From positions 372,001-436,000 of the forward strand of contig NZ_JASAOI010000002.1 of assembly GCF_029953285.1 (NCBI RefSeq): a stretch of DNA of 64,000 nucleotides, given 5' to 3'. The stretch's first letter is position 1. Every line of letters starts with the position of its first letter. This document shows, in pieces, positions 1-64,000 of this stretch. The notes under the pieces were generated by a model. It was not told the DNA's origin. It did not search any database and saw only the letters and a list, made by a program, of their open reading frames with translations. This DNA is from Yinghuangia seranimata (lineage in GTDB: Bacteria; Actinomycetota; Actinomycetes; Streptomycetales; Streptomycetaceae). Both the position numbers and the translations under genes were made by a program.

Positions 1-191
1 GCCTTCTCGACCGCGCCCGGGGACTGGGATCCGCCCTTGTCACCCAGCGAGGCGACCTTGTCGTCCTTCTTGCCGCCGGAGTCGCCGCCGCCGCACGCGG
101 TCAGCATCAGGGCCGACGCCATCGCCAGCGCGGCCGTCCCCGTGATCGTGCGCGCCATCCGGGTGCGGTGGAGCAGAGGCAGGTTGCGCAT
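1..191 (-). CDS. Lipoprotein, N-terminal part (runs off the window)
   Basis: The first 63 residues are visible, from an ATG at 191. A basic start (MRNLPLLHRTRMAR) is followed by a hydrophobic stretch and a lipobox (LTAC) with the cysteine near residue 33, so the product should be a lipid-anchored exported protein. After it comes a polar linker rich in Gly, Ser, Lys and Asp. The gene is divergent from the two-component system at 431, and the shared upstream region holds repeated boxes, so it may be controlled by that regulator. In actinomycetes, short lipoproteins next to such systems often belong to ABC export or cell-envelope stress operons; that is inference, because the functional domain lies outside the window. 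Confidence 0.75.
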   Translation of the reverse strand, partial: MRNLPLLHRTRMARTITGTAALAMASALMLTACGGGDSGGKKDDKVASLGDKGGSQSPGAVEK

Positions 192-257
192 CGCGCGGTC
201 CCTTCGCCGTGGGGCGGCCCCTTGCCGCCCGGCCAGGGGACATGTCTACGAGCCGCG

Positions 258-301
258 CGGTTGGCGCCCGGTTCGCGCCGTGCTAACCGGGTCCTAACCG
301 G
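258..301. promoter_or_regulatory. Paired direct repeats, probable response-regulator binding sites
   Basis: CTAACCGG occurs at 283-290 and again at 294-301, exactly 11 bp apart. Just before it, CGGTT occurs at 258-262 and 269-273, also 11 bp apart, which reads as AACCG on the other strand. OmpR-family regulators bind head-to-tail repeats spaced by about one helical turn, so this is a plausible double site serving both divergent promoters. No binding is shown by sequence alone. Confidence 0.5.
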
Positions 302-430
302 CCGGGACGGAACCTGGTTCGGGTCGGGCGCGGCAGGGGGCGCCCTGGTATGGAGTTTGTGGTGGTATGCCGGGATCAGGCACAGTCGTCGGACGACGTC
401 GCGTGTGTGTACGGAAGGAGCCCGCGCCGG

Positions 431-1087
431 ATGAAGGTGCTCATCGTCGAGGACGAGGAGGAGATGGCCGAGCTGCTGTCCGACGGACTGCGGCGCCAGG
501 GCTTCTCCGTCGACGTCGCCCGGGACGGCGCCCGCGCGCTCGAATGCGCGGCCGCGTCCGCCTACGACGTCGTCGTCCTCGACCGCGACCTGCCGGTGCT
601 CCACGGCGACGCGGTGTGCCGCACCCTGGTCGCCACCCGCAACGGCGCCCGCATCCTCATGCTGACCGCCTCCGGGGCGCTGGCCGACCGCGTCGACGGG
701 CTCAACCTCGGTGCCGACGACTACCTGGCCAAGCCCTTCGCGTACACCGAGCTCGTCGCCCGCATCCACGCGCTCGCCCGGCGCGGCGGCGGAACGGCGG
801 TCGCGACCGTCCTCGAACGGCACGGCGTCGTCCTCGACACCCAGCGCCACCTCGCCGAGCGCGACGGACGGCTGCTGCGGCTCAGCCCCAAGGAGATGCT
901 CATCCTCGAACTCCTGCTCGCCGCCGACGGAGGCGTCGTGACCCACGCCGACCTGCTCGACGAGGCGTGGGAGGAGGCCGTCGACCCGCGCAGCTCGGTG
1001 GTCAAGGTCGCCATCCACGGGCTGCGCCGCAAGCTCGGCGACCCGCCGCTGATCGAGGCGGTCCCGGGGATCGGGTACCGGCTGTGA
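431..1087 (+). CDS. OmpR/PhoB-family response regulator
   Basis: This 218-residue transcription factor receives phosphate from the kinase encoded immediately downstream. The receiver domain (about residues 1-115) has the acidic pocket (VEDEEE), the phospho-acceptor Asp51 in VVVLD and the conserved Lys in LAKPF. A winged-helix DNA-binding domain (about 125-218) ends with the usual GIGYRL. The ATG at 431 is chosen because AGGAG lies upstream and the receiver domain starts there directly. The stop codon overlaps the kinase start by 4 bp (GTGA), so translation is coupled. The repeats at 258-301 are candidate target sites. Its signal and regulon are unknown. Confidence 0.93.
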   Translation: MKVLIVEDEEEMAELLSDGLRRQGFSVDVARDGARALECAAASAYDVVVLDRDLPVLHGDAVCRTLVATRNGARILMLTASGALADRVDGLNLGADDYLAKPFAYTELVARIHALARRGGGTAVATVLERHGVVLDTQRHLAERDGRLLRLSPKEMLILELLLAADGGVVTHADLLDEAWEEAVDPRSSVVKVAIHGLRRKLGDPPLIEAVPGIGYRL

Positions 1088-2430
1088 GCGGGGGGACGGA
1101 CAAGGCGGCGACGGCGGCCGGGGCCGGGGCCGGGGTCGGCGGGCGCGACGGCGCGCGGGGCGCCCGCTGGTGGCACCGTCTGCCGCCGTACACGCTGCGG
1201 ATCCGCACCCGGCTCGCCCTGCTGCACGCCGGGCTGTTCGTGCTGTGCGGCGCCGCGCTGCTGATCGTCCAGTACATCGCGGTCACCCGGATCCTGGGCG
1301 ACCACAGCGCGGTGGTCACCACGGTCCCGGCGAACACGGCGACGCTGCCCACCGCCCCCGACTACGAACAGATGCAGCCCGTGGTCCCGGCGCAGCCCGC
1401 GCCGGGGATGAGCGGCAGCAGCCCCGCGCAGCCGCTGACGCCGATACAGATCGCCCAGGCCGCGACGGTCGCGACCGCACGGTTCGTGAGCTTCAAGTCC
1501 GTCGTCCTCGACTCGCTGGTCGGACAGTCGCTGATCACCCTCGGCCTCCTCACCGTGGTCGCCGCCGCGCTCGGCTGGTGGACGGCCGGACGCTCCGTCG
1601 CCCGCCTCCACGCGGTCACCGTCGCCGCGCGCCAGATCTCCGAGCGCAACCTGCACGACCGCCTCGCGCTCGTCGGCCCCCAGGACGAGATCAAGGAACT
1701 CGGCGACACCATCGACGCCATGCTCGGCCGCCTCGACCGCGCCTTCGCCGCCAACCGGCGCTTCGCGGCCAACGCGTCCCACGAACTGCGCACACCGCTC
1801 GCGTTGCAGCGCACCGCGCTGGAGATCCCGCTCGCGGAAGGCCGCGTGCCCGACGACCTCAAGCCGTCGATCGAACGCGCGCTGCGGGCCACCGAACGCA
1901 GCGAACGCCTCGTCGGCAGCCTGCTGTTGCTCTCCAAGGGCCAGCAGGGCCCGGAGAGCTACCGCGAGACCGACCTCGCCGCGCTCGCCGACGAGGCCGT
2001 CGACATGTACCGGGCCCAGGCCGCGGCGGCCGGCGTCGTCGTCACCACCGACCTGGTGCAGGCCCGCACTTCGGGGGACCCGGTGCTGCTGGAACAGGTC
2101 GCGGTGAACCTCGTCCAGAACGCCGTCCGCCACAACACCCCGGGCGCGGACGGCCGCGGATACCTTCAGGTCAGCACGTCGACGACGGCACACGGCGCGG
2201 AGCTGCGCGTGCTGAACTCGGGGCCGAAGCTGGAGGCGGCCTCGGTGGAGCAGCTGTTCGAGCCCTTCCACCGCGGCGAGGCGGCCCGCCTCGCGGGGCC
2301 CGGCGCGGGCGCGGGGCTGGGACTGTCGATCGTCCGCGCGGTGGTGGACTCGCACGGCGGAACGGTGACGGCGGAGGCGCGGGCCGAGGGCGGGCTGGTG
2401 GTGACGGTGCTGCTGCCGCGGACGCCGTGA
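1084..2430 (+). CDS. Sensor histidine kinase
   Basis: This 448-residue membrane kinase is the partner of the upstream response regulator. It has a Gly/Ala-rich cytoplasmic tail, a first membrane segment (about residues 45-68), an extracytoplasmic loop of about 75 residues rich in Pro and Ala, a second membrane segment (about 140-165), a HAMP linker, the dimerisation box NASHELRTPL with phospho-acceptor His233, and an HATPase domain with N (NLVQNAVRHN) and G (GAGLGLSIV) boxes. The start is GTG at 1084, overlapping the regulator stop. The loop is too short for a recognised sensor domain, so the stimulus is unknown. A strong hairpin 47 bp downstream closes the operon. Confidence 0.92.
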   Translation: MSGGTDKAATAAGAGAGVGGRDGARGARWWHRLPPYTLRIRTRLALLHAGLFVLCGAALLIVQYIAVTRILGDHSAVVTTVPANTATLPTAPDYEQMQPVVPAQPAPGMSGSSPAQPLTPIQIAQAATVATARFVSFKSVVLDSLVGQSLITLGLLTVVAAALGWWTAGRSVARLHAVTVAARQISERNLHDRLALVGPQDEIKELGDTIDAMLGRLDRAFAANRRFAANASHELRTPLALQRTALEIPLAEGRVPDDLKPSIERALRATERSERLVGSLLLLSKGQQGPESYRETDLAALADEAVDMYRAQAAAAGVVVTTDLVQARTSGDPVLLEQVAVNLVQNAVRHNTPGADGRGYLQVSTSTTAHGAELRVLNSGPKLEAASVEQLFEPFHRGEAARLAGPGAGAGLGLSIVRAVVDSHGGTVTAEARAEGGLVVTVLLPRTP

Positions 2431-2476
2431 CGATGCGTGCGCGCCGCTGAGCACGCGCGGACCCCTGAACACGCCG

Positions 2477-2511
2477 GAAGCCCGGCCGGGTCGGGCACCC
2501 GGCCGGGCTTC
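2477..2511. terminator. Rho-independent-type hairpin between convergent genes
   Basis: A perfect 15-bp GC-rich stem (2477-2491 with 2497-2511) encloses a 5-nt loop. There is no clear T-run, which is usual in actinomycetes. It lies between the kinase stop and the converging secreted-protein gene and can serve both. Confidence 0.75.
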
Positions 2512-2555
2512 GCGGACGTTCGCTCCGTTCCTCGGTTCCGCGGCGTGGCTGTCCG

Positions 2556-3863
2556 TCAGGAGAGGGACAGGGTCAGCGTCGCGGAGTAGTTGCCGGCGAG
2601 GACGTACTTCGGCACCGCCAGCTTGACGTCGGCGTCAGCGGTGAACTGACCACCGGTCACGGTGTTGTCGGTGCTCGCCGCCTGGGTGCACAGCTTCGAC
2701 GCGGTGGCACCGAAGTCGGCGGCCGCACCGGCGGTCACCGCGCTCGGCGAGTCCGGGTCGGTGACCTGGCACTTCGGGGTCCAGCTGAACTTGTCCTTGG
2801 TGAGGGTGCCACCGGTGTTGGACGTGAAGTCCGTGATCTGGCCGGTGAGCGACCAACCCAGGGTGCTGCCGCGGAAGTCGACGACGGCAACCTGGTTCAG
2901 CTTGCCGTTCATCGTCTGCGCGGTGCCGTTCAGGGTGATCTCGGAGAGGGTGATCCCCGGGGTCGTCTGGGTCATGTTCAGCACACCGGGCTTGATGTTG
3001 CCGGTCGGCGACTGGGTCAGGGGGTCCGACGCGTCGTGGACGACACGGAATCCCGTCACCACGACCTTGGTCTGGTCCGCGACCTCCGCCAGGGCGATCC
3101 CGGTCGTGTTCGGGTCGTTTACCGTGAAGGTGCCGGTGAACGAGCCCTGTGCGTCGGTTTGGACGATGGTCGGCGGGTCGGTGGACCGGCCGGCGCCCAC
3201 GACGCCCGCGATCGCGACCGCCGCGTTCGGCGTGAAGTCGGCGCCGTGGGCAGTGACCACGGTGCCGGGCTTGCCGGACGCCGGATTGACGGAGGCCTGC
3301 CGCGGCCTCGGCGCGGCGGTGTACGACGCCACGGGGTTCGCACCGCCGACGACGTCGCAGACGGCGTCGAACACGCCGTAAGGCGACACGGCGTGTATGA
3401 CCGTCCGGACCGGGACCAGGTCCACGACGCCGGCCGCGTTCGCCGGGACGGTGAACGTGCCCGTAGACGGCGGCGGGTCGATGGGCGTGTTCGCCGGGAC
3501 GTTCACGACGACCGGCCCGCTCGTCACCGTCACCTGGCCCGACGCGCCGCCGATCTGATCGAACGTGACCGACGTGCTCGTCTGGACGTCGTTGACCGGG
3601 AACGGGACGGTGGACACCGCAATCGGCCCCAGGTCGAACATCGCGCTGATCGTGCCGCCTGGTGCCTGGACGGCCGGGTCCAGGGACACGGTGATGTCCT
3701 GGTCGCTGTCTATGACGACCGCCAGGATGGGCAGATTGCAGTGCATTTTGTACCGGCCGGTCCCGGCATGGGCCGCCGGGGCGACCGCCACCAGGCCCAC
3801 AGCACTTGCGACCACCGCGGCGCCGAGGCCCGCGGCGATCCTTTTACGGGACACGAATTTCAA
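2556..3863 (-). CDS. Secreted surface protein with WxL-like C-terminal domain
   Basis: This 435-residue exported protein has a signal peptide (about residues 1-33, ending APAAHAG). An N-terminal all-beta domain (about 34-190) is shared with the proteins at 15218 and 17099. It is followed by an Ig/TIG-like segment beginning VNPASGKPGTVVTAHG, and a C-terminal domain of about 160 residues carries GWSLTGQ near residue 336 and ends AGNYSATLTLSLS. That arrangement resembles the Firmicutes WxL domain, which binds the cell wall. The start is taken as TTG at 3863, because GGAAGGGAG lies 8 nt upstream, while the nearby GTG is too far from it. No sortase motif is visible. The role is probably at the cell surface; ligand and substrate are unknown. 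Confidence 0.8.
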   Translation of the reverse strand: MKFVSRKRIAAGLGAAVVASAVGLVAVAPAAHAGTGRYKMHCNLPILAVVIDSDQDITVSLDPAVQAPGGTISAMFDLGPIAVSTVPFPVNDVQTSTSVTFDQIGGASGQVTVTSGPVVVNVPANTPIDPPPSTGTFTVPANAAGVVDLVPVRTVIHAVSPYGVFDAVCDVVGGANPVASYTAAPRPRQASVNPASGKPGTVVTAHGADFTPNAAVAIAGVVGAGRSTDPPTIVQTDAQGSFTGTFTVNDPNTTGIALAEVADQTKVVVTGFRVVHDASDPLTQSPTGNIKPGVLNMTQTTPGITLSEITLNGTAQTMNGKLNQVAVVDFRGSTLGWSLTGQITDFTSNTGGTLTKDKFSWTPKCQVTDPDSPSAVTAGAAADFGATASKLCTQAASTDNTVTGGQFTADADVKLAVPKYVLAGNYSATLTLSLS

Positions 3864-4147
3864 TGGTGCGGCTCCCTTCCAGGGGCTGCTGCCGCCGCCG
3901 GGGAGCGGGGCAGTCGAACACCGCACCGGAGCGTGCTTCCGAAGGCGTGTCTGGTCGTCCGCGTTCGGATCTTCCGGTGCCGTCCTGGGACGGACGCCTC
4001 GTATTTCCGTCGCACACGGCCGAGGCGGCCGCCACGCGGGTGGAACCTGTTTCAAAACCAAACGTGTCATTGACGCCCGCACGCGCGGGTGTTGTCAAGC
4101 TGGTTGGCTGAGACACGCCGTCGGCTGTCGGCCGCCGCGCGGTCGGT

Positions 4148-5353
4148 TCAGGCCGGACTCCAGTGGACGCGGTAGCGGTGATGCGTCCGCGTCACGCGCC
4201 ACGTCGCACCGCCGCGGGGCGGGGGCGGGACCGGGTGGTCCGACGGGTAGACCGTCACCTCGAGGCGCGACGGGTCGACGGCCGGGGCCGCCTCCAGGCG
4301 GGTCAGCAGGTCGTAGGCGGCGGTGGGGGAGCCGTAGGACAGCAGGCGGCCGTCGTACGCGAGGGCCAGGCCCGGGCCGGCGGTGCCCGCCGGGGTCGGG
4401 CCGTCAGAGTCGAACAGGCCCCACGCGACGTTGCCACCGTGGCGTCCCACGAACAGCAGCGCCCGCGGGTCGGACAGACTGAAACCCCACCAGCGGCGCT
4501 CCGTCAGGTGCGGTGCGGGACCCAGGTCGACGGCCTCGGTGTCGAGGAGGTCCGCGATCACGTCGGCGTCCTTGAGCGTCAGCGCCTCGCCGACCGCGGC
4601 AAGGTCCAGGCCGACCACGTGCCCCCGCTGCTCGGCGCCGTGCGGGCCGCGCAACTGCAGGAACCCGCACGGGGTCACCGACTCGCTGGTCAGGAGATCG
4701 CCCGCGCGGCGGAACGCGACCGACAGTTCGAGCCCGGGGCACAGCCACAGCGGGGCGACGAGCAGGCCCCCGTCCGCCAGTTGCGTGCGCCAGGCAGGGG
4801 GTACGTCGTCCACGCCGACCGTCGACTCGACCCGGTCGTACGGGGCGCCGTCAGGCACCCCCTGCCAGCCGTCGCCGCGCCGCAGGTCCAACGGCGCACC
4901 CCCGCCCGGCGCGAGCTCGGCCAGCCGGGCGGCGGCGCCGCCGACGAGGTCGGCGTCGACCTCGATGCTCGTCACGCGGCCGGTCGGGCCCGCGAGTTCG
5001 GCGAGCAGCGCGGTGTTGTAGCCGCTCCCCGTACCGATTTCGAGGACGCGGTCGCCCGGCCGGACGTCCAACTGCTCAAGCATCAGCGCGACTATGGCGG
5101 GCTGGCTGACGGTGCTCAGTGCCGCACCGGACTCGTCGGAGGCCAGCACGATCACCCGGTCGGCGTACGCGTCGCGCGGGTCGGTGCCGGGCGGCATGAA
5201 CGCCTCCCGCGGCACGGCGTCCATCGCCGCGTAGACCGCGGGGACGGTCAACTGGCCGCCCGCACGCAGCGCGTCGAGCAGCCGCCGCCGCAACCGCGCC
5301 GGATCGGGGCCGTCCGGCCGCGCGTAGGGTCCCCCAACGGGTTCGTGGTCCAC
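4148..5353 (-). CDS. Protein-L-isoaspartate O-methyltransferase-like protein (PCMT family)
   Basis: This is a SAM-dependent methyltransferase of 401 residues, nearly twice the length of a simple PCMT (about 210). The N-terminal 210 residues fit the family: PREAFMP, the STVSQP loop that precedes catalysis, and the SAM-binding motif VLEIGTGSGYN at residues 103-113. The remaining 190 residues form the C-terminal extension seen in actinomycete homologues, of unknown function. Canonical PCMT repairs isoaspartyl damage, but such long homologues are sometimes tied to peptide natural products, so the substrate is uncertain. The GTG start at 5353 has no good ribosome binding site and could be off by a few codons. 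A broken copy of part of this gene lies just upstream. Confidence 0.82.
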   Translation of the reverse strand: MDHEPVGGPYARPDGPDPARLRRRLLDALRAGGQLTVPAVYAAMDAVPREAFMPPGTDPRDAYADRVIVLASDESGAALSTVSQPAIVALMLEQLDVRPGDRVLEIGTGSGYNTALLAELAGPTGRVTSIEVDADLVGGAAARLAELAPGGGAPLDLRRGDGWQGVPDGAPYDRVESTVGVDDVPPAWRTQLADGGLLVAPLWLCPGLELSVAFRRAGDLLTSESVTPCGFLQLRGPHGAEQRGHVVGLDLAAVGEALTLKDADVIADLLDTEAVDLGPAPHLTERRWWGFSLSDPRALLFVGRHGGNVAWGLFDSDGPTPAGTAGPGLALAYDGRLLSYGSPTAAYDLLTRLEAAPAVDPSRLEVTVYPSDHPVPPPPRGGATWRVTRTHHRYRVHWSPA

Positions 5354-5469
5354 AGGTGGGGTGTACCCGGTTCGGGACGCCGCCAGTGGCCCGCCGGGGT
5401 GGCGCAGGCCACGGCGGAGGCCGGCGAGGGCGCGCGGAGGGGCGGGAGAGGAGGATGTGACGCGGGACA

Positions 5470-5610
5470 GTCGACGGCCTCGGTGTCGAGGAGGTCCGCG
5501 ATCACGTCGGCGTCCTTGAACGTCGACGCCTCACCGACCGGGCAAGGCCCAGGCCGACCACGTGCCCCCGCTGCCCGGTGCCATGCGGGCCGCGCGACTG
5601 CACGAGGCCG
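5470..5610 (-). pseudogene. Broken partial copy of the upstream-adjacent methyltransferase gene
   Basis: This stretch aligns base by base with 4526-4666, inside the intact methyltransferase gene, at roughly 85-90% identity and in the same orientation. It encodes the equivalent of about 45 residues, including ADVIADLLDTEAVD and RGPHGTGQRGHVVG. One base is missing near 5540 relative to the intact copy, so the two halves are in different frames. The similarity stops sharply on both sides. The rest of 5354-5889 shows no convincing gene. It is best read as the remains of a tandem second methyltransferase gene or a partial duplication. Confidence 0.75.
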
Positions 5611-5889
5611 CGCCTCGCGGGCCTCCCACCCCGGACGAGCGCGGTCGACGAGCCGGCGCCGCCGCGACACGCGCGACCGCAGCTGCGTTCATGCTCGGAG
5701 CTCGTGTGCCGGGCGCGCAACCAGGCTTCGTCGGGAGGGGGAACGAGCGACTCACGCACGCGCCACTGTTCCCGCCCGGGCACACTGTGCCGAGCGAGCG
5801 CCGCCACGGCGACCGGCACAGGCGGCGGCCGCGATGCGCCTCGCTGCCGACGTCGCGCGCCATCGATCAGGGCCTCGGCACACGCCCGC

Positions 5890-6762
5890 CTACCGCTTCC
5901 GGGCCGGGGCTCCGCCTGACACCATCTCCAGCAGCCGCAGACCGTCCGCCGACGGCGAGTCCTCCTCCGCCGTGTACACCAGCACCGTCTGGTCGAGGTC
6001 GCCCGGAGGGTGGAAGACCTCGTACGCGAGCGTCAGTTCGCCCACGACCGGGTGGCGTAGCGCGTGGACGCCGTACGGGGTCGGCGCGGGTACGTCGGGG
6101 TCCGCCCACCATGTGCGGAACTCCTCGCTGTGCAAAGCCAGTTCGCCGACGAGTTCGGCCAGTGTCGGGTCGTCGGGGTGCTGCTCGGCGTCGGCCCGCA
6201 GGCGGGCGGTGACCTCGCGGGCGACGCGGTGCCAGTCGGCGTACAGGCAGCCCATGTGGGGGTCGCGGAAGACGACCGAGGCCAGGTTGCGGCGCGCGGG
6301 CGGCAGTGCGCCGAAGTCCGTGAGCAGTGCGGCCGCGAGCGGGTTCCAGGCCTGGACGTCCAGGCGGCGGCCGATCACCAGCGCCGGGGCGAGGTCGAGC
6401 GCGTCGAGGACGCGGCGCAGCCCCGGCCGTACCTGCCGGACCGGTCGGCGCGGCGCCCGGGCCGGGCCGCGTGCGCCGGGCGGGCGCGCGGAGGCCGCGA
6501 GCCGGTACAGCTGGGCGTGCGAGTCCTCGTCGAGCCGCAGCGCGCGGGCCAGGTCGTCGAGGGTGCGCGGCGACACGTTCGCCTCGCGGCCTTGTTCCAG
6601 CCGGGCGTAGTAGTCCGCCGAGATCCCGGCGAGTGCCGCCAGTTCCTCGCGGCGCAGCCCGGGCACCCGCCGTCGCCCGCCGTCCGGCAGGCCGACGTCG
6701 GTCGGCCGTATGCCGGCCCGCCTGCCGCGCAGGAACGCGCCGAGTTCGGTTCGTCGATCCAC
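5890..6762 (-). CDS. XRE-family regulator with MmyB-like ligand-binding domain
   Basis: This 290-residue transcription regulator has a helix-turn-helix in the first 90 residues (RREELAALAGISADYYARLE) and a C-terminal PAS-like MmyB domain with the conserved stretches QAWNPLAAALL and the RVASVVFRDP-type block. MmyB domains in this family are linked to fatty-acid or other hydrophobic ligands. Start chosen: GTG at 6762, where the family's usual N-terminus (DRRTELGAFLRGRR) begins; longer starts would enter the divergent gene's promoter. The divergent HIT-family gene starts 95 bp away and is one candidate target. A paralogue of the same architecture lies at 46398. Confidence 0.87.
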   Translation of the reverse strand: MDRRTELGAFLRGRRAGIRPTDVGLPDGGRRRVPGLRREELAALAGISADYYARLEQGREANVSPRTLDDLARALRLDEDSHAQLYRLAASARPPGARGPARAPRRPVRQVRPGLRRVLDALDLAPALVIGRRLDVQAWNPLAAALLTDFGALPPARRNLASVVFRDPHMGCLYADWHRVAREVTARLRADAEQHPDDPTLAELVGELALHSEEFRTWWADPDVPAPTPYGVHALRHPVVGELTLAYEVFHPPGDLDQTVLVYTAEEDSPSADGLRLLEMVSGGAPARKR

Positions 6763-6856
6763 GTCGTTCAGTATCGGGTCACCGGCGGGTCCGGATCCTG
6801 GCTCTGTTGGTCCCAGGATCAGCTCCGACAGGAAAAGGTCGTTAGGGTCGTGGCGC

Positions 6857-7330
6857 ATGACGGACGACTGGCGGAACGACCGCATCGGCAGCGCGCTCCG
6901 AGGCGAGAACCCGACCGTCCTGCGAAGGACGGCCGCGGGCTTCGCGGTGGTCGGCGACGTGCAGTTCCTGCCCGGCTACTGCGTCCTGCTCGCGGACGAC
7001 CCCGCCGTGACGCGGCTGTCCGACCTGCCGCGGAGCCGCCGGGCGGCCTTCCTGTCGGACATGGACGCGCTCGGCGAGGCCGTCGAACGGGCCTGTGCGC
7101 GCCTCGATCCGGCGTTCCGGCGGATCAACCTCGAGATCCTCGGCAACACCGACCCGTTCCTGCACGCCCACATCTGGCCGCGGTACGGGTGGGAGCCGGA
7201 CGACCTCGTGCGGATGCCGGTGTGGCGCCACCCGCGCGAACGCTGGTCCGACCCGGCCACCGCGCTCGGCCCCCGGCACGACGGGCTGCGCGCGGCGATC
7301 ACCGCCGAACTCGACCGGCTGACGGCCTGA
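6857..7330 (+). CDS. HIT-superfamily protein, diadenosine tetraphosphate hydrolase-like
   Basis: This 157-residue protein resembles small HIT-fold nucleotide hydrolases or transferases. The conserved histidine segment reads LHAHIWPRY near residues 105-113, where the second and later positions of the classical H-x-H-x-H motif are altered (W for the third His). This is normal for this actinomycete subfamily but leaves activity unproven. The ATG at 6857 is chosen because the conserved N-terminus MTDDWRNDRIG begins there; the reading frame is open further upstream but lacks conserved sequence. It is divergent from the XRE regulator at 5890-6762. Confidence 0.8.
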   Translation: MTDDWRNDRIGSALRGENPTVLRRTAAGFAVVGDVQFLPGYCVLLADDPAVTRLSDLPRSRRAAFLSDMDALGEAVERACARLDPAFRRINLEILGNTDPFLHAHIWPRYGWEPDDLVRMPVWRHPRERWSDPATALGPRHDGLRAAITAELDRLTA

Positions 7331-7472
7331 CCGCTCCGGGCCCGGCCGGCTGACGGCCGATCGCCTCGCGTCGGTTGCCGGACGGCGGGTGACCCGGCCA
7401 CGCCGGTTGCACGGTGTCGCGTGACGCCGGGGCGCTCTGGTCCCGTCGGCCGCGGTCCGCTAGCTTGCGCGG

Positions 7473-7862
7473 ATGATCAACCACGAGGCCGCGATTCCGG
7501 GCTGGAACCTCGCCCTGCGCCTGTTCCTCGAACTCGCGTCGTTCGCGGCGTTCGGCTGGGCCGGCTGGGAGCTGGCCGGCGGCGGGATCGTGGGCGTGCT
7601 GCTCGCGGTCGTGCTGCCCGTCGCGGCGATGGCCGCGTGGGGGACGTTCGCGGTCGTCGGCGACCCGAGCCGCAGCGGCAAGGCGCCGGTCCCGGTGCCC
7701 GGTTGGCTGCGGCTCGTCGTCGAGTACGCGGTCTTCGGCGGGGCCTGCGTGCTGCTCGCCGCCGCCGGGGCGGTCGTCCTGGCCGTGGTCCTGGCCGCGC
7801 TCAACGTGCTGCACCTGGCGTTCGCGATCCCGCGGACGCGGTGGCTGCTCCGGCAGGGCTGA
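7473..7862 (+). CDS. DUF2568 (YrdB-family) membrane protein
   Basis: This 129-residue integral membrane protein has four predicted hydrophobic helices: about residues 13-33, 36-62, 78-97 and 98-120. The pattern of two helical pairs separated by a short loop (GDPSRSGKAPVPV) matches YrdB/DUF2568 proteins. ATG at 7473 is the first credible start and leads straight into the first helix. Its function is unknown in the family. It is convergent with the NUDIX gene, 31 bp apart. Confidence 0.8.
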   Translation: MINHEAAIPGWNLALRLFLELASFAAFGWAGWELAGGGIVGVLLAVVLPVAAMAAWGTFAVVGDPSRSGKAPVPVPGWLRLVVEYAVFGGACVLLAAAGAVVLAVVLAALNVLHLAFAIPRTRWLLRQG

Positions 7863-7893
7863 CCCCGTCGCGGCCGCGGGTGTGCCGGCCCGG

Positions 7894-8400
7894 TCAGCTC
7901 GGCGCGCCGCCCCGGTAGACCTCGTCGTGGGTGACGTACACCGTCCGCCCGGTCGCCCGCGCCTCGAACGCCGCCGCGACCCGCACCCCGGTGTAGCCGA
8001 GGAGGTCGGCAGCCTCCTTCGGCTCGAAGAACGCCGACGCGTCGAGCTCGTCCTCCTGCAGCCGGATCTCCGGACTGCGGGCGGCGTCGAGCACGCCGCC
8101 GTCGAACACCCACGTCACCATCGGCCGGGGCCGCGGCGGCGCGGACGGCGACCAGTGCACCACGAGCAGGTCGCCGATCGGCACGTCCAGGCCGAGTTCC
8201 TCGCGGACCTCGCGCGCGCACGCGACGTGCGGGAACTCGTCCTCCTCCGCGTGCCCGCCGGGAAACAGCCAGCGGTCGCGGTAGTTCGGCTTCACGAGGA
8301 GGACGTGGCCGCGTTCGTCGGTGAAGAAGGCGCACGCCGCGACGTACGCGGAGGGGAGCTGGGCGTACCACTGCTCGGGCGGCAGGTAATCTCCGGTCAC
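7894..8400 (-). CDS. NUDIX hydrolase
   Basis: This 168-residue phosphohydrolase carries a complete NUDIX box: the G-H-A-E-E-D-E start, seven residues, then REVREELGL, fitting GX5EX7REUXEEXGU. It should cleave a nucleoside diphosphate linked to another group; the substrate cannot be read from the sequence. The start is taken as GTG at 8400 (VTGDYLPPEQWYAQL), the usual N-terminus of close relatives. An ATG at 8463 would add 21 basic residues and cannot be excluded. Neither start has a clear ribosome binding site. Confidence 0.82.
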   Translation of the reverse strand: MTGDYLPPEQWYAQLPSAYVAACAFFTDERGHVLLVKPNYRDRWLFPGGHAEEDEFPHVACAREVREELGLDVPIGDLLVVHWSPSAPPRPRPMVTWVFDGGVLDAARSPEIRLQEDELDASAFFEPKEAADLLGYTGVRVAAAFEARATGRTVYVTHDEVYRGGAPS

Positions 8401-8694
8401 GTCCGCGAGCGTAGCCGCCCGGACACGCCTGCGGCCGTGAGCCGCGCGCAGCGAACGTGACATGTACGCCGACGAGCCGGTCCGCCGCCGACCGGCCCGT
8501 ACCCCGGAAGCGCCGCTCGGGCGGCGGCCGTTCGGCACCCTTCGGGAGCCTCCGGGCGTCGAGAGCCGCGTACGTGCTCGACGACGCGGCCCGTCGCCTC
8601 CCACCGGGCCGATTGTGGCGCGGCACCGATCCCGCCGGGCGGTCTGCCTTCCTTCCGCCCGGTCCGGTACCGTGCCCGCACCCGGGCCGACAGC

Positions 8695-9807
8695 GTGTCA
8701 GCCCTCGTTGTCTCGGAGGGCCCGTTGGCCGCACCCCGGCTCGGTCACCGCGGCGCGCTCGCCGTGTCGGCACTGCTGCGCGGCGCGTTGGCGCTGCCCC
8801 GGCCGCTGCTGAGGCCGATGGCCGGGCCGGTGATCCGGTCGGAGGACGGCACGGTCGAGATGCCCGCGTCCGCGCGGGCCGTGATGCGGCTGATCCGCAA
8901 GCAGATGCCCACGAGCCTCGACCAGCTCGGCCGGCTGCGGGCCGACAGCGAGCGGGGCGGGCCGATCCTCAGCGGGCGGGTCGGGCGGACGCTGCGGGTC
9001 ACGGACCTGACGGTGCCCGGGGCCGAAGGCCCGGTCCGGGCACGGCTGTACGAGCCGGGTGGGGCGGCCGCGGAGCCCGGTCCGCTGCTGGTGTTCTTCC
9101 ACGGCGGCGGCTGGGTCCTCGGCGGGGTGGAGAGCCACGACCCGGTGTGCCTGTTCCTCGCCGAGCGGGCCGGGGTGCGGGTGCTGTCGTGCGAGTACCG
9201 GCTCGCGCCCGAACACCCGTTCCCGGCGCAGTTCGAGGACGCGCTCGCGGCGTACCGGCACGTGGTCGGCGACCCGGCACGGTTCGGCGCCGAGCAGGGC
9301 CGGATCGCGGTCGGCGGCGACAGCGCGGGCGGCAACCTGGCCGCGGCGGTGGCGCACGCGGCGCTGCGCGGCGAGGCCGCCGTGCCCGCGTGGACGCTGC
9401 TGATCTATCCGGCGACGGACGTCGCGGGGGAGTACGCCTCGCGCCGCGTGTACGGCAAGGGGTTCGTCATCGACACCGAGACGTGGACCGGCCCCGGCGG
9501 GCTGATCGCGTCGATGATGCCGCACGCCGAGGACCCGCGGATGTCGGTGCTGCGCGACCCGGACGTCGCGGGCCTGCCGCCGACGTACATCGCCACCGGC
9601 GGCTTCGACCCGCTGCGCGACGAGGGCGAGGCGTACGGCGAGCGGCTGCGCGAGGCGGGCGTCGAGGTGACGGTGCGGCGCTTCGCGGAGCTGTTCCACG
9701 GCTTCGCGAGCTTCGGGTGCGTCGAGCGGACGTCGGGCGCGGCGATGGCCGAGATAGCGGACGCGGTCCGCGGCGCGCTGCTGGCGGCGCCGACACCGCA
9801 GACCTGA
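8695..9807 (+). CDS. Alpha/beta hydrolase of the hormone-sensitive-lipase family
   Basis: This 370-residue esterase/lipase has the full family signature: oxyanion-hole motif HGGGW, nucleophile elbow GDSAGG, acid residue in GGFDPLRDEG and catalytic His in LFHGF. It should hydrolyse acyl esters. The N-terminal cap (about residues 1-110) contains a basic amphipathic stretch. GTG at 8695 is the only credible start near the first conserved residues. No signal peptide is evident, so it is probably cytoplasmic. It stands alone, convergent with the membrane-protein gene at 9836. Confidence 0.9.
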   Translation: MSALVVSEGPLAAPRLGHRGALAVSALLRGALALPRPLLRPMAGPVIRSEDGTVEMPASARAVMRLIRKQMPTSLDQLGRLRADSERGGPILSGRVGRTLRVTDLTVPGAEGPVRARLYEPGGAAAEPGPLLVFFHGGGWVLGGVESHDPVCLFLAERAGVRVLSCEYRLAPEHPFPAQFEDALAAYRHVVGDPARFGAEQGRIAVGGDSAGGNLAAAVAHAALRGEAAVPAWTLLIYPATDVAGEYASRRVYGKGFVIDTETWTGPGGLIASMMPHAEDPRMSVLRDPDVAGLPPTYIATGGFDPLRDEGEAYGERLREAGVEVTVRRFAELFHGFASFGCVERTSGAAMAEIADAVRGALLAAPTPQT

Positions 9808-9835
9808 CACCCATACAGCCCGCCGCACCCGCGCG

Positions 9836-10411
9836 TCACAGCCCGCGCTCGCGCGCCGCCTGCCGGGCCCGGCGGCGGGCGTACGCCGTCGTCAGCAGCA
9901 GCACCATCGGCCCCCACGCCAGCAGCGGCGCGTAGCAGGCGACCATCACCTTCGCCGCCGTGCCGTGCGGGAAGTCCGGGTTCTCCAGCGGCCCGTGCGG
10001 CGCGAGCGCGACGGCGGCGCACAGCGCCGTGACGGCGACCGCGCCGACGCTCGCCACGGCCACCACCAGCCACGCGGGGACGACGCGCCCGCCGATGCGC
10101 GGGACCCAGGCCGGCACGACCTCGCCCCACGGCCGTACGAGGCCGAGCGTCAGCATGGCGGCGGCCTGCGAGAGCACGGTCAGGATCCACACGTACCCGA
10201 TGAACTGCGGTCCCCGGTACAGCTCTCCGAGTTCGCCGCGGAATCCGACGTCCACGCCGAAGCCCGCCGCGACCCGCCACAGGCCGGACGGGACGGTGCA
10301 CACCACGGTCGCCCACGCGACGGCCTCGGCCCAACGCGGCACGGCGTCGGCGGTGAGCGCGGTGCGGCGGTCGGCGGTGTCGGGCGTGCGGTGGAGCAGG
10401 GTCGTGTGCAT
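9836..10411 (-). CDS. Multi-pass membrane protein, probable target of the divergent TetR
   Basis: This 191-residue protein has four predicted membrane helices (about residues 30-50, 72-95, 112-138 and 152-172). I do not recognise a named family; similar hypothetical membrane proteins are common in Streptomyces. ATG at 10411 is preferred to the upstream start because a G-rich stretch lies just before it and the longer version is only basic tail. It is divergent from a TetR gene, and a 36-bp nested palindrome sits between them, so repression by that TetR is likely. Function is unknown. Confidence 0.75.
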   Translation of the reverse strand: MHTTLLHRTPDTADRRTALTADAVPRWAEAVAWATVVCTVPSGLWRVAAGFGVDVGFRGELGELYRGPQFIGYVWILTVLSQAAAMLTLGLVRPWGEVVPAWVPRIGGRVVPAWLVVAVASVGAVAVTALCAAVALAPHGPLENPDFPHGTAAKVMVACYAPLLAWGPMVLLLTTAYARRRARQAARERGL

Positions 10412-10497
10412 CGAGCCCCCATGACGAGACGGCGAAACAGAACGGCGGGACGGAACGGCGAGACGCCGACGCGACACAACGACGAACCGGCGCGACT

Positions 10498-10533
10498 TAC
10501 GAGACTAAGAGTTCCGGAACTGTGAGTCTCGTA
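10498..10533. promoter_or_regulatory. TetR operator: nested palindrome
   Basis: A 12-bp perfect palindrome (AGTTCCGGAACT, 10510-10521) sits at the centre of a second inverted repeat (TACGAGACT at 10498-10506 and AGTCTCGTA at 10525-10533); both share the same axis. It overlaps the likely -10 element TATGCT (10532-10537) of the TetR gene. This geometry fits a TetR-family operator controlling both divergent genes. Confidence 0.75.
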
Positions 10534-10543
10534 TGCTGCCAGC

Positions 10544-11131
10544 GTGAACGAGAACAGGCAACCCGTGGGGCGCCCCCGGGACACCCGCGTCGACCAGGCG
10601 GTCCTCGACGCCGCCCGCGCCCTGCTCGCCGAGGTCGGCTACGCCGGGCTCACCATGGACGCCGTCGCCGCGCGCGCCGGCGTCGGCAAGGCCGCCATTT
10701 ACCGGCGGCACGCCACCAAGCAGGCCCTGGTGTTCGCGGCCGCCGTCCACGGCGTCGAACTCGAGCCGCCGCCCGACACCGGTTCCCTCCTCGGCGACCT
10801 CGAGGCGCTGGCCCGCGTGATCGTCGCCCACCTGGGCAACCCAGCCGCCGCCCCCGCCCTCATGGGACTCCTCGCCGAGGCCGGCGCCGACACGTCCCTC
10901 GGCCACGCCCTGTGCTCGGCCCTCATCGAGGTCGAACGCGAAGGCAACGCCGCCGTCCTCGAACGCGCCGTCAGACGCGGCGAGTTGGCGCGCCTCCCGG
11001 ACATCGACCTGTTCCACGCGATGTTCGGCGGCACCGTGCTCTCGTGGATGCTGGTCGTCCGCCTCCCTACCGACGAACTACCACGCCGCCTGGCCGAATT
11101 CATGGACAAGGCCCTGCGCGCGTCCCACTGA
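10544..11131 (+). CDS. TetR-family regulator
   Basis: This 195-residue repressor has an N-terminal helix-turn-helix (about residues 15-62, including LTMDAVAARAGVGKAAIYRR) and a helical ligand-binding domain. The start is GTG at 10544. TATGCT ends 6 nt before it, so the transcript is probably leaderless; there is no ribosome binding site. It most likely represses its own gene and the divergent membrane-protein gene through the palindrome at 10498-10533. The ligand is unknown. A strong hairpin follows the stop. Confidence 0.9.
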   Translation: MNENRQPVGRPRDTRVDQAVLDAARALLAEVGYAGLTMDAVAARAGVGKAAIYRRHATKQALVFAAAVHGVELEPPPDTGSLLGDLEALARVIVAHLGNPAAAPALMGLLAEAGADTSLGHALCSALIEVEREGNAAVLERAVRRGELARLPDIDLFHAMFGGTVLSWMLVVRLPTDELPRRLAEFMDKALRASH

Positions 11132-11139
11132 CCCAACAC

Positions 11140-11177
11140 CCCCGGGGCGCGCCGACCCGACCACCCGCGCCCCGGGG
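11140..11177. terminator. Hairpin terminator between convergent genes
   Basis: A 12-bp perfect stem (11140-11151 with 11166-11177, core CCCCGGGGCGCG) encloses a 14-nt loop. It lies between the TetR stop and the stop of the gene at 11199. Confidence 0.65.
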
Positions 11178-11198
11178 CCGCCCGCGGTCGGGCCCGGC

Positions 11199-11690
11199 TC
11201 ACACCGCGGGACGCAAAGCGTCGCGTGCCGCGGCGAGGAAATCCGCATGCGCCTGCGGATACCCGCCGGTGGGCGCGCCGGGTCGCACCCGGTCGGCGAG
11301 TCCCGCTGCCTTCCCGGCCGCCGCGTCGGGGCCTTCGAGCAGGACGACGTTGAGCGCCTCGTCCATCCCGTCCGCCGCCGCGACCCAGGCGTCGCGCAGT
11401 GCGGTGGTGGGCGGTGCGGCGGACGCGTACGCCGTCTGCGCCCGCCGGGCCCGGTCGACGCGCGCCAGGAACGCCACGTACGCGGCACGCCGCACCTCGC
11501 GCTGCGCGACGGCGGCCTGGTCGCGGAACGTCTCCTGCATGACGACGAGTTGGCCCGTGACCTGCCGCACGGCCGCGTCGACGGTGGCCTCCGCCTGACG
11601 CCGCGCGCCGCGCACGGCGAACACGCCGCCGAGCAGCGCCCCGACCAACGCGCCGACGGCGCCGATTGTCGCGGTCACCCATTCGTCCAC
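11199..11690 (-). CDS. Small single-pass membrane protein with coiled-coil character
   Basis: This 163-residue protein has one N-terminal membrane segment (about residues 5-24, ATIGAVGALVGALLGGVF) followed by a basic patch and a long helical, Ala/Gln/Glu-rich cytoplasmic region likely to form coiled coils. GTG at 11690 is preceded by GAGGGGGA at good spacing. The family is not recognised. It is divergent from the large P-loop NTPase at 11781, with starts 90 bp apart, so the two may be co-regulated; a functional partnership is inference only. Confidence 0.68.
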   Translation of the reverse strand: MDEWVTATIGAVGALVGALLGGVFAVRGARRQAEATVDAAVRQVTGQLVVMQETFRDQAAVAQREVRRAAYVAFLARVDRARRAQTAYASAAPPTTALRDAWVAAADGMDEALNVVLLEGPDAAAGKAAGLADRVRPGAPTGGYPQAHADFLAAARDALRPAV

Positions 11691-11780
11691 GGCGTCCCCC
11701 TCGTAGTGTGATCGCCCAACAGCGGCGGCGCGGTCCCGGGTTCGGTGCCGCCCGCGACCTGCGGGAGAGACGATAGGTGG

Positions 11781-14069
11781 ATGACGATCACGGGGGCGGC
11801 GTTTCTCGACGGCGGCGACGCATGGGGCGGCACCCGGATCGGTGTGCCGATCGCGGACGCCGACCCGTTCGAACTCGAAGTGCACCCCGCGGTGGCCGCC
11901 CCTGGCGACGCCTCGCCGGGAGCGCGCACGCTGCCGCCGTACGTGGCACGCGAGCACGACCGCTGGCTGTCAGGCGTCGTGACCGAGGCCGTGGCCGGAA
12001 CCTGCGCCATGGCGACGCTGGTGGGCGACTCCTCCACCGGCAAGACACGCGCCTGCTGGGAGGCGGTGACCGCGCTGCCCGAGGGCTGGCACGTCTGGCA
12101 CCCCTTGGCCGCCGACCCGGCCCGCGCGCTCCTCGACGCGGTCGACGTCGTCGGTCCGCGGACCGTGGTCTGGCTCAACGAAGCCCAGCGGTACCTGCTC
12201 GAACCCGCCGTCGGGACCGGCCGCGAGGTGGCCGTCGCCCTGCGCGGCCTGCTGTCGCGCGCCCGTTCGGGCTCCGGCCCCGTGCTGGTGCTGGCGACGC
12301 TCTGGCCCGAGCACTGGAACACCCTCACCGCGCACGAGGACGGCGACGTGTACGGCCTGCAACGCGAACTCCTCACCGGGGTGGGCGTGCACAAGGCGGT
12401 CCCGCGCACGTTCGACACGGCCGACCTCGCGGTCCTCAACGGCGCGGGCGCGCACGACGCGCGCCTGCGCCTCGCCGCGGCGCACGCGAGCGAAGGCGAG
12501 ATCGCCCAGTTCCTCGCCGGCGCCCCCTACCTGCTGGCCAGATACGAGCACGCGTCCCCTGGCGCCCGCGCGCTGCTCCAGGCCGCGATGGACTACCGCC
12601 GCATGGGGCATCCCCCGGCGCTGCCCCTCGACCTGCTGGCGGAGGCGGCCGAGGGCTACTTCACCGACCGCGAATGGGACGCCTTGGGCGACGACTGGCT
12701 CGAACAGGCGCTCGCCTACTGCGCCGAGACGCGGCACGGCGTCCGGGGGCCGCTGACCAGGACCCGTCCGCGGCCCACGCGCGGGGGCCGCCGCAAGCCC
12801 GCCGCGCAACCCGGCTACGTGCTGGCGGACTACCTCGAACAGCACGGGCGGGCCACCCGGCGGTTCAGCTGCCCTCCCGCGTCCTTCTGGGACGCCCCGC
12901 TCGGCCACGCCGGCGGCGCCGTGCTGCGGGCCCTCGGGTTCGAGGCCGAAACGCGCCTGCGCCTGCGCCACGCCGCGCGCTGCTACCAGGCTGCGGTCGA
13001 CGCGGGCCATTCCTTCGCGAACCACGACCTCGCGCGGGTGCGCGAGGCGTTGGGCGACCACGCGGAGGCGGAACGCTGGGCGTGCGCGGCTGTGGCGGCC
13101 GGTGTTCCGGCACTGCGCGTCCTCGCCGAGGGGCGCGAGGAACGAGGCGACCACGCCGGGGCCGAGCGCGCGGCGCGGCTCGCCGCCGAGAACGGCGACG
13201 GCATGGTGCTGCGGCGCCTGGGCCGACTGCGTGAGAAGGCCGGGCGGCGGGACGACGCCGAGCGGCTGTACGCGGCCGCCGCGGAGGCCGGCGACGTCAA
13301 CGCGCTGCCCGCGCTGGTCTGGATGCGAGAGGACGTCGGTGACCGTGACGGCGCCGAGCGGCTGGCCCGGTCCGCCGCCGAGCGGGGACTGCCCGACGTC
13401 CTGCGCGCCCTGGCGTGGAGCCGCGAGGATGCGGGGGACACCGGAAGCGCCGAACTGCTGTACCAGGCCGCGGTGGACGCGGGCGACCCGTACGCCGCAC
13501 GCCACATGCTCCGGCTGCGCGGTGAGCCGTTCGCGTCGGCGACCGACGCGGCGGACGACGACGTGACCGCGCACGCCGCCGCGGAGACGGCGTGGCCGAC
13601 CGAGTTCGCGGGGACGGGAACCTACCCGTCCGCCCCGGCCACACTGCTCGCCGACCCGACGGCGGACCCGTTCGCGGCACGAGTGCTCGCACAGATGCGT
13701 GAGCTCGCGGGGGAGTTCGGCGCCGCGCGACGGCTCTACCAGGCCGCGGTCGACGCCGGGGACACCGACGTCCTGCGGGACCTCGCACGGCTGCGCGAGC
13801 GGGTCGGCGACCTGGGCGGCGCCGCACGGCTGTACCAGTCCGCGCTCGAGGCCGGGCACGCCGGCGCGCTGCACGACTGGGCGGGCATGTGCGAGGACGC
13901 AGGGGACCTGGACGCCGCCGACCGGCTGGCCCATGCGGCCCTGGACGGCGGCGACGACGGCGTCGCGCGGTACCTGGTGCGCATCCGGAACACCGCTGAC
14001 GCGCGCCACTGGGAGCAGGTGCTGCGCTTCGGCCTGGACGCCGACGGCACGGTGTCGCGCGGCACCTGA
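11781..14069 (+). CDS. P-loop NTPase with C-terminal TPR/Sel1-like repeats
   Basis: This 762-residue protein has an N-terminal NTPase module: Walker A VGDSSTGKTR at about residues 81-90 and a Walker-B-like strand (TVVWLNEAQ, about 128-136) in which Asp is replaced by Asn. A further block (VLVLATLWPEHWNTL) follows. From about residue 390 there are repeated helical units of 24-36 residues, several beginning with LYQAAVDAGD or similar. The layout resembles STAND-type signalling ATPases, where repeats sense a partner and the NTPase acts as a switch, but no effector domain is visible. The family is widespread in Streptomyces and uncharacterised to my knowledge. ATG at 11781 is chosen because the alternative would add only 12 residues. 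Confidence 0.78.
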   Translation: MTITGAAFLDGGDAWGGTRIGVPIADADPFELEVHPAVAAPGDASPGARTLPPYVAREHDRWLSGVVTEAVAGTCAMATLVGDSSTGKTRACWEAVTALPEGWHVWHPLAADPARALLDAVDVVGPRTVVWLNEAQRYLLEPAVGTGREVAVALRGLLSRARSGSGPVLVLATLWPEHWNTLTAHEDGDVYGLQRELLTGVGVHKAVPRTFDTADLAVLNGAGAHDARLRLAAAHASEGEIAQFLAGAPYLLARYEHASPGARALLQAAMDYRRMGHPPALPLDLLAEAAEGYFTDREWDALGDDWLEQALAYCAETRHGVRGPLTRTRPRPTRGGRRKPAAQPGYVLADYLEQHGRATRRFSCPPASFWDAPLGHAGGAVLRALGFEAETRLRLRHAARCYQAAVDAGHSFANHDLARVREALGDHAEAERWACAAVAAGVPALRVLAEGREERGDHAGAERAARLAAENGDGMVLRRLGRLREKAGRRDDAERLYAAAAEAGDVNALPALVWMREDVGDRDGAERLARSAAERGLPDVLRALAWSREDAGDTGSAELLYQAAVDAGDPYAARHMLRLRGEPFASATDAADDDVTAHAAAETAWPTEFAGTGTYPSAPATLLADPTADPFAARVLAQMRELAGEFGAARRLYQAAVDAGDTDVLRDLARLRERVGDLGGAARLYQSALEAGHAGALHDWAGMCEDAGDLDAADRLAHAALDGGDDGVARYLVRIRNTADARHWEQVLRFGLDADGTVSRGT

Positions 14070-14114
14070 AGCCTTCGGCGAAGCGCGGCGGCGATCGCGG
14101 ACCCGCTCCGTCAG

Positions 14115-14432
14115 CGGCGGGACGCAGCCGTCGCCGAGTACGCCGGGCGCTCCTGGGCCGGCAAGGCCCTGGGCATCCAGAACACCGCGCAGAACGCCGT
14201 CGCCGCCGCCGCGACACCGGCGGTCATGGCGGTCGTCATCGGGCGCGCCGGCTACAGCATCGCCTTCGCCGTGGCCGCCGCTTTCCGCCTGATCGCGATG
14301 ACCGTCATACCGGTGCGGGGCGAACGCCGCACCGGAGAGGTGACGCCGCAAGACACCGCGCGGTCGAAGGACGGGACCGCCGTCCCCGATCGAGCCGCGA
14401 CCCACAACACCGGGGCCGCTGCGGTCCGTTGA
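14115..14432 (+). pseudogene. C-terminal remnant of an MFS transporter
   Basis: One frame encodes the last hundred residues of a major-facilitator protein: RSWAGKALGIQNTAQN, a hydrophobic helix around AVMAVVIGRAGYSIAF and a second helix ending MTVIPVRG, then a polar tail to a TGA at 14430. The motif AGRxWAGxALGxQNT is typical of the region before the last two helices. Nothing upstream encodes the other ten helices: the preceding DNA belongs to the NTPase gene. It is therefore a truncated, probably dead gene. Confidence 0.72.
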
Positions 14433-14477
14433 GCCGTGCCGTCCCGACAACGAACGACCGGAAGGACACCCGCCACC

Positions 14478-14915
14478 GTGGACACCACCATGACTGCCGC
14501 CCCCGTCCAGCACACCGCGACCATCACCAACGCCGCCGCGAGCGCCGTCGTCGCGGCCGCCGTCGCCGAAGCCGCCGCCTCCGGAGGGGTGTTCGCGGTC
14601 GCGGTCGTCGACGCGGCGGGCCACCTCAACGCGTTCGCCCGCATGGACGGCGCCGCTGCCGGCCAGCCAGATCGCGCAGGACAAGGCCTACACCGCCGCC
14701 GGGTTCGGGCTGCCGACCGACGGCTGGCACGACTTCATCAAGGACGACGCGCCGCTGGCGGTGGGCGCGTTGACGGGCATCGACCGGCTGGTCGCCTTCG
14801 GCGGCGGCCTCCCGATCACCGTCGACGGCCGGACGATCGGTGCGATCGGCGTGAGCGGCGGCCACTGGTCGGACGATGTGCGGTCGCCGAGGCCGGCATA
14901 GCGGCCCTGGCCTGA
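14478..14915 (+). pseudogene. GlcG/HbpS-family heme-binding-like gene with two frameshifts
   Basis: Read across frames, this encodes a protein of about 146 residues of the GlcG/HbpS family: VAVVDAAGHLNAFARMDGA, then IAQDKAYTAAGFGLPT, then GGGLPITVDGRTIGAIGVSG and VAEAGIAALA. Two bases are missing near 14654-14656 and one near 14880, relative to an intact gene, so no single frame spans it. The GTG start at 14478 has GGAAGGA upstream. Family members bind heme or small ligands. Because it lies beside a broken MFS gene, real decay is more likely than sequencing error, but both are possible. Confidence 0.75.
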
Positions 14916-15053
14916 CCGGTGTCGAGGCGAGCACGCCCAGGCATCGCGCTCGGTCCGATCGGCGTAGGTGACGGCGAGGTTCGCGATCGCCTCGTCCGTT
15001 GCGGCGCGCGGCGGTCCGCGATCGTCTCGTCCGGCTCGGTGTTCTCGCCGTGA

Positions 15054-15088
15054 CGGCGGCCGGCCCCTCGTCGGGGGGCCGGCCGCCG
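15054..15088. terminator. Hairpin terminator
   Basis: A 14-bp perfect GC stem (15054-15067 with 15075-15088) encloses a 7-nt loop, in the gap between the frameshifted GlcG-like gene and the converging secreted-protein gene at 15218. The other bases of 14916-15217 show nothing convincing. Confidence 0.65.
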
Positions 15089-15217
15089 CCGTGTCCGGGC
15101 CCTTCGCGGCCTGGCCCGGACGGGGAGGACGCACGCCCGCCGCCCCGCACCACGCGACGCCGAAGGCCCCCCGGCGGCCCCCGGCGTCGCGGCCTGACGT
15201 GGTGCGGGTCGCGGCGG

Positions 15218-16930
15218 TTACGGCGTCACGGTGAACGGGGCCCGCGCGGACTTGCTCGGGTGGAACGTCTCGGAGGCGACGATCGCCGTCGTACGCGGGT
15301 CCTTGACCTCCATCCACGTCAGCCAGTTGCCCGCGCCGTCGGCGGCCGCGTAGCTGTAGTCGGAGGTCGCCTTGCCGGTCGCGTCGACGCCGACCAGCTT
15401 GATCCACGCCCAGTCGGCGTAGTCCGTGCCCGTGATGGTCGTCCAGGTGCCGACCGGGCCCGCGTCGGGCGTCAGCGTGATCCACCGCTGCTGGATCGTC
15501 AGCGGCGTCGTCGCGGCCGCGCCGCCCGCGGTGACCTTGAGCAGGTACGAGCCGAACGCCGCGTTCCCGGCCACGGTCACGGTGCCGCTGAGCGTGCCGT
15601 CGGCCGCCACGGAGAGGGCGGTGCCGGACAGCGCCGCCGCCCCGCAGCTGCCGCCGGAGGCGTCGCACAGCACCGCGGTCGCGGCCGCGCCCGCCGGGTA
15701 GTGCGCGCCGGACACGGCGACCACGCCGCCGCGGTGCGTCACGGCCGGCGCGGCGACCACCGACGGCGGGTCCACGGTCACGGTGAACGGCAGGAACACC
15801 CGCTTCGTCGACGAGATGCCCTCGCGCACGCGGATCTGCGTGGTCGCGGCGTCGGTCACGGGGTACTGGACGGTGAAGGTGCCGTCCGGCGAGGTGGTCG
15901 CGCTGACCGTGCCCGGTCCCGCGAGGCCTCCCGCGTCGGTCTGCACGATGTTGACGGTGGTGTTGGCGGTCCAGTTCGAGCCGGTCACGGTGACCACGGT
16001 GCCGAGCGGTCCCGACGACGGCGTCGCCGTCGCCACCCGGTCGCCGCTCTGCACGAACGCCTCGACGGTCAGCGGCGACGACGCCTCCTTGCCGCCCGCC
16101 GAGGCCTTGACCAGGTAGGACCCGTCCGGGACGCCGGTGGTCGCCAGCGTGGCCGTGCCCGACAGCTCGCCCGACGCGGACACACTCAGATTGGACGCGC
16201 CGAAGGCGGCCGGGAGGCACGCCGAACCGTCCGCCGGACACAACGACGGCGTCGCGGCCGCACCGGCGGGGAAACCGAGGCCCGCGAACGGCAGCGTGTA
16301 CCCGGGGCGGACGGTGCCCGTGGGCGACGACAGCGTGGGCGAGCCCGAGCCGGGGCCCTGCACGTCGACGGTGCCGATGGCGCCGCCGCCGGAGACGACG
16401 TCGCACGGCGTGGTGTACGTGCTGCCGAACACGACGGTCTTGGTCACGGTGCGCGTGGGAGCGAACGACACCAGCCCGGACGCGTTCGCCGGCACCATGA
16501 AGTCGCCCTCGTAGACCGGGATCTGCACCGGCTGCCCGGCCACGGTGTCGAGGTTGACGGTGGGCCCGGTCACCGTGACGCTGCCGGTCGCGCCGCCGCT
16601 CATCGCCAGGTCGAGGGACGGGGTTGTGGGCACCTGGCTGAGCGACACGGTGCTGTTCGCCGGGCCGGTGCCGAGGGTGACGACGGCGTGCACGCTGGAG
16701 CCCGGGGCCGCGCTCGCGGGGGTCAGCACGACGTTCATCGACTGCGGGCCGGTGGCCTCGCCCTGGCCGGCGGGTAGCACGCAGTGCACGCTCGGCGTGA
16801 CCGTCCCCGCGTGCGCCGCCGTCGGTAGCAGGGCCGTGCCGAGACCGGCGGCGAGCAGGGCGGCGGCCGTGAGTGAGCCGGTGGCGCGGCGTGCGGGACG
16901 TCTGGTTCCTGGCCTGGCGGTAGTGGACAC
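15218..16930 (-). CDS. Secreted multi-domain beta-sandwich protein (TIG/IPT-like repeats)
   Basis: This 570-residue exported protein starts at GTG 16930 with AGGAGG 6 nt upstream. The signal peptide spans about residues 1-41 (ends PTAAHAG). The N-terminal domain with two conserved Cys is shared with the proteins at 2556 and 17099. Then come repeated beta-sandwich domains with the TIG-type start PSSGPLGTVVTVTGSNW (about residue 300) and PDAGPVGTWTTITGTDY (about residue 495). Unlike its two relatives it lacks the WxL-like C-terminal domain and ends after a further TIG-like domain. No membrane anchor or sortase signal is visible. It is likely wall-associated or released; the ligand is unknown. 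Confidence 0.82.
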   Translation of the reverse strand: MSTTARPGTRRPARRATGSLTAAALLAAGLGTALLPTAAHAGTVTPSVHCVLPAGQGEATGPQSMNVVLTPASAAPGSSVHAVVTLGTGPANSTVSLSQVPTTPSLDLAMSGGATGSVTVTGPTVNLDTVAGQPVQIPVYEGDFMVPANASGLVSFAPTRTVTKTVVFGSTYTTPCDVVSGGGAIGTVDVQGPGSGSPTLSSPTGTVRPGYTLPFAGLGFPAGAAATPSLCPADGSACLPAAFGASNLSVSASGELSGTATLATTGVPDGSYLVKASAGGKEASSPLTVEAFVQSGDRVATATPSSGPLGTVVTVTGSNWTANTTVNIVQTDAGGLAGPGTVSATTSPDGTFTVQYPVTDAATTQIRVREGISSTKRVFLPFTVTVDPPSVVAAPAVTHRGGVVAVSGAHYPAGAAATAVLCDASGGSCGAAALSGTALSVAADGTLSGTVTVAGNAAFGSYLLKVTAGGAAATTPLTIQQRWITLTPDAGPVGTWTTITGTDYADWAWIKLVGVDATGKATSDYSYAAADGAGNWLTWMEVKDPRTTAIVASETFHPSKSARAPFTVTP

Positions 16931-17098
16931 GTCGCTCCTCCTGGGCGCGGGCAATGTGCTTGCGGAATTGGGGAGTTCAGGGCTGCGCGTCGTGGGGTGG
17001 GGCGGGCCGGCCCCCGGCGTGGATCCGTCGATCGGGGCGGATCCGGGACCGTGTGCCGGGGGCCGGTGGAACCTCTGAGCTGCGGCGTCGGCGGAACG

Positions 17099-18655
17099 TC
17101 AGACCAGGGTGATCGTGAGCGTTCCGCCGTAGGTGCCGGCGGCGGCGAACTCAGGGGTGCTCAAAGTGAGTTCGGCATCCGCCGTGAACCTTCCGCCGGT
17201 GGCCTTCCCCGTGTCGGGGTTCTGGCCGCACAGGGTCACCGCGGTGGTGCCCAGCGGTCCGGGCGAACCGGTGGTGACCGGCGAGAGGCTGGTCGGGGCC
17301 GCGGCGCACGCCGGGACCCAACTGATGTTCCCCGCCGGGATCTTGTCGACGCCGTTCGCCGCGACCAGGTCCGTCATCGTGCCGGTCAGCGACCACCCGA
17401 GGGTGCCGCCGCGGGCGTCGACCACGGTGATCTGGTTGAGCGGCGCCTTGACCTGCTGAACGGTGCCGTTCAGCGTGACCGTGCCGAAGCTGATCCCGCC
17501 GCCGGCCTGCGTCATCGTCAGCGCGCCCGGCGCCATGGTGACGGTGGTCGGCTGCGGCAGCGGCGGGGGACCCGTCGCCACCGTGAACGGCACGAACACG
17601 CGCTTGCTGGACGAGATGCCCTCGCGCACCCGGATCTGCGTCGTCGCGGCGTCGGTCACCGTGTACGGCGTGGTGAACGCGCCGTTGTAGTCCGTGGCGA
17701 CCGTGATGGTGCCGCTGCCGGCCAGCCCGTCCTTGTCGACCTGCACGAGGTTGACGCTGGCGTTCGGCGTCCAGTTCGTGCCCGAGACCGCGGTGACGGT
17801 GCCGAGCGGCCCGGTGTTCGGGACCGCCTGCGCCGCACGCGGGTCGGTGGGCACGAACGCCTTGACGGACAGCCCGTCGCGGCCCTCCTTGTCACCGCCG
17901 GTCACCCGCAGCACGTACGCGCCGTCGGGCAGGCCGGCGGTGGCGAGCTTGGCCGTGCCGGACAGGTTGCCCTGGCCGTCGACCGACAGCGCCTGCGAGA
18001 CGAATCGTTCCGTCAGGCAGTTGCCGCCGTCGGCGTCGCACAACGCCGCCTGCGCCGCCGCGTTCGGGGTGAACCCGGAGCCCGTCAGGGTGAGCGGTTG
18101 GCCCGGACGCACGTCCCCGTCGGGGGCGTTGACCGTGGCCGGCTGCCCCGCCGAGCCCTCGACCGACACGTCCGCGACCGCGGCGTCGCCGCCCGCCGTG
18201 ACCGTGCACACCGTCGGCAGCGGGTCGGACCCCGGCGCGAGCCGCGCGTCGGTGACCATCTTGACGACCGTGAACTCGACCTTGCCGCCGGCCGTCGCGC
18301 CCACCGGGACGTTGAACGCGCCCTGGTACGGCTGGATCGGCGGCGACTGGCCCGCCACCACGTCGATCTTCTGCTCGGGCCCGGTGATCGTCACCGAACC
18401 CGTCGCCGCGCCGCGCATGTTCAGCGTGATCGAGGGCGTCGCCCAGATCGACAGCGAGAAGTTGCTGACCGCCGGGCTGGCCCCCAGTGTCACCGTCCCC
18501 GTGAGCGCGCCGCCGGGCGCGACGGTCGCCTTGTCGAGCGCCATAGTGACGTCCTGGGGGCCGGTGAACGTGCCCTGCCCGGCGGGCAGCACACACGACA
18601 CCGTCGGGGTCACCTTGCCCGCGTGCGCGGCCGCCGCGGCACGCCTCTTCGAAAT
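17099..18655 (-). CDS. WxL-like surface protein with a damaged or non-standard start
   Basis: About 518 residues: N-terminal domain and TIG-like domain as in the gene at 15218 (the stretch REGISSSKRVFVPF is nearly identical), then a WxL-like C-terminal domain with GWSLTGT and a final AGTYGGTLTITLV as in the gene at 2556. The expected signal peptide is not intact: the frame reads ISKRRAAAAAHAGKV, with the charged start and the AHA cleavage site but no hydrophobic core. The codon at the expected start is ATT (18655), and the GTG 8 bp upstream after GAAGGAG is out of frame. The nearest in-frame standard start is GTG at 18883, giving an implausible leader. Probably a gene whose 5' end has been deleted or shifted. 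Confidence 0.62.
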   Translation of the reverse strand: MSKRRAAAAAHAGKVTPTVSCVLPAGQGTFTGPQDVTMALDKATVAPGGALTGTVTLGASPAVSNFSLSIWATPSITLNMRGAATGSVTITGPEQKIDVVAGQSPPIQPYQGAFNVPVGATAGGKVEFTVVKMVTDARLAPGSDPLPTVCTVTAGGDAAVADVSVEGSAGQPATVNAPDGDVRPGQPLTLTGSGFTPNAAAQAALCDADGGNCLTERFVSQALSVDGQGNLSGTAKLATAGLPDGAYVLRVTGGDKEGRDGLSVKAFVPTDPRAAQAVPNTGPLGTVTAVSGTNWTPNASVNLVQVDKDGLAGSGTITVATDYNGAFTTPYTVTDAATTQIRVREGISSSKRVFVPFTVATGPPPLPQPTTVTMAPGALTMTQAGGGISFGTVTLNGTVQQVKAPLNQITVVDARGGTLGWSLTGTMTDLVAANGVDKIPAGNISWVPACAAAPTSLSPVTTGSPGPLGTTAVTLCGQNPDTGKATGGRFTADAELTLSTPEFAAAGTYGGTLTITLV

Positions 18656-18683
18656 GACAGCACTGTGCTCCTTCGTGAGCAGA

Positions 18684-18712
18684 CATGAACTGACGTGAAC
18701 TGACGTGAACGG
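18684..18712. repeat. Short 10-bp tandem repeat in a 5' leader
   Basis: TGAACTGACG is repeated two and a half times with an exact 10-bp period (TGAAC at 18686, 18696 and 18706), just upstream of the damaged start of the WxL-like gene on the minus strand. Slippage here may have contributed to the damage, or it may be a binding site. Confidence 0.5.
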
Positions 18713-19059
18713 ACCCCACGTGCGTCGGGGGCGCGTGAGGTCGCCCGCAACCGCCTTGGGGGACCGCCTCGCCGGACGTCGAGCACCGGTGGCGGCGCGG
18801 CACGGGGGCCGAGAGCCCTCCCGGAATTTGGCCGCTAATCCCGAGAAAATCAATAGGGCGCGCTCCGCTAATTCGCTCGACACGTGTCACCCGGCGGGCT
18901 CGTGATCAATGACATGCGGGGCGCCGTGAATTTCCCGGGAGTGGAATGTTTCTCGCCGGTAGCTCTTGACGCGACGGGCCTCTCTCGGGGAATTCTTGGG
19001 AAGCCGCATTGCCACATCCGGTGGTGCGGCCATGCCTCCGGACCGAAAAGGAGTAGCGG

Positions 19060-19509
19060 ATGCGCAAGACCAGACGGGCCGCCCTCGCGGCGGCCTGCGC
19101 CGCCGGCGTGACGGCGGGCCTCGTGGCCGTCGCGGGCCCGGCCGCGGCGGCCGGCACCGGCACGGGCGTCTACAACTGCAGCGGCGGCGGGTTCTCGTTC
19201 CCCAACGTCGACGTGGAGTTCCAGCGCAACGGCGCCAACTACCTCACCGTCACGGCGGACATCGCCCCGGGCACCACCATCGGCACCGGTGGCCTGGTGG
19301 CCACGCTCAAGTGGGGCGGCACGCCCGCCGACATCGGCAGCGTCAGCAACACCAGCCCACAGGGGCCGGGCGCCCCGGTCGTGGTGGAGAAGGCCAACAG
19401 CCCGGCGCTGCCCAGCGCGCCGTCCACCGTCGTCCTGGTCGTCACCCCGCCGGGCGTCACCATCACCTGCACCAAGGTGTCGTCGTCGTGGCCGGGCGGC
19501 GGCATCTGA
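19060..19509 (+). CDS. Small secreted protein
   Basis: This 149-residue protein has a clear signal peptide (about residues 1-31: MRKTRRAALAAA, hydrophobic core, GPAAAAG). The mature part of about 118 residues has two cysteines (YNCSGGG near the start and TITCTKV near the end) that could form one disulfide bridge, and is predicted to be mostly beta. AAGGAG lies 6 nt before the ATG. It is divergent from the WxL-like gene and echoes the N-terminal domain of those proteins in size and Cys placement, but I do not recognise a family. A nested hairpin follows the stop. Confidence 0.78.
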   Translation: MRKTRRAALAAACAAGVTAGLVAVAGPAAAAGTGTGVYNCSGGGFSFPNVDVEFQRNGANYLTVTADIAPGTTIGTGGLVATLKWGGTPADIGSVSNTSPQGPGAPVVVEKANSPALPSAPSTVVLVVTPPGVTITCTKVSSSWPGGGI

Positions 19510-19531
19510 CGGCGGTGCGGGGCGGGGCCTC

Positions 19532-19585
19532 GAGCGCCCGCACGGGCTGTCCGTACGCCTAATACGGACAGAACGGCGGGCGCTC
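19532..19585 (+). terminator. Nested hairpin terminator
   Basis: An outer 10-bp stem (19532-19541 with 19576-19585) contains an inner 9-bp stem (19547-19555 with 19563-19571, CTGTCCGTA/TACGGACAG). It follows the small secreted-protein gene by 22 bp. Confidence 0.65.
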
Positions 19586-20040
19586 TCGGCCCCCGCACGC
19601 CGCACCGGCGTCGCGCGCCGGCCGGGTGACACGGGGGCATGACGCTACAACATCCGGCTCGGCGCCGGGTGCGCGCGGGGGTGCCCCGGGTGCCGTCTCC
19701 GGACGGGGCCCGGGGCGCTTTGGAATGCGCGGGGAGTTTCCCGGACGCAGCTGCGCGGGCGTGGTGTCGTATTTCGCGCGGAGGTCGGCCGAAAGCGCGC
19801 GGCGTGATCCCCAGAAAAAGCCGGTCAATACCTGCCCGGTGGTGACACGTGTCAATTTGCGAGCGGAATTCTCCGGTAATTCCGGGCGGGTATTACGAAT
19901 TCCGGTGCGGGGGTCGCGTGAAATGCGCCGACGGGCGGCGGCGGGGGTGAACGCCGCGCGCACGGCCTCCTCGCCGACCGCGAAACCGGTTGGACGCTCC
20001 CACCGTCCCACCCTGCACACCGCTCGTCAATGCCTGATGA
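19586..20040. other. Gene-free stretch with a CACGTG palindrome
   Basis: No convincing gene on either strand; base composition is less GC-rich in 19790-19910 than in the coding DNA around it. It contains the 12-bp palindrome TGACACGTGTCA (19843-19854) followed by three AATTCC-containing motifs between 19865 and 19905, which may be a regulatory region of an unseen transcript. Confidence 0.5.
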
Positions 20041-20062
20041 CACCGGATGCAGACATCCGGTG
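20041..20062. other. Small hairpin
   Basis: CACCGGATG and CATCCGGTG form a perfect 9-bp stem with a CAGA loop, 11 bp from the larger terminator hairpin. It could be a second terminator element. Confidence 0.5.
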
Positions 20063-20073
20063 ATGACGATCAT

Positions 20074-20114
20074 GATCCGCGAACCCCCTTGTCGGGCAAG
20101 GGGGTTCGCGGATC
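20074..20114 (-). terminator. Strong terminator of the VanX/ATP-grasp operon
   Basis: A perfect 18-bp stem (20074-20091 with 20097-20114) with a 5-nt loop, starting 16 bp after the stop of the minus-strand dipeptidase gene. It is one of the longest perfect hairpins in the window. Confidence 0.8.
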
Positions 20115-20129
20115 CGGGCGGACGGGCGG

Positions 20130-20807
20130 TCAGCCGAGCTCGACGGCGGCGTACCGCGCGGCGGGCGCACCCGTGCCCAGCGCCCAGTACCGGTCGCCGT
20201 ACGACCAGTGCCACCACTCGGTCGGGTAGTTCACCAGGCCGGCCGCTTCCAGCGCGCGGCCCAGCACCGCGCGGTTCGCGCGGGCCTCCGGGGTGATGTT
20301 CGGCGCGTCCGTGTAGCAGGCGCCGTCGCTCTCCTCCGGGCCCGCGTTCATGGGGCAGCCGAGGTCCAGCTCGCGGCCGTCGGCGTCCGCGAGGGTGAGG
20401 TCGACCGCGGCGCCCGCGCTGTGCGGGGCGATCTCGGGCGGGGAGACGTAGCGGCTGGTCGCGGCGCGCAGTTCAGCAGGCGACCACTCCGGGTGGGCGG
20501 CACGCAGCTCGTCCCCGTACTCCTCGAAGTACGCCCGTTGCAGGGCCGGCGGGCGGTAGCCCTCGACGAACAGCAGGCACAGCCCGTCCGGCAGCGCGGC
20601 CTCGGCAGCGAGCAGCCGCTCGTACACGCCCCGGCGCAGATGCCCGAAGGCGCCCGCGTCGTCGCGCTTGCGCTCGTCGACCAGCAGCAGGCCGTCCCCG
20701 GGCACGTCCACCATCGGCTCGCCGCACTCGACCACCGGCGTAGCGGCGATCCGCGGGTCGGACATCAGGACGATCGAGCCCGCGGGCTCCGGAGGCGTGC
20801 CGGTCAT
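20130..20807 (-). CDS. D-alanyl-D-alanine dipeptidase, VanX/DdpX type (peptidase M15D)
   Basis: This 225-residue zinc dipeptidase has the family residues: Arg85 in VEGYRP, His129 and Asp136 in APHSAGAAVD, and Glu197 and His200 in TEWWHWSYGDRYWA. The enzyme hydrolyses D-Ala-D-Ala. In vancomycin-resistant strains that removes the drug target; in soil bacteria homologues can also serve peptidoglycan recycling or nutrition. No VanH/VanA pair is present. Instead the gene lies 9 bp downstream of an ATP-grasp ligase on the same strand, so the pair is probably one operon. There is no signal peptide, so it acts in the cytoplasm like VanX. Confidence 0.9.
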   Translation of the reverse strand: MTGTPPEPAGSIVLMSDPRIAATPVVECGEPMVDVPGDGLLLVDERKRDDAGAFGHLRRGVYERLLAAEAALPDGLCLLFVEGYRPPALQRAYFEEYGDELRAAHPEWSPAELRAATSRYVSPPEIAPHSAGAAVDLTLADADGRELDLGCPMNAGPEESDGACYTDAPNITPEARANRAVLGRALEAAGLVNYPTEWWHWSYGDRYWALGTGAPAARYAAVELG

Positions 20808-20816
20808 GGAGGCCTT

Positions 20817-21704
20817 TCAGCGCTTGAGGTACGCGACGACGGCGTCCGCGAACCGCTCCGGCGCGCCCTCGTCGTAGCGGAGGAACAACGACGGCTCGGT
20901 CAGCTCCAGTTCCAGCAGGGTGGGATGGCCGTCCGCGTCCGGGATGAGGTCGACGCGCGCGTAGAGCAGCCGCTCCGCGCCGCCCGGGACCGCGGCGAGG
21001 ACCTGCTGGGCGACGTGCAGCTCGCTGTCCGTCGCGGTGCGCGCCGCGATCCGCTCCTCCTTGTAGAGCTCGACGTCGCCCGCCGGGCCCTCAAGCATCG
21101 CGCCCTTGCGGATCGCGTGGCTGTAGTGGCCGCCGAAGAACAGCACCGCCGTCTCGCCCGCGGTGTCGACCGCCTCGAGGTAGGGCTGGACCATGACCGT
21201 GCGGCCCTCGGAGAGCAGGCGCGTGGCCAGCCCGGCGGCGAGCGCGCGCTGCTGGCCGTCGGCCATGTCGTACCGGCCGGTGTCGCGCGACCCGCAGCTT
21301 ATGGACGGCTTGACGACGTAGACGCCGCTCGTCGGAAGCGTGACGGTGCTCTCCGGCTCCAGCCACGTCGTCGGCACGACCCGGGCGCCCGTGGCGGCGA
21401 GGTCGCGCAGGTAGGTCTTGTCGGTGTTCCACCGCACGACGTCCGCCGGGTTGGCCAGCCGGGGCACCGTCTCCGCCCACGCCAGGAACTCGGGGTGGTG
21501 GTCGATGTAGTCCCACGTCGAGCGGATGACCGCCAGGTCGTACCGGTCCCAGTCGACACCGCGGTCGTTCCACACCACCGGCTCCGCGGCCACGCCGCGC
21601 TCGGCGAGCGGGGCGATCGGCACGACCTCGTCGTCGTCGAGCTGCGGCAGCTCGGCGCAGGTGACGAGGGCGACACGGGCGTACGGGGTGACATGTGCGG
21701 ACAT
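20817..21704 (-). CDS. ATP-grasp ligase, similar to O-ureido-D-serine cyclo-ligase (DcsG) types
   Basis: This 295-residue protein shows ATP-grasp features: the N-terminal LVTCAELPQLDDDE region, SGVYVVKPSISCGSRDT (the ATP-contacting lysine loop) and the metal-binding end LLELELTEPSLFL. The overall pattern is like the RimK/DcsG branch that joins carboxylates to amines or, in D-cycloserine synthesis, closes a ring. Together with the downstream D-Ala-D-Ala dipeptidase it suggests handling of a D-amino-acid-derived peptide or analogue; that is inference. ATG at 21704 is the first start; a second in-frame start is not evident. Confidence 0.78.
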   Translation of the reverse strand: MSAHVTPYARVALVTCAELPQLDDDEVVPIAPLAERGVAAEPVVWNDRGVDWDRYDLAVIRSTWDYIDHHPEFLAWAETVPRLANPADVVRWNTDKTYLRDLAATGARVVPTTWLEPESTVTLPTSGVYVVKPSISCGSRDTGRYDMADGQQRALAAGLATRLLSEGRTVMVQPYLEAVDTAGETAVLFFGGHYSHAIRKGAMLEGPAGDVELYKEERIAARTATDSELHVAQQVLAAVPGGAERLLYARVDLIPDADGHPTLLELELTEPSLFLRYDEGAPERFADAVVAYLKR

Positions 21705-21821
21705 GCCGCCACACTATCCGGACAGCTGTTGATCATCGTGACGGCGGGGCCGACGACCGGGCACGGGGGAGTATCCCGGCCGTCGGCGCACGTCGCCGCT
21801 CGGGGCCGCGACGTCCGGGTG

Positions 21822-22868
21822 TCAGGAGCCCTGGACGTCGACCAGCAGCTTGAGTTCTCTGCCCGCCGCGAGAGCGGTGAAACCCTCCGCCGCGCCGCTC
21901 AGCGGGATCGGTCGGACCCAGCCGTCGAGCGGGTACGAACCGTTCACCATCCCGTCGATGACCGCCGGAAAATCGTTGCAGTACGCGCAACTTGCCACGA
22001 CGTCCACGCCGCCGAGGAACGCCGCCATCGGATGGAACGTGACCGGCTTCATGTACACCGCGACCGTCACCATGCGGCCCCCGGGCCGGGTCGCCGCCAG
22101 GCCCGCGTGGAACGCCGGCTCCACGCCCGCCGCGTCGATCGACGCGTCCGCGCCGTCCCCGCCGGTCAGCTCCCGCACCGCGGCGACGACGTCCACCGCC
22201 GCCGGGTCCAGCACCAACTCCGCGCCGCCGCCCGTCTTTTCGGCCAGCGCCGCGATCGCCTCACGGCGCTGCGCGGACGGCTCCGACACGACCACCCGCT
22301 CGACGCCCCGCGCCCGCAGGTCCAGGAACGTCGCGATGCCGATCGGACCCGCGCCCAGCACCAACGCCGTTCCGCCCGGCGCGATCTGGGCCCGCGTCAC
22401 GGCCTGGTGCGCGACCGAGACCGGCTCCACCAGCGCGCCCTGCTCCGCGGTCAGACCCTCCGGCAGCACGTGGACCATGTCCGCGCGCACCACCGTCAGG
22501 CCCGACATGCCGCCGCCCTTCGCCGACAGCCCGTGCCACGTCAGGTTCCGGCACAGGTTGTACGTGCCGCGCAGGCACGGCGCGCACCGCCCGCACGTCC
22601 ACATCGGCTCGACGGCGACCAACGCCCCCGGGCGCAGCCGGGGATCGGCCACCTCGGGCCCGACCTCGACGACCTCGGCCGAGAACTCGTGCCCGAGGAT
22701 CACCGGGTCGGCGAGCACCTGCCGCAGCCCGCCCTCCCAGAAGTGCAGGTCCGACCCGCACAGCCCGGTGAACCGGGGCCGCAGCAGCACCTCGCCGGGG
22801 CCCGGCGCCGGGTCCGGCACCTCCTCGATCCGCAGGTCGTGCGCGTCGTACAGAACAGCCGCCCGCAT
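21822..22868 (-). CDS. Zinc-dependent medium-chain alcohol dehydrogenase
   Basis: This 348-residue NAD(P)-dependent dehydrogenase has the catalytic zinc site (FTGLCGSDLHF, GHEFSAEV), the four-cysteine structural zinc loop (CGRCAPCLRGTYNLC), and the nucleotide-binding motif VLGAGPIG. It resembles butanediol/threonine-type dehydrogenases. It is the last gene of the minus-strand run flavin monooxygenase, SDR, alcohol dehydrogenase, 51 bp after the SDR, so it probably oxidises an alcohol made in the same pathway. Regulation is probably by the adjacent IclR protein. Confidence 0.88.
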   Translation of the reverse strand: MRAAVLYDAHDLRIEEVPDPAPGPGEVLLRPRFTGLCGSDLHFWEGGLRQVLADPVILGHEFSAEVVEVGPEVADPRLRPGALVAVEPMWTCGRCAPCLRGTYNLCRNLTWHGLSAKGGGMSGLTVVRADMVHVLPEGLTAEQGALVEPVSVAHQAVTRAQIAPGGTALVLGAGPIGIATFLDLRARGVERVVVSEPSAQRREAIAALAEKTGGGAELVLDPAAVDVVAAVRELTGGDGADASIDAAGVEPAFHAGLAATRPGGRMVTVAVYMKPVTFHPMAAFLGGVDVVASCAYCNDFPAVIDGMVNGSYPLDGWVRPIPLSGAAEGFTALAAGRELKLLVDVQGS

Positions 22869-22919
22869 CCGGGTGCTCCTCTCGTCGTGGTTCGGCCGTG
22901 CCGGTCGGGCCCCGCCCGA

Positions 22920-23744
22920 TCAGCCCTGCGACAGCCGCTCGATCGCGCCGATCAGGTCCGGGTACCGGCGGGTCCGCGCGCCGCCGTCCATGCCGTAGAC
23001 GCTGCCCGACACGAACCCGGCCTCGTCCGACGCCAGGAACAGCACCACCGAGGCCACCTCCTCCGGCTCGGCGAACCGACCCAGCGGGGCGTTCTCCACG
23101 TACTCCTCGACCACGCCCGGAACATGCCACATGCCGGACGTCGCCTGCGTGCGGACCAGGCCGGGCGTGACCGCGTTCACGCGTACCCCGTGCGGACCCA
23201 GCTCGAGCGCCGCCACCTCCGTCAGTGACAGCACCCCGGCCTTCGCCGAGCAGTACGCGCCCATGCCGCGGCCCGGCTGCACCGCGTTGAGGCTCGCCAT
23301 GTTGATGATCGAACCGCCGTTGCCGGCCTGCTTCATGGCGCGCCCGGCGTGCTTGACCGTGAGGAACACCCCGTTCAGGCACAGGTTCACCACGCGCTGC
23401 CAGACCGCGTAGTCGTGGTCGACCAGCTCGGCCGCCGCGCCGCCGCCCGCGTTGGCCACCGCGACGTCCACGCCGCCGAACCGCTCGACCGCGAGCGCGA
23501 CCAGCGCCTCGACGTCCGCCTCGACCGTCACGTCGCCCTGCAGCGCCGCGATCCGGTCCGCGCCGTACGTGCCGCCCAGCTCGTCCACGAGCTTGTCCAG
23601 CGCGGCCGCGTCGATGTCTCCCGCCACCACCGACGCGCCCTCGGCGAGGAACCGCTCGGCGACCGCCCGGCCGATGCCCGCGCCGGCACCGGTCACGAGC
23701 GCGACCTTGCCCGCGATCCGCCCCGTGGTGCCGACCGTGCTCAC
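22920..23744 (-). CDS. Short-chain dehydrogenase/reductase
   Basis: This 274-residue classical SDR has cofactor motif TGAGAGIG, NAG motif (VANAGGG), the active-site Ser in INMASLN and YxxxK in AYCSAKAG. The Asp at the end of beta-2 (VVAGDID) favours NAD over NADP. The GTG start at 23744 overlaps the stop of the flavin monooxygenase gene by 4 bp, so the two are translationally coupled. It likely oxidises a hydroxyl group on the compound handled by the operon. Confidence 0.9.
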   Translation of the reverse strand: MSTVGTTGRIAGKVALVTGAGAGIGRAVAERFLAEGASVVAGDIDAAALDKLVDELGGTYGADRIAALQGDVTVEADVEALVALAVERFGGVDVAVANAGGGAAAELVDHDYAVWQRVVNLCLNGVFLTVKHAGRAMKQAGNGGSIINMASLNAVQPGRGMGAYCSAKAGVLSLTEVAALELGPHGVRVNAVTPGLVRTQATSGMWHVPGVVEEYVENAPLGRFAEPEEVASVVLFLASDEAGFVSGSVYGMDGGARTRRYPDLIGAIERLSQG

Positions 23745-24979
23745 GCGCCCGCTCCCTTGCCCGCGGCCTTGTCGGCCTCGTAGTCCTTCATCGCCTTGCC
23801 GACCGCCTGCGCGGTCTGGTCGCGCCACGTCTCCGACAGGCCGACCTGCCAGTCCTGCGACCCGAGCGGGCCCGCCGACTGGCCGGTGAAGTGCGGGACC
23901 ACCTCGCGGGCGATCAGCTCGTACGAACGCCGCGTCGCCTCCGCGTCGGCGAAGTCCGCGCCCATGAACAGGTACGTGCCGAAGCCGCCCGACTTCTGCC
24001 ACAGCCGCTCGATCTGACGCACCGCCATCTCCGGGGTGCCGCAGATGAACGAGCCGGTCGCGTTGCCGTGGTCCAGGCGCGCGTCCAGCGGGGTGTCCGC
24101 GTCGTACGGGATCGGCAGCACCTTCGCCTGGTAGTCCTGGATGTCCCGCAGCCCGTACGCCACTTCGCGGCGGGCCTGCTCCTCGGTCTCCGCGATGTGC
24201 ATCATGCCCATGAGCCGCCACTTGCGGCGGTCGACGCTCTGGCCGTGCTGCGCCGCGACCTCGTTGGCGACGCTCCAGTGGTAGCCCAGCGCGTCGAAGC
24301 CGCCCTCCTGGCTCGCCGCGATCGACAGCATCCCCGCGCCGAACCGGCCCGCCGTGCGCGGCCCGGCCGGCGAGAACGTCGCCGCCACCGCGATCTCCAG
24401 CTGCTCCTGGTAGGGGCGCAGCTGCAACTGCGCGTCCTGGAGCGTGAACCAGTCGGTCTTGCGGGTCACCGGCCCACGGCCCGCCAGCAGCGCGGTGACC
24501 GCGTCCAGCGACTCCTCCATCATCTCCCGCTGCCGCGCGGTGTCGATGCCGAGCATGTGCGCGTCCGACGCCAGCTGGCCCGGGCCCACGCCGAGCATCA
24601 CGCGGCCGCGCGTCAGGTGGTCGAGCAGCACCATCCGGTCGGCGACGTGCAGCGGGTGGTGGTACGGCAGCGACACCACGCCGGTGCCGAGCCGCAGGTG
24701 CCGGGTCCGCGCCGCGGCCGCCGCGATGAACAGCTCCGGCGACGCGACGATCTCCCAGCCGCCCGAGTGGTGCTCGCCGACCCACGCCTCGTCGTAGCCC
24801 AGCCGGTCCAGGTGCTCCAGCAGCGCCAGGTCCTGCTCCAGCATCAGCGTCGGGTTGCGGCCCGCCTTGTGGAACGGGGCCAGGAACACCCCGAACTTGA
24901 GCGGCCACCGCGCGCCCGCGGCGACCTCCGTGGATATCCCGTGGCTCTGGGCCTGACCCTGACCGTCGACTGCCGACAC
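23741..24979 (-). CDS. LLM-class (luciferase-like) flavin-dependent monooxygenase
   Basis: This 412-residue F420- or FMN-dependent oxidoreductase has the bacterial-luciferase fold pattern: FGVFLAPFHKAG at the start, WVGEHH, the RLGTGVVSLPYHHP stretch and GVGPGQLASD. Members oxidise alkanes, ketones, terpenes or amines using reduced flavin. GTG at 24979 has AGGAGG 6 nt upstream. It is the first gene of the operon with the SDR and alcohol dehydrogenase. The 13-bp palindrome at 25088 lies about 110 bp upstream, between it and the divergent IclR gene. Confidence 0.88.
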   Translation of the reverse strand: MSAVDGQGQAQSHGISTEVAAGARWPLKFGVFLAPFHKAGRNPTLMLEQDLALLEHLDRLGYDEAWVGEHHSGGWEIVASPELFIAAAAARTRHLRLGTGVVSLPYHHPLHVADRMVLLDHLTRGRVMLGVGPGQLASDAHMLGIDTARQREMMEESLDAVTALLAGRGPVTRKTDWFTLQDAQLQLRPYQEQLEIAVAATFSPAGPRTAGRFGAGMLSIAASQEGGFDALGYHWSVANEVAAQHGQSVDRRKWRLMGMMHIAETEEQARREVAYGLRDIQDYQAKVLPIPYDADTPLDARLDHGNATGSFICGTPEMAVRQIERLWQKSGGFGTYLFMGADFADAEATRRSYELIAREVVPHFTGQSAGPLGSQDWQVGLSETWRDQTAQAVGKAMKDYEADKAAGKGAGA

Positions 24980-25087
24980 CGGCCGCCTCCTGATGGTGCG
25001 AACTGCCTGGCGCGCCGCCCGGTCGTCGCGGGCGGTGCTGTTCTGACGAAGCGTCACCCTGACAGGCCGCGATACGCGAATCAAGAG

Positions 25088-25100
25088 TCGCACTATGCGA
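25088..25100. promoter_or_regulatory. Probable IclR operator
   Basis: TCGCACTATGCGA is a perfect 5-bp dyad with a 3-bp centre, placed between the divergent monooxygenase and IclR genes; a similar half-site (TACGCGAA) lies about 20 bp to the left. IclR-family proteins bind short dyads of this kind. The same sequence with one mismatch occurs at 35253-35265 before the Rieske oxygenase gene. Confidence 0.65.
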
Positions 25101-25135
25101 ACACATGGCGGATGTGCGCTACGCTGCCGCACACC

Positions 25136-26080
25136 ATGAGCCGACCGTCCCCGCAGACCGACCGCCTGATCGCCCTGGTCGACCTGCTCGCCGCCCGCCC
25201 CGCCGACGATTTCACCCTCGCCGAGATCGCGCGCGGGCTCGGCGTCGGCAAGGCCACCGTGCACCCGATGCTGACCACCCTCACCCGCGCCGGCTGGCTG
25301 CTCCGCCACCCCGTGCGCCGCACCTACCGGCTCGGGCCCGCGGTCGTCGCCGCCGGGCGCGCCGCCGCGCTCGGCGACACGCCGCTGGAGACGGCCAGGC
25401 CGGTCATGCGCGCGCTCGCCGACGACACCGGGCTCGGCGTCCTCGCGCTCGTGCCCTGCGGCGACGCCGCCGACGTGGACGACCTGCGGGTCGGCGAACT
25501 CATCCGCCCCGCCGCCGGCCGCGACGGCGCGTTCGGGCTCCGCCTCGGCGACCGCGTCAGCCCCCGGCCTCCGCTCGCCGCCGTCACGGTCGCGTGGGCC
25601 GACGACCGCGCGGTCGACGCGTGGCTCGCCCGCCTCGGCCCCGACGCCCCTGTGGGCGACGCCCGCGTCCGCCTCACCGCCGCCGTCGCCGGCGTCCGCG
25701 ACCGCGGCTGGGCCCTGGAGACCCAGGACCACCTGCGCGACCGCCTCGACACCCTCGTGCGTGACCTGGAGATCGAACTGGGCACCGGCGACTGGGATCC
25801 CAGCGGGCGCGCCGCCGCGCTGCGCCGCGCCATGGCCGAGGTCGGCAAGGCCTTCGACCTCGCCGACGGACTCCCGGCCGCCATCGACCCGGACGCCTCC
25901 TACCGCGCGTCGTCGGTCAACGCGCCCGTCTTCGATGTGGACGGCACCGTCGCGGTGGTCCTGTGCCTCATCGACCACCCCGCGCCGCTCGCCGGCCGCG
26001 AGGTCACCGCCCTCGGCGAGCAGGTGCGGGCCGCTGCCGACCGCATCACCGCGGCCCTGCACGGCCGCCCGCCGGCCTGA
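25136..26080 (+). CDS. IclR-family transcription regulator
   Basis: This 314-residue regulator has an N-terminal winged helix-turn-helix (about residues 8-65, FTLAEIARGLGVGKATVHPML) and a C-terminal effector domain with the typical LAVTVAW-like core and a final region ending TALGEQVRAAADRI. It probably senses the substrate or a product of the divergent monooxygenase/SDR/alcohol dehydrogenase operon and controls it through the palindrome at 25088. ATG at 25136 is chosen since the HTH follows directly. A hairpin terminator follows. Confidence 0.87.
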   Translation: MSRPSPQTDRLIALVDLLAARPADDFTLAEIARGLGVGKATVHPMLTTLTRAGWLLRHPVRRTYRLGPAVVAAGRAAALGDTPLETARPVMRALADDTGLGVLALVPCGDAADVDDLRVGELIRPAAGRDGAFGLRLGDRVSPRPPLAAVTVAWADDRAVDAWLARLGPDAPVGDARVRLTAAVAGVRDRGWALETQDHLRDRLDTLVRDLEIELGTGDWDPSGRAAALRRAMAEVGKAFDLADGLPAAIDPDASYRASSVNAPVFDVDGTVAVVLCLIDHPAPLAGREVTALGEQVRAAADRITAALHGRPPA

Positions 26081-26139
26081 GCTCGACCTGGCCGCGATCT
26101 GACCGCGAACTGACCGCGACCCGACGTCGGCGTGTCGAA

Positions 26140-26173
26140 GGCCGCCAGGAGCCGTGCCCGGTCCCTGGCGGCC
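26140..26173. terminator. Hairpin terminator between convergent genes
   Basis: A 10-bp perfect stem (GGCCGCCAGG, 26140-26149, with 26164-26173) and a 14-nt loop between the IclR stop and the converging gene at 26222. Confidence 0.65.
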
Positions 26174-26221
26174 CGTACCCGCTGATACCGCTTGCCCGCG
26201 CTGTACTTCAGCTATCGCACG

Positions 26222-26647
26222 TCAGGCACCGGAACAGGCGTGCACGAGCGTGTCCGCGCCGTGCAGGCTCAGCCATGCGCCTGGTACGTACCCCGTCGCG
26301 CCCTGCTTCGTCACCCGGTACCACGTCGTGTCGGCGGTGCCGGTACGGCCGACGACCGCGCGGCCGTCGACCTTGCACGCCAGGGTGACCGTGGTGTTGT
26401 CGGCCAGCTGCCCGACCGCGCCCGAGGCCTCGTCGGCCTGCGTGCGCAGCGCCAGCCCGCCGGGGGAGTGGACCACGGCGGGCACGCCGCTGGATCCGGC
26501 GCCCACGTCGGTCGTCCCGCCGGCGACGATCGCCAACACGACGGCCGCGAGCCCGATCCACGCGCCGCCGGACGTCGTACGGCGGGGCACGTAGACCACG
26601 ACGGAGTCCCGTCCCCGGTAGTCGAACCTTTCCTTGTGTGAATGCAT
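26222..26647 (-). CDS. Membrane-anchored SH3-like domain protein
   Basis: This 141-residue protein has a basic cytoplasmic start (MHSHKERFDYRGRD), one membrane segment (about residues 31-46) and an extracytoplasmic bacterial SH3-type domain: GLALRTQADEASGAVGQL, then GRTGTADTTWYRV and GATGYVPGAWL. Such domains bind peptidoglycan or peptide ligands. Two cysteines (TLACKV and HACSG) could form a bridge. ATG at 26647 is preferred; longer frames upstream show no conserved sequence. Confidence 0.75.
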   Translation of the reverse strand: MHSHKERFDYRGRDSVVVYVPRRTTSGGAWIGLAAVVLAIVAGGTTDVGAGSSGVPAVVHSPGGLALRTQADEASGAVGQLADNTTVTLACKVDGRAVVGRTGTADTTWYRVTKQGATGYVPGAWLSLHGADTLVHACSGA

Positions 26648-27008
26648 TCGCGTAATCCGAACCGTGCGCTTGCCCGCCCCGGACACCCGCCGGGCCTCGG
26701 CAAGGTGGATCCCGCGCCCGTGCGCGGGGATGAGGTCGCCCGCCGCCCGGACATCGGTACGGGCGGCGGAGCGGGGGACCACCGCCGCGAATGCTGCGTC
26801 GGCTACTACGGGCATGCGCGGCCCGACCCGGTGAGTGCCGGGTGCGGCGGTCCTGCGTGAACGCGGTGGAACGAGTGCCTGGATCAGTGCGCCATAAGCG
26901 CCCCCGAGATCATTTCCGGCGGTCGGGCGGAAAACAACCCGTGCGGAAATTATGGCACATCGGAATGAAGGGCGAGATAGGCAAAATCGCAACCCTGTGG
27001 CGGAATGT

Positions 27009-27053
27009 GCAAATTGCCCCGATATGCCGCCTCGGCGGTGCGGGGCAATTTGC
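27009..27053. other. Large nested hairpin
   Basis: GCAAATTGCCCCG (27009-27021) pairs perfectly with 27041-27053, and an inner 5-bp stem (CCGCC/GGCGG, 27027-27038) sits in the loop. The outer arm is unusually AT-rich for this genome, so it is not a standard terminator. Confidence 0.6.
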
Positions 27054-27056
27054 GAT

Positions 27057-27083
27057 CACATGGCGGTAGCCGATCGCCATGTG
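27057..27083. other. Second inverted repeat
   Basis: CACATGGCG (27057-27065) pairs with CGCCATGTG (27075-27083), 3 bp after the larger hairpin. The two may form one structured unit. Confidence 0.55.
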
Positions 27084-27303
27084 GATATGTTCCTCGACTG
27101 TCAGCATAAGTGCTATGTGGCAGGTAGCCAAGTGCCTACGCGGATGTGTCATCCGGACGGGTGGCAAGCAGGTACCACCCAGACAGCGCACAAGCAGGGG
27201 ACATGTTCGCTTGCTGCGTCATGGCGCGGTCCAGTCTGTGGTTGAATCTGCGCGTGTATCGGCCGCCGTCTTGCGGCGGGCATCGGCAAGGGAGTGGCGC
27301 ACG

Positions 27304-27504
27304 GTGGAGAACTCTGTCGGGTCGCAGCCGCAATGGCGCAAGAGCTCGGCGAGCGGCTCGGGGAATTGCGTCGAGGTCGCGCGCGTCCAGGGCATTGTGG
27401 TGCGGGACTCGAAGAATCCGTTCAGCCCCGTACTGGGTTTCGCCACCGTCAGCTGGGACGCGTTCCGCCGAGCTCAGTCCCCCTGGGCCGCGTCCACTTC
27501 CTGA
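27304..27504 (+). CDS. DUF397 protein
   Basis: This 66-residue protein matches DUF397: WRKSSASGSGNCVEVA, then IVVRDSKNPFSPVLGF and SWDAFRRA. DUF397 proteins accompany XRE regulators in actinomycetes, usually on the same strand just downstream, and some pairs are thought to work in toxin-antitoxin-like or developmental control. Here the gene is convergent with its XRE partner, and the two coding ends overlap by 31 bp. The GTG start at 27304 begins at the normal N-terminus of the family. Confidence 0.85.
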   Translation: MENSVGSQPQWRKSSASGSGNCVEVARVQGIVVRDSKNPFSPVLGFATVSWDAFRRAQSPWAASTS

Positions 27505-28373
27505 TCACGGAACTCGTTCTCCCCCATCCGGTCGAACGCGGCCTGCACCCTTTCGGCCGTGAGGTGCTTCGGCGCCAGCTGCTCCACCTCCCAGAACGCG
27601 GCGAGGAAGTCGTTGGGGTCGGTGTCCTGGGCGCCCTCGCGACTGATCATCTCGCTGGCGCCCTCGACGTACAGCACGGCCGGGTCCGCGGCGTCCGGGA
27701 ACTCGAACACCACGTACGCCAGCCGGTAGTTCGGGTACAGCCCCGCCGACCACGGGACCACCCGCACGGAGACGTTCGGGTACTCCGCGATGCCCATGAT
27801 GTGCCGCAATTGCCGGCGCATCAGCTGCGGACCGCCGACGGCGCGCTCGACGACCCCCTGCCCGAGGATGAAGTGCAGCTCGGGAGCGTCCTCGCGGGTC
27901 AGCAACTCCTGGCGCTCCATGCGGAGTTCGACCATCTCGTCGACCCGGGGGCCATTGCCCTCGGCGACCAGGACCTCCCTCGCGTATTCACGCGTCTGGA
28001 GCAGGCCCGGGACGACCAGGGGTTCGAAGTTGCGGATGATCGACGCCGACGACTCGAACCCCAGGAACTGCCGGAACTCGATACTGGCCACACTCTGGTA
28101 CGCACTCCACCAGGCCCGCTCGCGCGCGGTCCGCGAGAGCGCCACCAGCGCCGCCGTCTGCTCCGGATCGGTGACCCCGTAGTGCTGGAGCAGCGCCCTC
28201 AGGTCCGTCGTCGACACCGCCACCTGGCCGGCCTCGATCCGGATGAGCTTGGACGGCGACCAGTCCATCTCCTCGGCCACTTCACGCTGCGTGAAACCGG
28301 CCTGCTCGCGGTGTCGGCGCAACGCGTCCCGAAGACGCCGTCGCGCGAGCATCGGATCCTGCCCCTGCGGCAT
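27474..28373 (-). CDS. XRE-family regulator, DUF5753 type
   Basis: This 299-residue regulator has an N-terminal helix-turn-helix (about residues 10-65: GFTQREVAEEMDWSPSKLIRIE) and a long C-terminal domain of the DUF5753 type (FEPLVVPGLLQTREYAR, the RQELLTRED and VRVVPWSAGLYPN blocks). These proteins pair with DUF397 proteins. ATG at 28373 is chosen; an ATG ten codons upstream (28403) is also possible. Its 3' end overlaps the convergent DUF397 gene by 31 bp, so transcripts of the two genes are antisense to each other at their ends. Confidence 0.87.
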   Translation of the reverse strand: MPQGQDPMLARRRLRDALRRHREQAGFTQREVAEEMDWSPSKLIRIEAGQVAVSTTDLRALLQHYGVTDPEQTAALVALSRTARERAWWSAYQSVASIEFRQFLGFESSASIIRNFEPLVVPGLLQTREYAREVLVAEGNGPRVDEMVELRMERQELLTREDAPELHFILGQGVVERAVGGPQLMRRQLRHIMGIAEYPNVSVRVVPWSAGLYPNYRLAYVVFEFPDAADPAVLYVEGASEMISREGAQDTDPNDFLAAFWEVEQLAPKHLTAERVQAAFDRMGENEFRDQEVDAAQGD

Positions 28374-28733
28374 CGTCGACCCCCGCGACGTCCGTATTGA
28401 CATTGTCAGTCGGGTGCCGCGCACTTAGCCAGCTCGCATTCGTGACCGTGCACTCGGCTGGGTGGACGAACGACACCTCGTAAAGAGGATCGCGGCAGAA
28501 CGCCACCCCCGGCAAGTGCCGCGCCCGAGCAACCGCCGCAGGTGGGAGCGCATCGGCGCACGCCGACCGGCGCATGCCGCCCCGCCCCGCCTCGAACCGG
28601 GCGGAAATGACGTGGCCGCACCGGGTGCCCGGCAGGTACAAAGCAGGGAGGACACTGGTCGGCGTGCGCCCCGGCACCGGCGCGACACACCCGCCCGCAC
28701 CACCCCTCGACGCGAATCGGAGCACTCGACACC

Positions 28734-30419
28734 GTGGGACACATCGACATCAACACGGTGACCTACTCGCTGCCCGACGGCCGCGTGCTGCTCGACGAGG
28801 TGACCTTCCGCGTCGGCGACGGCGCCACCACCGCGCTCATCGGCGCCAACGGGGCCGGCAAGACCACCCTGCTGCGCATCGTCACCGGCGAGGTCAAACC
28901 CGACTCCGGGGCCGTCACCCGCACCGGCGGGCTGGGCGTCATGCCGCAGTTCATCGGCCGGATCCGCGACGAGTCGACCGTCCGCGACCTGCTGGTCTCG
29001 CTCGCCCCGCCGCGCGTACGGGACGCGGTGCGCGCCGTCGACGCCGCCGAGCTCGCGCTCATGGAGACCGACGACGAGCCCACGCAGATGCGCTACGCCA
29101 CCGCGCTGGGCGAGTTCGCCGACGCCGGCGGCTACGAGCTCGAACCCGTGTGGGACGAGTGCTGCTTCGCCGCCCTCGGCGCCGGCTACGACGTCGCCAA
29201 GTGGCGCCAGACCACCACGCTGTCCGGCGGCGAGCAGAAGCGGCTCGCCCTGGAGGCCCTGCTGCGCGGCCCCGAGCAGGTGCTGCTCCTGGACGAGCCC
29301 GACAACTACCTGGACGTGCCCGGCAAGCAGTGGCTGGAGCGGGCCCTGCGCGAGACCCCCAAGGCCGTCCTGCTCGTGTCCCACGACCGCGAGCTGCTCG
29401 CCAACGCCGCCGACCGCATCGTCACGCTCGAACTCGGCGCCGCCGGCAACGCCGCCTGGCTGCACGGTGGTTCCTTCGCCGACTACCACGAGGCCCGCGC
29501 CGCCCGGTTCGAGCGCTTCGAGGAGCTCCAGCGCCGCTGGGACGAGGAGCACGCCAAGCTCAAGGCCCTCGTGCAGCTCTACAAGAACAAGGCCAAGTAC
29601 AACGACGGCATGGCCTCCCGCTACCGCGCCGCGCAGACCCGCCTGCGCAAGTTCGAGGAGGCCGGGCCGCCGCAGAACCAGCCGCGCGAGCAGAACGTCC
29701 GCGTGCGGCTGCGCGGCAGCCGTACCGGCAAGCGCGCCGTCGTCGCCGAGGCCGTCGAGCTCACGGGACTGATGCGGCCGTTCGACCTCGAGGTCTGGTA
29801 CGGCGACCGGGTCGCGGTGCTCGGCTCCAACGGCTCGGGCAAGTCGCACTTCCTGCGGCTGCTCGCCGCCGGCGGCAGCGACCCCGACATCGAGCACCAG
29901 CCGGTCGGCGACGTGGTCATCGCGCCCGTCGCGCACGCCGGGGGAGTCCGGCTCGGCGCCCGCGTGCGGCCCGGCTGGTTCGCCCAGACCCACGAGCACC
30001 CCGAGTTCGTCGGCAAGACGCTCGTCGAGATCCTGCACCGCGGTGACGCGCACCGCTCCGGCATGGGCCTGGAGCAGGCCGCGCGCGTACTCGACCGCTA
30101 CGAGCTCGCGTACGCCGCCGAGCAGACCTTCGACACGCTCTCCGGCGGCCAGCAGGCGCGCTTCCAGATCCTGCTCCTGGAACTGTCCGGCGCGAACCTG
30201 CTGCTCCTCGACGAGCCGACCGACAACCTCGACCTCGTCTCGGCGGAGGCGCTCCAGCAGGCCCTGGAGGCGTTCGACGGCACCGTCCTCGCCGTCACCC
30301 ACGACCGCTGGTTCGCCGCAGCCTTCGACCGCTTCCTGGTCTTCGGCGCGGACGGACGCGTCCGCGAGACCGACGGGCCGGTATGGGACGAGGGCCGGGT
30401 GGCGCGCGCCCGCGGTTGA
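28734..30419 (+). CDS. ABC-F family ATP-binding protein
   Basis: This 561-residue protein has two ABC domains and no membrane helices. The first has Walker A GANGAGKT, signature LSGGEQ and Walker B VLLLDEP; the second has GSNGSGKS, LSGGQQ and LLLLDEP. A charged linker of about 80 residues between them carries the ABC-F interdomain helix pair. ABC-F proteins act on the ribosome: some give resistance to macrolides, lincosamides or pleuromutilins, others regulate translation. No antibiotic cluster is nearby, so a resistance role is open. The GTG start at 28734 follows a 360-bp gene-free leader with no credible leader peptide. A hairpin lies 48 bp after the stop. Confidence 0.9.
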   Translation: MGHIDINTVTYSLPDGRVLLDEVTFRVGDGATTALIGANGAGKTTLLRIVTGEVKPDSGAVTRTGGLGVMPQFIGRIRDESTVRDLLVSLAPPRVRDAVRAVDAAELALMETDDEPTQMRYATALGEFADAGGYELEPVWDECCFAALGAGYDVAKWRQTTTLSGGEQKRLALEALLRGPEQVLLLDEPDNYLDVPGKQWLERALRETPKAVLLVSHDRELLANAADRIVTLELGAAGNAAWLHGGSFADYHEARAARFERFEELQRRWDEEHAKLKALVQLYKNKAKYNDGMASRYRAAQTRLRKFEEAGPPQNQPREQNVRVRLRGSRTGKRAVVAEAVELTGLMRPFDLEVWYGDRVAVLGSNGSGKSHFLRLLAAGGSDPDIEHQPVGDVVIAPVAHAGGVRLGARVRPGWFAQTHEHPEFVGKTLVEILHRGDAHRSGMGLEQAARVLDRYELAYAAEQTFDTLSGGQQARFQILLLELSGANLLLLDEPTDNLDLVSAEALQQALEAFDGTVLAVTHDRWFAAAFDRFLVFGADGRVRETDGPVWDEGRVARARG

Positions 30420-30467
30420 CGTCGGGCCGGGGACGGCGCGGGAAGTTACGACGAAAGGCTTACGGCA

Positions 30468-30493
30468 CGGCCCGGGCACCCGCGCCCGGGCCG
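30468..30493 (+). terminator. Hairpin after the ABC-F gene
   Basis: CGGCCCGGGC (30468-30477) pairs with GCCCGGGCCG (30484-30493) around a 6-nt loop. It separates the ABC-F gene from the flavodoxin-fold gene. Confidence 0.6.
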
Positions 30494-30546
30494 CGCCGCG
30501 GGTCACTCTGGACGGGCAGACCGCCAACCCGACCGGGGAGACCGCC

Positions 30547-31266
<720 letters not shown>

Positions 31267-31341
31267 CGCGACGCGGTCTGACGCCCGGCCGGGCGACCCC
31301 GGCCGGGGTCGTGGTTCGCCCCGTTTGGATACGCTTCCCGG

Positions 31342-32148
31342 ATGTTCACCGTCACCTCCGTCAACGTCAACGGCCTGCGCGCGGCCACCGGCAAGGGCTT
31401 CACCGCGTGGCTCGAGGACACCAGTGCCGACGTCGTGTGCCTGCAAGAGGTCCGCGCGGAACCGCACCAGCTCACCGACGCCGTGCGCGAGCCCGAGGGC
31501 TGGCACACCGTGTACGCGCCCTCGGTCCTCAAGGGCCGCGCGGGGGTGGCGGTGTACACGCGCCGGAAGCCGCTCGCGCACCGGATCGGCTTCGGCTCGG
31601 ACGAGTTCGACGCCGCCGGCCGCTGGATCGAGGTCGACCTGCCGGGGGTGACCGTCGCGAGCCTCTACCTGCCCACAGGCGAGGCCGAGACGCCCAAGCA
31701 GGAGGAGAAGCACCGCTTCATGGCCGGGCTCGAGGAGCACCTCGTGGGGCTGCGCGCGAGTGCCGCCGAGGACGGCCGCGAGGTGCTGGTGTGCGGTGAC
31801 TGGAACATCGGCCACGCCGAGGCCGACATCAAGAACTGGAAGGGCAACCTCAAGAAGTCCGGGTTCCTCCCCGAGGAGCGCGCCTGGCTGACCCGCCTGT
31901 ACGGGGAGCTCGGCTACCACGACGTCGTCCGTGAACTGCACCCCGGCGTCGCCGGCCCCTACTCGTGGTGGTCCATGCGCGGGAAGGCCTTCGACATCGA
32001 CTCCGGCTGGCGGATCGACCTCCAGGTCGCGACGGACGGCCTCGCCAAGACGGCGGTCTCCGCGGTCACCGAGCGGGCCGCGAGCTACGGCGAACGCTGG
32101 TCCGACCACGCGCCGGTGACCGTCACGTACGACTTCACCGCCAAGTAG
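31342..32148 (+). CDS. xth: Exodeoxyribonuclease III / AP endonuclease
   Basis: This 268-residue endonuclease/exonuclease/phosphatase-fold enzyme acts in base excision repair. It has the metal ligand Glu in VCLQEVR, the catalytic block CGDWNIGH with the N-x-A/G pattern, and the C-terminal SDHAPV with the catalytic His. It should cut at abasic sites and remove 3' blocks. ATG at 31342 begins directly with the first beta strand (FTVTSVNVNGLR). A strong hairpin follows 30 bp downstream. Confidence 0.93.
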   Translation: MFTVTSVNVNGLRAATGKGFTAWLEDTSADVVCLQEVRAEPHQLTDAVREPEGWHTVYAPSVLKGRAGVAVYTRRKPLAHRIGFGSDEFDAAGRWIEVDLPGVTVASLYLPTGEAETPKQEEKHRFMAGLEEHLVGLRASAAEDGREVLVCGDWNIGHAEADIKNWKGNLKKSGFLPEERAWLTRLYGELGYHDVVRELHPGVAGPYSWWSMRGKAFDIDSGWRIDLQVATDGLAKTAVSAVTERAASYGERWSDHAPVTVTYDFTAK

Positions 32149-32178
32149 GGCGGAACCGGCGGCCCGCGCCGGACGCGC

Positions 32179-32214
32179 GAGACCCCCGGCACCGATCACG
32201 GTGCCGGGGGTCTC
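32179..32214 (+). terminator. Strong terminator after xth
   Basis: A perfect 16-bp stem (32179-32194 with 32199-32214) with a 4-nt loop (ATCA), 30 bp after the exonuclease gene. Confidence 0.85.
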
Positions 32215-32303
32215 GTCGCAACCGGGCGGCCCGGCGTATCGTCCCCCTTGCAGTCGGGCGAGCGCCGATCGGCGCGGCCATTAAGGGGACCGGGGGGTTC
32301 CGC

Positions 32304-32468
32304 ATGAAGCGGTTGTTCCAACTCATCGCACCGCAGCTGTACTCGCGGTGGACGCAGGGCCGTTCGGTCGCCCAGAACCCTGGGCGGGAGGTGCGCCGCC
32401 GGGTCGAGAACCAGGTGGCGAACCAGGTGGGGCAGCGTGTTCGGCGCCGGCTCCCGTGGGTGCGCTGA
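32304..32468 (+). CDS. Small basic protein
   Basis: This 54-residue protein is strongly basic (ten or more Arg and Lys), has a short hydrophobic start (MKRLFQLIAPQLYSRW) and an Arg/Gln-rich helical end (VENQVANQVGQRVRRRL). A G-rich stretch lies 7-12 nt before the ATG. I do not recognise a family, but short proteins of this type are frequent in Streptomyces. It is convergent with the DUF4328 gene, 4 bp apart. Confidence 0.6.
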   Translation: MKRLFQLIAPQLYSRWTQGRSVAQNPGREVRRRVENQVANQVGQRVRRRLPWVR

Positions 32469-32472
32469 CAGG

Positions 32473-33669
32473 TCAGCGCTTGCTCAGGTCCACCGGCCCG
32501 TCGTCGCCCGGAGTGCCCGGCGTCGGCGGGCCGAGCGGCTCGCCCTGCGGCGGGACGGCCGCGGCGGGGCCCGGCACGGGCGCGTATCCGGCGGCCGGCG
32601 CGTACGGCTGCCCGGCGTACGGCTGCCCCGGGTAGGGCTGCGCGGCGTACGGCTGTCCGGGGTACGCCGCGGGCGGCATGCCCGGCGCGTACGCGCCCGG
32701 GTAGCCCGGACCGGCCATCATGGGCACACCTCCGGGCGACATCACCCGGATCTCCTGCATGCGTGTGATCTTGCGGACCACCAGGATCGCCAGCACCGCG
32801 GCCGCGATGCGGACCGTGCTGCCGAGCGCCGCCATCTCGTCGCCGAGCCGCACCGAGTCGATGTACTCGCTGACGGTCGCGTCGCCGTTGCGCACGTCGT
32901 CGGCGCTCTTCTCCTGCGCGATGCCGATCACGAAGATCACGTACGAGCCGCAGAGCGTCAGCCACCACGCCCACAGCAGACCCTTGTTGGACGACCGCGC
33001 GTCCGGCCGGGCCTGCGGGTCGCTGCCGTTCCAGACGTCGTTCGCGACGATCTGCGGGATCACCAGGTTCGCCAGCGGGATGAACCATCCGCCGATCGCC
33101 CAGCCGCGCGTCATCTGCGGACGCGGGCCGACCCACGCCTCCACGTTGGAGCGGGCCCGGAAGAACCAGATCATGAACAGCACGACCGTCGGGATCCCGA
33201 CCAGCGCGGTGACGCCCAGAGAGCCGCTGACGAAGTGGTCGTACTTGTCCGGGTCCCAGCCGAAGAACCTGCCCTCGCTCAGGTCCTTGATCGCGTTCGC
33301 GCGGCGCTGGAACGCGATCGCCGAGATCAGCGACATCACGCCGGACGCGCCGAGCAGGATCATCGTCCACGTGGCCAGCGTGCGCAGCGGCTTCGGGACG
33401 ACCCACGCGGCGGGGGCGCCGTAGCCGTACCCGGGCACGGCCGGCATCGGTGGCATCGCAGCCATCGGAGCGACGCCGGGCGGCATGCCGGGCACGGCAC
33501 CCGGATAACCCGGCGCCATCGCGGGGGCGCCGGGAGGCATTCCCGGTGCGAGGGGCGGCGGGGGCACGGCCCCGGGAGGCACGCCGTACGCCGCCTGAGG
33601 CTGCGGTGTCCCGCAGTTCGGGCAGGGGCCGGCACCCGTGATCGGGCCACCGCACGTGGGACAGGGCAT
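32473..33669 (-). CDS. DUF4328 membrane protein with zinc ribbon and Pro-rich tails
   Basis: This 398-residue protein begins with a zinc-ribbon-like pair of Cys motifs (MPCPTCGG, CPNCG). Then come a Pro/Gly/Met-rich linker and a central block of about six membrane helices (about residues 95-310) with the DUF4328 signature (RARSNVEAWVGPRP, GWAIGGWFIPLANLVIPQ). The C-terminus has repeats of the type YPGQPYA. The repeats vary in copy number easily because they are coded by repeated DNA. Function is unknown; it probably sits in the cell membrane. Confidence 0.83.
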   Translation of the reverse strand: MPCPTCGGPITGAGPCPNCGTPQPQAAYGVPPGAVPPPPLAPGMPPGAPAMAPGYPGAVPGMPPGVAPMAAMPPMPAVPGYGYGAPAAWVVPKPLRTLATWTMILLGASGVMSLISAIAFQRRANAIKDLSEGRFFGWDPDKYDHFVSGSLGVTALVGIPTVVLFMIWFFRARSNVEAWVGPRPQMTRGWAIGGWFIPLANLVIPQIVANDVWNGSDPQARPDARSSNKGLLWAWWLTLCGSYVIFVIGIAQEKSADDVRNGDATVSEYIDSVRLGDEMAALGSTVRIAAAVLAILVVRKITRMQEIRVMSPGGVPMMAGPGYPGAYAPGMPPAAYPGQPYAAQPYPGQPYAGQPYAPAAGYAPVPGPAAAVPPQGEPLGPPTPGTPGDDGPVDLSKR

Positions 33670-33845
33670 GAAGGAGGATCCCCCCGGTCGTCGTCAGGCG
33701 TCTGTGCACACACCCGGGCGCCGTGCCGCGCCGGACGACGCCGGTCGGCCATCGGCCCGATTGTGCACCGCATCATGCCGCGCCGAGGCTTGAACGCGCC
33801 ATTACCCTTCGCGTGGGGGATCGGGCCCCCGGCGGGGGGCGCCGG

Positions 33846-35183
33846 TCAGTCCTTCGGCCCGATTCCCAGGTAGCGCTCCAGGTTCCGGTGCGTGTTGATG
33901 ACCCGCTTCTCCTCCTGCGACAGCACCAGCTCGGTCAGCCCCGGCTGGTTCAGCCCGCGCTGGACACCGGCCAGGACCGCGGCGTCCTGGTTGAGGACGT
34001 AGCCCAGGTCCAGGTCCTCGAACGCCACGCGCAGGTCCGTCGGCCGGCGGTACGGCGCGTCCGGGCCCGCCGCGCGGCGGAACGCGAAGATGCCCATCTC
34101 GGCGGTCCCCGGCGTCGGCCCCGGCCGGGCCACCAGGGCGCTGAGAGTGTCGGCGGTCAGCAGCACCGAGCAGTTCGGGAACAGCTGGTACTGGTGCAGC
34201 CGCATGATCCGGTCGGTGTCGAAACCGGACAGGTCGGTGCCGGACGCCGCCACGTGCGCGCGGATCCGCTCGGCGATCACGTCCCGCAGCGTCGCGTCCT
34301 CCGGGACCGGCGGCACCGGGCCAGGCTCCGTCACGCCCATCCGCTGGCCCTGCGTCAGGACGAAGGAGTCCCACACCTCCTGGTCCGACAGGCCGGCCTT
34401 GATGCGCGGGCTGGCCAGGCCGTACAGCTGCTCGGACTTGCCGGTGTGGCCCCACAGCCGCTGCGGCGCGTTGACGTCGTCGATGTTGCCCATCAGCTCG
34501 GGGTGCAGCGTCTGGATGTGGTACGTCTCGCTGAACCCGTCCACGACCGTCTTCCAGTTCGCCGCGACGTCGCCGACCACCGTCGCCGTGCAGCGGAACT
34601 CCTCGACGCGCGCCCACGCCGCGTCCTCCGGCACCGCCTCCAGGTACGTGTCGAGGGCGTCCGCCTGCGGGTCGAGGTTGACGAACACGAACGGACCCCA
34701 CGTGTCCACGCGCGCCGCCAGCAGCGGGAACTCGGACAGCTTCAGCCCGCCGAACCCCTTCCGTCCGGGGACCCGGCGCAGCTGACCCGCGAGGTCCCAC
34801 GTCCAGCCGTGATAGCCGCACTTGAGCTCGGTCAGGCCTGAACCCGCGCCCGAGCACAGGCTGTTGCCGCGGTGCCGGCACACGTTCTGGAACGCGCGCA
34901 GCACACCCTCGTCGTCGCGCACGACGACGACGGCGTACGGGCCCACCCGGTACTCGAAGAAGTCGCCCGGCTCGGCGACATGGTCGACGCTGCAGGCGAG
35001 CTGCCAGGTCCGCGTCCACAACCGCCGCAGCTCCAGCTCCGCGAACTCGGCCGACGTGTACCGGTGGGCGGGCACCCGGACCAGGCCCGCGGACGGGTCG
35101 ACCGGGCCGGTCGCGGTGCCGTCGTCCACCCCCGTGTGCAGCCGGGCGTCGGCGGTCGCCGGGTGGTCCTGGGTCGCGGTCAT
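33846..35183 (-). CDS. Rieske non-heme iron oxygenase, alpha subunit
   Basis: This 445-residue oxygenase has the Rieske [2Fe-2S] ligands Cys102 and His104 (CRHRG) with Cys122 and His125 (CGYHGWTW), and the mononuclear iron site in GFSETYHIQTLH (His222, His227 and a later Asp). It would hydroxylate an aromatic or alicyclic ring, with electrons from a reductase not encoded nearby. ATG at 35183 follows AGGAGG by 5 nt. It is divergent from the TetR and P450 genes. A palindrome matching the IclR site at 25088 lies about 70 bp upstream. Confidence 0.92.
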   Translation of the reverse strand: MTATQDHPATADARLHTGVDDGTATGPVDPSAGLVRVPAHRYTSAEFAELELRRLWTRTWQLACSVDHVAEPGDFFEYRVGPYAVVVVRDDEGVLRAFQNVCRHRGNSLCSGAGSGLTELKCGYHGWTWDLAGQLRRVPGRKGFGGLKLSEFPLLAARVDTWGPFVFVNLDPQADALDTYLEAVPEDAAWARVEEFRCTATVVGDVAANWKTVVDGFSETYHIQTLHPELMGNIDDVNAPQRLWGHTGKSEQLYGLASPRIKAGLSDQEVWDSFVLTQGQRMGVTEPGPVPPVPEDATLRDVIAERIRAHVAASGTDLSGFDTDRIMRLHQYQLFPNCSVLLTADTLSALVARPGPTPGTAEMGIFAFRRAAGPDAPYRRPTDLRVAFEDLDLGYVLNQDAAVLAGVQRGLNQPGLTELVLSQEEKRVINTHRNLERYLGIGPKD

Positions 35184-35251
35184 GGCGCCTCCTGGGCGGA
35201 GCCTGGACGTGGGCGTGCGCAGGGTGCCACCGGGCCCTCGGCATGACAAGG

Positions 35252-35266
35252 GTCGCGCTATGCGAC
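35252..35266. promoter_or_regulatory. Second copy of the IclR-type palindrome
   Basis: GTCGCGCTATGCGAC contains TCGCGCTATGCGA, which differs by one base from TCGCACTATGCGA at 25088-25100 and keeps the same CTA centre and orientation relative to the downstream minus-strand oxygenase gene. Confidence 0.6.
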
Positions 35267-35348
35267 TACCTGTGTCCGACGTCGCTTCGCCTCCATCCCT
35301 CCCTTCGGGCGAAACCTTCCGCGAGACTGTGCGGACCCTTCTGTCTCA

Positions 35349-35432
35349 CTTGCCAAGCGGCAAGCCGAAAACCCCGAAAACACCGGGCCGCGTACAAAAA
35401 CTGATGCCCAATCACGCTTGTCATTCGGCAGC
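35349..35432. promoter_or_regulatory. Two related TetR-operator-like sites
   Basis: CTTGCCAAGCGGCAAG (35349-35364) is a 6-bp dyad with a 4-bp centre. A weaker version, CTTGTCATTCGGCAGC (35417-35432), matches it at 11 of 16 positions. Both lie between the divergent Rieske and TetR genes and are candidates for binding by that TetR. Confidence 0.5.
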
Positions 35433-35491
35433 CTTCGACGTACGTTCATGCGGCGGGCGACACACCGCAGCAGACCGCGAGGGGAGGGACG

Positions 35492-36061
35492 ATGGCCGCA
35501 CCGGCGCTCGAGGACACCTACGACAAGGTGCTCTCCGCAGCCGTGGAGCTGTTCGGCGAGCACGGCTTCGCCGGCACCTCGCTGCAGGCCATCGCCGACC
35601 GCGTCGGCGTCACCAAGGCCGCGCTGTACTACCACTTCCGCACCAAGGACGAGCTCCTCGACGCGCTGCTGCGCCCCGCCCTCAACGACCTCGACCGGGT
35701 CCTCGACACCGCCGAGCGCCGCAAGGGGCAGGCGGTCAGGCAGCGCGTGCTGTTCGAGGGCTACGTCGACTTCCTGATGCGCTACCGCACGCTCGCCGTC
35801 GTCCTCGACCGCGATGTGTCGGTGGGCACGCACCCCGCGATCAGGCCGCGCCTCGAGTCGATCACCGAACGAGTACGCAGCGTCCTGGACGACAACGACC
35901 GCCCCATCGAGTTCCGGGTCGCGGCGACCGTCGCGATGGGCGGCATCTACGCCGCCGTCGCCACGTTCCCCCACCTGCCCGACGACGAACTGCGCGGCGT
36001 CCTGCTGGACATCGTCCGCAGGCTGCTGTCGCCGAGGCGGACCAGAGCCGCGTCCGAGTGA
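35492..36061 (+). CDS. TetR-family regulator
   Basis: This 189-residue repressor has the HTH at about residues 10-55 (TSLQAIADRVGVTKAALYYHF), followed by a helical ligand domain. GAGGGGAGGGACG lies directly before the ATG. It sits between the divergent Rieske gene and the downstream P450 gene (172 bp later, same strand), so it likely controls one or both. The sites at 35349-35432 are candidate operators. The ligand is unknown; a steroid- or terpenoid-type molecule would fit the neighbours. Confidence 0.9.
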   Translation: MAAPALEDTYDKVLSAAVELFGEHGFAGTSLQAIADRVGVTKAALYYHFRTKDELLDALLRPALNDLDRVLDTAERRKGQAVRQRVLFEGYVDFLMRYRTLAVVLDRDVSVGTHPAIRPRLESITERVRSVLDDNDRPIEFRVAATVAMGGIYAAVATFPHLPDDELRGVLLDIVRRLLSPRRTRAASE

Positions 36062-36233
36062 CGCCTCTCGAACGCCCCGGCGGAACCGCCGCGGCGTCCG
36101 AGGGCGCGGCACCGGGTCCGCCGGCTCCGTCCCAGCCTGCGGCACCGGCCGCCGTCGCCCGTGCCCGACCGCTCAGACCCCGCACCACCCCGTACCGCCC
36201 CAGCACCTGTACACCCCGCCCGAGGAGGCTCCC

Positions 36234-37469
36234 ATGACGTGTCCGGTTCTCCCGGAAGGCTTCGACCCGACCGACCCGGACCTGTACATCGAGCGCCTCC
36301 CGCTCGAGGAGTTCGCCGAGCTGCGCCAGACCGCGCCGGTGAAGTGGGTCCCGCAGACGCCCGAGGTCTCCAACTTCGGCGACGACGGCTACTGGATGGT
36401 CACCCGGCACGCGGACGTCAAGGAGGTGTCCACCAAGCCGGAGCTGTACTCGACCAACCGCAACACCGCGATCATCCGCTTCGCCGAGGGCATGGACATC
36501 GGCTCCATCGACGCCCAGAAGCTCATCATGATCAACATCGACCCGCCGGAGCACACCCGGCTGCGTTCGATCGTGCAGCGCGGCTTCACCCCCCGCGCCA
36601 TCAACGCCCTCAAGGACACCCTCACCGAGCGCGCCGCCCGCATCGTCCACGAGGCCAAAAAGGAGGGCAGCGGCGACTTCGTCACGCAGGTCGCGTGCGA
36701 GCTCCCGCTCCAGGCCATCGCCGAGCTGATCGGCGTGCCGCAGGAGGACCGCGGCAAGATCTTCGAGTGGTCGAACCAGATGCTCGGCTACGACGACCCC
36801 GAGTACGCGTCCGACTCCTCCGTCGGCCCGGCCGCCGCCGCCGAGGTCATGATGTACTCGATGGGCATGGCCGAGAACCGCAAGGCCTGCCCCGCGCACG
36901 ACATCGTCTCCAAGCTCGTCGCCGCCGAGTCTGAAGGCTCGCTGTCCTCCGACGAGTTCGGCTTCTTCGTACTGCTCCTCGCGGTCGCCGGCAACGAGAC
37001 CACCCGCAACGCGATCACGCACGGCATGCTCGCGTTCTTCGACAACCCCGACCAGTGGGACCTCTACAAGCGGACCCGCCCGGAGACCACCGCCGACGAG
37101 ATCGTCCGCTACTCCTCGCCGGTCATGTCCTTCCAGCGCACCGCCACCGCCGACACGATCCTCGGCGGCCAGGAGATCAAGGAAGGCCAGCGCGTCGGCA
37201 TCTTCTACAGCTCCGCGAACTTCGACCCGCTGGTGTTCGAGAACCCCGACAAGTTCGACATCACCCGCGACCCGAACCCCCACCTGGGCTTCGGCGGCGG
37301 CGGCCCGCACTTCTGCCTCGGCGCCAACCTCGCGAAGATGGAGATCAACCTGATGTTCGAGGCCATCGCCGACGCGATGCCCGACATCCGCAAGGTCGGC
37401 GAAGCCCGCCGCCTCCGCCACGCCTGGATCAACGGCATCAAGGAACTCCAGGTCTCCTACACCGGCTGA
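36234..37469 (+). CDS. Cytochrome P450, CYP125-like
   Basis: This 411-residue heme monooxygenase has the I-helix oxygen-binding motif (AVAGNETTRNA), the ExxR pair in the K helix (ADEIVRY) and the heme-binding loop FGGGGPHFCLGANLAK with Cys361. The C-terminal stretch RLRHAWINGIKELQV resembles the CYP125/CYP142 group that oxidises the side chain of cholesterol and other sterols. The substrate here is inferred, not proven. GAGGAGG lies 5 nt before the ATG at 36234. With the Rieske oxygenase it points to oxidation of a hydrophobic ring compound. A strong terminator follows. Confidence 0.9.
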   Translation: MTCPVLPEGFDPTDPDLYIERLPLEEFAELRQTAPVKWVPQTPEVSNFGDDGYWMVTRHADVKEVSTKPELYSTNRNTAIIRFAEGMDIGSIDAQKLIMINIDPPEHTRLRSIVQRGFTPRAINALKDTLTERAARIVHEAKKEGSGDFVTQVACELPLQAIAELIGVPQEDRGKIFEWSNQMLGYDDPEYASDSSVGPAAAAEVMMYSMGMAENRKACPAHDIVSKLVAAESEGSLSSDEFGFFVLLLAVAGNETTRNAITHGMLAFFDNPDQWDLYKRTRPETTADEIVRYSSPVMSFQRTATADTILGGQEIKEGQRVGIFYSSANFDPLVFENPDKFDITRDPNPHLGFGGGGPHFCLGANLAKMEINLMFEAIADAMPDIRKVGEARRLRHAWINGIKELQVSYTG

Positions 37470-37523
37470 CCTGCGCGCCGGTCCGACCTGACCCCCCACA
37501 CCCCGGCCTGACCAGGCCGGTAT

Positions 37524-37572
37524 GACGAGGGCCCCTCCGCCTACGGGAGCAGCGGAGGGGCCCTCGTTCGCG
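37524..37572. terminator. Terminator, copy 1 of a duplicated element
   Basis: A 14-bp perfect stem (37527-37540 with 37552-37565) and an 11-nt loop follow the P450 gene. The 49-bp stretch is repeated in direct orientation at 37901-37949 with only four differences. Confidence 0.8.
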
Positions 37573-37696
37573 TTCGTGCCGCTCCGGTGAAAACCCGGTC
37601 GCCCCCAACGCGGCACCCACTTAGCCTTGTTCCACGCGGGCGTTGAGCACGGGGACGCACTCCGCGACGTACCACCCCCCGTCCATTCGGGGGCAT

Positions 37697-37769
37697 TGGC
37701 TTGTAGCTCAGAGGTCAGAGCACCCGGCTCCAACCCGGGGTGTCGCAGGTTCGACTCCTGCCAGGCCAG
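37697..37769 (+). tRNA. tRNA-Trp (CCA), atypical
   Basis: A complete cloverleaf: acceptor TGGCTTG/CAGGCCA (one G-T pair), D-arm GCTC/GAGC, anticodon stem CCCGG/CCGGG with loop CTCCAAC (anticodon CCA), variable GTGTC, T-arm GCAGG/CCTGC with loop TTCGACT. The discriminator base is G, as required for Trp. It starts with a U1-A72 pair, rare outside glutamine tRNAs, and its stems differ from the usual actinomycete tRNA-Trp, so it may be a second isoacceptor. No CCA is encoded directly at the 3' end. The next tRNA starts 6 bp later, so they form one transcript. Confidence 0.85.
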
Positions 37770-37774
37770 CACCA

Positions 37775-37860
37775 GGAGGGTTGCCAGAGCTGGTAATGGG
37801 TCCGCCCGCTAAGCGGAAGCCCCGGGAGACCGGGCGCGCGTTCGAATCGCGCACCCTCCG
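37775..37860 (+). tRNA. tRNA-Ser (GCU), atypical position 33
   Basis: Acceptor GGAGGGT/ACCCTCC with discriminator G, short D-stem CCA/TGG, anticodon stem TCCGC/GCGGA, loop CCGCTAA (anticodon GCT), a long variable arm (CCCGG/CCGGG, GAGA loop) typical of serine tRNAs, and T-arm GCGCG/CGCGC with TTCGAAT. Position 33, almost always U, is C here (base 37807). That weakens the U-turn and is very unusual for a tRNA used in translation. It directly follows the atypical tRNA-Trp. Confidence 0.82.
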
Positions 37861-37900
37861 CTCGTGAACACCGTTCGGTCGATGCATCGGAAGAGGCATT

Positions 37901-37949
37901 GACGAAGGCCCCTCCGTCTGCGGGAGCAGCGGAGGGGCCCTCGTTCGTG
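37901..37949. terminator. Terminator, copy 2 of the duplicated element
   Basis: Nearly the same as 37524-37572 (45 of 49 bases identical), again GGCCCCTCC paired with GGAGGGGCC. It ends both the tRNA transcript and the converging MarR transcript. Confidence 0.78.
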
Positions 37950-37951
37950 CG

Positions 37952-38374
37952 CTAGTCGTCGATCTTGGCCAGGAGGGTTTCCAGGGCGGCCAGTTCGTCG
38001 GGGGTCAGGCGGGAGAGGGTGGCCGGGGGCTCGGCGAGGATGGCTTCGGCTCGGCGGGCGATCTCGTGGCCTGCTTCGGTGGGGCTGACGAGCTTGGCGC
38101 GGCGGTCGTCGGGGTCGACGGCGCGGGTGACGAGGCCGCGCTGTTCGAGGTCGTCCACGAGGAGGGTCATGTACGGCTTGTCGGTGACCATCTCGGCCGC
38201 CAGTTCGCTCATCCGCATCGGTCCGCGCGCGAGGCGGCGTAGGACGCGGCTGCGGGCGAAGCTCATGCCGGTGGCGTCGATGACCTCGCGGCGGCGGTCG
38301 GAGGACTCCAGGACCAGGCGCCGCATGCGGGCGAAGACCCGGCTGGCGGCTGCGCGTTGCTCGTCGTCGTTCAT
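37952..38374 (-). CDS. MarR-family regulator
   Basis: This 140-residue winged-helix repressor has recognition region MRMSELAAEMVTDKPYMTLL followed by the wing with DPDDRRAKLV, typical of MarR. ATG at 38374 overlaps the stop of the upstream MFS gene (ATGA), so the two are translationally coupled. In most MarR/pump pairs the regulator is first or divergent; here it follows the pump. The likely operator is the dyad at 39829-39871 before the MFS gene, which would give autoregulation of the whole operon. Confidence 0.9.
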   Translation of the reverse strand: MNDDEQRAAASRVFARMRRLVLESSDRRREVIDATGMSFARSRVLRRLARGPMRMSELAAEMVTDKPYMTLLVDDLEQRGLVTRAVDPDDRRAKLVSPTEAGHEIARRAEAILAEPPATLSRLTPDELAALETLLAKIDD

Positions 38375-39816
38375 GGTGTGGGGATCGGCGTCCTGGATTC
38401 CGTCGGGCTGAGCTGGGCGGCGACGCGGGCGGCCGACCTCGCGGCCGCCGGGCCAGTGGTGAGGATACCCAGCAGGACGACGGCCAGGCCACAGCCGGTG
38501 ATCATCCACCAGCCGACGTGGCTGGCGGCCGCGAAACCGTCGTGCAGCGGGCCGCCCACGGAGGACACGACCACGGAGACGATGACGGCGATGCCCAGCG
38601 ACTGGCCGGTCATCCGGCTGGTGGTGGCCACGGCCGCAGCGACGCCGGCCTGGCTGCGGGGCATGCCGGAGACGGCGGTGTTGGTGATCGGCGCGTTGAT
38701 CATCCCGAAGCCGAGGCCGAGCACGAGGTACGCGGCGATCAGCTGGGCGGTCGAGGTGTCGTCGCTCAGGCCGGTCAGCAGCAGTGCGCCGACGGCGATG
38801 GCGGCTCCCGCGATCAGCAGCGACGGGCGCGGGCCGCGGGCGGCGACGAGGCGTCCGGACACGGGGGAGAACAGCGCGGTCATCGCCGCGACCGGCAGCG
38901 TGTAGAGGCCGGCCTTGGCCGCGCTGTAGCCGAGCACGTCCTGCAGGTACACGGTGTTGAGGAAAAGGAACGCGCCGAGCGAGGCGAACCCGCACACGGC
39001 GGTGACGGTCGCGCCGGCGAACGGCACGCTGCGGAAGAACCTCGGGTCGATGAGCGGTTCGGTGCGGCGCGACTCCCAGCGGACGAACACGATCAGCGCG
39101 GCCGCCGCGACGGCGAGCCCGGCGATCGTGCGCGGCGCGGTCCAGCCGACGCCGGGCGCCTCGATGAGGGTGAACGTCAGGGAGGCCAGCAGCACGATCA
39201 TGAGGACCTGGCCGACGGGGTCGGGGCGCCGCGCGTGCTCGGCGCGGGACTCCGGGATGTAGCGCTGCGCGAGCGCTATCCCGGCGATGCCGACCGGGAT
39301 GTTGATCAGGAAGACGGCCTCCCACCCGACCGTGCCCACGAGCGCGCCGCCGACCACCGGGCCGAGCGCCATGCTGAGGCCGAAGACGCCGCCCCAGATG
39401 CCGATGGCGCGGGCACGTTCGGCCGGGTCGGTGAAGGTGTTCGTGACGATCGACATCGCCACCGGGTTGAGCATCGAGCCGCCTATGGCCTGGACGACGC
39501 GTGCCGCGATGAGCCAGTTGAGTCCGGGCGCGAGGCTGCACAGCAGTGAGCCGACCGTGAACAGCGCGAGTCCGGTCTGGAAGGTGCGGCGGCGGCCGAT
39601 CCGGTCGCCGGTGGAGCCGGCCAGCATCAGCAGGCTCGCCATGACGACGGTGTACGCGTTGACGACCCACTGCAGTCCGGAGACCGGGGCGTGCAGGTCG
39701 TCCTGGATGGCGGGGAGCGCGACGTTCACGATCGTGGCGTCGATGCCGACGATGAACAGGCTCATGCAGCAGATCGCCAGGATCAGCGCTCGTCTGCGGG
39801 GGGTGGACTCAGGCAT
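38371..39816 (-). CDS. MFS drug efflux transporter, DHA2 (EmrB/QacA) type
   Basis: This 481-residue transporter should have 14 membrane helices. It shows the family motifs IVNVALPAIQDDL in helix 1, GDRIGRRRTF (motif A) and LGPVVGGALV (motif C, antiporter signature) in helix 5. It would expel a drug-like compound in exchange for protons. It is the first gene of a two-gene operon with MarR; the start at 39816 lies 13 bp from a 43-bp nested dyad. The substrate is unknown. Confidence 0.92.
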   Translation of the reverse strand: MPESTPRRRALILAICCMSLFIVGIDATIVNVALPAIQDDLHAPVSGLQWVVNAYTVVMASLLMLAGSTGDRIGRRRTFQTGLALFTVGSLLCSLAPGLNWLIAARVVQAIGGSMLNPVAMSIVTNTFTDPAERARAIGIWGGVFGLSMALGPVVGGALVGTVGWEAVFLINIPVGIAGIALAQRYIPESRAEHARRPDPVGQVLMIVLLASLTFTLIEAPGVGWTAPRTIAGLAVAAAALIVFVRWESRRTEPLIDPRFFRSVPFAGATVTAVCGFASLGAFLFLNTVYLQDVLGYSAAKAGLYTLPVAAMTALFSPVSGRLVAARGPRPSLLIAGAAIAVGALLLTGLSDDTSTAQLIAAYLVLGLGFGMINAPITNTAVSGMPRSQAGVAAAVATTSRMTGQSLGIAVIVSVVVSSVGGPLHDGFAAASHVGWWMITGCGLAVVLLGILTTGPAAARSAARVAAQLSPTESRTPIPTP

Positions 39817-39828
39817 GGAGGTCTCCCG

Positions 39829-39871
39829 AGATAGTTCAGAATCTATAACAGTTATGAGACTACAACTATCT
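39829..39871. promoter_or_regulatory. MarR operator: nested dyad
   Basis: AGATAGTT (39829-39836) pairs with AACTATCT (39864-39871), and inside it ATAAC-A-GTTAT (39845-39855) has the same centre at 39850. It is AT-rich, lies just upstream of the MFS start and overlaps its likely promoter. The arrangement fits a MarR dimer binding the inner site with a second site around it. Confidence 0.75.
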
Positions 39872-39942
39872 TCGGGCGTGCGAAAGGGGAGGCCCGGCGG
39901 GGGCCGGGCCTCTGGGTGTCGTGCGGTGCTGTCGGGGGCGGG

Positions 39943-40473
39943 TCAGCCGCCGAGCGTCGCCCAGCCGTACGTCGGGCACGGCCAGCGGTGGCCGCACTCC
40001 GCGCAGGTGCCGTCGTCCGTGCGGGTGTGCGCCTCGGCGATGCGGGCGAGCCGGACCGCGGCGGAGGGGGTGTCCGGGGCGTTGCTCGAAGCGGCGTCCT
40101 CGTCCGCGCGTCCGACGGCCGCGAGCTCGGCCAGCGCCTGCTGCCAGTCGCGGAAGCGGATCGCGCGGTCGTCCAGGTATGCGTGCGCGGCCAGCTTGCG
40201 GTTGGTGACCAGCACCGTGCCGCGGGTGTTCCAGAACTTGCGGGCCCGCGTCGTGTCCGCCTTCGCCGGGACGCCCCGCTCGTTCAGCCACTCGGCGACC
40301 TGGTCGACGGCGCGGGTGGTGAACACGAACACCGCGTCGTCGGCCAGGAGGAGGTGCAGCGCGTCCAACGCGCCCGGCAGCGGCGGGTCGTAGATCGTGC
40401 CGTCGTGCCAGCCGCGGGAGTAGGCGTGGATGACGCCGTCGAAGTCGACGGCCAGAGTGCGCGAACGGGGCAT
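39943..40473 (-). CDS. HAD-like phosphatase domain protein with Cys-rich tail
   Basis: This 176-residue protein begins with the HAD motif (LAVDFDGVIHAY) and has motif-II and -III-like segments (VFVFTTRA, then ARKFWNTRGTVLVTNRK and HAYLDDRAIRF with the final DD). The first 120 residues are thus a small HAD hydrolase, of a kind also common in phages. The last 50 residues have a CAECGHRWPCPTY segment that may bind zinc. ATG at 40473 gives the normal N-terminus. The substrate is unknown. Confidence 0.78.
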   Translation of the reverse strand: MPRSRTLAVDFDGVIHAYSRGWHDGTIYDPPLPGALDALHLLLADDAVFVFTTRAVDQVAEWLNERGVPAKADTTRARKFWNTRGTVLVTNRKLAAHAYLDDRAIRFRDWQQALAELAAVGRADEDAASSNAPDTPSAAVRLARIAEAHTRTDDGTCAECGHRWPCPTYGWATLGG

Positions 40474-40651
40474 GGCTTGATCGTCGCATCCCGGCCTTTC
40501 GGCCGGTGGATCATGTCCGGCCTGCGGTGATTCAGCCGTTCTGGTCGTCCCAGCCGTGTCACGGAATCCCGCATTCCGGGGTTCGTACGCTCGTACGGGT
40601 GGCGCGTCGCTAGGGTTCCGGGAGCCGAGCCGTTCCCAGGAGACACCCATC

Positions 40652-41296
40652 ATGCGCACACACGCCGCACGCATAGCCCTCGCCCTCGTGGCGGCAGGAA
40701 CCCTGACCGTGTCGGGGTGCAGCGGCGGAGGATCCGGCAAGGACGCCAAGCCCAAGCCCTCCGCCAAGGACACCGCGGCCGGCCAGGGCGTCGTCCAGCC
40801 CACGATCAACATGCCGGACCTGGTCGGCAAGGACCTCGCCGCGGCGACCGAGGCCGTCAAGGCGGCCGGTTTCGCCGATATCGGGTTCCACGACGCGCTG
40901 GGCCAGAACCGAACGCCCGCCGGCGACACCAAGTGGAAGGTCTGCGACCAGAGCCCGAAACCGGGCCCGTCCAGCCCGAAGGACAAGGTCGACCTGGGCG
41001 CCGTGCTCACCAAGGAGACGTGCAGCGGCGCGCCGACGGCGAAGCCCACCCAGCCCGACACGCCCGCGCCGCCGAGCCCGACGCGCACCACCGCGCAGCC
41101 GACCCGTGACCCGGGCGACCCGTTCCCGTTCCCGACGGGCAAGCCCACCAAGCCGGGCGGCGGGTTCCCGACCTTCGTCTTCTACCGCACGTGCGCCGAG
41201 GCCAAGGCGGCCGGTGCGGCGCCGCTGTACGAGGGGCAGCCGGGGTACAGCCGGCACCTGGACCGCGACGGCGACGGGATCGCCTGCGACAAGTAG
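40652..41296 (+). CDS. Lipoprotein with PASTA and Excalibur domains
   Basis: This 214-residue exported protein has a signal peptide and lipobox (SGCS, lipid-carrying cysteine near residue 22). One PASTA-like domain (about residues 50-125: MPDLVGKDLAAATEAVKAAGF) may bind peptidoglycan fragments. A Pro/Thr-rich spacer leads to a C-terminal Excalibur calcium-binding loop (DRDGDGIACD). CCAGGAG lies 11 nt before the ATG. It likely sits on the outer face of the membrane and contacts the wall. A 13-bp hairpin downstream terminates it. Confidence 0.87.
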   Translation: MRTHAARIALALVAAGTLTVSGCSGGGSGKDAKPKPSAKDTAAGQGVVQPTINMPDLVGKDLAAATEAVKAAGFADIGFHDALGQNRTPAGDTKWKVCDQSPKPGPSSPKDKVDLGAVLTKETCSGAPTAKPTQPDTPAPPSPTRTTAQPTRDPGDPFPFPTGKPTKPGGGFPTFVFYRTCAEAKAAGAAPLYEGQPGYSRHLDRDGDGIACDK

Positions 41297-41400
41297 GCGC
41301 CTTGGTTCAGCGGGCGGAAATCCGCTCGAACACATGAACAACCATCGGGTGCGTTGACCCTTTCGGAGGTATCTGGCCCGATTCGCTGGCCCTGGCGGGG

Positions 41401-41443
41401 CCGGGCACGGAAGACTTTTCGCCATCGGAACTTCCGTGCCCGG
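41401..41443 (+). terminator. Hairpin terminator
   Basis: CCGGGCACGGAAG (41401-41413) pairs perfectly with 41431-41443 around a 17-nt loop, between the Excalibur lipoprotein and the lysin gene. Confidence 0.6.
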
Positions 41444-41485
41444 TGGCCGTGGTGCCCCGGGTGCGCTGTCAGTCGGGGGGCTGCC

Positions 41486-43036
41486 ATGGCGTATGCCAAG
41501 GGCTATGACGTATCGGACTACCAGACCGGGATCCCGGGCGACGCGTCGTTCGTGTTCATCAAGGCCAGCGAGGGCGCGCACACCGCGCAGCTGAACTGGC
41601 GGGAGAAGCAGGCCGCCGCGCGCGCCCGTGGCCTCGTCGTGGGCTACTACCACTTCTTCCACGCGGAGAACGACGTGGGAGACGAGGTCGCGCACTTCTG
41701 CGGCGCCGTCGGCGACGTGCCCGAAGACGAGCTGCTGGTCCTCGACTTCGAGCCGTACGACCAGGGCGTCGACGACGCGGAGTGCACCCGGCGGAAGAAC
41801 GCGTGGCTCGCCGCCGTCAAAGCGCGCTACCCGAACCACAAGGTCGGGATGTACACGAACCGCGACTGGTGGTTCCGCACCGACGACGAGTGCGGCGACT
41901 TCCTGTGGATCGCGGACTACGAGACCGAGCCGGGCGCGCCGCGCATCCGCGCCGCGTGGCGCTTCCACCAGCACACCGAAGACCCGCTGGACACCGACGT
42001 GTTCGGCGGGAGCGAGGCGGAACTGCGGGCGTGGGTGCGGGTCCCGGCGCCGTCGGCCGGGCCCGAGGGAGGCGTGCCGCCGCCGGCCTCGGCCACCCCA
42101 ACGGTGCCGGGGGCCCGGGCCGCCCCGCCCCCGGCCGACGACAGACCGGCGTGGGAGCGCCTCGTCGCCCACGTGCTGTCCGTCCCCGAAGGCGACTACG
42201 AGCACTGGGACGACGAGGAGGGCTGGGACAACCACACGCGCTTCGGCCGCCAGTTCGGCGAGGACGGCGTCGCCTGGTGCGTCATCTTCGAATGGTGCAT
42301 GTACGACGACCTGGGGCTGACCGGCATCGTCCCCAAGACCGACAACGTCGACTCCTTCACCCAGTGGGCCCGCGCCCGCGGCCAGTGGTCCGAATACCCC
42401 AGCCTCGGCGCCTGGATGAACTGGAGGGACGGCTCACACACCGAGATCGTCGTCGCGTTCACCCCCACCACGGTCACCACCAAGGGCGGCAACACGCTGC
42501 CCGCGGGCGGCGACGGCGGGCAGGGCCGCGGCGTCTACTCGCACACCTACCAGCGCACCGACTCGCGCATCACCGGCTACTTCGCGCCGCGCTTCACGGA
42601 CACCGGACCGCCCACCGCCGACCCGCACGACCCGCGCGGCGGGCCACGCGTCGGCACCTCGCCCGCCGTTCGTCCGGCCGGGGGCACCGGCGGCACGCCA
42701 GCGACCTCAAGGAGCAGGAAGATGGCCCTCGTCTCCAAGACCGTGCCGAGCGTCGTCGGCGACGACTCGGCGACCGTGTTCACCGCCGTGCCCGGCTCGG
42801 CGTGGATCAACGTCTCCGCCGACTACGTGCCGCCGGGGGAGAAGGTGAGCGTCCGGATCGACGTCGCCGACGGCCGCGGCACCTGGGTGCAGACCAACCA
42901 GATCCGCACCATCGGCAACGGCGAGGCCGCCTGGCTGGAGCTCGCGGCGCCCGAGTTCACCCGTGTCGTCAGCGTCAAACGGCTGTCCCACCAGACCGCC
43001 AGACTCGACGCGACCCTGCACTACCCGGACTCATGA
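41486..43036 (+). CDS. Modular cell-wall lysin: GH25 muramidase plus CHAP-like domain
   Basis: This 516-residue enzyme has three parts. Residues 1-185 are a GH25 lysozyme domain with Asp8 (GYDVSD) and the catalytic pair LDFEP (Asp87, Glu89). Residues about 215-370 look like a CHAP/NlpC-type peptidase or amidase with Cys265 (AWCVIF) and His318 (SHTEIV). The last 104 residues (from about 413) are a beta-rich domain of unknown family, possibly wall-binding. There is no signal peptide, as in phage endolysins, which need a holin or other export. Start chosen: ATG at 41486 after a G-rich stretch. No other phage genes are visible, so it may be a domesticated lysin. Confidence 0.85.
   Translation: MAYAKGYDVSDYQTGIPGDASFVFIKASEGAHTAQLNWREKQAAARARGLVVGYYHFFHAENDVGDEVAHFCGAVGDVPEDELLVLDFEPYDQGVDDAECTRRKNAWLAAVKARYPNHKVGMYTNRDWWFRTDDECGDFLWIADYETEPGAPRIRAAWRFHQHTEDPLDTDVFGGSEAELRAWVRVPAPSAGPEGGVPPPASATPTVPGARAAPPPADDRPAWERLVAHVLSVPEGDYEHWDDEEGWDNHTRFGRQFGEDGVAWCVIFEWCMYDDLGLTGIVPKTDNVDSFTQWARARGQWSEYPSLGAWMNWRDGSHTEIVVAFTPTTVTTKGGNTLPAGGDGGQGRGVYSHTYQRTDSRITGYFAPRFTDTGPPTADPHDPRGGPRVGTSPAVRPAGGTGGTPATSRSRKMALVSKTVPSVVGDDSATVFTAVPGSAWINVSADYVPPGEKVSVRIDVADGRGTWVQTNQIRTIGNGEAAWLELAAPEFTRVVSVKRLSHQTARLDATLHYPDS
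42722..43036 (+). CDS. Possible independent C-terminal domain of the lysin from an internal start
   Basis: AAGGAG lies 7 nt before an in-frame ATG at 42722, the best ribosome binding site of the whole gene and exactly at the boundary between the linker (SRSRK) and the last domain. Translation from it would give a 104-residue protein (MALVSKTVPSVVGDD...). Some phage endolysins use such internal starts to make extra wall-binding subunits. It could equally mark two once-separate genes that fused. Confidence 0.4.
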   Translation: MALVSKTVPSVVGDDSATVFTAVPGSAWINVSADYVPPGEKVSVRIDVADGRGTWVQTNQIRTIGNGEAAWLELAAPEFTRVVSVKRLSHQTARLDATLHYPDS

Positions 43037-43119
43037 CGACCCCCGACGCCGGAGGCGGCAGCCGTCGGTGATGGGATGGGCGGGCACCGGCCGCGCATCG
43101 CGAGGGGAGCCCGCCCACC

Positions 43120-43689
43120 ATGACCGCCCCGTCCGCCCCGTCCGTCCCGAGTCCGTACCGCGTCACCCGGCTCACTGCCGACGACCTGGTCGCCGCCGTC
43201 GACTCGCTTGCCGACATGCTCGTCGACACCGTCGCGCACGGCGCGTCGCTGGGCTTCCTCGCCGACCTCGACCACGCCGAGGCACGGCGCTGGTGGCTCA
43301 CGCACGCCGACGACATCGCGGGCGGACGCGCATGGGTGTGGGCCGCGTTCGGCGCGGATGAGCGGGTGGTGGGAACCGTCCAGGTGCGGCCGTCCGACAA
43401 GCCCAACGGCCGGCACCGCGGCGAGGTCGTCAAGATGATGGTCCGCAAGGACACCCGCGGCACCGGCCTCGGCCGACGTCTGCTGACCACGGCGGAGGAA
43501 GGCGCCGAAGCGGAGGGGCTGACTCTCCTCGTCCTCGACACCGAGACCGACAGCGACGCCGAGCACCTGTACCGCAACTGCGGCTGGCTGCACTGCGGCA
43601 GCATCCCCGACTTCGCCACGGACCCGCGCGGCACGCTGCGCGCCACGACTCTGTACGCCAAGCGGCTGGGCGCGCCTGCGGGGGAGTGA
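43120..43689 (+). CDS. GNAT-family N-acetyltransferase
   Basis: This 189-residue acetyltransferase has the acetyl-CoA site in VRKDTRGTGLGRRLL (R/Q-x-x-G-x-G/A) and the beta-4/beta-5 pattern VKMMVRK and LLVLDTETDS, ending YRNCGWLHCG. It would transfer an acetyl group to an amine on a small molecule or protein. GAGGGGAG lies 12 nt upstream of the ATG. No neighbour indicates its substrate. Confidence 0.88.
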   Translation: MTAPSAPSVPSPYRVTRLTADDLVAAVDSLADMLVDTVAHGASLGFLADLDHAEARRWWLTHADDIAGGRAWVWAAFGADERVVGTVQVRPSDKPNGRHRGEVVKMMVRKDTRGTGLGRRLLTTAEEGAEAEGLTLLVLDTETDSDAEHLYRNCGWLHCGSIPDFATDPRGTLRATTLYAKRLGAPAGE

Positions 43690-43745
43690 CGGGATCTCCC
43701 GCTAACGCACCGTGTCGTAACGGAGGTACGCCACGCGCGGGGACG

Positions 43746-44510
43746 TCAGCCCTTGGGGAGTTCCTGCTTGACCCGGGTCACCATCAGCGTGACACCGCGC
43801 ACCACCAGGTCCTCGGTGGACGACTCCGTCGGGGGCCTGAGGTCGACCGCGAGCGAGCTCACGGTCACCGTCCCGCGCCGGGCGACGACCCATACGTAGG
43901 GGCCGTTGCGGTCGCCGTCCGCCGCGACCCAGGTGGCCTCGACCGCGACCGACTCGTCGGCGTCCGGGAGCACGCTCGCGGCGTCGACGACGCGGATGCT
44001 GGTGACGCGTTCGCCGTTGGACAGGGTCTGCGCGGGACAGCGCTCGGCGTCCGCGCGGACCTGCTCGAAGTCGGCCCGGGCGGCGTCCTCGTCCTGATAG
44101 GCGGTTGCGACCGATACGGCGAACACCCGTTCGCCGCCTGATCCGTCGGGGAGGTAGGTGTAGCGGGCCATCGCCGCCACGGCGCCCGGCGTGACGCCGT
44201 CCGCGGCGGCCTTGCAGTTGTCGCCGAAGGAGTACCGGGTCAGCGACTCGTCCTCGTACTCCTGCTGCGGCACATAGCCCGGACCCCAGTCCTTCGGGGT
44301 CAGCGTCACGGCGCGCACCAGCCGTACCGCCCGGTCGCCGAGCGGGGTCTCCGGGGCGGGCTCGGCCGACGTCGGTGTCCGGGTGCCGGTGGGAGCGGTG
44401 GTCTTCTCCTGCGGGCCGGCGGAGGACGACGTGGCGGCCTGGTGCGCGCCGCCGCCCATGCATCCGGCGGCCAGCACCGCAGCCGCGGCGAGGACCGTCC
44501 ACCGGCGCAT
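43746..44510 (-). CDS. Lipoprotein with Thr/Pro linker
   Basis: This 254-residue protein starts at ATG 44510 with MRRWTVLAAAAVLAAGC (lipobox LAAGC, Cys17), a Ser/Thr/Pro-rich spacer (about 20-55), and a folded domain of about 200 residues with conserved Trp and paired Cys (DNCKAAA, ERCPAQ). I do not recognise a family; similar lipoproteins with unknown function are frequent in actinomycetes. Upstream are three evenly spaced dyads (44519-44595), so expression is likely controlled at that site. The reading frame stays open into that repeat region, but the lipobox position supports the chosen start. Confidence 0.78.
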   Translation of the reverse strand: MRRWTVLAAAAVLAAGCMGGGAHQAATSSSAGPQEKTTAPTGTRTPTSAEPAPETPLGDRAVRLVRAVTLTPKDWGPGYVPQQEYEDESLTRYSFGDNCKAAADGVTPGAVAAMARYTYLPDGSGGERVFAVSVATAYQDEDAARADFEQVRADAERCPAQTLSNGERVTSIRVVDAASVLPDADESVAVEATWVAADGDRNGPYVWVVARRGTVTVSSLAVDLRPPTESSTEDLVVRGVTLMVTRVKQELPKG

Positions 44511-44518
44511 GCCCTGGG

Positions 44519-44595
44519 CACGCCTGACGGGCGTGCGTACTACCTGTGCACGCCTGACCGGCGTGACTGTGACCCGTACACGCCGACCCGGCGTT
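44519..44595. repeat. Three 17-bp dyads spaced exactly 30 bp apart
   Basis: CACGCCTGACGGGCGTG (44519-44535), CACGCCTGACCGGCGTG (44549-44565) and CACGCCGACCCGGCGTT (44579-44595). Each is an inverted repeat CACGCC/GGCGTG. The period is 30 bp, almost three helical turns. They lie 9-85 bp upstream of the lipoprotein start and are good candidates for cooperative binding of a regulator, or an RNA leader with three hairpins. The rest of 44596-44882 holds nothing recognisable. Confidence 0.7.
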
Positions 44596-44882
44596 CCCAA
44601 GACCCGTCCCCTTGTCCGCACCGCCGCCCCCCAGCCGCCCCCAGCCGCGCTCCCCAGAGCGATTGTGCGCCCGGCCGCCGCGCCACACCACCCCAATTGC
44701 CGTGCTTTTGGGCGGGTTGTGCGGACCTCCCGCCCGTTCATGCCGGTCGGTGGGCGACCACCTCACAGTCCGCGACCACGTCGTCGAACGTGTCGGTCTG
44801 GCGCGCGCGGCCGACTGCCGCACAGCCGGCCGCGCGCCGCCGAGCCCTGCGGCGCCGGTGAGTTCAGCCGCGCCGCAGTCCC

Positions 44883-46304
44883 TCAGCTTCGCCGCAGCGC
44901 CAGCGCGCTCACCGCCGCCAGCAACGCCGCCGAGGCCAGGCCGACGCCCGTCACCCATCCCGCGTTGCCCGGACCGCCGCCGGCCTCCAGGAACACCGTC
45001 CCGAACACCGCGACACCCACCACCTGGCCGAACTGCACCACTGTGGCCAGGATCCCGCTCGCGTCCGGCGCGTCGGCCGGCGGAACCCGCCGCAGACCGA
45101 GCGCCATCACCGGACTGAACGCCGCCGCGAGCGTCAGACCGATGGCCATCAGCGTGCCGATCAGCGCGAGCTGCGGGGCGTCCTCGTGCTGCGCCCACGC
45201 CAGCGTCAGATACGCCGCGGCCGCCGGCACCAGCGCGACCGCCGGCAGCGTCGGGTACCACCGCGCGGGCAGCCGCTGCCAGTTGAGGCTGACCACCGCG
45301 AACAGCGTCGCCGGCGGTACGAACACCAGCCCCGCGTGCAGCGCCGAATAGCCCAGCCCGCCCTGCAGGTACAGCGCGACCGTGAACAGGAACCCGGCGT
45401 ACGACGCCATCATCAGCAGCAGCGTCACCGCGGCCGCCACGACGCCGCGCGTCCGCAGCAGATGCCCCGGCACCAGTGGCGCGCCGCCCGACCGCGCCAC
45501 GCCCTGCTCGACGCGCGCGAACACCGGGAACAACAGCAGCCCCAGCGCCATGCACACCCAGCCCCACACGGGCCAGCCCTGGTCGTGCCCGAGCACCAGC
45601 GGCACCACCACCAGTACGAGCGCGGGCGAGACCACCAGCAGGCCGCGCAGGTCCAGGCCGCGGGCGGCCTCGGCGCGGTCGTCCGGCATCACGCGCGGCG
45701 CCACGGCGAGCAGGACGAGCCCGACGGGCACGTTCACCAGGAACACCGGCCGCCACGACAGCCCGAACAGGTCCGCGCTGACCAGCACGCCGCCCAGGAT
45801 CTGCCCGGCCACCGCGCCGCCGGCGATCACCGCCGCGTACCGGCCGAGAGCCTTCGCGCGCGCCTCGCCCTGGAACTGCCGTTGGATCACCGACAGCACC
45901 TGCGGCACCATCAGCGCCGCGCCCGCGCCTTGCACCCCGCGCGCCCCGATCAGCGAGCCGGTGCCCGGCGCGAGCCCGCACGCCAGCGAAGCGCCCGTGA
46001 ACACCGCGAGCCCGGCCAGGAACATCCGCCGGTAGCCGAGCATGCCGCCGAGCCGCGAGCCCGTGACGATCAGCGCGGCGTACACGATCGTGTAGCCGGC
46101 CACGATCAGCTGCAGCGACGAGCCGGACGCGCCGAGGTCCGAACGCATCGTCGGAGCCGCCACGTTGACCACCGACACGTCGAGCAGCGCCATGAACTGC
46201 CCGGTCAGCACGGTCGCCAGTAACAGCCCCGCACGGCCCCGTGCGGGCCGCTCCGTAACGGTCCCGGCGCCTCCGGCCGGGCGGGAAACCACGGTTTCTG
46301 TCAT
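44883..46304 (-). CDS. MFS efflux transporter, DHA2 type
   Basis: This 473-residue transporter of the 14-helix drug/proton antiporter group has MALLDVSVVNVAAPTM in helix 1, GSRLGGMLGYRRMF as motif A and GAVAGQILGGVLV as motif C. It is divergent from an XRE/MmyB regulator that probably controls it through the dyads at 46343-46373. The ATG at 46304 opens with a polar N-terminus of about 20 residues. Substrate unknown; related only distantly to the transporter at 38371. Confidence 0.9.
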   Translation of the reverse strand: MTETVVSRPAGGAGTVTERPARGRAGLLLATVLTGQFMALLDVSVVNVAAPTMRSDLGASGSSLQLIVAGYTIVYAALIVTGSRLGGMLGYRRMFLAGLAVFTGASLACGLAPGTGSLIGARGVQGAGAALMVPQVLSVIQRQFQGEARAKALGRYAAVIAGGAVAGQILGGVLVSADLFGLSWRPVFLVNVPVGLVLLAVAPRVMPDDRAEAARGLDLRGLLVVSPALVLVVVPLVLGHDQGWPVWGWVCMALGLLLFPVFARVEQGVARSGGAPLVPGHLLRTRGVVAAAVTLLLMMASYAGFLFTVALYLQGGLGYSALHAGLVFVPPATLFAVVSLNWQRLPARWYPTLPAVALVPAAAAYLTLAWAQHEDAPQLALIGTLMAIGLTLAAAFSPVMALGLRRVPPADAPDASGILATVVQFGQVVGVAVFGTVFLEAGGGPGNAGWVTGVGLASAALLAAVSALALRRS

Positions 46305-46342
46305 GCCGCCAGCGTCGCCGCGGCCCGGTACCCGTAAAAGAG

Positions 46343-46373
46343 AGGTGGTTATCCAGGTATAAAGGCCACCTGG
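46343..46373. promoter_or_regulatory. Overlapping dyads in the MFS/XRE intergenic region
   Basis: AGGTGG (46343-46348) mirrors CCACCT (46366-46371), and CCAGGT (46353-46358) mirrors ACCTGG (46368-46373). They surround an AT-rich centre (GTATAAA) that may be a -10 element. They probably bind the XRE/MmyB regulator. Confidence 0.55.
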
Positions 46374-46397
46374 AAGCGGCTGTTCCGGGGGGCGAGG

Positions 46398-47543
46398 ATG
46401 AACGGCATGAGCCACAGGCGCGCGGAGACCCCGGTGCCCGTACCGGACTTGGCGGAGGTACGGGCACCGGACCCGGCCGCGCGCCCGGCCACCGCGGGCG
46501 CGGCCGACGGGGCCGCCGAAGCCTCCGCCGGCACCCCGCCGGCCACCAAAGCCGCCGCCGGTGCCCCCGCGGCCGACAGCCCGCACAGCCGCCAGCTCGT
46601 GCGGCGCGGCGAGTTGTCCGCGTTCCTGCGCAGCCGACGCGAACGCATCCGCCCCGCCGACGTCGGACTGCCCCAGGGGAGTCGGCGCCGCACGCCCGGG
46701 CTGCGCCGCGAGGAGGTCGCGCAGCTCGCCGGCGTCGGCGTCACCTGGTACACGTGGCTCGAGCAGGGCCGCCCGATCAAGGCCAGCGCCCAGGTCCTGG
46801 ACGCCGTCGCCCGCACGCTGCGCCTCGACGTCGGCGAACGCGAACACCTGTACCGGCTCGCCGACATCCCCTCGGTCACCCTGCCCGACGCGGGCGACCA
46901 CGTGCGCCCCGAGGTCCAGCAGATCCTCGACCACCTCGACCCGCTGCCCGCCGCCGTCTACAACGCGCGCTACGACACGCTGGCCTGGAACTCCACCTAC
47001 GCGGCGATCTTCCCCGGCGTCGCCCTCGCCCGGCGGACCGAACGCAACGTCCTGTGGAACGTGTTCACCGTGGACCGCTGCTGCTGCGTGTTCGTCGACC
47101 CCGCAAGCGAACACGCGCGCATGGTCGCGTCCCTGCGCGCCGCCTACGGGCGCCACGTCGGCGAGCCCGCCTGGACCGCGTTCGTCCAACGCCTGTGCGA
47201 GGCCAGCACCGCGTTCGCCACCTTGTGGGCACGCCAGGACGTCCTCCTCAACGACTCGCACACCAAACGCGTCAAGCACCCCGAGGTCGGCGTGCTGACG
47301 CTCACCTCGACGGCCATGGCGCTCGACGTTCCCGAGACCCGCATGGTCGTCTACACGCCGACCGGCGACGACACCCGCGCGGCCATCACGCGCCTGCGCG
47401 GCATCGCGTATCCGCGCGTGGGCTGCCCCAAGCACGGCTACCTGCGGTACGGCAACCCGGCGGTGTTCGGCGGCCACGCGGCCTACCGGGTCTCGGACCA
47501 CCCCGACGACCCGGCCTTCGGCTTGGTGGACGCGGCCCGATAA
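46398..47543 (+). CDS. XRE-family regulator with MmyB-like domain
   Basis: This 381-residue regulator has an Ala/Pro-rich N-terminal tail of about 65 residues, then the HTH (LRREEVAQLAGVGVTWYTWLE) and a MmyB ligand domain (YDTLAWNSTYAAIF, ERNVLWNVF, LLNDSHTKRVKHPEVG). It has the same architecture as the gene at 5890 but is longer because of the tail. ATG at 46398 is used; ATG at 46407 is an alternative. It is divergent from the MFS transporter at 44883, its likely target. Confidence 0.88.
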   Translation: MNGMSHRRAETPVPVPDLAEVRAPDPAARPATAGAADGAAEASAGTPPATKAAAGAPAADSPHSRQLVRRGELSAFLRSRRERIRPADVGLPQGSRRRTPGLRREEVAQLAGVGVTWYTWLEQGRPIKASAQVLDAVARTLRLDVGEREHLYRLADIPSVTLPDAGDHVRPEVQQILDHLDPLPAAVYNARYDTLAWNSTYAAIFPGVALARRTERNVLWNVFTVDRCCCVFVDPASEHARMVASLRAAYGRHVGEPAWTAFVQRLCEASTAFATLWARQDVLLNDSHTKRVKHPEVGVLTLTSTAMALDVPETRMVVYTPTGDDTRAAITRLRGIAYPRVGCPKHGYLRYGNPAVFGGHAAYRVSDHPDDPAFGLVDAAR

Positions 47544-47630
47544 CCCGCCCGCCCGTCACCCCCCATATTCGAGTCGCTGCGCTCCCACCCCTCTTCCCGT
47601 CGCCCCCCACCGCCCGTATGTGAGGCCGCC

Positions 47631-48824
47631 TTGCTCCGCCCCCTGCTTGACGCGAACCACGCCGCGCTCGCCGACCTGGTGGGCCACGCCCTCGGCCCCG
47701 CCGCGCCCGGCGGCCGCGCGCCCGAGGTGACCGCCGTCGAACGCCTCCGCGGCGGCTCGAAGAAGGGCGTCTACCGCGCGCACACCGCCGACGGCCGCTC
47801 GGCGGTCGTCTACGTCTGGGACCCGGCGGAGGACTACTGGACGCACGCCGTCGGCCGCGCGGGCCAGGCCGACCACGACGACCAGGCCGGCCACGACGAC
47901 CAGGCCGGCCACGATGACCGGGGCGAGCACACCGACCACACCGCCCACGCGGACACAGGCCCCTTCGCCCACGCGAACAGCTTCCGGCTCTTCCAGGCCG
48001 CGCACGACCGGCTCAGCGGGCTCGGCGTCCGCGTCCCGCGCCTCCTCCTGGCCGACGCGACCACCACCCGCTTCCCGGCGCCCTTCGCCGTCGTCGAGGA
48101 CCTGCGCGGGGGAACCCTGGAAGACCTCCTGGACACCGACCCGGGCCGGGCCGGGCCCGTCCTCGACCGGCTCGGCGCGATGATCGGCGCGATGCACGCG
48201 GCCGCACCGCCGTACGCCGGAGCGCGCTGCGGCAAGGCCGCCTACATCGACGCGGGCCCGGACACCGCGAGCCCTGATGGCACCGGCGCCGGCCCGGACG
48301 CCGCGCCCTCCGACGGCGCCGGTCCCGCGGACCCGCCCTGCGAGGCCCACGTCCTCGCCCGCGCCCTCGACGACCTCGCCGAAGCCGCCGCCCGCGACCC
48401 GCGCGTGCACGCCGACCAGGACCGCCTGCGCGCCCTGCTCAACGAGCACGCCCGCGCCGTGCGTCCGCGCGCCGGCCTCAGCCTCATCCACGGCGAACTC
48501 GGCCCGGACCACGTCCTCGTCGACGACGACGGGCAGCCCGTCCTGGTCGACATCGAAGGCCTGCTCTACTTCGACGCCGAGTGGGAACACGTCTTCCTAC
48601 GGCTCCGGTTCGGCGAGCACTACCCCCGACTCGCCCGCGCGGCAGGCGTCCTCGACACGCTCGACGAGCCCCGTATGCGCCTGTACGGGCTCGCCATGCA
48701 CCTGTCCCTGGTCGCCGGCCCGCTCCGGTTGTTGGACGGCGACTTCCCGGACCGCGAGTTCATGCTCGGCATCGTCGAGCACAACCTTCACGAGGCCCTC
48801 GCGTACGGCCGCACGCCCGACTGA
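47631..48824 (+). CDS. Aminoglycoside-phosphotransferase-like kinase with a His/Asp-rich insert
   Basis: This 397-residue protein has the APH/choline-kinase fold: GSKKGVYRAH in the N-lobe, the catalytic loop LIHGELGPDHVLVD and metal-binding VLVDIEG. In the catalytic loop the usual HGDxxxxN is HGELGPDH, with Glu for Asp and His for Asn, so activity may differ from standard kinases. Between residues about 82 and 105 there is an inserted tandem repeat (HDDQAG three times with variations) absent from the fold. The start is TTG at 47631 after GTGAGG. No resistance role can be claimed. Confidence 0.78.
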   Translation: MLRPLLDANHAALADLVGHALGPAAPGGRAPEVTAVERLRGGSKKGVYRAHTADGRSAVVYVWDPAEDYWTHAVGRAGQADHDDQAGHDDQAGHDDRGEHTDHTAHADTGPFAHANSFRLFQAAHDRLSGLGVRVPRLLLADATTTRFPAPFAVVEDLRGGTLEDLLDTDPGRAGPVLDRLGAMIGAMHAAAPPYAGARCGKAAYIDAGPDTASPDGTGAGPDAAPSDGAGPADPPCEAHVLARALDDLAEAAARDPRVHADQDRLRALLNEHARAVRPRAGLSLIHGELGPDHVLVDDDGQPVLVDIEGLLYFDAEWEHVFLRLRFGEHYPRLARAAGVLDTLDEPRMRLYGLAMHLSLVAGPLRLLDGDFPDREFMLGIVEHNLHEALAYGRTPD

Positions 48825-48869
48825 CCTCCACCAGACGTCCCCCGGGGCGCGTGCCGTTCACGCGGGGGC

Positions 48870-50221
48870 TCAAGCGCTGGTGCGGTACGCGACGAGCGTG
48901 CCGTCCTGTTCGAGCGTCGGGCCGAAGTACGCGTCGACCATCAGCGCGGCGACGCGCGGTGTGCCCGGCTGGTCCGCGCCGGTCGCCGCGTCCAGCAGCA
49001 CCGGCTTGTGGTCGACCTCGGCGTAGACCACGCCGTGCCACACGGTCCGCACCGCGGGCACGACGCGGTGGGCGGCCGTGTCGGGCAGCTGCCACAGCAC
49101 CTTGCCGCTGGTGGCGTCGTACGCGGTCACATGGTCCGGGCTCGCGGGCGCCCCGCTGACGCACACCACGACCGAGCGCTCGTCGTATTGGCAGAACGCG
49201 GCCCCGACCGGGTCCTCCACGCGGAGCTCGCCGCCGTCGGCCGCGTTCAGGACCACCTGGACGTCCTTCGCGCGGTCGTGGTCGTACGTGACGACCAGCG
49301 CGAGGTGCGGGCCCAGGCCGTGCGCGCCGTGGACGTCGATGTACTGCGGGCGCTCCCACGCCGTCGCGCCATCGGTGAGGTCGAGGGCGACGAGCTTGCT
49401 GTCGGCGGCGCTGAGCATCACTTTGCCGAGCACGCGCCCGTCGGCGGTGTGGAACGCCCGGAAGTCGTCGTGCCGCCACAGCTGCCTGCCGGCGCCGAGG
49501 TCCACCGCGAAGGCCGCGTTGTGGTCGCCTCGGCTCACCGCCACGACCGCCGTCGTGCCGCTGACGCCGACGAGGTCGGCGCCGACCGAACTGGTCGAGT
49601 TGGGGTCGTTCGCCCAGTCGGGCAGGTCCAGCGGTACGTCCAGCGCGGCCCCGTAGCCGGCGGTGTCCATCGCGACCACCTCGACCGCCGCGCGGGCCGC
49701 TGTGGTCCCCTGAGCGGGGACGGCACCCACGAACGCGCTCACCGCCGGCTCGCGCCCGTTCACCGCGGCGGGCCGCGGCGCGGCGTTCGGCGCCGCCGGC
49801 CCCCCGGCCGACTTGGGCGCGGCGTTCTTGGCCGCGACCGCACCGAGGGTGCGGCCGGTGTTCATGTCGAACGCGGTGAGTGCCGACGGGCCGCCGACGA
49901 CCGCCACGGCGTCGCGCAGCATGACCGCGGGGCGCAGGGCGGTGTAGCGGCTGCTTGCGCTCTGGCCCGCCATGGCGTCCGCCGGCAGCGCGGGGGTGTC
50001 CGGGCTCCTGAAGTCGAGCGGCGGGTCGTGCGGCGGCCAGCCGGCCGCCGCCCCGGACGTGCCGGGGGCACCGCTGGGCGCCTCGGGACCGCGTGCGGAC
50101 GCCGGCCTGGCCGGCACCGGCCCCCCGAGCCGCCGTCTCCACCACCGCGACAGGCCGTCGCCCCGAGGGCGAGAGTGGCCGCTATCGCGGCCAGACGTGC
50201 GAACTTCCCCGACGTACGCAT
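48870..50221 (-). pseudogene. Beta-propeller (PQQ-like) lipoprotein gene interrupted in a G6 run
   Basis: The 5' part from ATG 50221 encodes a perfect lipoprotein signal (MRTSGKFARLAAIAATLAL, lipobox GATAC). The downstream frame, open from about 50117, encodes some 410 residues with PQQ-type blade motifs (ALTAFDMNTGRTL, AFAVDLGAGRQLW, HVTAYDATSGKVLW). The two frames meet at a run of six C (50121-50126 on the plus strand). One extra base there would give a continuous 450-residue lipoprotein. It may be a true frameshift, a phase-variable tract or a sequencing error. If translated from the inner GTG near 50117, it would lack its export signal. Confidence 0.75.
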
Positions 50222-50479
50222 GCCGTGCCCATTGTTCCGGCCGCGTCTGCCGCGGCGGTGCCCCCGTGATCGAGACCGCATGTTAGCGATCTTGAACCGC
50301 CGCCACGCGGGTCCCATGCGACTCCGCCGGCATCCCCGTATTTACGGCGGGCACGGGCGGCCCCGACGCCCCGGATCCCTGCAAGGGCTCCAACCGGTCC
50401 GCGTCCGCGCGCTAACCTGCGAAGCAGGGCTGTTGTCCCGCAGCCCGCCACCGACGCCGAAGCCGGCCGGGAGGGCCCT

Positions 50480-50650
50480 ATGAACGGTGTCACCCCGAGC
50501 ACACCCACCCGTGGGATGGTCATCTGCTCCGGGATCTACCTCGCTGTGGCCGCCCTCTACACCGCCCTGTACGACGCCGTGGCCTGGGTATGGTTCGGCT
50601 GGTCCGTGATGGCCATCATCACCGCTGTCCTGGTTGCGACGGAGCGTTGA
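50480..50650 (+). CDS. 56-residue membrane protein
   Basis: From ATG 50480 to TGA 50648: MNGVTPSTPTRGMVICSG, then hydrophobic segments at about residues 13-30 (VICSGIYLAVAALYTAL) and 36-52 (WVWFGWSVMAIITAVLV), so two membrane helices. GGGAGG lies 6-7 nt before the ATG, the normal distance. Codon third positions are GC-biased as in real genes here. Family unknown. It is easily missed because of its length. Confidence 0.65.
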   Translation: MNGVTPSTPTRGMVICSGIYLAVAALYTALYDAVAWVWFGWSVMAIITAVLVATER

Positions 50651-50893
50651 CCGGCCTGTGCGGCACGGCGTGGGAGCCGCCCGCGGCGTAGTGCGCGGCC
50701 GAGGGCGCCTTCGACGGCCGCATCCGCCCGACCAGGGAGTAGCCGGTCACGGCCCACTGCGGCGTGGCCACCGATGTGCCGGTGTCCACGCTGATCGCGG
50801 GGAGCAGGATGCTGACCGCGGAGGTGTTCGCGTTCTATCCGACGGCCCAAGCGGGCGACGTGCGATGGGCGAACCGCCTCGTGAACCGCCGTC
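50651..50893. other. Short gap with no clear gene
   Basis: One minus-strand frame reads SVDTGTSVATPQWAVTGYSLVGR and could be a fragment of a lost gene, but no start, stop arrangement or family supports it. Confidence 0.35.
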
Positions 50894-51385
50894 TCAGAGC
50901 ACCAGCAGGTCGAACAGCCGGTCCAGCTCGGCCGCCGGATTGGCGGTCAGCCCGCCGTGCACCGGCCCGGGCTGCACCACCGCGCTGCGCGGCGCCGTCA
51001 GCCACCGGAACCTGCGCCCCAGCGGCTCCGACGCCGCCGGCCCGCCGCCCGGCGCGCCCGCACACACCAGCTCCCACGCCGCCAGCGCGGCCCGGGTCTG
51101 CACCGAATCCGCCGTCCGGTCCAGCGCGCACAGACGCGGCACGTCGAGGAACGTGCGCGCGCCCAGGAAGTCGAACGCCTGGCTGTACAGCACCACGCCG
51201 GCGTTGATGCACTCGCCGCGGTCCACCCGGGGGATCACCCGGATGATCGCGTACTCGAAGAACTCCCGCCGCCGCACGGGCGGTTCCGCCAGGAGCGGCT
51301 CCGCGGCCGCGACCTCGGTCGGGATGTCGGCAGGGGACGCGGCACCGGACGGAGCCGCACGCAGGGGCGTACCGGAGGTGCTCAT
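50894..51385 (-). CDS. DUF3037 protein, partner of the HipA-like kinase
   Basis: This 163-residue protein has the DUF3037 signature FEYAIIRVIPRVDRGECINAG, then GVVLYSQAFDFLGAR. The start ATG at 51385 overlaps the stop of the upstream HipA-like gene by 4 bp (ATGA), so the two are coupled. This pair recurs in many bacteria; DUF3037 is therefore thought to work with the kinase, but its molecular role is not established. The N-terminal 35 residues are poorly conserved. Confidence 0.85.
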   Translation of the reverse strand: MSTSGTPLRAAPSGAASPADIPTEVAAAEPLLAEPPVRRREFFEYAIIRVIPRVDRGECINAGVVLYSQAFDFLGARTFLDVPRLCALDRTADSVQTRAALAAWELVCAGAPGGGPAASEPLGRRFRWLTAPRSAVVQPGPVHGGLTANPAAELDRLFDLLVL

Positions 51386-52161
51386 GCCGCGTCCACCGCC
51401 GGAAGCCACGCCTGCCGGTTCGCGAGCCGGTCCAGCAGATGCGTCGCGTACGCCTCGCGCAGCGCGTCCGCCGAATCCAGCCCCAACGCCACCTCGGCCT
51501 CGCTCGGCACCAGCCAGTCGTCCGGCACCAGAGCCGTCACCTCACCCAGCAACTGGGACGTCACCAAGGGCGCCAGCGCCTTGTCCGCCTCCTCCATGTG
51601 CCCGGCCGCCGTCGGCGCCAGCACATGGTCGGACGCGTCGTACGGCCGCACCGCCGCCGCCTTCGCCGCCTGCCACGCGTGGTGGAACCACAGCGCCGCG
51701 CCGTGGTCGATCAGCCACAGGCGGTCGTGCCACACGAGCAGGTTCGGATTGCGCCACGTCCGGTCGACGTTGCTCGTGAACGCGTCCAGCCACAGCACCC
51801 GCGCGGCCGTCTCCCCGTCCGGCTGCCACGCCACCGGGTCGAACCCGACCGACCCCGGAAGGAAGTCCATCCCGAGGTTCAGCCCGCCGGACGCGTGCAG
51901 CAGGTCCTGCACCTCCTCGTCCGGCTCGCTCCGCCCGATCACCGGGTCCAACTCCACCCGCACCAGATCCGGCACCCGCAGCCCCAGCCGCCGCGCCAAC
52001 TCGCCGACGATCACCTCGGCGACCAGCACCTTCGGCCCCTGACCCGCGCCGCGGAACTTCACGACGTAGGTCCCCAGATCGTCCGCCTCGACGATCCCGG
52101 GCAACGAACCGCCCTCGCGCAGAGGGGTCACATAGCGAATGGCGTGGACAAGCGAAAGCAC
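51382..52161 (-). CDS. HipA-like kinase
   Basis: This 259-residue protein is shorter than HipA (about 440) but shows the kinase core: ATP-binding region GTYVVKFRGAGQGPKVLVAE, catalytic-loop-like WLDAFTSNVDRTWRNPN and the metal-binding segment LWLIDHGAAL. It lacks the N-terminal HipA subdomain and has no HipB antitoxin nearby. Its coupled partner is DUF3037. The GTG start at 52161 follows AGGGTGA. It may phosphorylate a protein or tRNA-synthetase-type target like HipA, but this is inference. Confidence 0.83.
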   Translation of the reverse strand: MLSLVHAIRYVTPLREGGSLPGIVEADDLGTYVVKFRGAGQGPKVLVAEVIVGELARRLGLRVPDLVRVELDPVIGRSEPDEEVQDLLHASGGLNLGMDFLPGSVGFDPVAWQPDGETAARVLWLDAFTSNVDRTWRNPNLLVWHDRLWLIDHGAALWFHHAWQAAKAAAVRPYDASDHVLAPTAAGHMEEADKALAPLVTSQLLGEVTALVPDDWLVPSEAEVALGLDSADALREAYATHLLDRLANRQAWLPAVDAA

Positions 52162-52380
52162 AAGATCACCCTACCGGGCCTCCGGACCCTCCCCGCGGAA
52201 CCGCCCCGCATGCCGGTGACCAACCCCGCACCCGTGACCGTGCTGGGGCGGGGGGTGCGTGTCGGCGACCGCAACCGGCGACGGGCGCGTTCGAGTACGC
52301 GGACGCCGAGCCGTCCGCTAGGTGAAGCCCGGCTGATATCCGGTGTCGCGTTCGTTGTGGCCTGCGGCATTCTCGGGGGC

Positions 52381-53196
52381 ATGACCGCCACAGCCGTCCC
52401 GCGCTCCGACCGTGTCCTCGTTCTCGCGCCGCGCAGCACCGAGACCGATCGGCAGCTTGCGACCGCCGCGTACCGGCGGGGGATGCGTGTCGAGCGGCTC
52501 ACCGGGTGGACGGCTCCCGCCGAGCTCCACGGGCTTGCGGCGCACGTCTATGCCGGGCCGCTGTTCGCCGACGCCGTGGCCGCCGACCTCGAGGTCGGGT
52601 TTCTGGAGGCGCCGCCGGGCTGGCTGGCCGAGCTGCCGTACGAGTTCGTCGGGCGGCGCGTCGAGGCGAGCACGCTCGCGCACGCCTGGACGCTGCGTCG
52701 TCCCGTCTTCGTGAAGCCGCCCAACGACAAGTCGTTCGCGGCGAAGGTGTACCGCGACGGGACCCAGCTGCCCGGCCCCGACGCCGCCGACCCGGACACG
52801 GAGGTGCTGATCTCCGAAGCGGTCACGTTCAGCTGCGAGTTCCGGCTGTTCGTGGTGGACGGCGAGATCCGGGCCGCGTCGCGGTACGCGGTCGCGGGGG
52901 ACCTGGCCGTGGCACCCGTCGAGGAGTGCGCCGAGGGGGCGGACGCGCTCGCGTTCGGCGCCGAGGTCGTCGCCGCCGAGGCCGGCAACCTGCCCAGTGC
53001 GATCGTCGTCGACGTCGGCCTCGTCGAGGGCTTCGGCTGGGCGGTCGTCGAGGCCAACGCCGCCTGGGCTTCCGGTGGTTACGCGTGTGACCCGGACGGG
53101 GTCCTCGAGGTCGTGCTGCGCGCCGGAGGGCCCGTGGCGGAGGTGGCCGGGAGGGACCGGAGGTTCGTGCGTCCCGCGCCGTCCGTTGTGCGGTGA
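52381..53196 (+). CDS. ATP-grasp domain protein (DUF4343-like)
   Basis: This 271-residue protein has ATP-grasp features in its second half: RPVFVKPPNDKSFAAKVY (ATP-binding lysine), SEAVTFSCEFRLFVVDGEI and the C-terminal metal site AVVEANAAWASGGYACD. The Asn and Glu in VEANAAW fit the metal ligands. It would join a carboxylate to an amine; substrates are unknown. ATG at 52381 is preferred. It is unrelated in detail to the ATP-grasp protein at 20817 and is not in an operon. Confidence 0.78.
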   Translation: MTATAVPRSDRVLVLAPRSTETDRQLATAAYRRGMRVERLTGWTAPAELHGLAAHVYAGPLFADAVAADLEVGFLEAPPGWLAELPYEFVGRRVEASTLAHAWTLRRPVFVKPPNDKSFAAKVYRDGTQLPGPDAADPDTEVLISEAVTFSCEFRLFVVDGEIRAASRYAVAGDLAVAPVEECAEGADALAFGAEVVAAEAGNLPSAIVVDVGLVEGFGWAVVEANAAWASGGYACDPDGVLEVVLRAGGPVAEVAGRDRRFVRPAPSVVR

Positions 53197-53396
53197 GGCG
53201 CTGAATCGCGTCACTCGGAGTGAACTCGCAAGCCCGGTGGCGCGGTTCGGTGTGCGCTCGCTAAGGCGCAGGTGGGCGGCGTTGACACGTGTTGAATCCA
53301 GCGGGTCAATTCATTGACTTTCGAACGGCCTTGCCGTTGCCAAGTCTTTCCCTTCGTTACATCGAGATGTCGGCGCCGTGTCGCTACCTTGCGCCC

Positions 53397-54296
53397 GTGA
53401 CCCTCACCCAGCTGCGCTACCTCATCGCGATCGCCGAACACGGCGGGGTGTCCGCCGCGGCGGAGGCGCTGTTCACGACGCAGCCCGCGCTCACGCGCGC
53501 GGTACAGGCGTTGGAGCGTGAGCTGAAGGTCGCGCTGGTCACCCGGGGACCCGGCAGGACGAGGCTGACGCGGGAGGGCGACCGGGTCGTGCTGCTCGCG
53601 CACACGGTGCTGGCGGGCGTGGACGCGATCGCCGGGTGCCTCACCCCGCCGCCGCCCGCGACCGCGCCCGTCGAGCCGGTACGCCTGGGCACCACCCCCG
53701 CGCTCGCCATCCAGATGATCAGCGGCCTCGCGCCGCGCTTCGCCCGCCACCTGCCCGGCATCTCCGTCGACGTCACCCGTTACCTGGGGCGCGACGACAT
53801 CTTCGAGGCGCTGCGCGCGGGCCAGATCGACGTCGGCCTGACCGACACGCCCGCGCCGCCCGACCTTGAGATGGACCTGCTGCGGACGTACGAGGTCGTG
53901 CTCGTCTCCCCACTCGGCGTCGACCTTCCGGACCCCGTGCCGTGGGCGGCCACCGACGGCCTGCCCATGATCCTGCCGTCGCGCGGCAGCACCCGTCGCG
54001 CCGACTTCGACGAGTTCTTCGCGACGGCCGGGGCCCGCCCGCACATCGTCCTGGAGACCGACGAACGCGGCGCGTGGCTGACGGCGGTGGCGGGCGGCGT
54101 CGGGTCGATGCTCTGGTACCGCGACCTGGTCGGCTCGTTCAGCAGCGTGGTCACGGCCCGCTCCTTCGACCCGCCGATCAACCGGACGATCGGGCTCGCG
54201 TCGACGCGCAAGGCCAAGCGCTCCGAGGTCCGCGCCTTCTACCGCTTCGCGCGGCGCGCGAGCACCGTTGCGAAGGAACTCCCGGGCACGCCCTGA
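53397..54296 (+). CDS. LysR-family regulator
   Basis: This 299-residue regulator has the N-terminal winged HTH (LTQLRYLIAIAEHGGVSAAAEALFTTQPALTR in outline) and a periplasmic-binding-protein-like effector domain (about residues 95-295). The GTG at 53397 is preferred; TACCTT ends 6 nt before it, so the mRNA may be leaderless. Upstream are two dyads, TGACACGTGTTGA (53283) and GTCAATTCATTGAC (53305-53318), which may be its own binding sites. There is no divergent target gene. Confidence 0.9.
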   Translation: MTLTQLRYLIAIAEHGGVSAAAEALFTTQPALTRAVQALERELKVALVTRGPGRTRLTREGDRVVLLAHTVLAGVDAIAGCLTPPPPATAPVEPVRLGTTPALAIQMISGLAPRFARHLPGISVDVTRYLGRDDIFEALRAGQIDVGLTDTPAPPDLEMDLLRTYEVVLVSPLGVDLPDPVPWAATDGLPMILPSRGSTRRADFDEFFATAGARPHIVLETDERGAWLTAVAGGVGSMLWYRDLVGSFSSVVTARSFDPPINRTIGLASTRKAKRSEVRAFYRFARRASTVAKELPGTP

Positions 54297-54297
54297 C

Positions 54298-54870
54298 TTA
54301 CGGTCGGCTGCCCCACAGGAACACGTAGTCGCCGTTGCGGGTCAGGGAGAAGACCTTCTTCGCGTCGCTGAAGCGCATGTTGACGCAGCCGTGCGAGCCC
54401 GGAGGGTCGGTGATCGCGCCCGCGTAGGCGTGCAGGGCCTGACCGCGGTCGAAGTACTGGGTGTACGGCATCGACACGTTGTACAGGCTCGAGTACTCGT
54501 GGGCCTTCTTGGCGTAGATGCGCTTCAGGCCGGTGCGGGTCGGAAAGGCCTTGCGGCCGCTACGGATCGGGACGGGGCCGAAGGTGCGGTTGCCGTCCTT
54601 GTCCTGCGTCCACAGGGTCTGCTGGGTCAGGTCCACGCACACGATGCGGACGTAGCCGAGCGGGCACGGCGACGCCTCCGCCGGGGTCGCGGCGTCCGCG
54701 GCCGGGGCGAGGGCGGCGACGAGGGCGCCGGCGAGCGACACGGAGACCAGGCCGTGGCGCGATGGCCGCACACCGCGGTTGCCGTTACCGTCGCCGGACC
54801 CGGCCCCGGTGGCGGCGGTGAGTACGCGCCGCACGGAACGGTGGACGACGGTACGCATGGCCGATCGCAT
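54298..54870 (-). CDS. L,D-transpeptidase (YkuD domain)
   Basis: This 190-residue exported enzyme has a basic start, a hydrophobic export segment (about residues 40-60, ending ADAATPAEA) and a YkuD domain with catalytic signature HAYAGAITDPPGSHGCVNM (Cys162, His in SHG). It makes 3-3 cross-links in peptidoglycan or attaches proteins to it. GGAGAG lies 10 nt before the ATG at 54870. It is convergent with LysR, with one base between the stops. Two Cys after the signal (SPCPLGY, RIVCVD) may form a bridge. Confidence 0.87.
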   Translation of the reverse strand: MRSAMRTVVHRSVRRVLTAATGAGSGDGNGNRGVRPSRHGLVSVSLAGALVAALAPAADAATPAEASPCPLGYVRIVCVDLTQQTLWTQDKDGNRTFGPVPIRSGRKAFPTRTGLKRIYAKKAHEYSSLYNVSMPYTQYFDRGQALHAYAGAITDPPGSHGCVNMRFSDAKKVFSLTRNGDYVFLWGSRP

Positions 54871-55127
54871 GTCGGTCTCTCCAGCTCGCTCGGGCCGCGC
54901 CTTCCCAGGCGGGCGACGGCGTCCAGCATCCCGGGCGCGGCCTGCGTCGCGCATCTTCGCGTTCACCCTTGAGGAGTACGGGATTTCGGCTGTTCGACGG
55001 GGGAGGAGAGGAAGGCCAAGGTCACGCGCGGGGCCTACCGCGGTCGCACGAACCCGATACTTTCGTCGGTGGTGCCGTCGACCTCCGGCGCTATCGGCGG
55101 GTGGTGCGCGGGCGAAACGATCGACGC

Positions 55128-55337
55128 ATGAAAAAGCTCCTCGAAACCGTCGGCTTCGTGCTCGCCGCGCTAGGCGGCGCCGGCGTCGTCCAGCATTACT
55201 TCGGCTGGTTCCGGCTGTGGGCGGTGACCCGTCATCTCACGTTCCTGGACGGGTACTTGCTGTGGACGAACATCGGCCTGCTGCTGATAGGGGCCACGCT
55301 CATGTTCGCCTCGGACTCCATACACGAGCCCCACTAG
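55128..55337 (+). CDS. Small membrane protein
   Basis: This 69-residue protein from ATG 55128 has two hydrophobic helices (about residues 8-26 and 41-62) and a charged C-terminus. No family is recognised. The start is chosen because MKKLLETVGF is a natural membrane-protein start; the longer frame upstream is not conserved-looking. The DUF7660-like gene starts 9 bp after its stop, so they are likely co-transcribed. Confidence 0.65.
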   Translation: MKKLLETVGFVLAALGGAGVVQHYFGWFRLWAVTRHLTFLDGYLLWTNIGLLLIGATLMFASDSIHEPH

Positions 55338-55346
55338 CGTGGGGCC

Positions 55347-55598
55347 ATGCCGATATCCCCGGGTGACAACATCGCCAGCCGTACCGAACTGGCCGCCTTC
55401 GTCCGCGCCCTACGCGAGGACTACCTCACGCGCGGCCACGAGTGGGAAAACGACAACCTCGACGACTACCTGGAATCGCTCGCGGCGTGGATCGACGCCG
55501 CCGACGGCTGGCACCGCAACGCCGGGAAGGAGGCGCCAGCCGGCGGTGACTGGACGTTCATGGCACGGGCGCTCCAGGCGGCGACCGTCTACGAGTAG
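55347..55598 (+). CDS. DUF7660-like small acidic protein
   Basis: This 83-residue acidic protein has a helical pattern and the stretch WENDNLDDYLESLAAWIDA, as in the DUF7660 family, whose members are often found beside toxins as possible immunity proteins. No toxin gene is adjacent here. It lies 9 bp after a small membrane-protein gene on the same strand. Confidence 0.7.
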   Translation: MPISPGDNIASRTELAAFVRALREDYLTRGHEWENDNLDDYLESLAAWIDAADGWHRNAGKEAPAGGDWTFMARALQAATVYE

Positions 55599-55710
55599 CC
55601 CGATCCCATCCCGTCACGCCCCGGCCCGAGCCGTCCGGGTCGTGTACTTCACACAGACCCGCGCACGGGGGTCTGCCCCGGCACGGGTCCGGCGTGACAT
55701 GCTCGCGCCC

Positions 55711-58695
55711 ATGCACAATCCGGTCAGCCCCGTCTTCGTCGGCCGCGCCCACGAACTGGACGTTCTCGACGAAGCCCTGCGCGCCGCCGACTCCGGCACG
55801 CCCGCCGTCGTCCTGATGGCCGGCGAGGCCGGCGTCGGCAAGACCCGCCTGCTCGAGGAGTTCCTCGCGCGGGCGGCCGCCGGCGGCGCCGTCGCCACCG
55901 TCGGCGCGTGCGTCGAGCTCGGTGCCGAGGGCCTGCCCTTCGCGCCCATCGCCGGCGCGCTGCGCGGACTCGAGGCCGCCCTCGGCGACGAGCTCGCCGC
56001 CGCCGCGCACGGCCGCGAGGCCGACCTCGCGCGCCTGGCCCCCGGCATGGTGCCCGGCGCGCAGCCCGCCGGCGACACCGACGAGCCCGGCGACCGGGTC
56101 CGCCTGTACGACCTGACCCTGCACCTGCTGGAGACCCTCGGCGCCGAACGCACCCTCGTCGTCGCCATCGAGGACCTGCACTGGGCCGACCCCGCGACCC
56201 GCGGCCTGCTCGCGTACTGGGTCCGCTCGCTGCGCCGCGCCCGCGTCCTGATCCTCGCGACCTACCGCGCCGACGCCGTCGACCGGCGCCACCCGCTGCG
56301 CCCGGTGCTCGCCGAGCTCGACCGGGTGCGCACCGTCCGCCGCGTCGACCTCGAGCGCCTGACCCGCGACCAGGTCGCCGCCCAGCTCGCCGGCATCCTC
56401 GGCGACGAGCCGTCGATCCAGCTCGTCGAACAGGTGTACACGCGCTCGGAAGGCAACGCGTTCTTCGTCGAGGAGCTCGCCGACAGCGTCCGCGACGGCC
56501 GGCTGACCCGGTTGTCGGACTCGCTGCGCGACCTGCTCCTCATCCGCATCGAGCAACTGCCGGAGAAGGCCCAGCGGGTGGTGCGGCTCGCCGCCGTCGG
56601 CGGGGCGAGCGTCCAGCACGACCTCCTCGCCGACGTCGCCAGTGCACACGCCCACCTCGACGGCGACGACCTCGACGAGGCCCTGCGCGCCGCCGTCGGC
56701 GCGTACGTGCTGGCCCCCGCGCGCGACCGCGACGGCTACGCGTTCCGGCACGCCCTGGTCCGCGAGGCCGCGCTCGACGACCTGCTGCCCGGCGAACGCG
56801 TCCGCAGCCACGCCGCCTACGCGCTCGCCCTCGAGTCCGCGCTGGGCTGCAGCCCCGACCGGCCATCCGAGGACGACCTCACCGGAAGCATCGCCATCCA
56901 CTGGTGGCGAGCCGGCAACGCCGAGAAGGCGCTCCCGGCCCTCCTGCGCGCCGCCGACAAGGCCCGCGCCCGCTACGCGTACGGCGAGCAGCTCCACCTC
57001 CTCGACGCCGCCCTCGAGGCCTGGGAGCGGCTGCCCGACCCCGCCGGGCTCTCCGGACGCACGCAGGTCGAGATCCTCGAACAGGGCGCGAGCGCCGCCC
57101 GCTACCTGAACGACGTCGACCGCGGCCTGGCCCTCGTGCGGCAGGCCATCACGCTCGTCGACGCCGAGGCCGACCCGCGGCACGCCGCCCAGCTGTGGCT
57201 CATGCGCGCCCACCTGCTGCGCACCAACGCCCGCGCCTCCGGCCTCCCCGAGCTGCGCAAGGCCGAGGAACTGCTCGCCCGGCTCCCGGAGTCGACCGAG
57301 CACGCCGCCGTCCGCGTGCAGATCGCCCGCACCCTCATGCTCGGCGGCCAGGCCGACGGCGCCGTCGGCGACGCCCGCGAGGCACTCGAGATCGCGCGCC
57401 GCATCGCCGACAAGTCCACCGAGGCCGACGTCGCCAAGATCCTCGCCTGGTTCCTGCTCGGCACCGGCGACATCGAGGAGGCCGAGGCGCTCGGCAAGGC
57501 CGCCATCCGCGCCGGCGAGGAGGCCGTCGAGCGGACCGGCCGCGCCGACGCCCTCAGCAGCTCGCTCGCCAACCACGCCTCGCTCCTGGAAGGCCTCGGC
57601 CGGCACGAGGAGTCCGTCGTGCACGCCCGGCGCGGCCTCGAGGTCGCGAACGCGCACGGGCAGCGCCAGATGTCCGTCTTCACCGCCGGAAACCTGTTCG
57701 AGAGCCTGCTGTCCCTCGGCCGCTGGGACGAGGCCGACAAGGTCGCCGACGAGGCGTTCGCCCTCAGCCCAGGCCTGCGCACCGCCGCGCACCTCGAACG
57801 CCTGCTCGCCGAACTCGCCATGCACCGCGGCGACACCGACGCCGCGGCGCGCCACCTCAACCGGGTCCGCACCGCCGCGAGCGAGATGTACATGGAACCC
57901 CAATTCCGCATCCCGCACCGCATGGTCGACGTCATCGCCGCCCGCCACGCCGGCCGGCTCGCCGACGTCCGCGAACTCGTCAACGCCCAGATCGCCGAAG
58001 GCGTCCTCGCCGGCCACCAGCGCTACGGCTGGCCGCTCGCCTCCGAGGCGGCCCAGGCCGAGGCCGAGGCCGTCGCCGCCGACGGACCCGACGAGACCGC
58101 CCGCGCCCAGGCCGCCGCGATCCGGGCGTTCGCCGCCACGCTGCAGCGGGACTGCGACCTCGACGAGGCGTACGCCGCCACCGTCGCCGTCCACCTCGAC
58201 CACATCGACGGCACCGCCACCCTCGACCAGTGGCGCGCCGCCGACGCCGCCTGGCAGCGCACCGCCAAGCCCCACGACCAGGCCCGCGCCAAACTCGCCC
58301 TCGGAGCCGCCCTCGCCGCCGCCGGCCGCCGCACCGAAGCAGTGGAGGCACTGGCCGCCGCGCACGCCACCGCCGAGGCCCTCGGCGCGGAACCGCTCCG
58401 CGTCGAAACCGAACTCCTCGCCCGCCGCGCCGGCCTGACCCTCACCCCACAGGCCCCCGGCACCACGCCCGCGACCACCGACGGCCTGGGCCCCGCCCTG
58501 ACCCCGCGCGAACGCGAGGTCCTCGCGCGCCTCGCCCAGGGCCACAGCAACCGGCGCATCGCCGAGGACCTGTTCATCAGCGTGAAGACGGCGAGCGTCC
58601 ACGTCTCGAACATCCTCGCCAAGCTCGAGGTCGCCAACCGCGGCGAAGCCGCGGCGGTGGCCCACCGGCTGGGCCTGGTGGAGGAGTCGGCGTAG
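55711..58695 (+). CDS. LAL-type LuxR-family regulator (AAA ATPase plus HTH)
   Basis: This 994-residue regulator has an N-terminal ATPase (Walker A AGEAGVGKTR at about residues 37-46; Walker B VVAIEDLHWAD), a long helical region with TPR-like repeats (about 400-900) and a C-terminal LuxR helix-turn-helix (LTPREREVLARLAQGHSN, then RRIAEDLFISVKTASVHV). LAL regulators bind a small molecule and ATP and switch on secondary-metabolite or catabolic genes. No obvious target operon is next to it. Start: ATG at 55711; an ATG four codons upstream (55699) is equally possible. Confidence 0.92.
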   Translation: MHNPVSPVFVGRAHELDVLDEALRAADSGTPAVVLMAGEAGVGKTRLLEEFLARAAAGGAVATVGACVELGAEGLPFAPIAGALRGLEAALGDELAAAAHGREADLARLAPGMVPGAQPAGDTDEPGDRVRLYDLTLHLLETLGAERTLVVAIEDLHWADPATRGLLAYWVRSLRRARVLILATYRADAVDRRHPLRPVLAELDRVRTVRRVDLERLTRDQVAAQLAGILGDEPSIQLVEQVYTRSEGNAFFVEELADSVRDGRLTRLSDSLRDLLLIRIEQLPEKAQRVVRLAAVGGASVQHDLLADVASAHAHLDGDDLDEALRAAVGAYVLAPARDRDGYAFRHALVREAALDDLLPGERVRSHAAYALALESALGCSPDRPSEDDLTGSIAIHWWRAGNAEKALPALLRAADKARARYAYGEQLHLLDAALEAWERLPDPAGLSGRTQVEILEQGASAARYLNDVDRGLALVRQAITLVDAEADPRHAAQLWLMRAHLLRTNARASGLPELRKAEELLARLPESTEHAAVRVQIARTLMLGGQADGAVGDAREALEIARRIADKSTEADVAKILAWFLLGTGDIEEAEALGKAAIRAGEEAVERTGRADALSSSLANHASLLEGLGRHEESVVHARRGLEVANAHGQRQMSVFTAGNLFESLLSLGRWDEADKVADEAFALSPGLRTAAHLERLLAELAMHRGDTDAAARHLNRVRTAASEMYMEPQFRIPHRMVDVIAARHAGRLADVRELVNAQIAEGVLAGHQRYGWPLASEAAQAEAEAVAADGPDETARAQAAAIRAFAATLQRDCDLDEAYAATVAVHLDHIDGTATLDQWRAADAAWQRTAKPHDQARAKLALGAALAAAGRRTEAVEALAAAHATAEALGAEPLRVETELLARRAGLTLTPQAPGTTPATTDGLGPALTPREREVLARLAQGHSNRRIAEDLFISVKTASVHVSNILAKLEVANRGEAAAVAHRLGLVEESA

Positions 58696-58716
58696 AAGGA
58701 CGCCCCGTGCCGCGTC

Positions 58717-59454
58717 TCAGCGCGGCGTGAGCAGGCAGAACTCGTTGCCCTCGGGGTCGGCGAGGACCGCCCACGGCACGTCGCCCTGGCCGAGGTCGAC
58801 GTCGGTGGCGCCGAGCCCGTGCAGCCGCTCCACCTCCGCCGCGTGGTCGTCGTCGGGGTACGGCGCGAGGTCGAGGTGGACGCGGTTCTTGACCGTCTTC
58901 ACGTCGGGCGTGCGAATGAACTCCAGGTACGGCCCGACGCCCTTGCCGGAGCGCAGCGACGCGTGGCTGTCGGCCACCTCGTGCGGCGTCCAGTCCGTCG
59001 CCTCGTCCCAGAACCGGGCCATGGCGCGCGGGTCCGCGCAGTCGACGACGACGGCGGCGATCGGCCCGGTGTCACGGTAGACGTCGCGGGGCTCCAGGAC
59101 GCAGAACTCGTTGCCCTCCGGGTCGGCGAGGACCGTCCACGGGACATCGCCCTGACCCACGTCGGCGTGCGTCGCGCCGAGCTCCAGCAGACGCGCGACC
59201 AGCTCCGCCTGATGGGCCGCGGAGGTGGTGGCCAGGTCGAGGTGCACGCGGTTCTTCACCGTCTTGCGTTCCGGGACGCGGGCGATGTCGATGCAGACGG
59301 CGACGGGGTCGGGGTAGACGAACCCCTCGGGCTCGAGGTTGGTCACGCCGGGCCCCTCGCTGGACATACTCCAACCGAGTACGTCCGCCCAGAACCGGCC
59401 GAGCGCGGTGTCGTCCAGAGCGTTGATGTTGACTTGGACAAGTCGCGTCGTCAT
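58717..59454 (-). CDS. Two-domain VOC (glyoxalase-like) protein
   Basis: This 245-residue protein consists of two tandem VOC domains (about residues 1-120 and 125-245). Each contains the same block: TVKNRVHLDLA, then DVPWTVLADPEGNEFCVL in the first and DVPWAVLADPEGNEFCLL in the second. The internal duplication gives a complete pseudo-symmetric VOC unit. Members bind metals or hydrophobic drugs; in the absence of a clear full His/Glu metal site the role here is uncertain. Confidence 0.85.
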   Translation of the reverse strand: MTTRLVQVNINALDDTALGRFWADVLGWSMSSEGPGVTNLEPEGFVYPDPVAVCIDIARVPERKTVKNRVHLDLATTSAAHQAELVARLLELGATHADVGQGDVPWTVLADPEGNEFCVLEPRDVYRDTGPIAAVVVDCADPRAMARFWDEATDWTPHEVADSHASLRSGKGVGPYLEFIRTPDVKTVKNRVHLDLAPYPDDDHAAEVERLHGLGATDVDLGQGDVPWAVLADPEGNEFCLLTPR

Positions 59455-59504
59455 GGCGCCGATCCTAAGCCCGCACACCGATGGCAACCGGTCCGAAGAG
59501 GCGC

Positions 59505-60443
59505 TCAAGCAGCCGCCGGGAGCCCGAACCTCACCGCCGTCAGCTCCTCCGACAGCTCCCACAGCCTGCGGCCGGTTTCGGCGTCCGCCGCCCGCGGCGC
59601 CGGCTCCACCACCTTGGGCGCGCCGCGCAGTTCCCCCATGCCGTCCGGGCCGAAGAACTGCCCGCCCTCGACGTCCGGGGCGGTCGCGGCGTAGAGCGTG
59701 GGCAGCGCGCCCTGGTCCGCCGTCTGGGCGAGCGGCAGCAGGAGGCGGCCGAAGAGGAACCTGACCATGCCCGTCGGCGAGCTCGTCTGCAGGTTCGTCG
59801 CGGTGTAGCCGGGGTGCGCGAGCAGGCTGCGCACGGGGCTGCCGGCCGCGGTCAGCCGCTGGTGCAGCTGCCACCCGAAGACGGCGTTGGCCAGCTTCGA
59901 CTGGTTGTAGTAGCCCATGGGCGAGTAGCTGTGCTCGCCGGTGAGGTCCTCGAAGTACAGGGCCGCCTTGCGGTGGTTGGCCGAACTCACCGTGACCACA
60001 CGGGGATCGCTGCCGGCCTCCAGGAGGTCGAGCAGCAGACCGGTCAGCGCGAAGTGGCCGAGGTGGTTCGCCGCGAACTGCACCTCGTGGCCTTGCGGGC
60101 TGAGCGTCCGACGGGGCGGCGCCATCAGTCCGGCGTTGTTGACCAGTACGTCCAACCGCGTGTGCTCGGCGTGCAGTTCGTCGGAGAAGGCACGCACCGA
60201 ATCGAGGTCCGCCAGGTTGACCTTCCGCACCTCGAACACGCCACCTGGAATCTCGTCGGCCAGCTGTGCGACCGCCGCGCGCCCTTTGCCCTCATCCCTC
60301 ACGGCGAGGATCACGTGCGCGCCGCTGCGTGCCAGTGCCCGGGTGGTCGCGAGGCCGAGACCGCTGTTGGCCCCGGTCACGACGAACACCCGCCTGCCCA
60401 GGTCGGGAATCTGCTCGGCGGCCCAGCCGCGCTCAATGCTCAT
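59505..60443 (-). CDS. Short-chain dehydrogenase (retinol/protochlorophyllide-type)
   Basis: This 312-residue SDR has cofactor motif TGANSGLG, NNAG (DVLVNNAGLMAPP) and the active-site YYNQSKLAN block (YxxxK as YNQSK). The AAVRD-like Arg after beta-2 (LAVRD) favours NADP. It is divergent from a TetR regulator, with a perfect 15-bp operator 21 bp upstream of its start. The substrate is unknown. Confidence 0.9.
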   Translation of the reverse strand: MSIERGWAAEQIPDLGRRVFVVTGANSGLGLATTRALARSGAHVILAVRDEGKGRAAVAQLADEIPGGVFEVRKVNLADLDSVRAFSDELHAEHTRLDVLVNNAGLMAPPRRTLSPQGHEVQFAANHLGHFALTGLLLDLLEAGSDPRVVTVSSANHRKAALYFEDLTGEHSYSPMGYYNQSKLANAVFGWQLHQRLTAAGSPVRSLLAHPGYTATNLQTSSPTGMVRFLFGRLLLPLAQTADQGALPTLYAATAPDVEGGQFFGPDGMGELRGAPKVVEPAPRAADAETGRRLWELSEELTAVRFGLPAAA

Positions 60444-60463
60444 GTGGCACACGCTGCCTGACA

Positions 60464-60478
60464 TGACACTTAGTGTCA
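60464..60478. promoter_or_regulatory. TetR operator TGACACTTAGTGTCA
   Basis: A perfect 7-bp inverted repeat around a single central base, between the divergent SDR and TetR genes. The length and symmetry are typical of TetR sites. It lies near the SDR start and about 48 bp before the TetR start. Confidence 0.8.
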
Positions 60479-60525
60479 AGCAGTGCGCGTGATGCCATTC
60501 AAGGCGCGGAGGGTACTCTGAGGCA

Positions 60526-61134
60526 GTGAGTTCCCGCCCTGAAGTGACCCTGGCCGAACGCAAACGCCGACTCGTCGCCGACGAACTGGCCCGCGCCGCC
60601 CTGCAGCTGCTGGCCCAAAAGGGGTTCGACGCGGTCACCGTCGACGAGATCGTGGCCGCCGCCGGCGTCTCCAAGCGGACCTTCTTCCGCTACTTCGCGT
60701 CCAAAGAGGACGTGGTGATCCAGTTCCTCGCCGACATGGGCACCACCATGCGCGCCGAACTCGCCGCCCGCCCCGCCGCCGAGTCCCCGTCGACCGCCCT
60801 GCGCCACACCGTCTGGGTCTCCATCGACGCCTGCGCCGGGCACACCCGACAAGCCCTGCCCGTCGTCCAGTTGATCCTGGGCACCCCGGCCCTCCTGGCC
60901 CGCTTCCTGGAACGCCAGGCCCAATGGCGCGACGACCTGGCCGCCGAACTGGCCACCCGCCTGAACCTCGACCCCCGCGCCGACCTGTACCCCCACCTGG
61001 CCGCCGGCATGGCCCTGACCGCCTTCGGCACCGTCCTCCAACGCTGGAGCGCCAGCAACGGCACCGAAGACCCCAAAGCCCTGACCGACCGCGCCTTCAC
61101 CGTCATCGCCCCGGCCCTGGATGCCGTCGGCTGA
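60526..61134 (+). CDS. TetR-family regulator
   Basis: This 202-residue repressor has the HTH at about residues 20-66 (VTVDEIVAAAGVSKRTFFRYF) and a helical ligand domain. The start is GTG at 60526. TACTCT ends 6 nt before it and there is no ribosome binding site, so the mRNA is probably leaderless. It almost certainly controls the divergent SDR gene via the operator at 60464. Its last 14 bp overlap a short ORF at 61121. Confidence 0.9.
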   Translation: MSSRPEVTLAERKRRLVADELARAALQLLAQKGFDAVTVDEIVAAAGVSKRTFFRYFASKEDVVIQFLADMGTTMRAELAARPAAESPSTALRHTVWVSIDACAGHTRQALPVVQLILGTPALLARFLERQAQWRDDLAAELATRLNLDPRADLYPHLAAGMALTAFGTVLQRWSASNGTEDPKALTDRAFTVIAPALDAVG

Positions 61135-61249
61135 CACCCAGGCGATCGCGGACTTCACCGGACCGAGCATCTTCGTCTACAACGACATGACCCACCTCCC
61201 CACCGACCTGCGCTGGACCGGATTCCCCGCACAACTCCGCACACCCTGA
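61121..61249 (+). CDS. Short ORF, possibly a gene fragment
   Basis: ATG 61121 to TGA 61247 encodes 42 residues (MPSADTQAIADFTGPSIF, then VYNDMTHLPTDLRWTGFP). It overlaps the end of the TetR gene in another frame. The composition looks protein-like, but there is no ribosome binding site and no recognised family. It could be a coupled small gene or the tail of a lost one. Confidence 0.3.
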   Translation: MPSADTQAIADFTGPSIFVYNDMTHLPTDLRWTGFPAQLRTP

Positions 61250-61328
61250 CACCGACACGGCAGTCGCCCCCCAACCCGACCGCAGCGCGCGCCCGAGCCG
61301 ACGGCCTGGCACGGCCTAGCCTGGCGGG

Positions 61329-61898
61329 ATGGAGGAGATCGACGGGGTTGAGGTCGTCGTTTTTGTGGATGCTGAGGCGTTCGACGAGTGGTTGGCGGGT
61401 CATCACACGCGGGATGAGGGCGTGTGGGTCAAGGTCGCCAAGAAGGGGTCCGGGGTCGCGTCCGTGACCGCGGACGAGATGGTCGACGTCGGGTTGTGCT
61501 GGGGCTGGATCTCGGGGCAGCGTCGGTCGTACGACGGTCGGTTCTACTTGCAGAAGTACGTTCCGCGGCGGCCGCGGAGTCTGTGGTCGCAGGTCAATGT
61601 CGACAAGGTCGCGGCTCTGGCGGCGGCTGGGCGGATGCGTGAGCCGGGGCTTGCCGAGGTGCGCAAGGCACAGCGGGACGGGCGTTGGGACGCTGCCTAT
61701 GCGCCGCAGTCGACGGCTGCGGCGCCCGAGGAGCTCGTGGCCGCGCTGAGGGGGAGCCCGGCGGCGGAGGAGGCCTTTGCGGCGCTCGACAAGACCGCCA
61801 GGTATTTGGTCTTGCTGCCGATCCTTCAGGCGCGTACGAGCGAGGGGCGCCGGGCGGCGGTGGACAACGCGGTGCGGGTGCTCGGGGGCGAGGCGTAA
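61329..61898 (+). CDS. YdeI/OmpD-associated family protein
   Basis: This 189-residue cytoplasmic protein shows the YdeI family pattern: FDEWLAGHHTRDEGVWVKVAKKGSG, then the hallmark VDVGLCWGWISGQRRSYDGRFYLQKYVPRRP in outline, and a C-terminal helical part (ALDKTARYLVLLPI). The molecular role of this family is poorly known; links to stress resistance are reported for some members. Codon choice uses more T-ending codons than its neighbours, hinting at a different origin. Confidence 0.82.
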   Translation: MEEIDGVEVVVFVDAEAFDEWLAGHHTRDEGVWVKVAKKGSGVASVTADEMVDVGLCWGWISGQRRSYDGRFYLQKYVPRRPRSLWSQVNVDKVAALAAAGRMREPGLAEVRKAQRDGRWDAAYAPQSTAAAPEELVAALRGSPAAEEAFAALDKTARYLVLLPILQARTSEGRRAAVDNAVRVLGGEA

Positions 61899-61914
61899 CC
61901 GGCCGGCTCGGACG

Positions 61915-62505
61915 TCAGAAGCCGCGCCAGACGTTGTCGAAGGCCGCCTGTTCGATGTCGTGCCGCTGCTGGATCGCGGCGAGTTCGTTCGCCGCGTCGG
62001 TGACGGCGCCCAGCACCGTGCCCTCCGCGCCCGGCGCGTCGTCGTCGACCAGGTCGTGGAAGCCCGCCGCGGCGGCGAGGGTGGTCAGGACCACGTCGTC
62101 GGAGGCCAGGAGCTCGTGGACGTGCTGCCGTTCGTCGGTGTCCGGCAGCGTGGCCTCGCCGGCCAGGAACGGCATGCGGCCGGGCTCGACGGTGAGCTCG
62201 CCTTCGGCCTCGAACTGCCCGATGTAGGCCGCCGCCAGCCCGCGGCCGCGGCGCCACAGCCAGTCGTCGAGCCGCTCGTACGGGGCGACACGCACTATCG
62301 CCGTCGCGGCCTGGTTCAGCAGGGCGTCACCCGCCGGGGCCACTCCGGCCGGGAGGATCACGTCGCCGTCCAGCACCGCCGCCTCCGCGCGCAGGAGCTC
62401 GATCAGCTCGGCCCCGGCCAGAGCGAGCGACAGCGCGCCCTGTGAGACCGGGCGCTGCCGGTCGGCTTCCAACGCGGCGGTCATCAGATCTCGGGACACA
62501 CTCAT
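61915..62505 (-). CDS. GPP34-family (GOLPH3-like) phosphoprotein
   Basis: This 196-residue protein fits the GOLPH3/VPS74-like GPP34 family, common in actinomycetes: SRDLMTAALEADRQRPVSQG, ALSLALAGAELIELLRAEA, DDWLWRRGRGLAAAYI and the end IEQAAFDNVWRG. Eukaryotic members bind phosphoinositides; the bacterial role is unknown, perhaps membrane association. ATG at 62505 starts at the usual N-terminus. It is convergent with the YdeI-like gene. Confidence 0.85.
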   Translation of the reverse strand: MSVSRDLMTAALEADRQRPVSQGALSLALAGAELIELLRAEAAVLDGDVILPAGVAPAGDALLNQAATAIVRVAPYERLDDWLWRRGRGLAAAYIGQFEAEGELTVEPGRMPFLAGEATLPDTDERQHVHELLASDDVVLTTLAAAAGFHDLVDDDAPGAEGTVLGAVTDAANELAAIQQRHDIEQAAFDNVWRGF

Positions 62506-62604
62506 CGGTCGCTCCAGGGGAGACGGGGCCCAGTCACGAGCTTAGGCAGGCGGAATCCGCGCCGCACCCGCACCTGAGACCGGCTGCTCACCCGGCGCGG
62601 CCGG

Positions 62605-62930
62605 GAGTTCCCTGGCTTCGTGACCGGTCGGCTACTGCCGCACGGCCCTGGCCGCCTACTGCGGCACGGCCCCGGCCGCCTACCTGACGCGACCCGGCGC
62701 TCCAAGGCGCCGCGACCGGTCGGCTACCGCCGCACGGCCCGGCCGCCTACCGGCCCGGCCCGGTGCTCCCTGGCGTCGTGATTCGGTCGGACGTCGCTCA
62801 CGGGCCGGCGTCTACCGAGCCCGGTGCTCCCTGGCGTCGTGATTCGGTCGGCCGTCGCCCGCGGGTCGGCTGCTATCCGATCCGGCCCGGTGCTCGCCGG
62901 CGTCGCGACCGGTCGGCCACCGCCGCGCGG
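62605..62930. repeat. Imperfect tandem repeat of about 60-66 bp
   Basis: About five degenerate copies. Two near-identical cores (GTGCTCCCTGGCGTCGTG at 62762 and 62822, each followed by ATTCGGTCGG) are spaced 60 bp apart. More diverged copies begin near 62607, 62697 and 62889, each with the CGACCGGTCGGC-type centre. The last copy runs into the 3' end of the minus-strand gene at 62873. There are no constant repeats with unique spacers, so it is not CRISPR. Confidence 0.7.
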
Positions 62931-63109
62931 GCCGCCGCCTGCCAGGCCTGGCGTAAGGCCAGGTCCAGTGCGGTGCCCGGTTCGACCGGTTCGCCGCGCT
63001 CCTCCTCGTACACCGCGGCGAGCTCCAGCAGCGTGTTGAGGCTCGCCCGGTCCATGACGGCCGCGCCGTCGGGGGTGATTCGCAGTCCCATGCCGGGGCC
63101 AACGAGCAC
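62873..63109 (-). CDS. Small helical protein with a repeat-derived tail
   Basis: This protein of up to 78 residues has an acidic helical core (MDRASLNTLLELAAVYEEER) and an Ala/Arg-rich end. The last 12-15 residues are encoded by the tandem repeat, so the original C-terminus may have been replaced. Start is GTG at 63109 or ATG at 63091; neither has a good ribosome binding site. Family unknown. Confidence 0.5.
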   Translation of the reverse strand: MLVGPGMGLRITPDGAAVMDRASLNTLLELAAVYEEERGEPVEPGTALDLALRQAWQAAARAAVADRSRRRRAPGRIG

Positions 63110-63264
63110 GTCGGCGGGGCGACGCGGGCGGCCTGGCGATCATGACGAAAGCCGGGCCCTGGCTTGAGGCGCGCTTTGGCGCGGCTTTGCGGAGCGGCGG
63201 GATGGTGATCTTCCGCTATGGGCGGCGTCAAGGCGTCGGGGGAGTCGAGGGCGTCGGGTCGAGG

Positions 63265-63930
63265 TCAGAGCGCGAGGGCGCGGCCGAGGGCGGTGGTGAG
63301 GGAGGCCGCGTGGTCCGGCACGTGCTCGTCCGCCCAGGTGGCGGCCAGGGCGAGGAAGTCCGCGAGGTCGCGTCCGGCCCCGGCGAGCAGGTCGCGCAGA
63401 GCGTCGGTCGGCAGCTCGACCACCGGGCTGTCCGGCCGCTCGCAGTCGACGGTCAGGCGGACGGTGTCGCCTACGCGCTCGGCCAGCGGGTCGGGGTCGT
63501 GACCGAAGGACGCCGACCCGCCGTCGAGCACGTCGTACCATGCGCGCCAGTCCTCGAGGCCGTTGCAGCAGCCGGGGAGGAACTCGACGCCGGTGGACGT
63601 GTCGGTGACGCGCATGCCGCCCGCGGCGAAGGGCGTGTCGACGGTGAGCAGTCCGTGCAGGAACGCGCCGACCGGGTCGTCGGGCCGGGGCGGGCGTCCA
63701 TCGTGCTCGGGGTCGATGTCGTTGGAGAACGCGATGCGCATGAGCGCCGCCCCGACCTCCTCCGAGGTGAGTCCGGCGTGCAGCGGCGTGAAGCCGACCC
63801 GCCCCGGCGCGGCGACCGGCCACAGGGCGAAGTCGCGGGAGGGAACGGTCTCCAGGACGGGCTGCATGACGAACACCGGCGCGGCGTCCCGCTTCCGCCG
63901 CCTGCCCGCCGTGTGCCGGCCCCCGGTCAC
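63265..63930 (-). CDS. Conserved hypothetical protein
   Basis: This 221-residue protein has a basic tail of about 16 residues, then a mixed alpha/beta region. The most distinctive segment is GVEFLPGCCNGLEDWRAWYD near residue 115, which I have the impression recurs in Streptomyces hypothetical proteins. No catalytic motif or membrane segment is visible. The GTG start overlaps the stop of the upstream gene by 4 bp (GTGA), so the two are translationally coupled. Confidence 0.7.
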   Translation of the reverse strand: MTGGRHTAGRRRKRDAAPVFVMQPVLETVPSRDFALWPVAAPGRVGFTPLHAGLTSEEVGAALMRIAFSNDIDPEHDGRPPRPDDPVGAFLHGLLTVDTPFAAGGMRVTDTSTGVEFLPGCCNGLEDWRAWYDVLDGGSASFGHDPDPLAERVGDTVRLTVDCERPDSPVVELPTDALRDLLAGAGRDLADFLALAATWADEHVPDHAASLTTALGRALAL

Positions 63931-64000
63931 GGGATCCGCAACGCGGCCGCGAGGAGGTTGGTCGGCTCCGCGACGACGTCGTCGAGGGTCGCCTCCACCA
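63927..64000 (-). CDS. C-terminal end of an unknown protein (runs off the window)
   Basis: The last 23 residues are visible (VEATLDDVVAEPTNLLAAAL, then RIP and TGA). The stop overlaps the start of the next gene on the same strand. Nothing more can be said. Confidence 0.55.
   Translation of the reverse strand, partial: VEATLDDVVAEPTNLLAAALRIP

Follow-up and report, generated by a model that had tools for sequence, protein, structure and literature searches.

A mobile-type tRNA-Trp and tRNA-Ser(GCU) pair in a Yinghuangia genome, and the recurrence of C33 in mobile and clustered tRNAs

Two adjacent tRNA genes, an extra tRNA-Trp(CCA) and an extra tRNA-Ser(GCU), were found in the window (the whole 64-kb stretch of DNA analysed, in contig 22 of genome G000, which has 9.8 Mb in 113 contigs), and their mobile-type origin is well supported. 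The pair may be a small remnant of a phage- or plasmid-type tRNA cluster, kept intact and still fit for translation, absent from two genomes of the same genus and perhaps retained as a backup against tRNA nucleases; taken as a whole, we regard this reading as evenly balanced between right and wrong. The tRNA-Ser carries C at position 33, where the base, a near-universal U, is taken as fixed in elongator tRNAs. Such a C33 is rare, yet it recurs, and its concentration among mobile tRNAs most deserves further attention.

Two intact genes beside the host's own tRNAs

The tRNA-Trp(CCA) gene (37697–37769) and the tRNA-Ser(GCU) gene (37775–37860) lie on the forward strand and are the only two tRNA genes found by ARAGORN in the window; this program places their ends one base further, at 37770 and 37861. 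The Rfam tRNA model returns the shorter bounds with 65.1 bits for tRNA-Trp and 51.4 bits for tRNA-Ser, at a cut-off of 29 bits, which bears out the statement of the first-pass annotation that both genes form complete cloverleafs. All four stems are paired in both, and U8, GG, G53, T54, U55, C56, A58 and C61 are retained, so that neither gene has the broken stems or lost core positions of a tRNA pseudogene. Of the features of a functional elongator tRNA, a cloverleaf above the Rfam cut-off is present in both genes, and U33 is present in tRNA-Trp and replaced by C33 in tRNA-Ser. The minimum-energy fold of tRNA-Trp is the cloverleaf; in that of tRNA-Ser, which has a long variable arm, the acceptor, anticodon and T arms are kept and the D and variable arms are slightly shifted. 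Three further details reported earlier were confirmed: the U1-A72 pair in the tRNA-Trp acceptor stem (UGGCUUG/CAGGCCA, with one G-U pair and followed by G73), the C33 in the tRNA-Ser anticodon loop (CCGCUAA, giving C32 and C33; this tRNA also has G73), and the spacer of 5 bases, CACCA, between the genes. This close spacing suggests that both tRNAs are carried on one transcript. A consensus scan of 37470–37960 returned no promoter-like and no terminator-like sites.

The 60 Rfam tRNA matches of G000 were gathered and typed with ARAGORN. Among them, contig 108 carries a standard tRNA-Trp(CCA) with A1-U72 and contig 31 a standard tRNA-Ser(GCU) with U33, and one trpS and one serS gene exceed the family cut-offs in the genome. 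The window genes are therefore extra copies, as had been suspected, and the possibility that they are the sole genes of their kind, the same in all relatives, falls away because the standard copies exist. A second TrpRS or SerRS gene, suggested earlier as a thing to look for, was rejected: none exceeds the cut-off in G000, where two weak serS matches lie below it. In the anticodon loop, the window tRNAs differ from the host isoacceptors by C38 in place of A38 in tRNA-Trp and by C33 in place of U33 in tRNA-Ser. The claim that U1-A72 breaks a strong rule held only in part. The pair is unusual for a tRNA-Trp; however, no general rule is broken, since the tRNA-Asn of G000 also has U1-A72 by its sequence, as do 6 of 79 tRNA-Trp cores described below. 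Two other peculiarities of the tRNA set of G000 were observed. The sole tRNA-Leu(UAG) found (C44:11612-11686, L076) has 76 nt and is devoid of a long variable arm, and clustered tRNA-Leu(CAG) and tRNA-Leu(GAG) of other genomes are likewise short. At C80:18409-18555 (L082), adjoining tRNA-like genes typed as Gly and Gln are separated by a 1-bp gap and have T loops without the TTC motif.

A stretch absent from two genomes of the genus

The pair lies within a stretch, 37562–40595, that is absent from both other genomes of the genus (G018 and G001). In these, a P450 gene and an Excalibur/PASTA gene adjoin each other, with 377 bp between them in G018 and about 355 bp in G001 by BLAST, whereas in the window the same two genes are about 3.0 kb apart. 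The tRNA pair was found in neither genome, which speaks against the conservation in relatives that the first-pass annotation had named as support. Besides the pair, the stretch contains a second hairpin, a MarR-family regulator gene (37952–38374, reverse strand), an MFS transporter gene (38371–39765, reverse strand) and a gene for a small HAD-like protein (39943–40473, reverse strand). The first hairpin (37523–37570, forward strand), located 3' of the P450 gene, is a probable terminator and the reference copy of a 48-nt direct repeat; the second copy (37900–37947), 94% identical, lies between the tRNA-Ser gene and the converging MarR gene and is also a probable terminator, which folds strongly (z -6.5), has no T tract and was missed by the consensus scan.

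The HAD-like protein was recognised by eye and by weak Pfam matches, and it matches PHROG 1238 at 3.2e-16. Relatives were found in five phage and seven plasmid records; among 200 family genomes 40 have the gene (its own genome included), and none was found in G018 or G001. The depositors labelled the phage relatives "Polynucleotide kinase" and gave one copy the name phosphoheptose isomerase. An assignment to HAD_SAK_2 was dropped, the Pfam match being not significant (E 0.13); the only match to a solved structure has an E value of 0.27, and BLASTP lent no support to homology with the HAD genes that adjoin the tRNA arrays of two plasmids. Because the site is short in both genus-mates and the HAD-like gene is absent there, the sequence comparison makes it most likely that the pair was gained, or swapped in for other sequence, in the lineage of the window; loss in the genus-mates is the alternative and not the most likely reading. 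Among ten neighbour proteins analysed with Pfam, nine belong to ordinary families (Rieske oxygenase, TetR, P450, MarR, MFS, DUF4328, FMN reductase, glycosyl hydrolase 25 and Excalibur/PASTA), one has none, and no integrase or phage structural gene was found.

Between the P450 and Excalibur genes of G018 (C18:23620-23727; 19620-19727 of L133, reverse strand) lies an RNA similar to YrlA, a Y RNA with tRNA-like features. It scores 42.4 bits, below the family cut-off of 69, and no TROVE gene was seen near it; in view of this match, a split or permuted tRNA at the site was rejected. G000 has one YrlA-type RNA, on contig 41, adjoining a gene for a TROVE-domain protein.

Relatives of the two tRNAs and the base at position 33

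When 200 family genomes were searched at the DNA level, the matches listed included extra tRNA-Trp genes in other genera, either single or in clusters of 2–10 tRNAs. Five listed matches extend from query position 56 or 59 to 172 and so take in the end of the first tRNA and the whole Ser gene; the tRNA encoded upstream in them is of the Leu(GAG) or Gln(CTG) type. Apart from the window, no whole-pair match was present among the matches listed for the 200 family genomes, and a search of 394 class genomes with E 1e-9 listed none either. Compared with the host isoacceptors, mobile or clustered tRNAs are the closer relatives of both window tRNAs. Two pattern searches yielded four viral contigs in all, and in two of them (L131 and L132) the tRNA-Trp shares 57 of 58 body bases with that of the window and has another acceptor stem. 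The same tRNA-Trp is also found in Herbiconiux solani (L245), and for this reason L132 may be a provirus of that species. In a phage DNA search, the best matches of the Trp gene were tRNA-Asn genes and other isoacceptors, and the Ser gene alone gave three short matches. The suggestion that the pair are decaying duplicates finds no support here, as the nearest kin are extra, clustered or viral-contig tRNAs and the conserved positions checked are kept except for C33.

The acceptor stem of the window tRNA-Trp is nearest to that of a clustered tRNA-Arg(ACG), from which it differs at 1 of 14 bases, and this likeness makes it likely that U1-A72 belongs to an acceptor stem common to the isoacceptors of such clusters. 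It is best read in this way, and a functional signal is disfavoured. In 79 distinct tRNA-Trp cores gathered by similarity, the first pair is A1-U72 in 62, G1-U72 in 8, U1-A72 in 6 and another in 3; U1-A72 is ordinary for mobile-type tRNA genes. G73 is present in 77 of the 79 cores, and the bases of the stems vary while pairing is kept, with exceptions mainly at pair 6 (6/79) and pair 31 (11/79). C38 occurs in seven cores, originating from the window, from clusters of at least two tRNAs and from viral contigs. However, other clustered tRNA-Trp genes keep A38 (e.g., L035, L043, L162, L185 and L234), and C38 is therefore not a mark of all clusters. Close to the cluster L084 are a portal gene (88.5 bits) and a weak match to a terminase (22.8 bits against 22.6), and both protein groups are also present at L086; other tRNA clusters adjoin ordinary metabolic genes. 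A pattern scan of named genomes returned 108 stretches, of which 93 have no other tRNA by ARAGORN. Since most of them start with A1 and only four have C38 (L178, L207, L208 and L245), most belong to another subclass, which occurs in Streptomyces or else in Frankiales, whose standard tRNA-Trp gene it may be. The solitary tRNA-Trp of this second type (A1-U72, A38; L144–L250, genome contigs) is widespread in Streptomyces and has no common neighbour. When the called genes of 110 loci (the 108 stretches and two viral loci) were clustered, no gene group occurred in more than 18 loci, and a conserved neighbour gene for this tRNA-Trp class was rejected.

Among tRNA-Ser(GCU) genes, those closest in score to the window gene are a single one in G018 (L096) and one on a Nonomuraea plasmid (L273); both have U33, so that C33 is private to the window gene among its near kin. 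Of 53 distinct tRNAs in G000, only the window tRNA-Ser has C33. A first count gave C33 in 7 of 261 distinct tRNAs. In the extended count, whose sample is not random, the 528 distinct tRNAs of mobile or clustered origin, the window left out, include 22 with C33, and the 197 host tRNAs include none. By group, it was found in 5/91 phage tRNAs (7 loci), 11/303 plasmid tRNAs (14 loci), 1/13 tRNAs of viral contigs (4 loci) and 5/121 tRNAs of chromosomal clusters (16 loci), the last with one additional G33; two of the C33 calls, both from L266, are doubtful by eye. The 22 tRNAs are spread over 12 of the 41 loci and 15 isoacceptors. The host tRNAs comprise 47 of G000 (window pair omitted), 45 of G001 (two of 57 matches omitted) and 105 of four other class genomes. 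When the other conserved positions were used as a filter, this strict set had C33 in 19 of 493 mobile or clustered tRNAs and in none of 188 host tRNAs. Fisher values of 0.0011, and of 0.0030 for the strict set, treat related tRNAs as independent and, the sample being non-random, are only a guide. The mobile or clustered loci were collected by similarity to the window pair and to one cluster, and proteobacteria are the hosts of two of the seven phages; for the four other class genomes (G200–G203), the best-scoring part of 188 matches was taken, and this tilts the host set towards regular tRNAs.

Base-33 deviations in the mobile set comprise 22 C, one G and no A, and a preponderance of 22 out of 23 suggests a constraint at this base. 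At positions 53, 55, 56 and 61, no group has more than two deviating tRNAs, and position 54 deviates in 18 of 303 plasmid tRNAs (against 11 for position 33) and in 7 of 197 host tRNAs. In three family genomes (L095, L097 and L100) a recurring cluster was observed, composed of Gln, Ser(GCU), sometimes a second Ser, and an odd tRNA-Tyr; the Ser(CGA) of L095 has C33. Among the open-licence papers that literature searches listed, no title or abstract opening describes C33 in phage or plasmid tRNAs, and the main text of one study of phage tRNAs contains neither "u33" nor "position 33" (PMC10264068).

Possible roles and comparison with known systems

If the pair is a remnant, a mobile tRNA cluster of phage or plasmid type would have been reduced to two genes on the chromosome. 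Since the anticodons and G73 are kept, we infer that the tRNAs would be charged by the single TrpRS and SerRS of the host, and they would read UGG and AGC/AGU. Less surely, they could have brought from the mobile element the role of sustaining translation once host tRNAs have been cleaved by a tRNA nuclease, in which case C38 in tRNA-Trp and C33 in tRNA-Ser might make the altered anticodon loops poorer nuclease substrates, and the pair would perhaps serve as a backup for the cut host tRNAs. In phage tRNAs, anticodon-loop changes were proposed to resist host tRNA nucleases (PMC10264068), and the tRNA-Lys of T5 is uncut by AriB; single changes taken from it give the tRNA of E. coli complete or partial protection (PMC12409363). 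However, tRNA-Ser(gct) is carried by phages and yet is not a target of the nucleases considered in the former study, so C33 in a tRNA-Ser(GCU) is not predicted by the data given there (PMC10264068). Also against this role, a search of G000 for one nuclease fold, the PIN domain, gave only two matches, C66:9774-10148 and C110:249053-249427; their scores and frame lengths are identical, and they are possibly a duplicated or doubly assembled stretch.

The main rival, which we consider the less probable though a serious one, is that the pair is a neutral leftover, which arrived with a mobile element, is well formed as the gain is recent, and has no notable function, with C33 as tolerated drift. The pair may indeed be young, being missing from both genus-mates and unmatched as a whole among the matches listed for the family and class genomes, and the U33 of L096 and L273 fits a private change. 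Drift accords less well with the bias of base-33 changes towards C, and every other conserved position checked is kept in both genes. The opposite proposal, that C33 is a convergent and selected mark of mobile-element tRNAs, by which the anticodon loop is hidden from tRNA nucleases or host modification enzymes, is tentative and in our view rather improbable. If it is true, C would replace U33 as the base that still permits decoding, at the cost of slower decoding, and the window tRNA-Ser would be a shielded tRNA kept by a bacterium, which it might itself protect. The count of base 33 makes a testable pattern out of one odd base, and if nucleases read U33, the distribution of C33 would be explained and would provide a simple sequence mark for nuclease-evading tRNAs.

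An ordinary boost of translation, in which the extra genes raise the decoding of UGG and AGC/AGU codons in host or element genes, is unlikely. It agrees with intact tRNAs, standard anticodons and G73, and with the frequency of solitary extra tRNA-Trp genes in Streptomyces (93 of the 108 stretches, a set that includes Frankiales, where the gene may be the standard one). However, C33 would be an odd choice for this purpose, as a reduction of decoding is expected from it, mutations of position 33 being said to degrade efficiency (PMC3664417). In a yeast tRNA-Gln, U33C led to a growth phenotype that the authors tie to poor decoding or charging, and U33G did not (PMC3664417). For mycobacteriophage tRNAs, no fit to codon use was found (PMC10264068). 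A use outside decoding (tRNA-dependent biosynthesis or regulation, as proposed in the first-pass annotation, or cell wall), favoured by the unusual loop and the nearby P450, Rieske oxygenase and TetR genes, is very improbable, as no enzyme using aminoacyl-tRNA is encoded among the ten neighbours by Pfam and no second synthetase gene exceeds the cut-off in the genome, the P450/TetR/Rieske region is common to G018, which has no pair, and relatives of the window tRNAs adjoin unrelated genes.

The reading as a cluster remnant with a possible protective role can be set beside known systems. The nuclease-evading tRNAs of phages are, like the window pair, redundant with host tRNAs and changed in the anticodon loop (PMC10264068); in contrast to them, the pair is chromosomal with no phage recognised, and evasion by it is putative. 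In the tRNA region of Streptomyces phage Comrade (L361), genes are annotated as a Ro-like RNA-binding protein, a tmRNA and an RNA ligase, and in two Curtobacterium plasmid regions with tRNA matches, genes are annotated as RNA ligase and HAD, which Pfam confirms for one of the two regions. The nearest kin of the window tRNA-Trp are found in chromosome or prophage clusters of Streptomycetaceae (L032, L033, L037, L038 and L044), in which tRNA-Trp has C38 as in the window and several of which also hold Ser(GCU); they differ in having 5 to 10 tRNAs by ARAGORN, another gene order and, where Ser(GCU) is present, U33. A tRNA array unit is a dense array of about 20 or more tRNA genes, a size to which two genes in 64 kb do not come near. 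The units of mycobacterial genomes, plasmids and phages resemble the window in being redundant in anticodon and different in sequence, and plasmid arrays were termed a putative antidefense system (PMC12803027). The arrays of M. avium contain 26 to 27 tRNAs against two in the window (PMC12803027), and the M. avium array plasmid pS2b (L265) carries, like the window, a tRNA-Ser(GCU) with C33.
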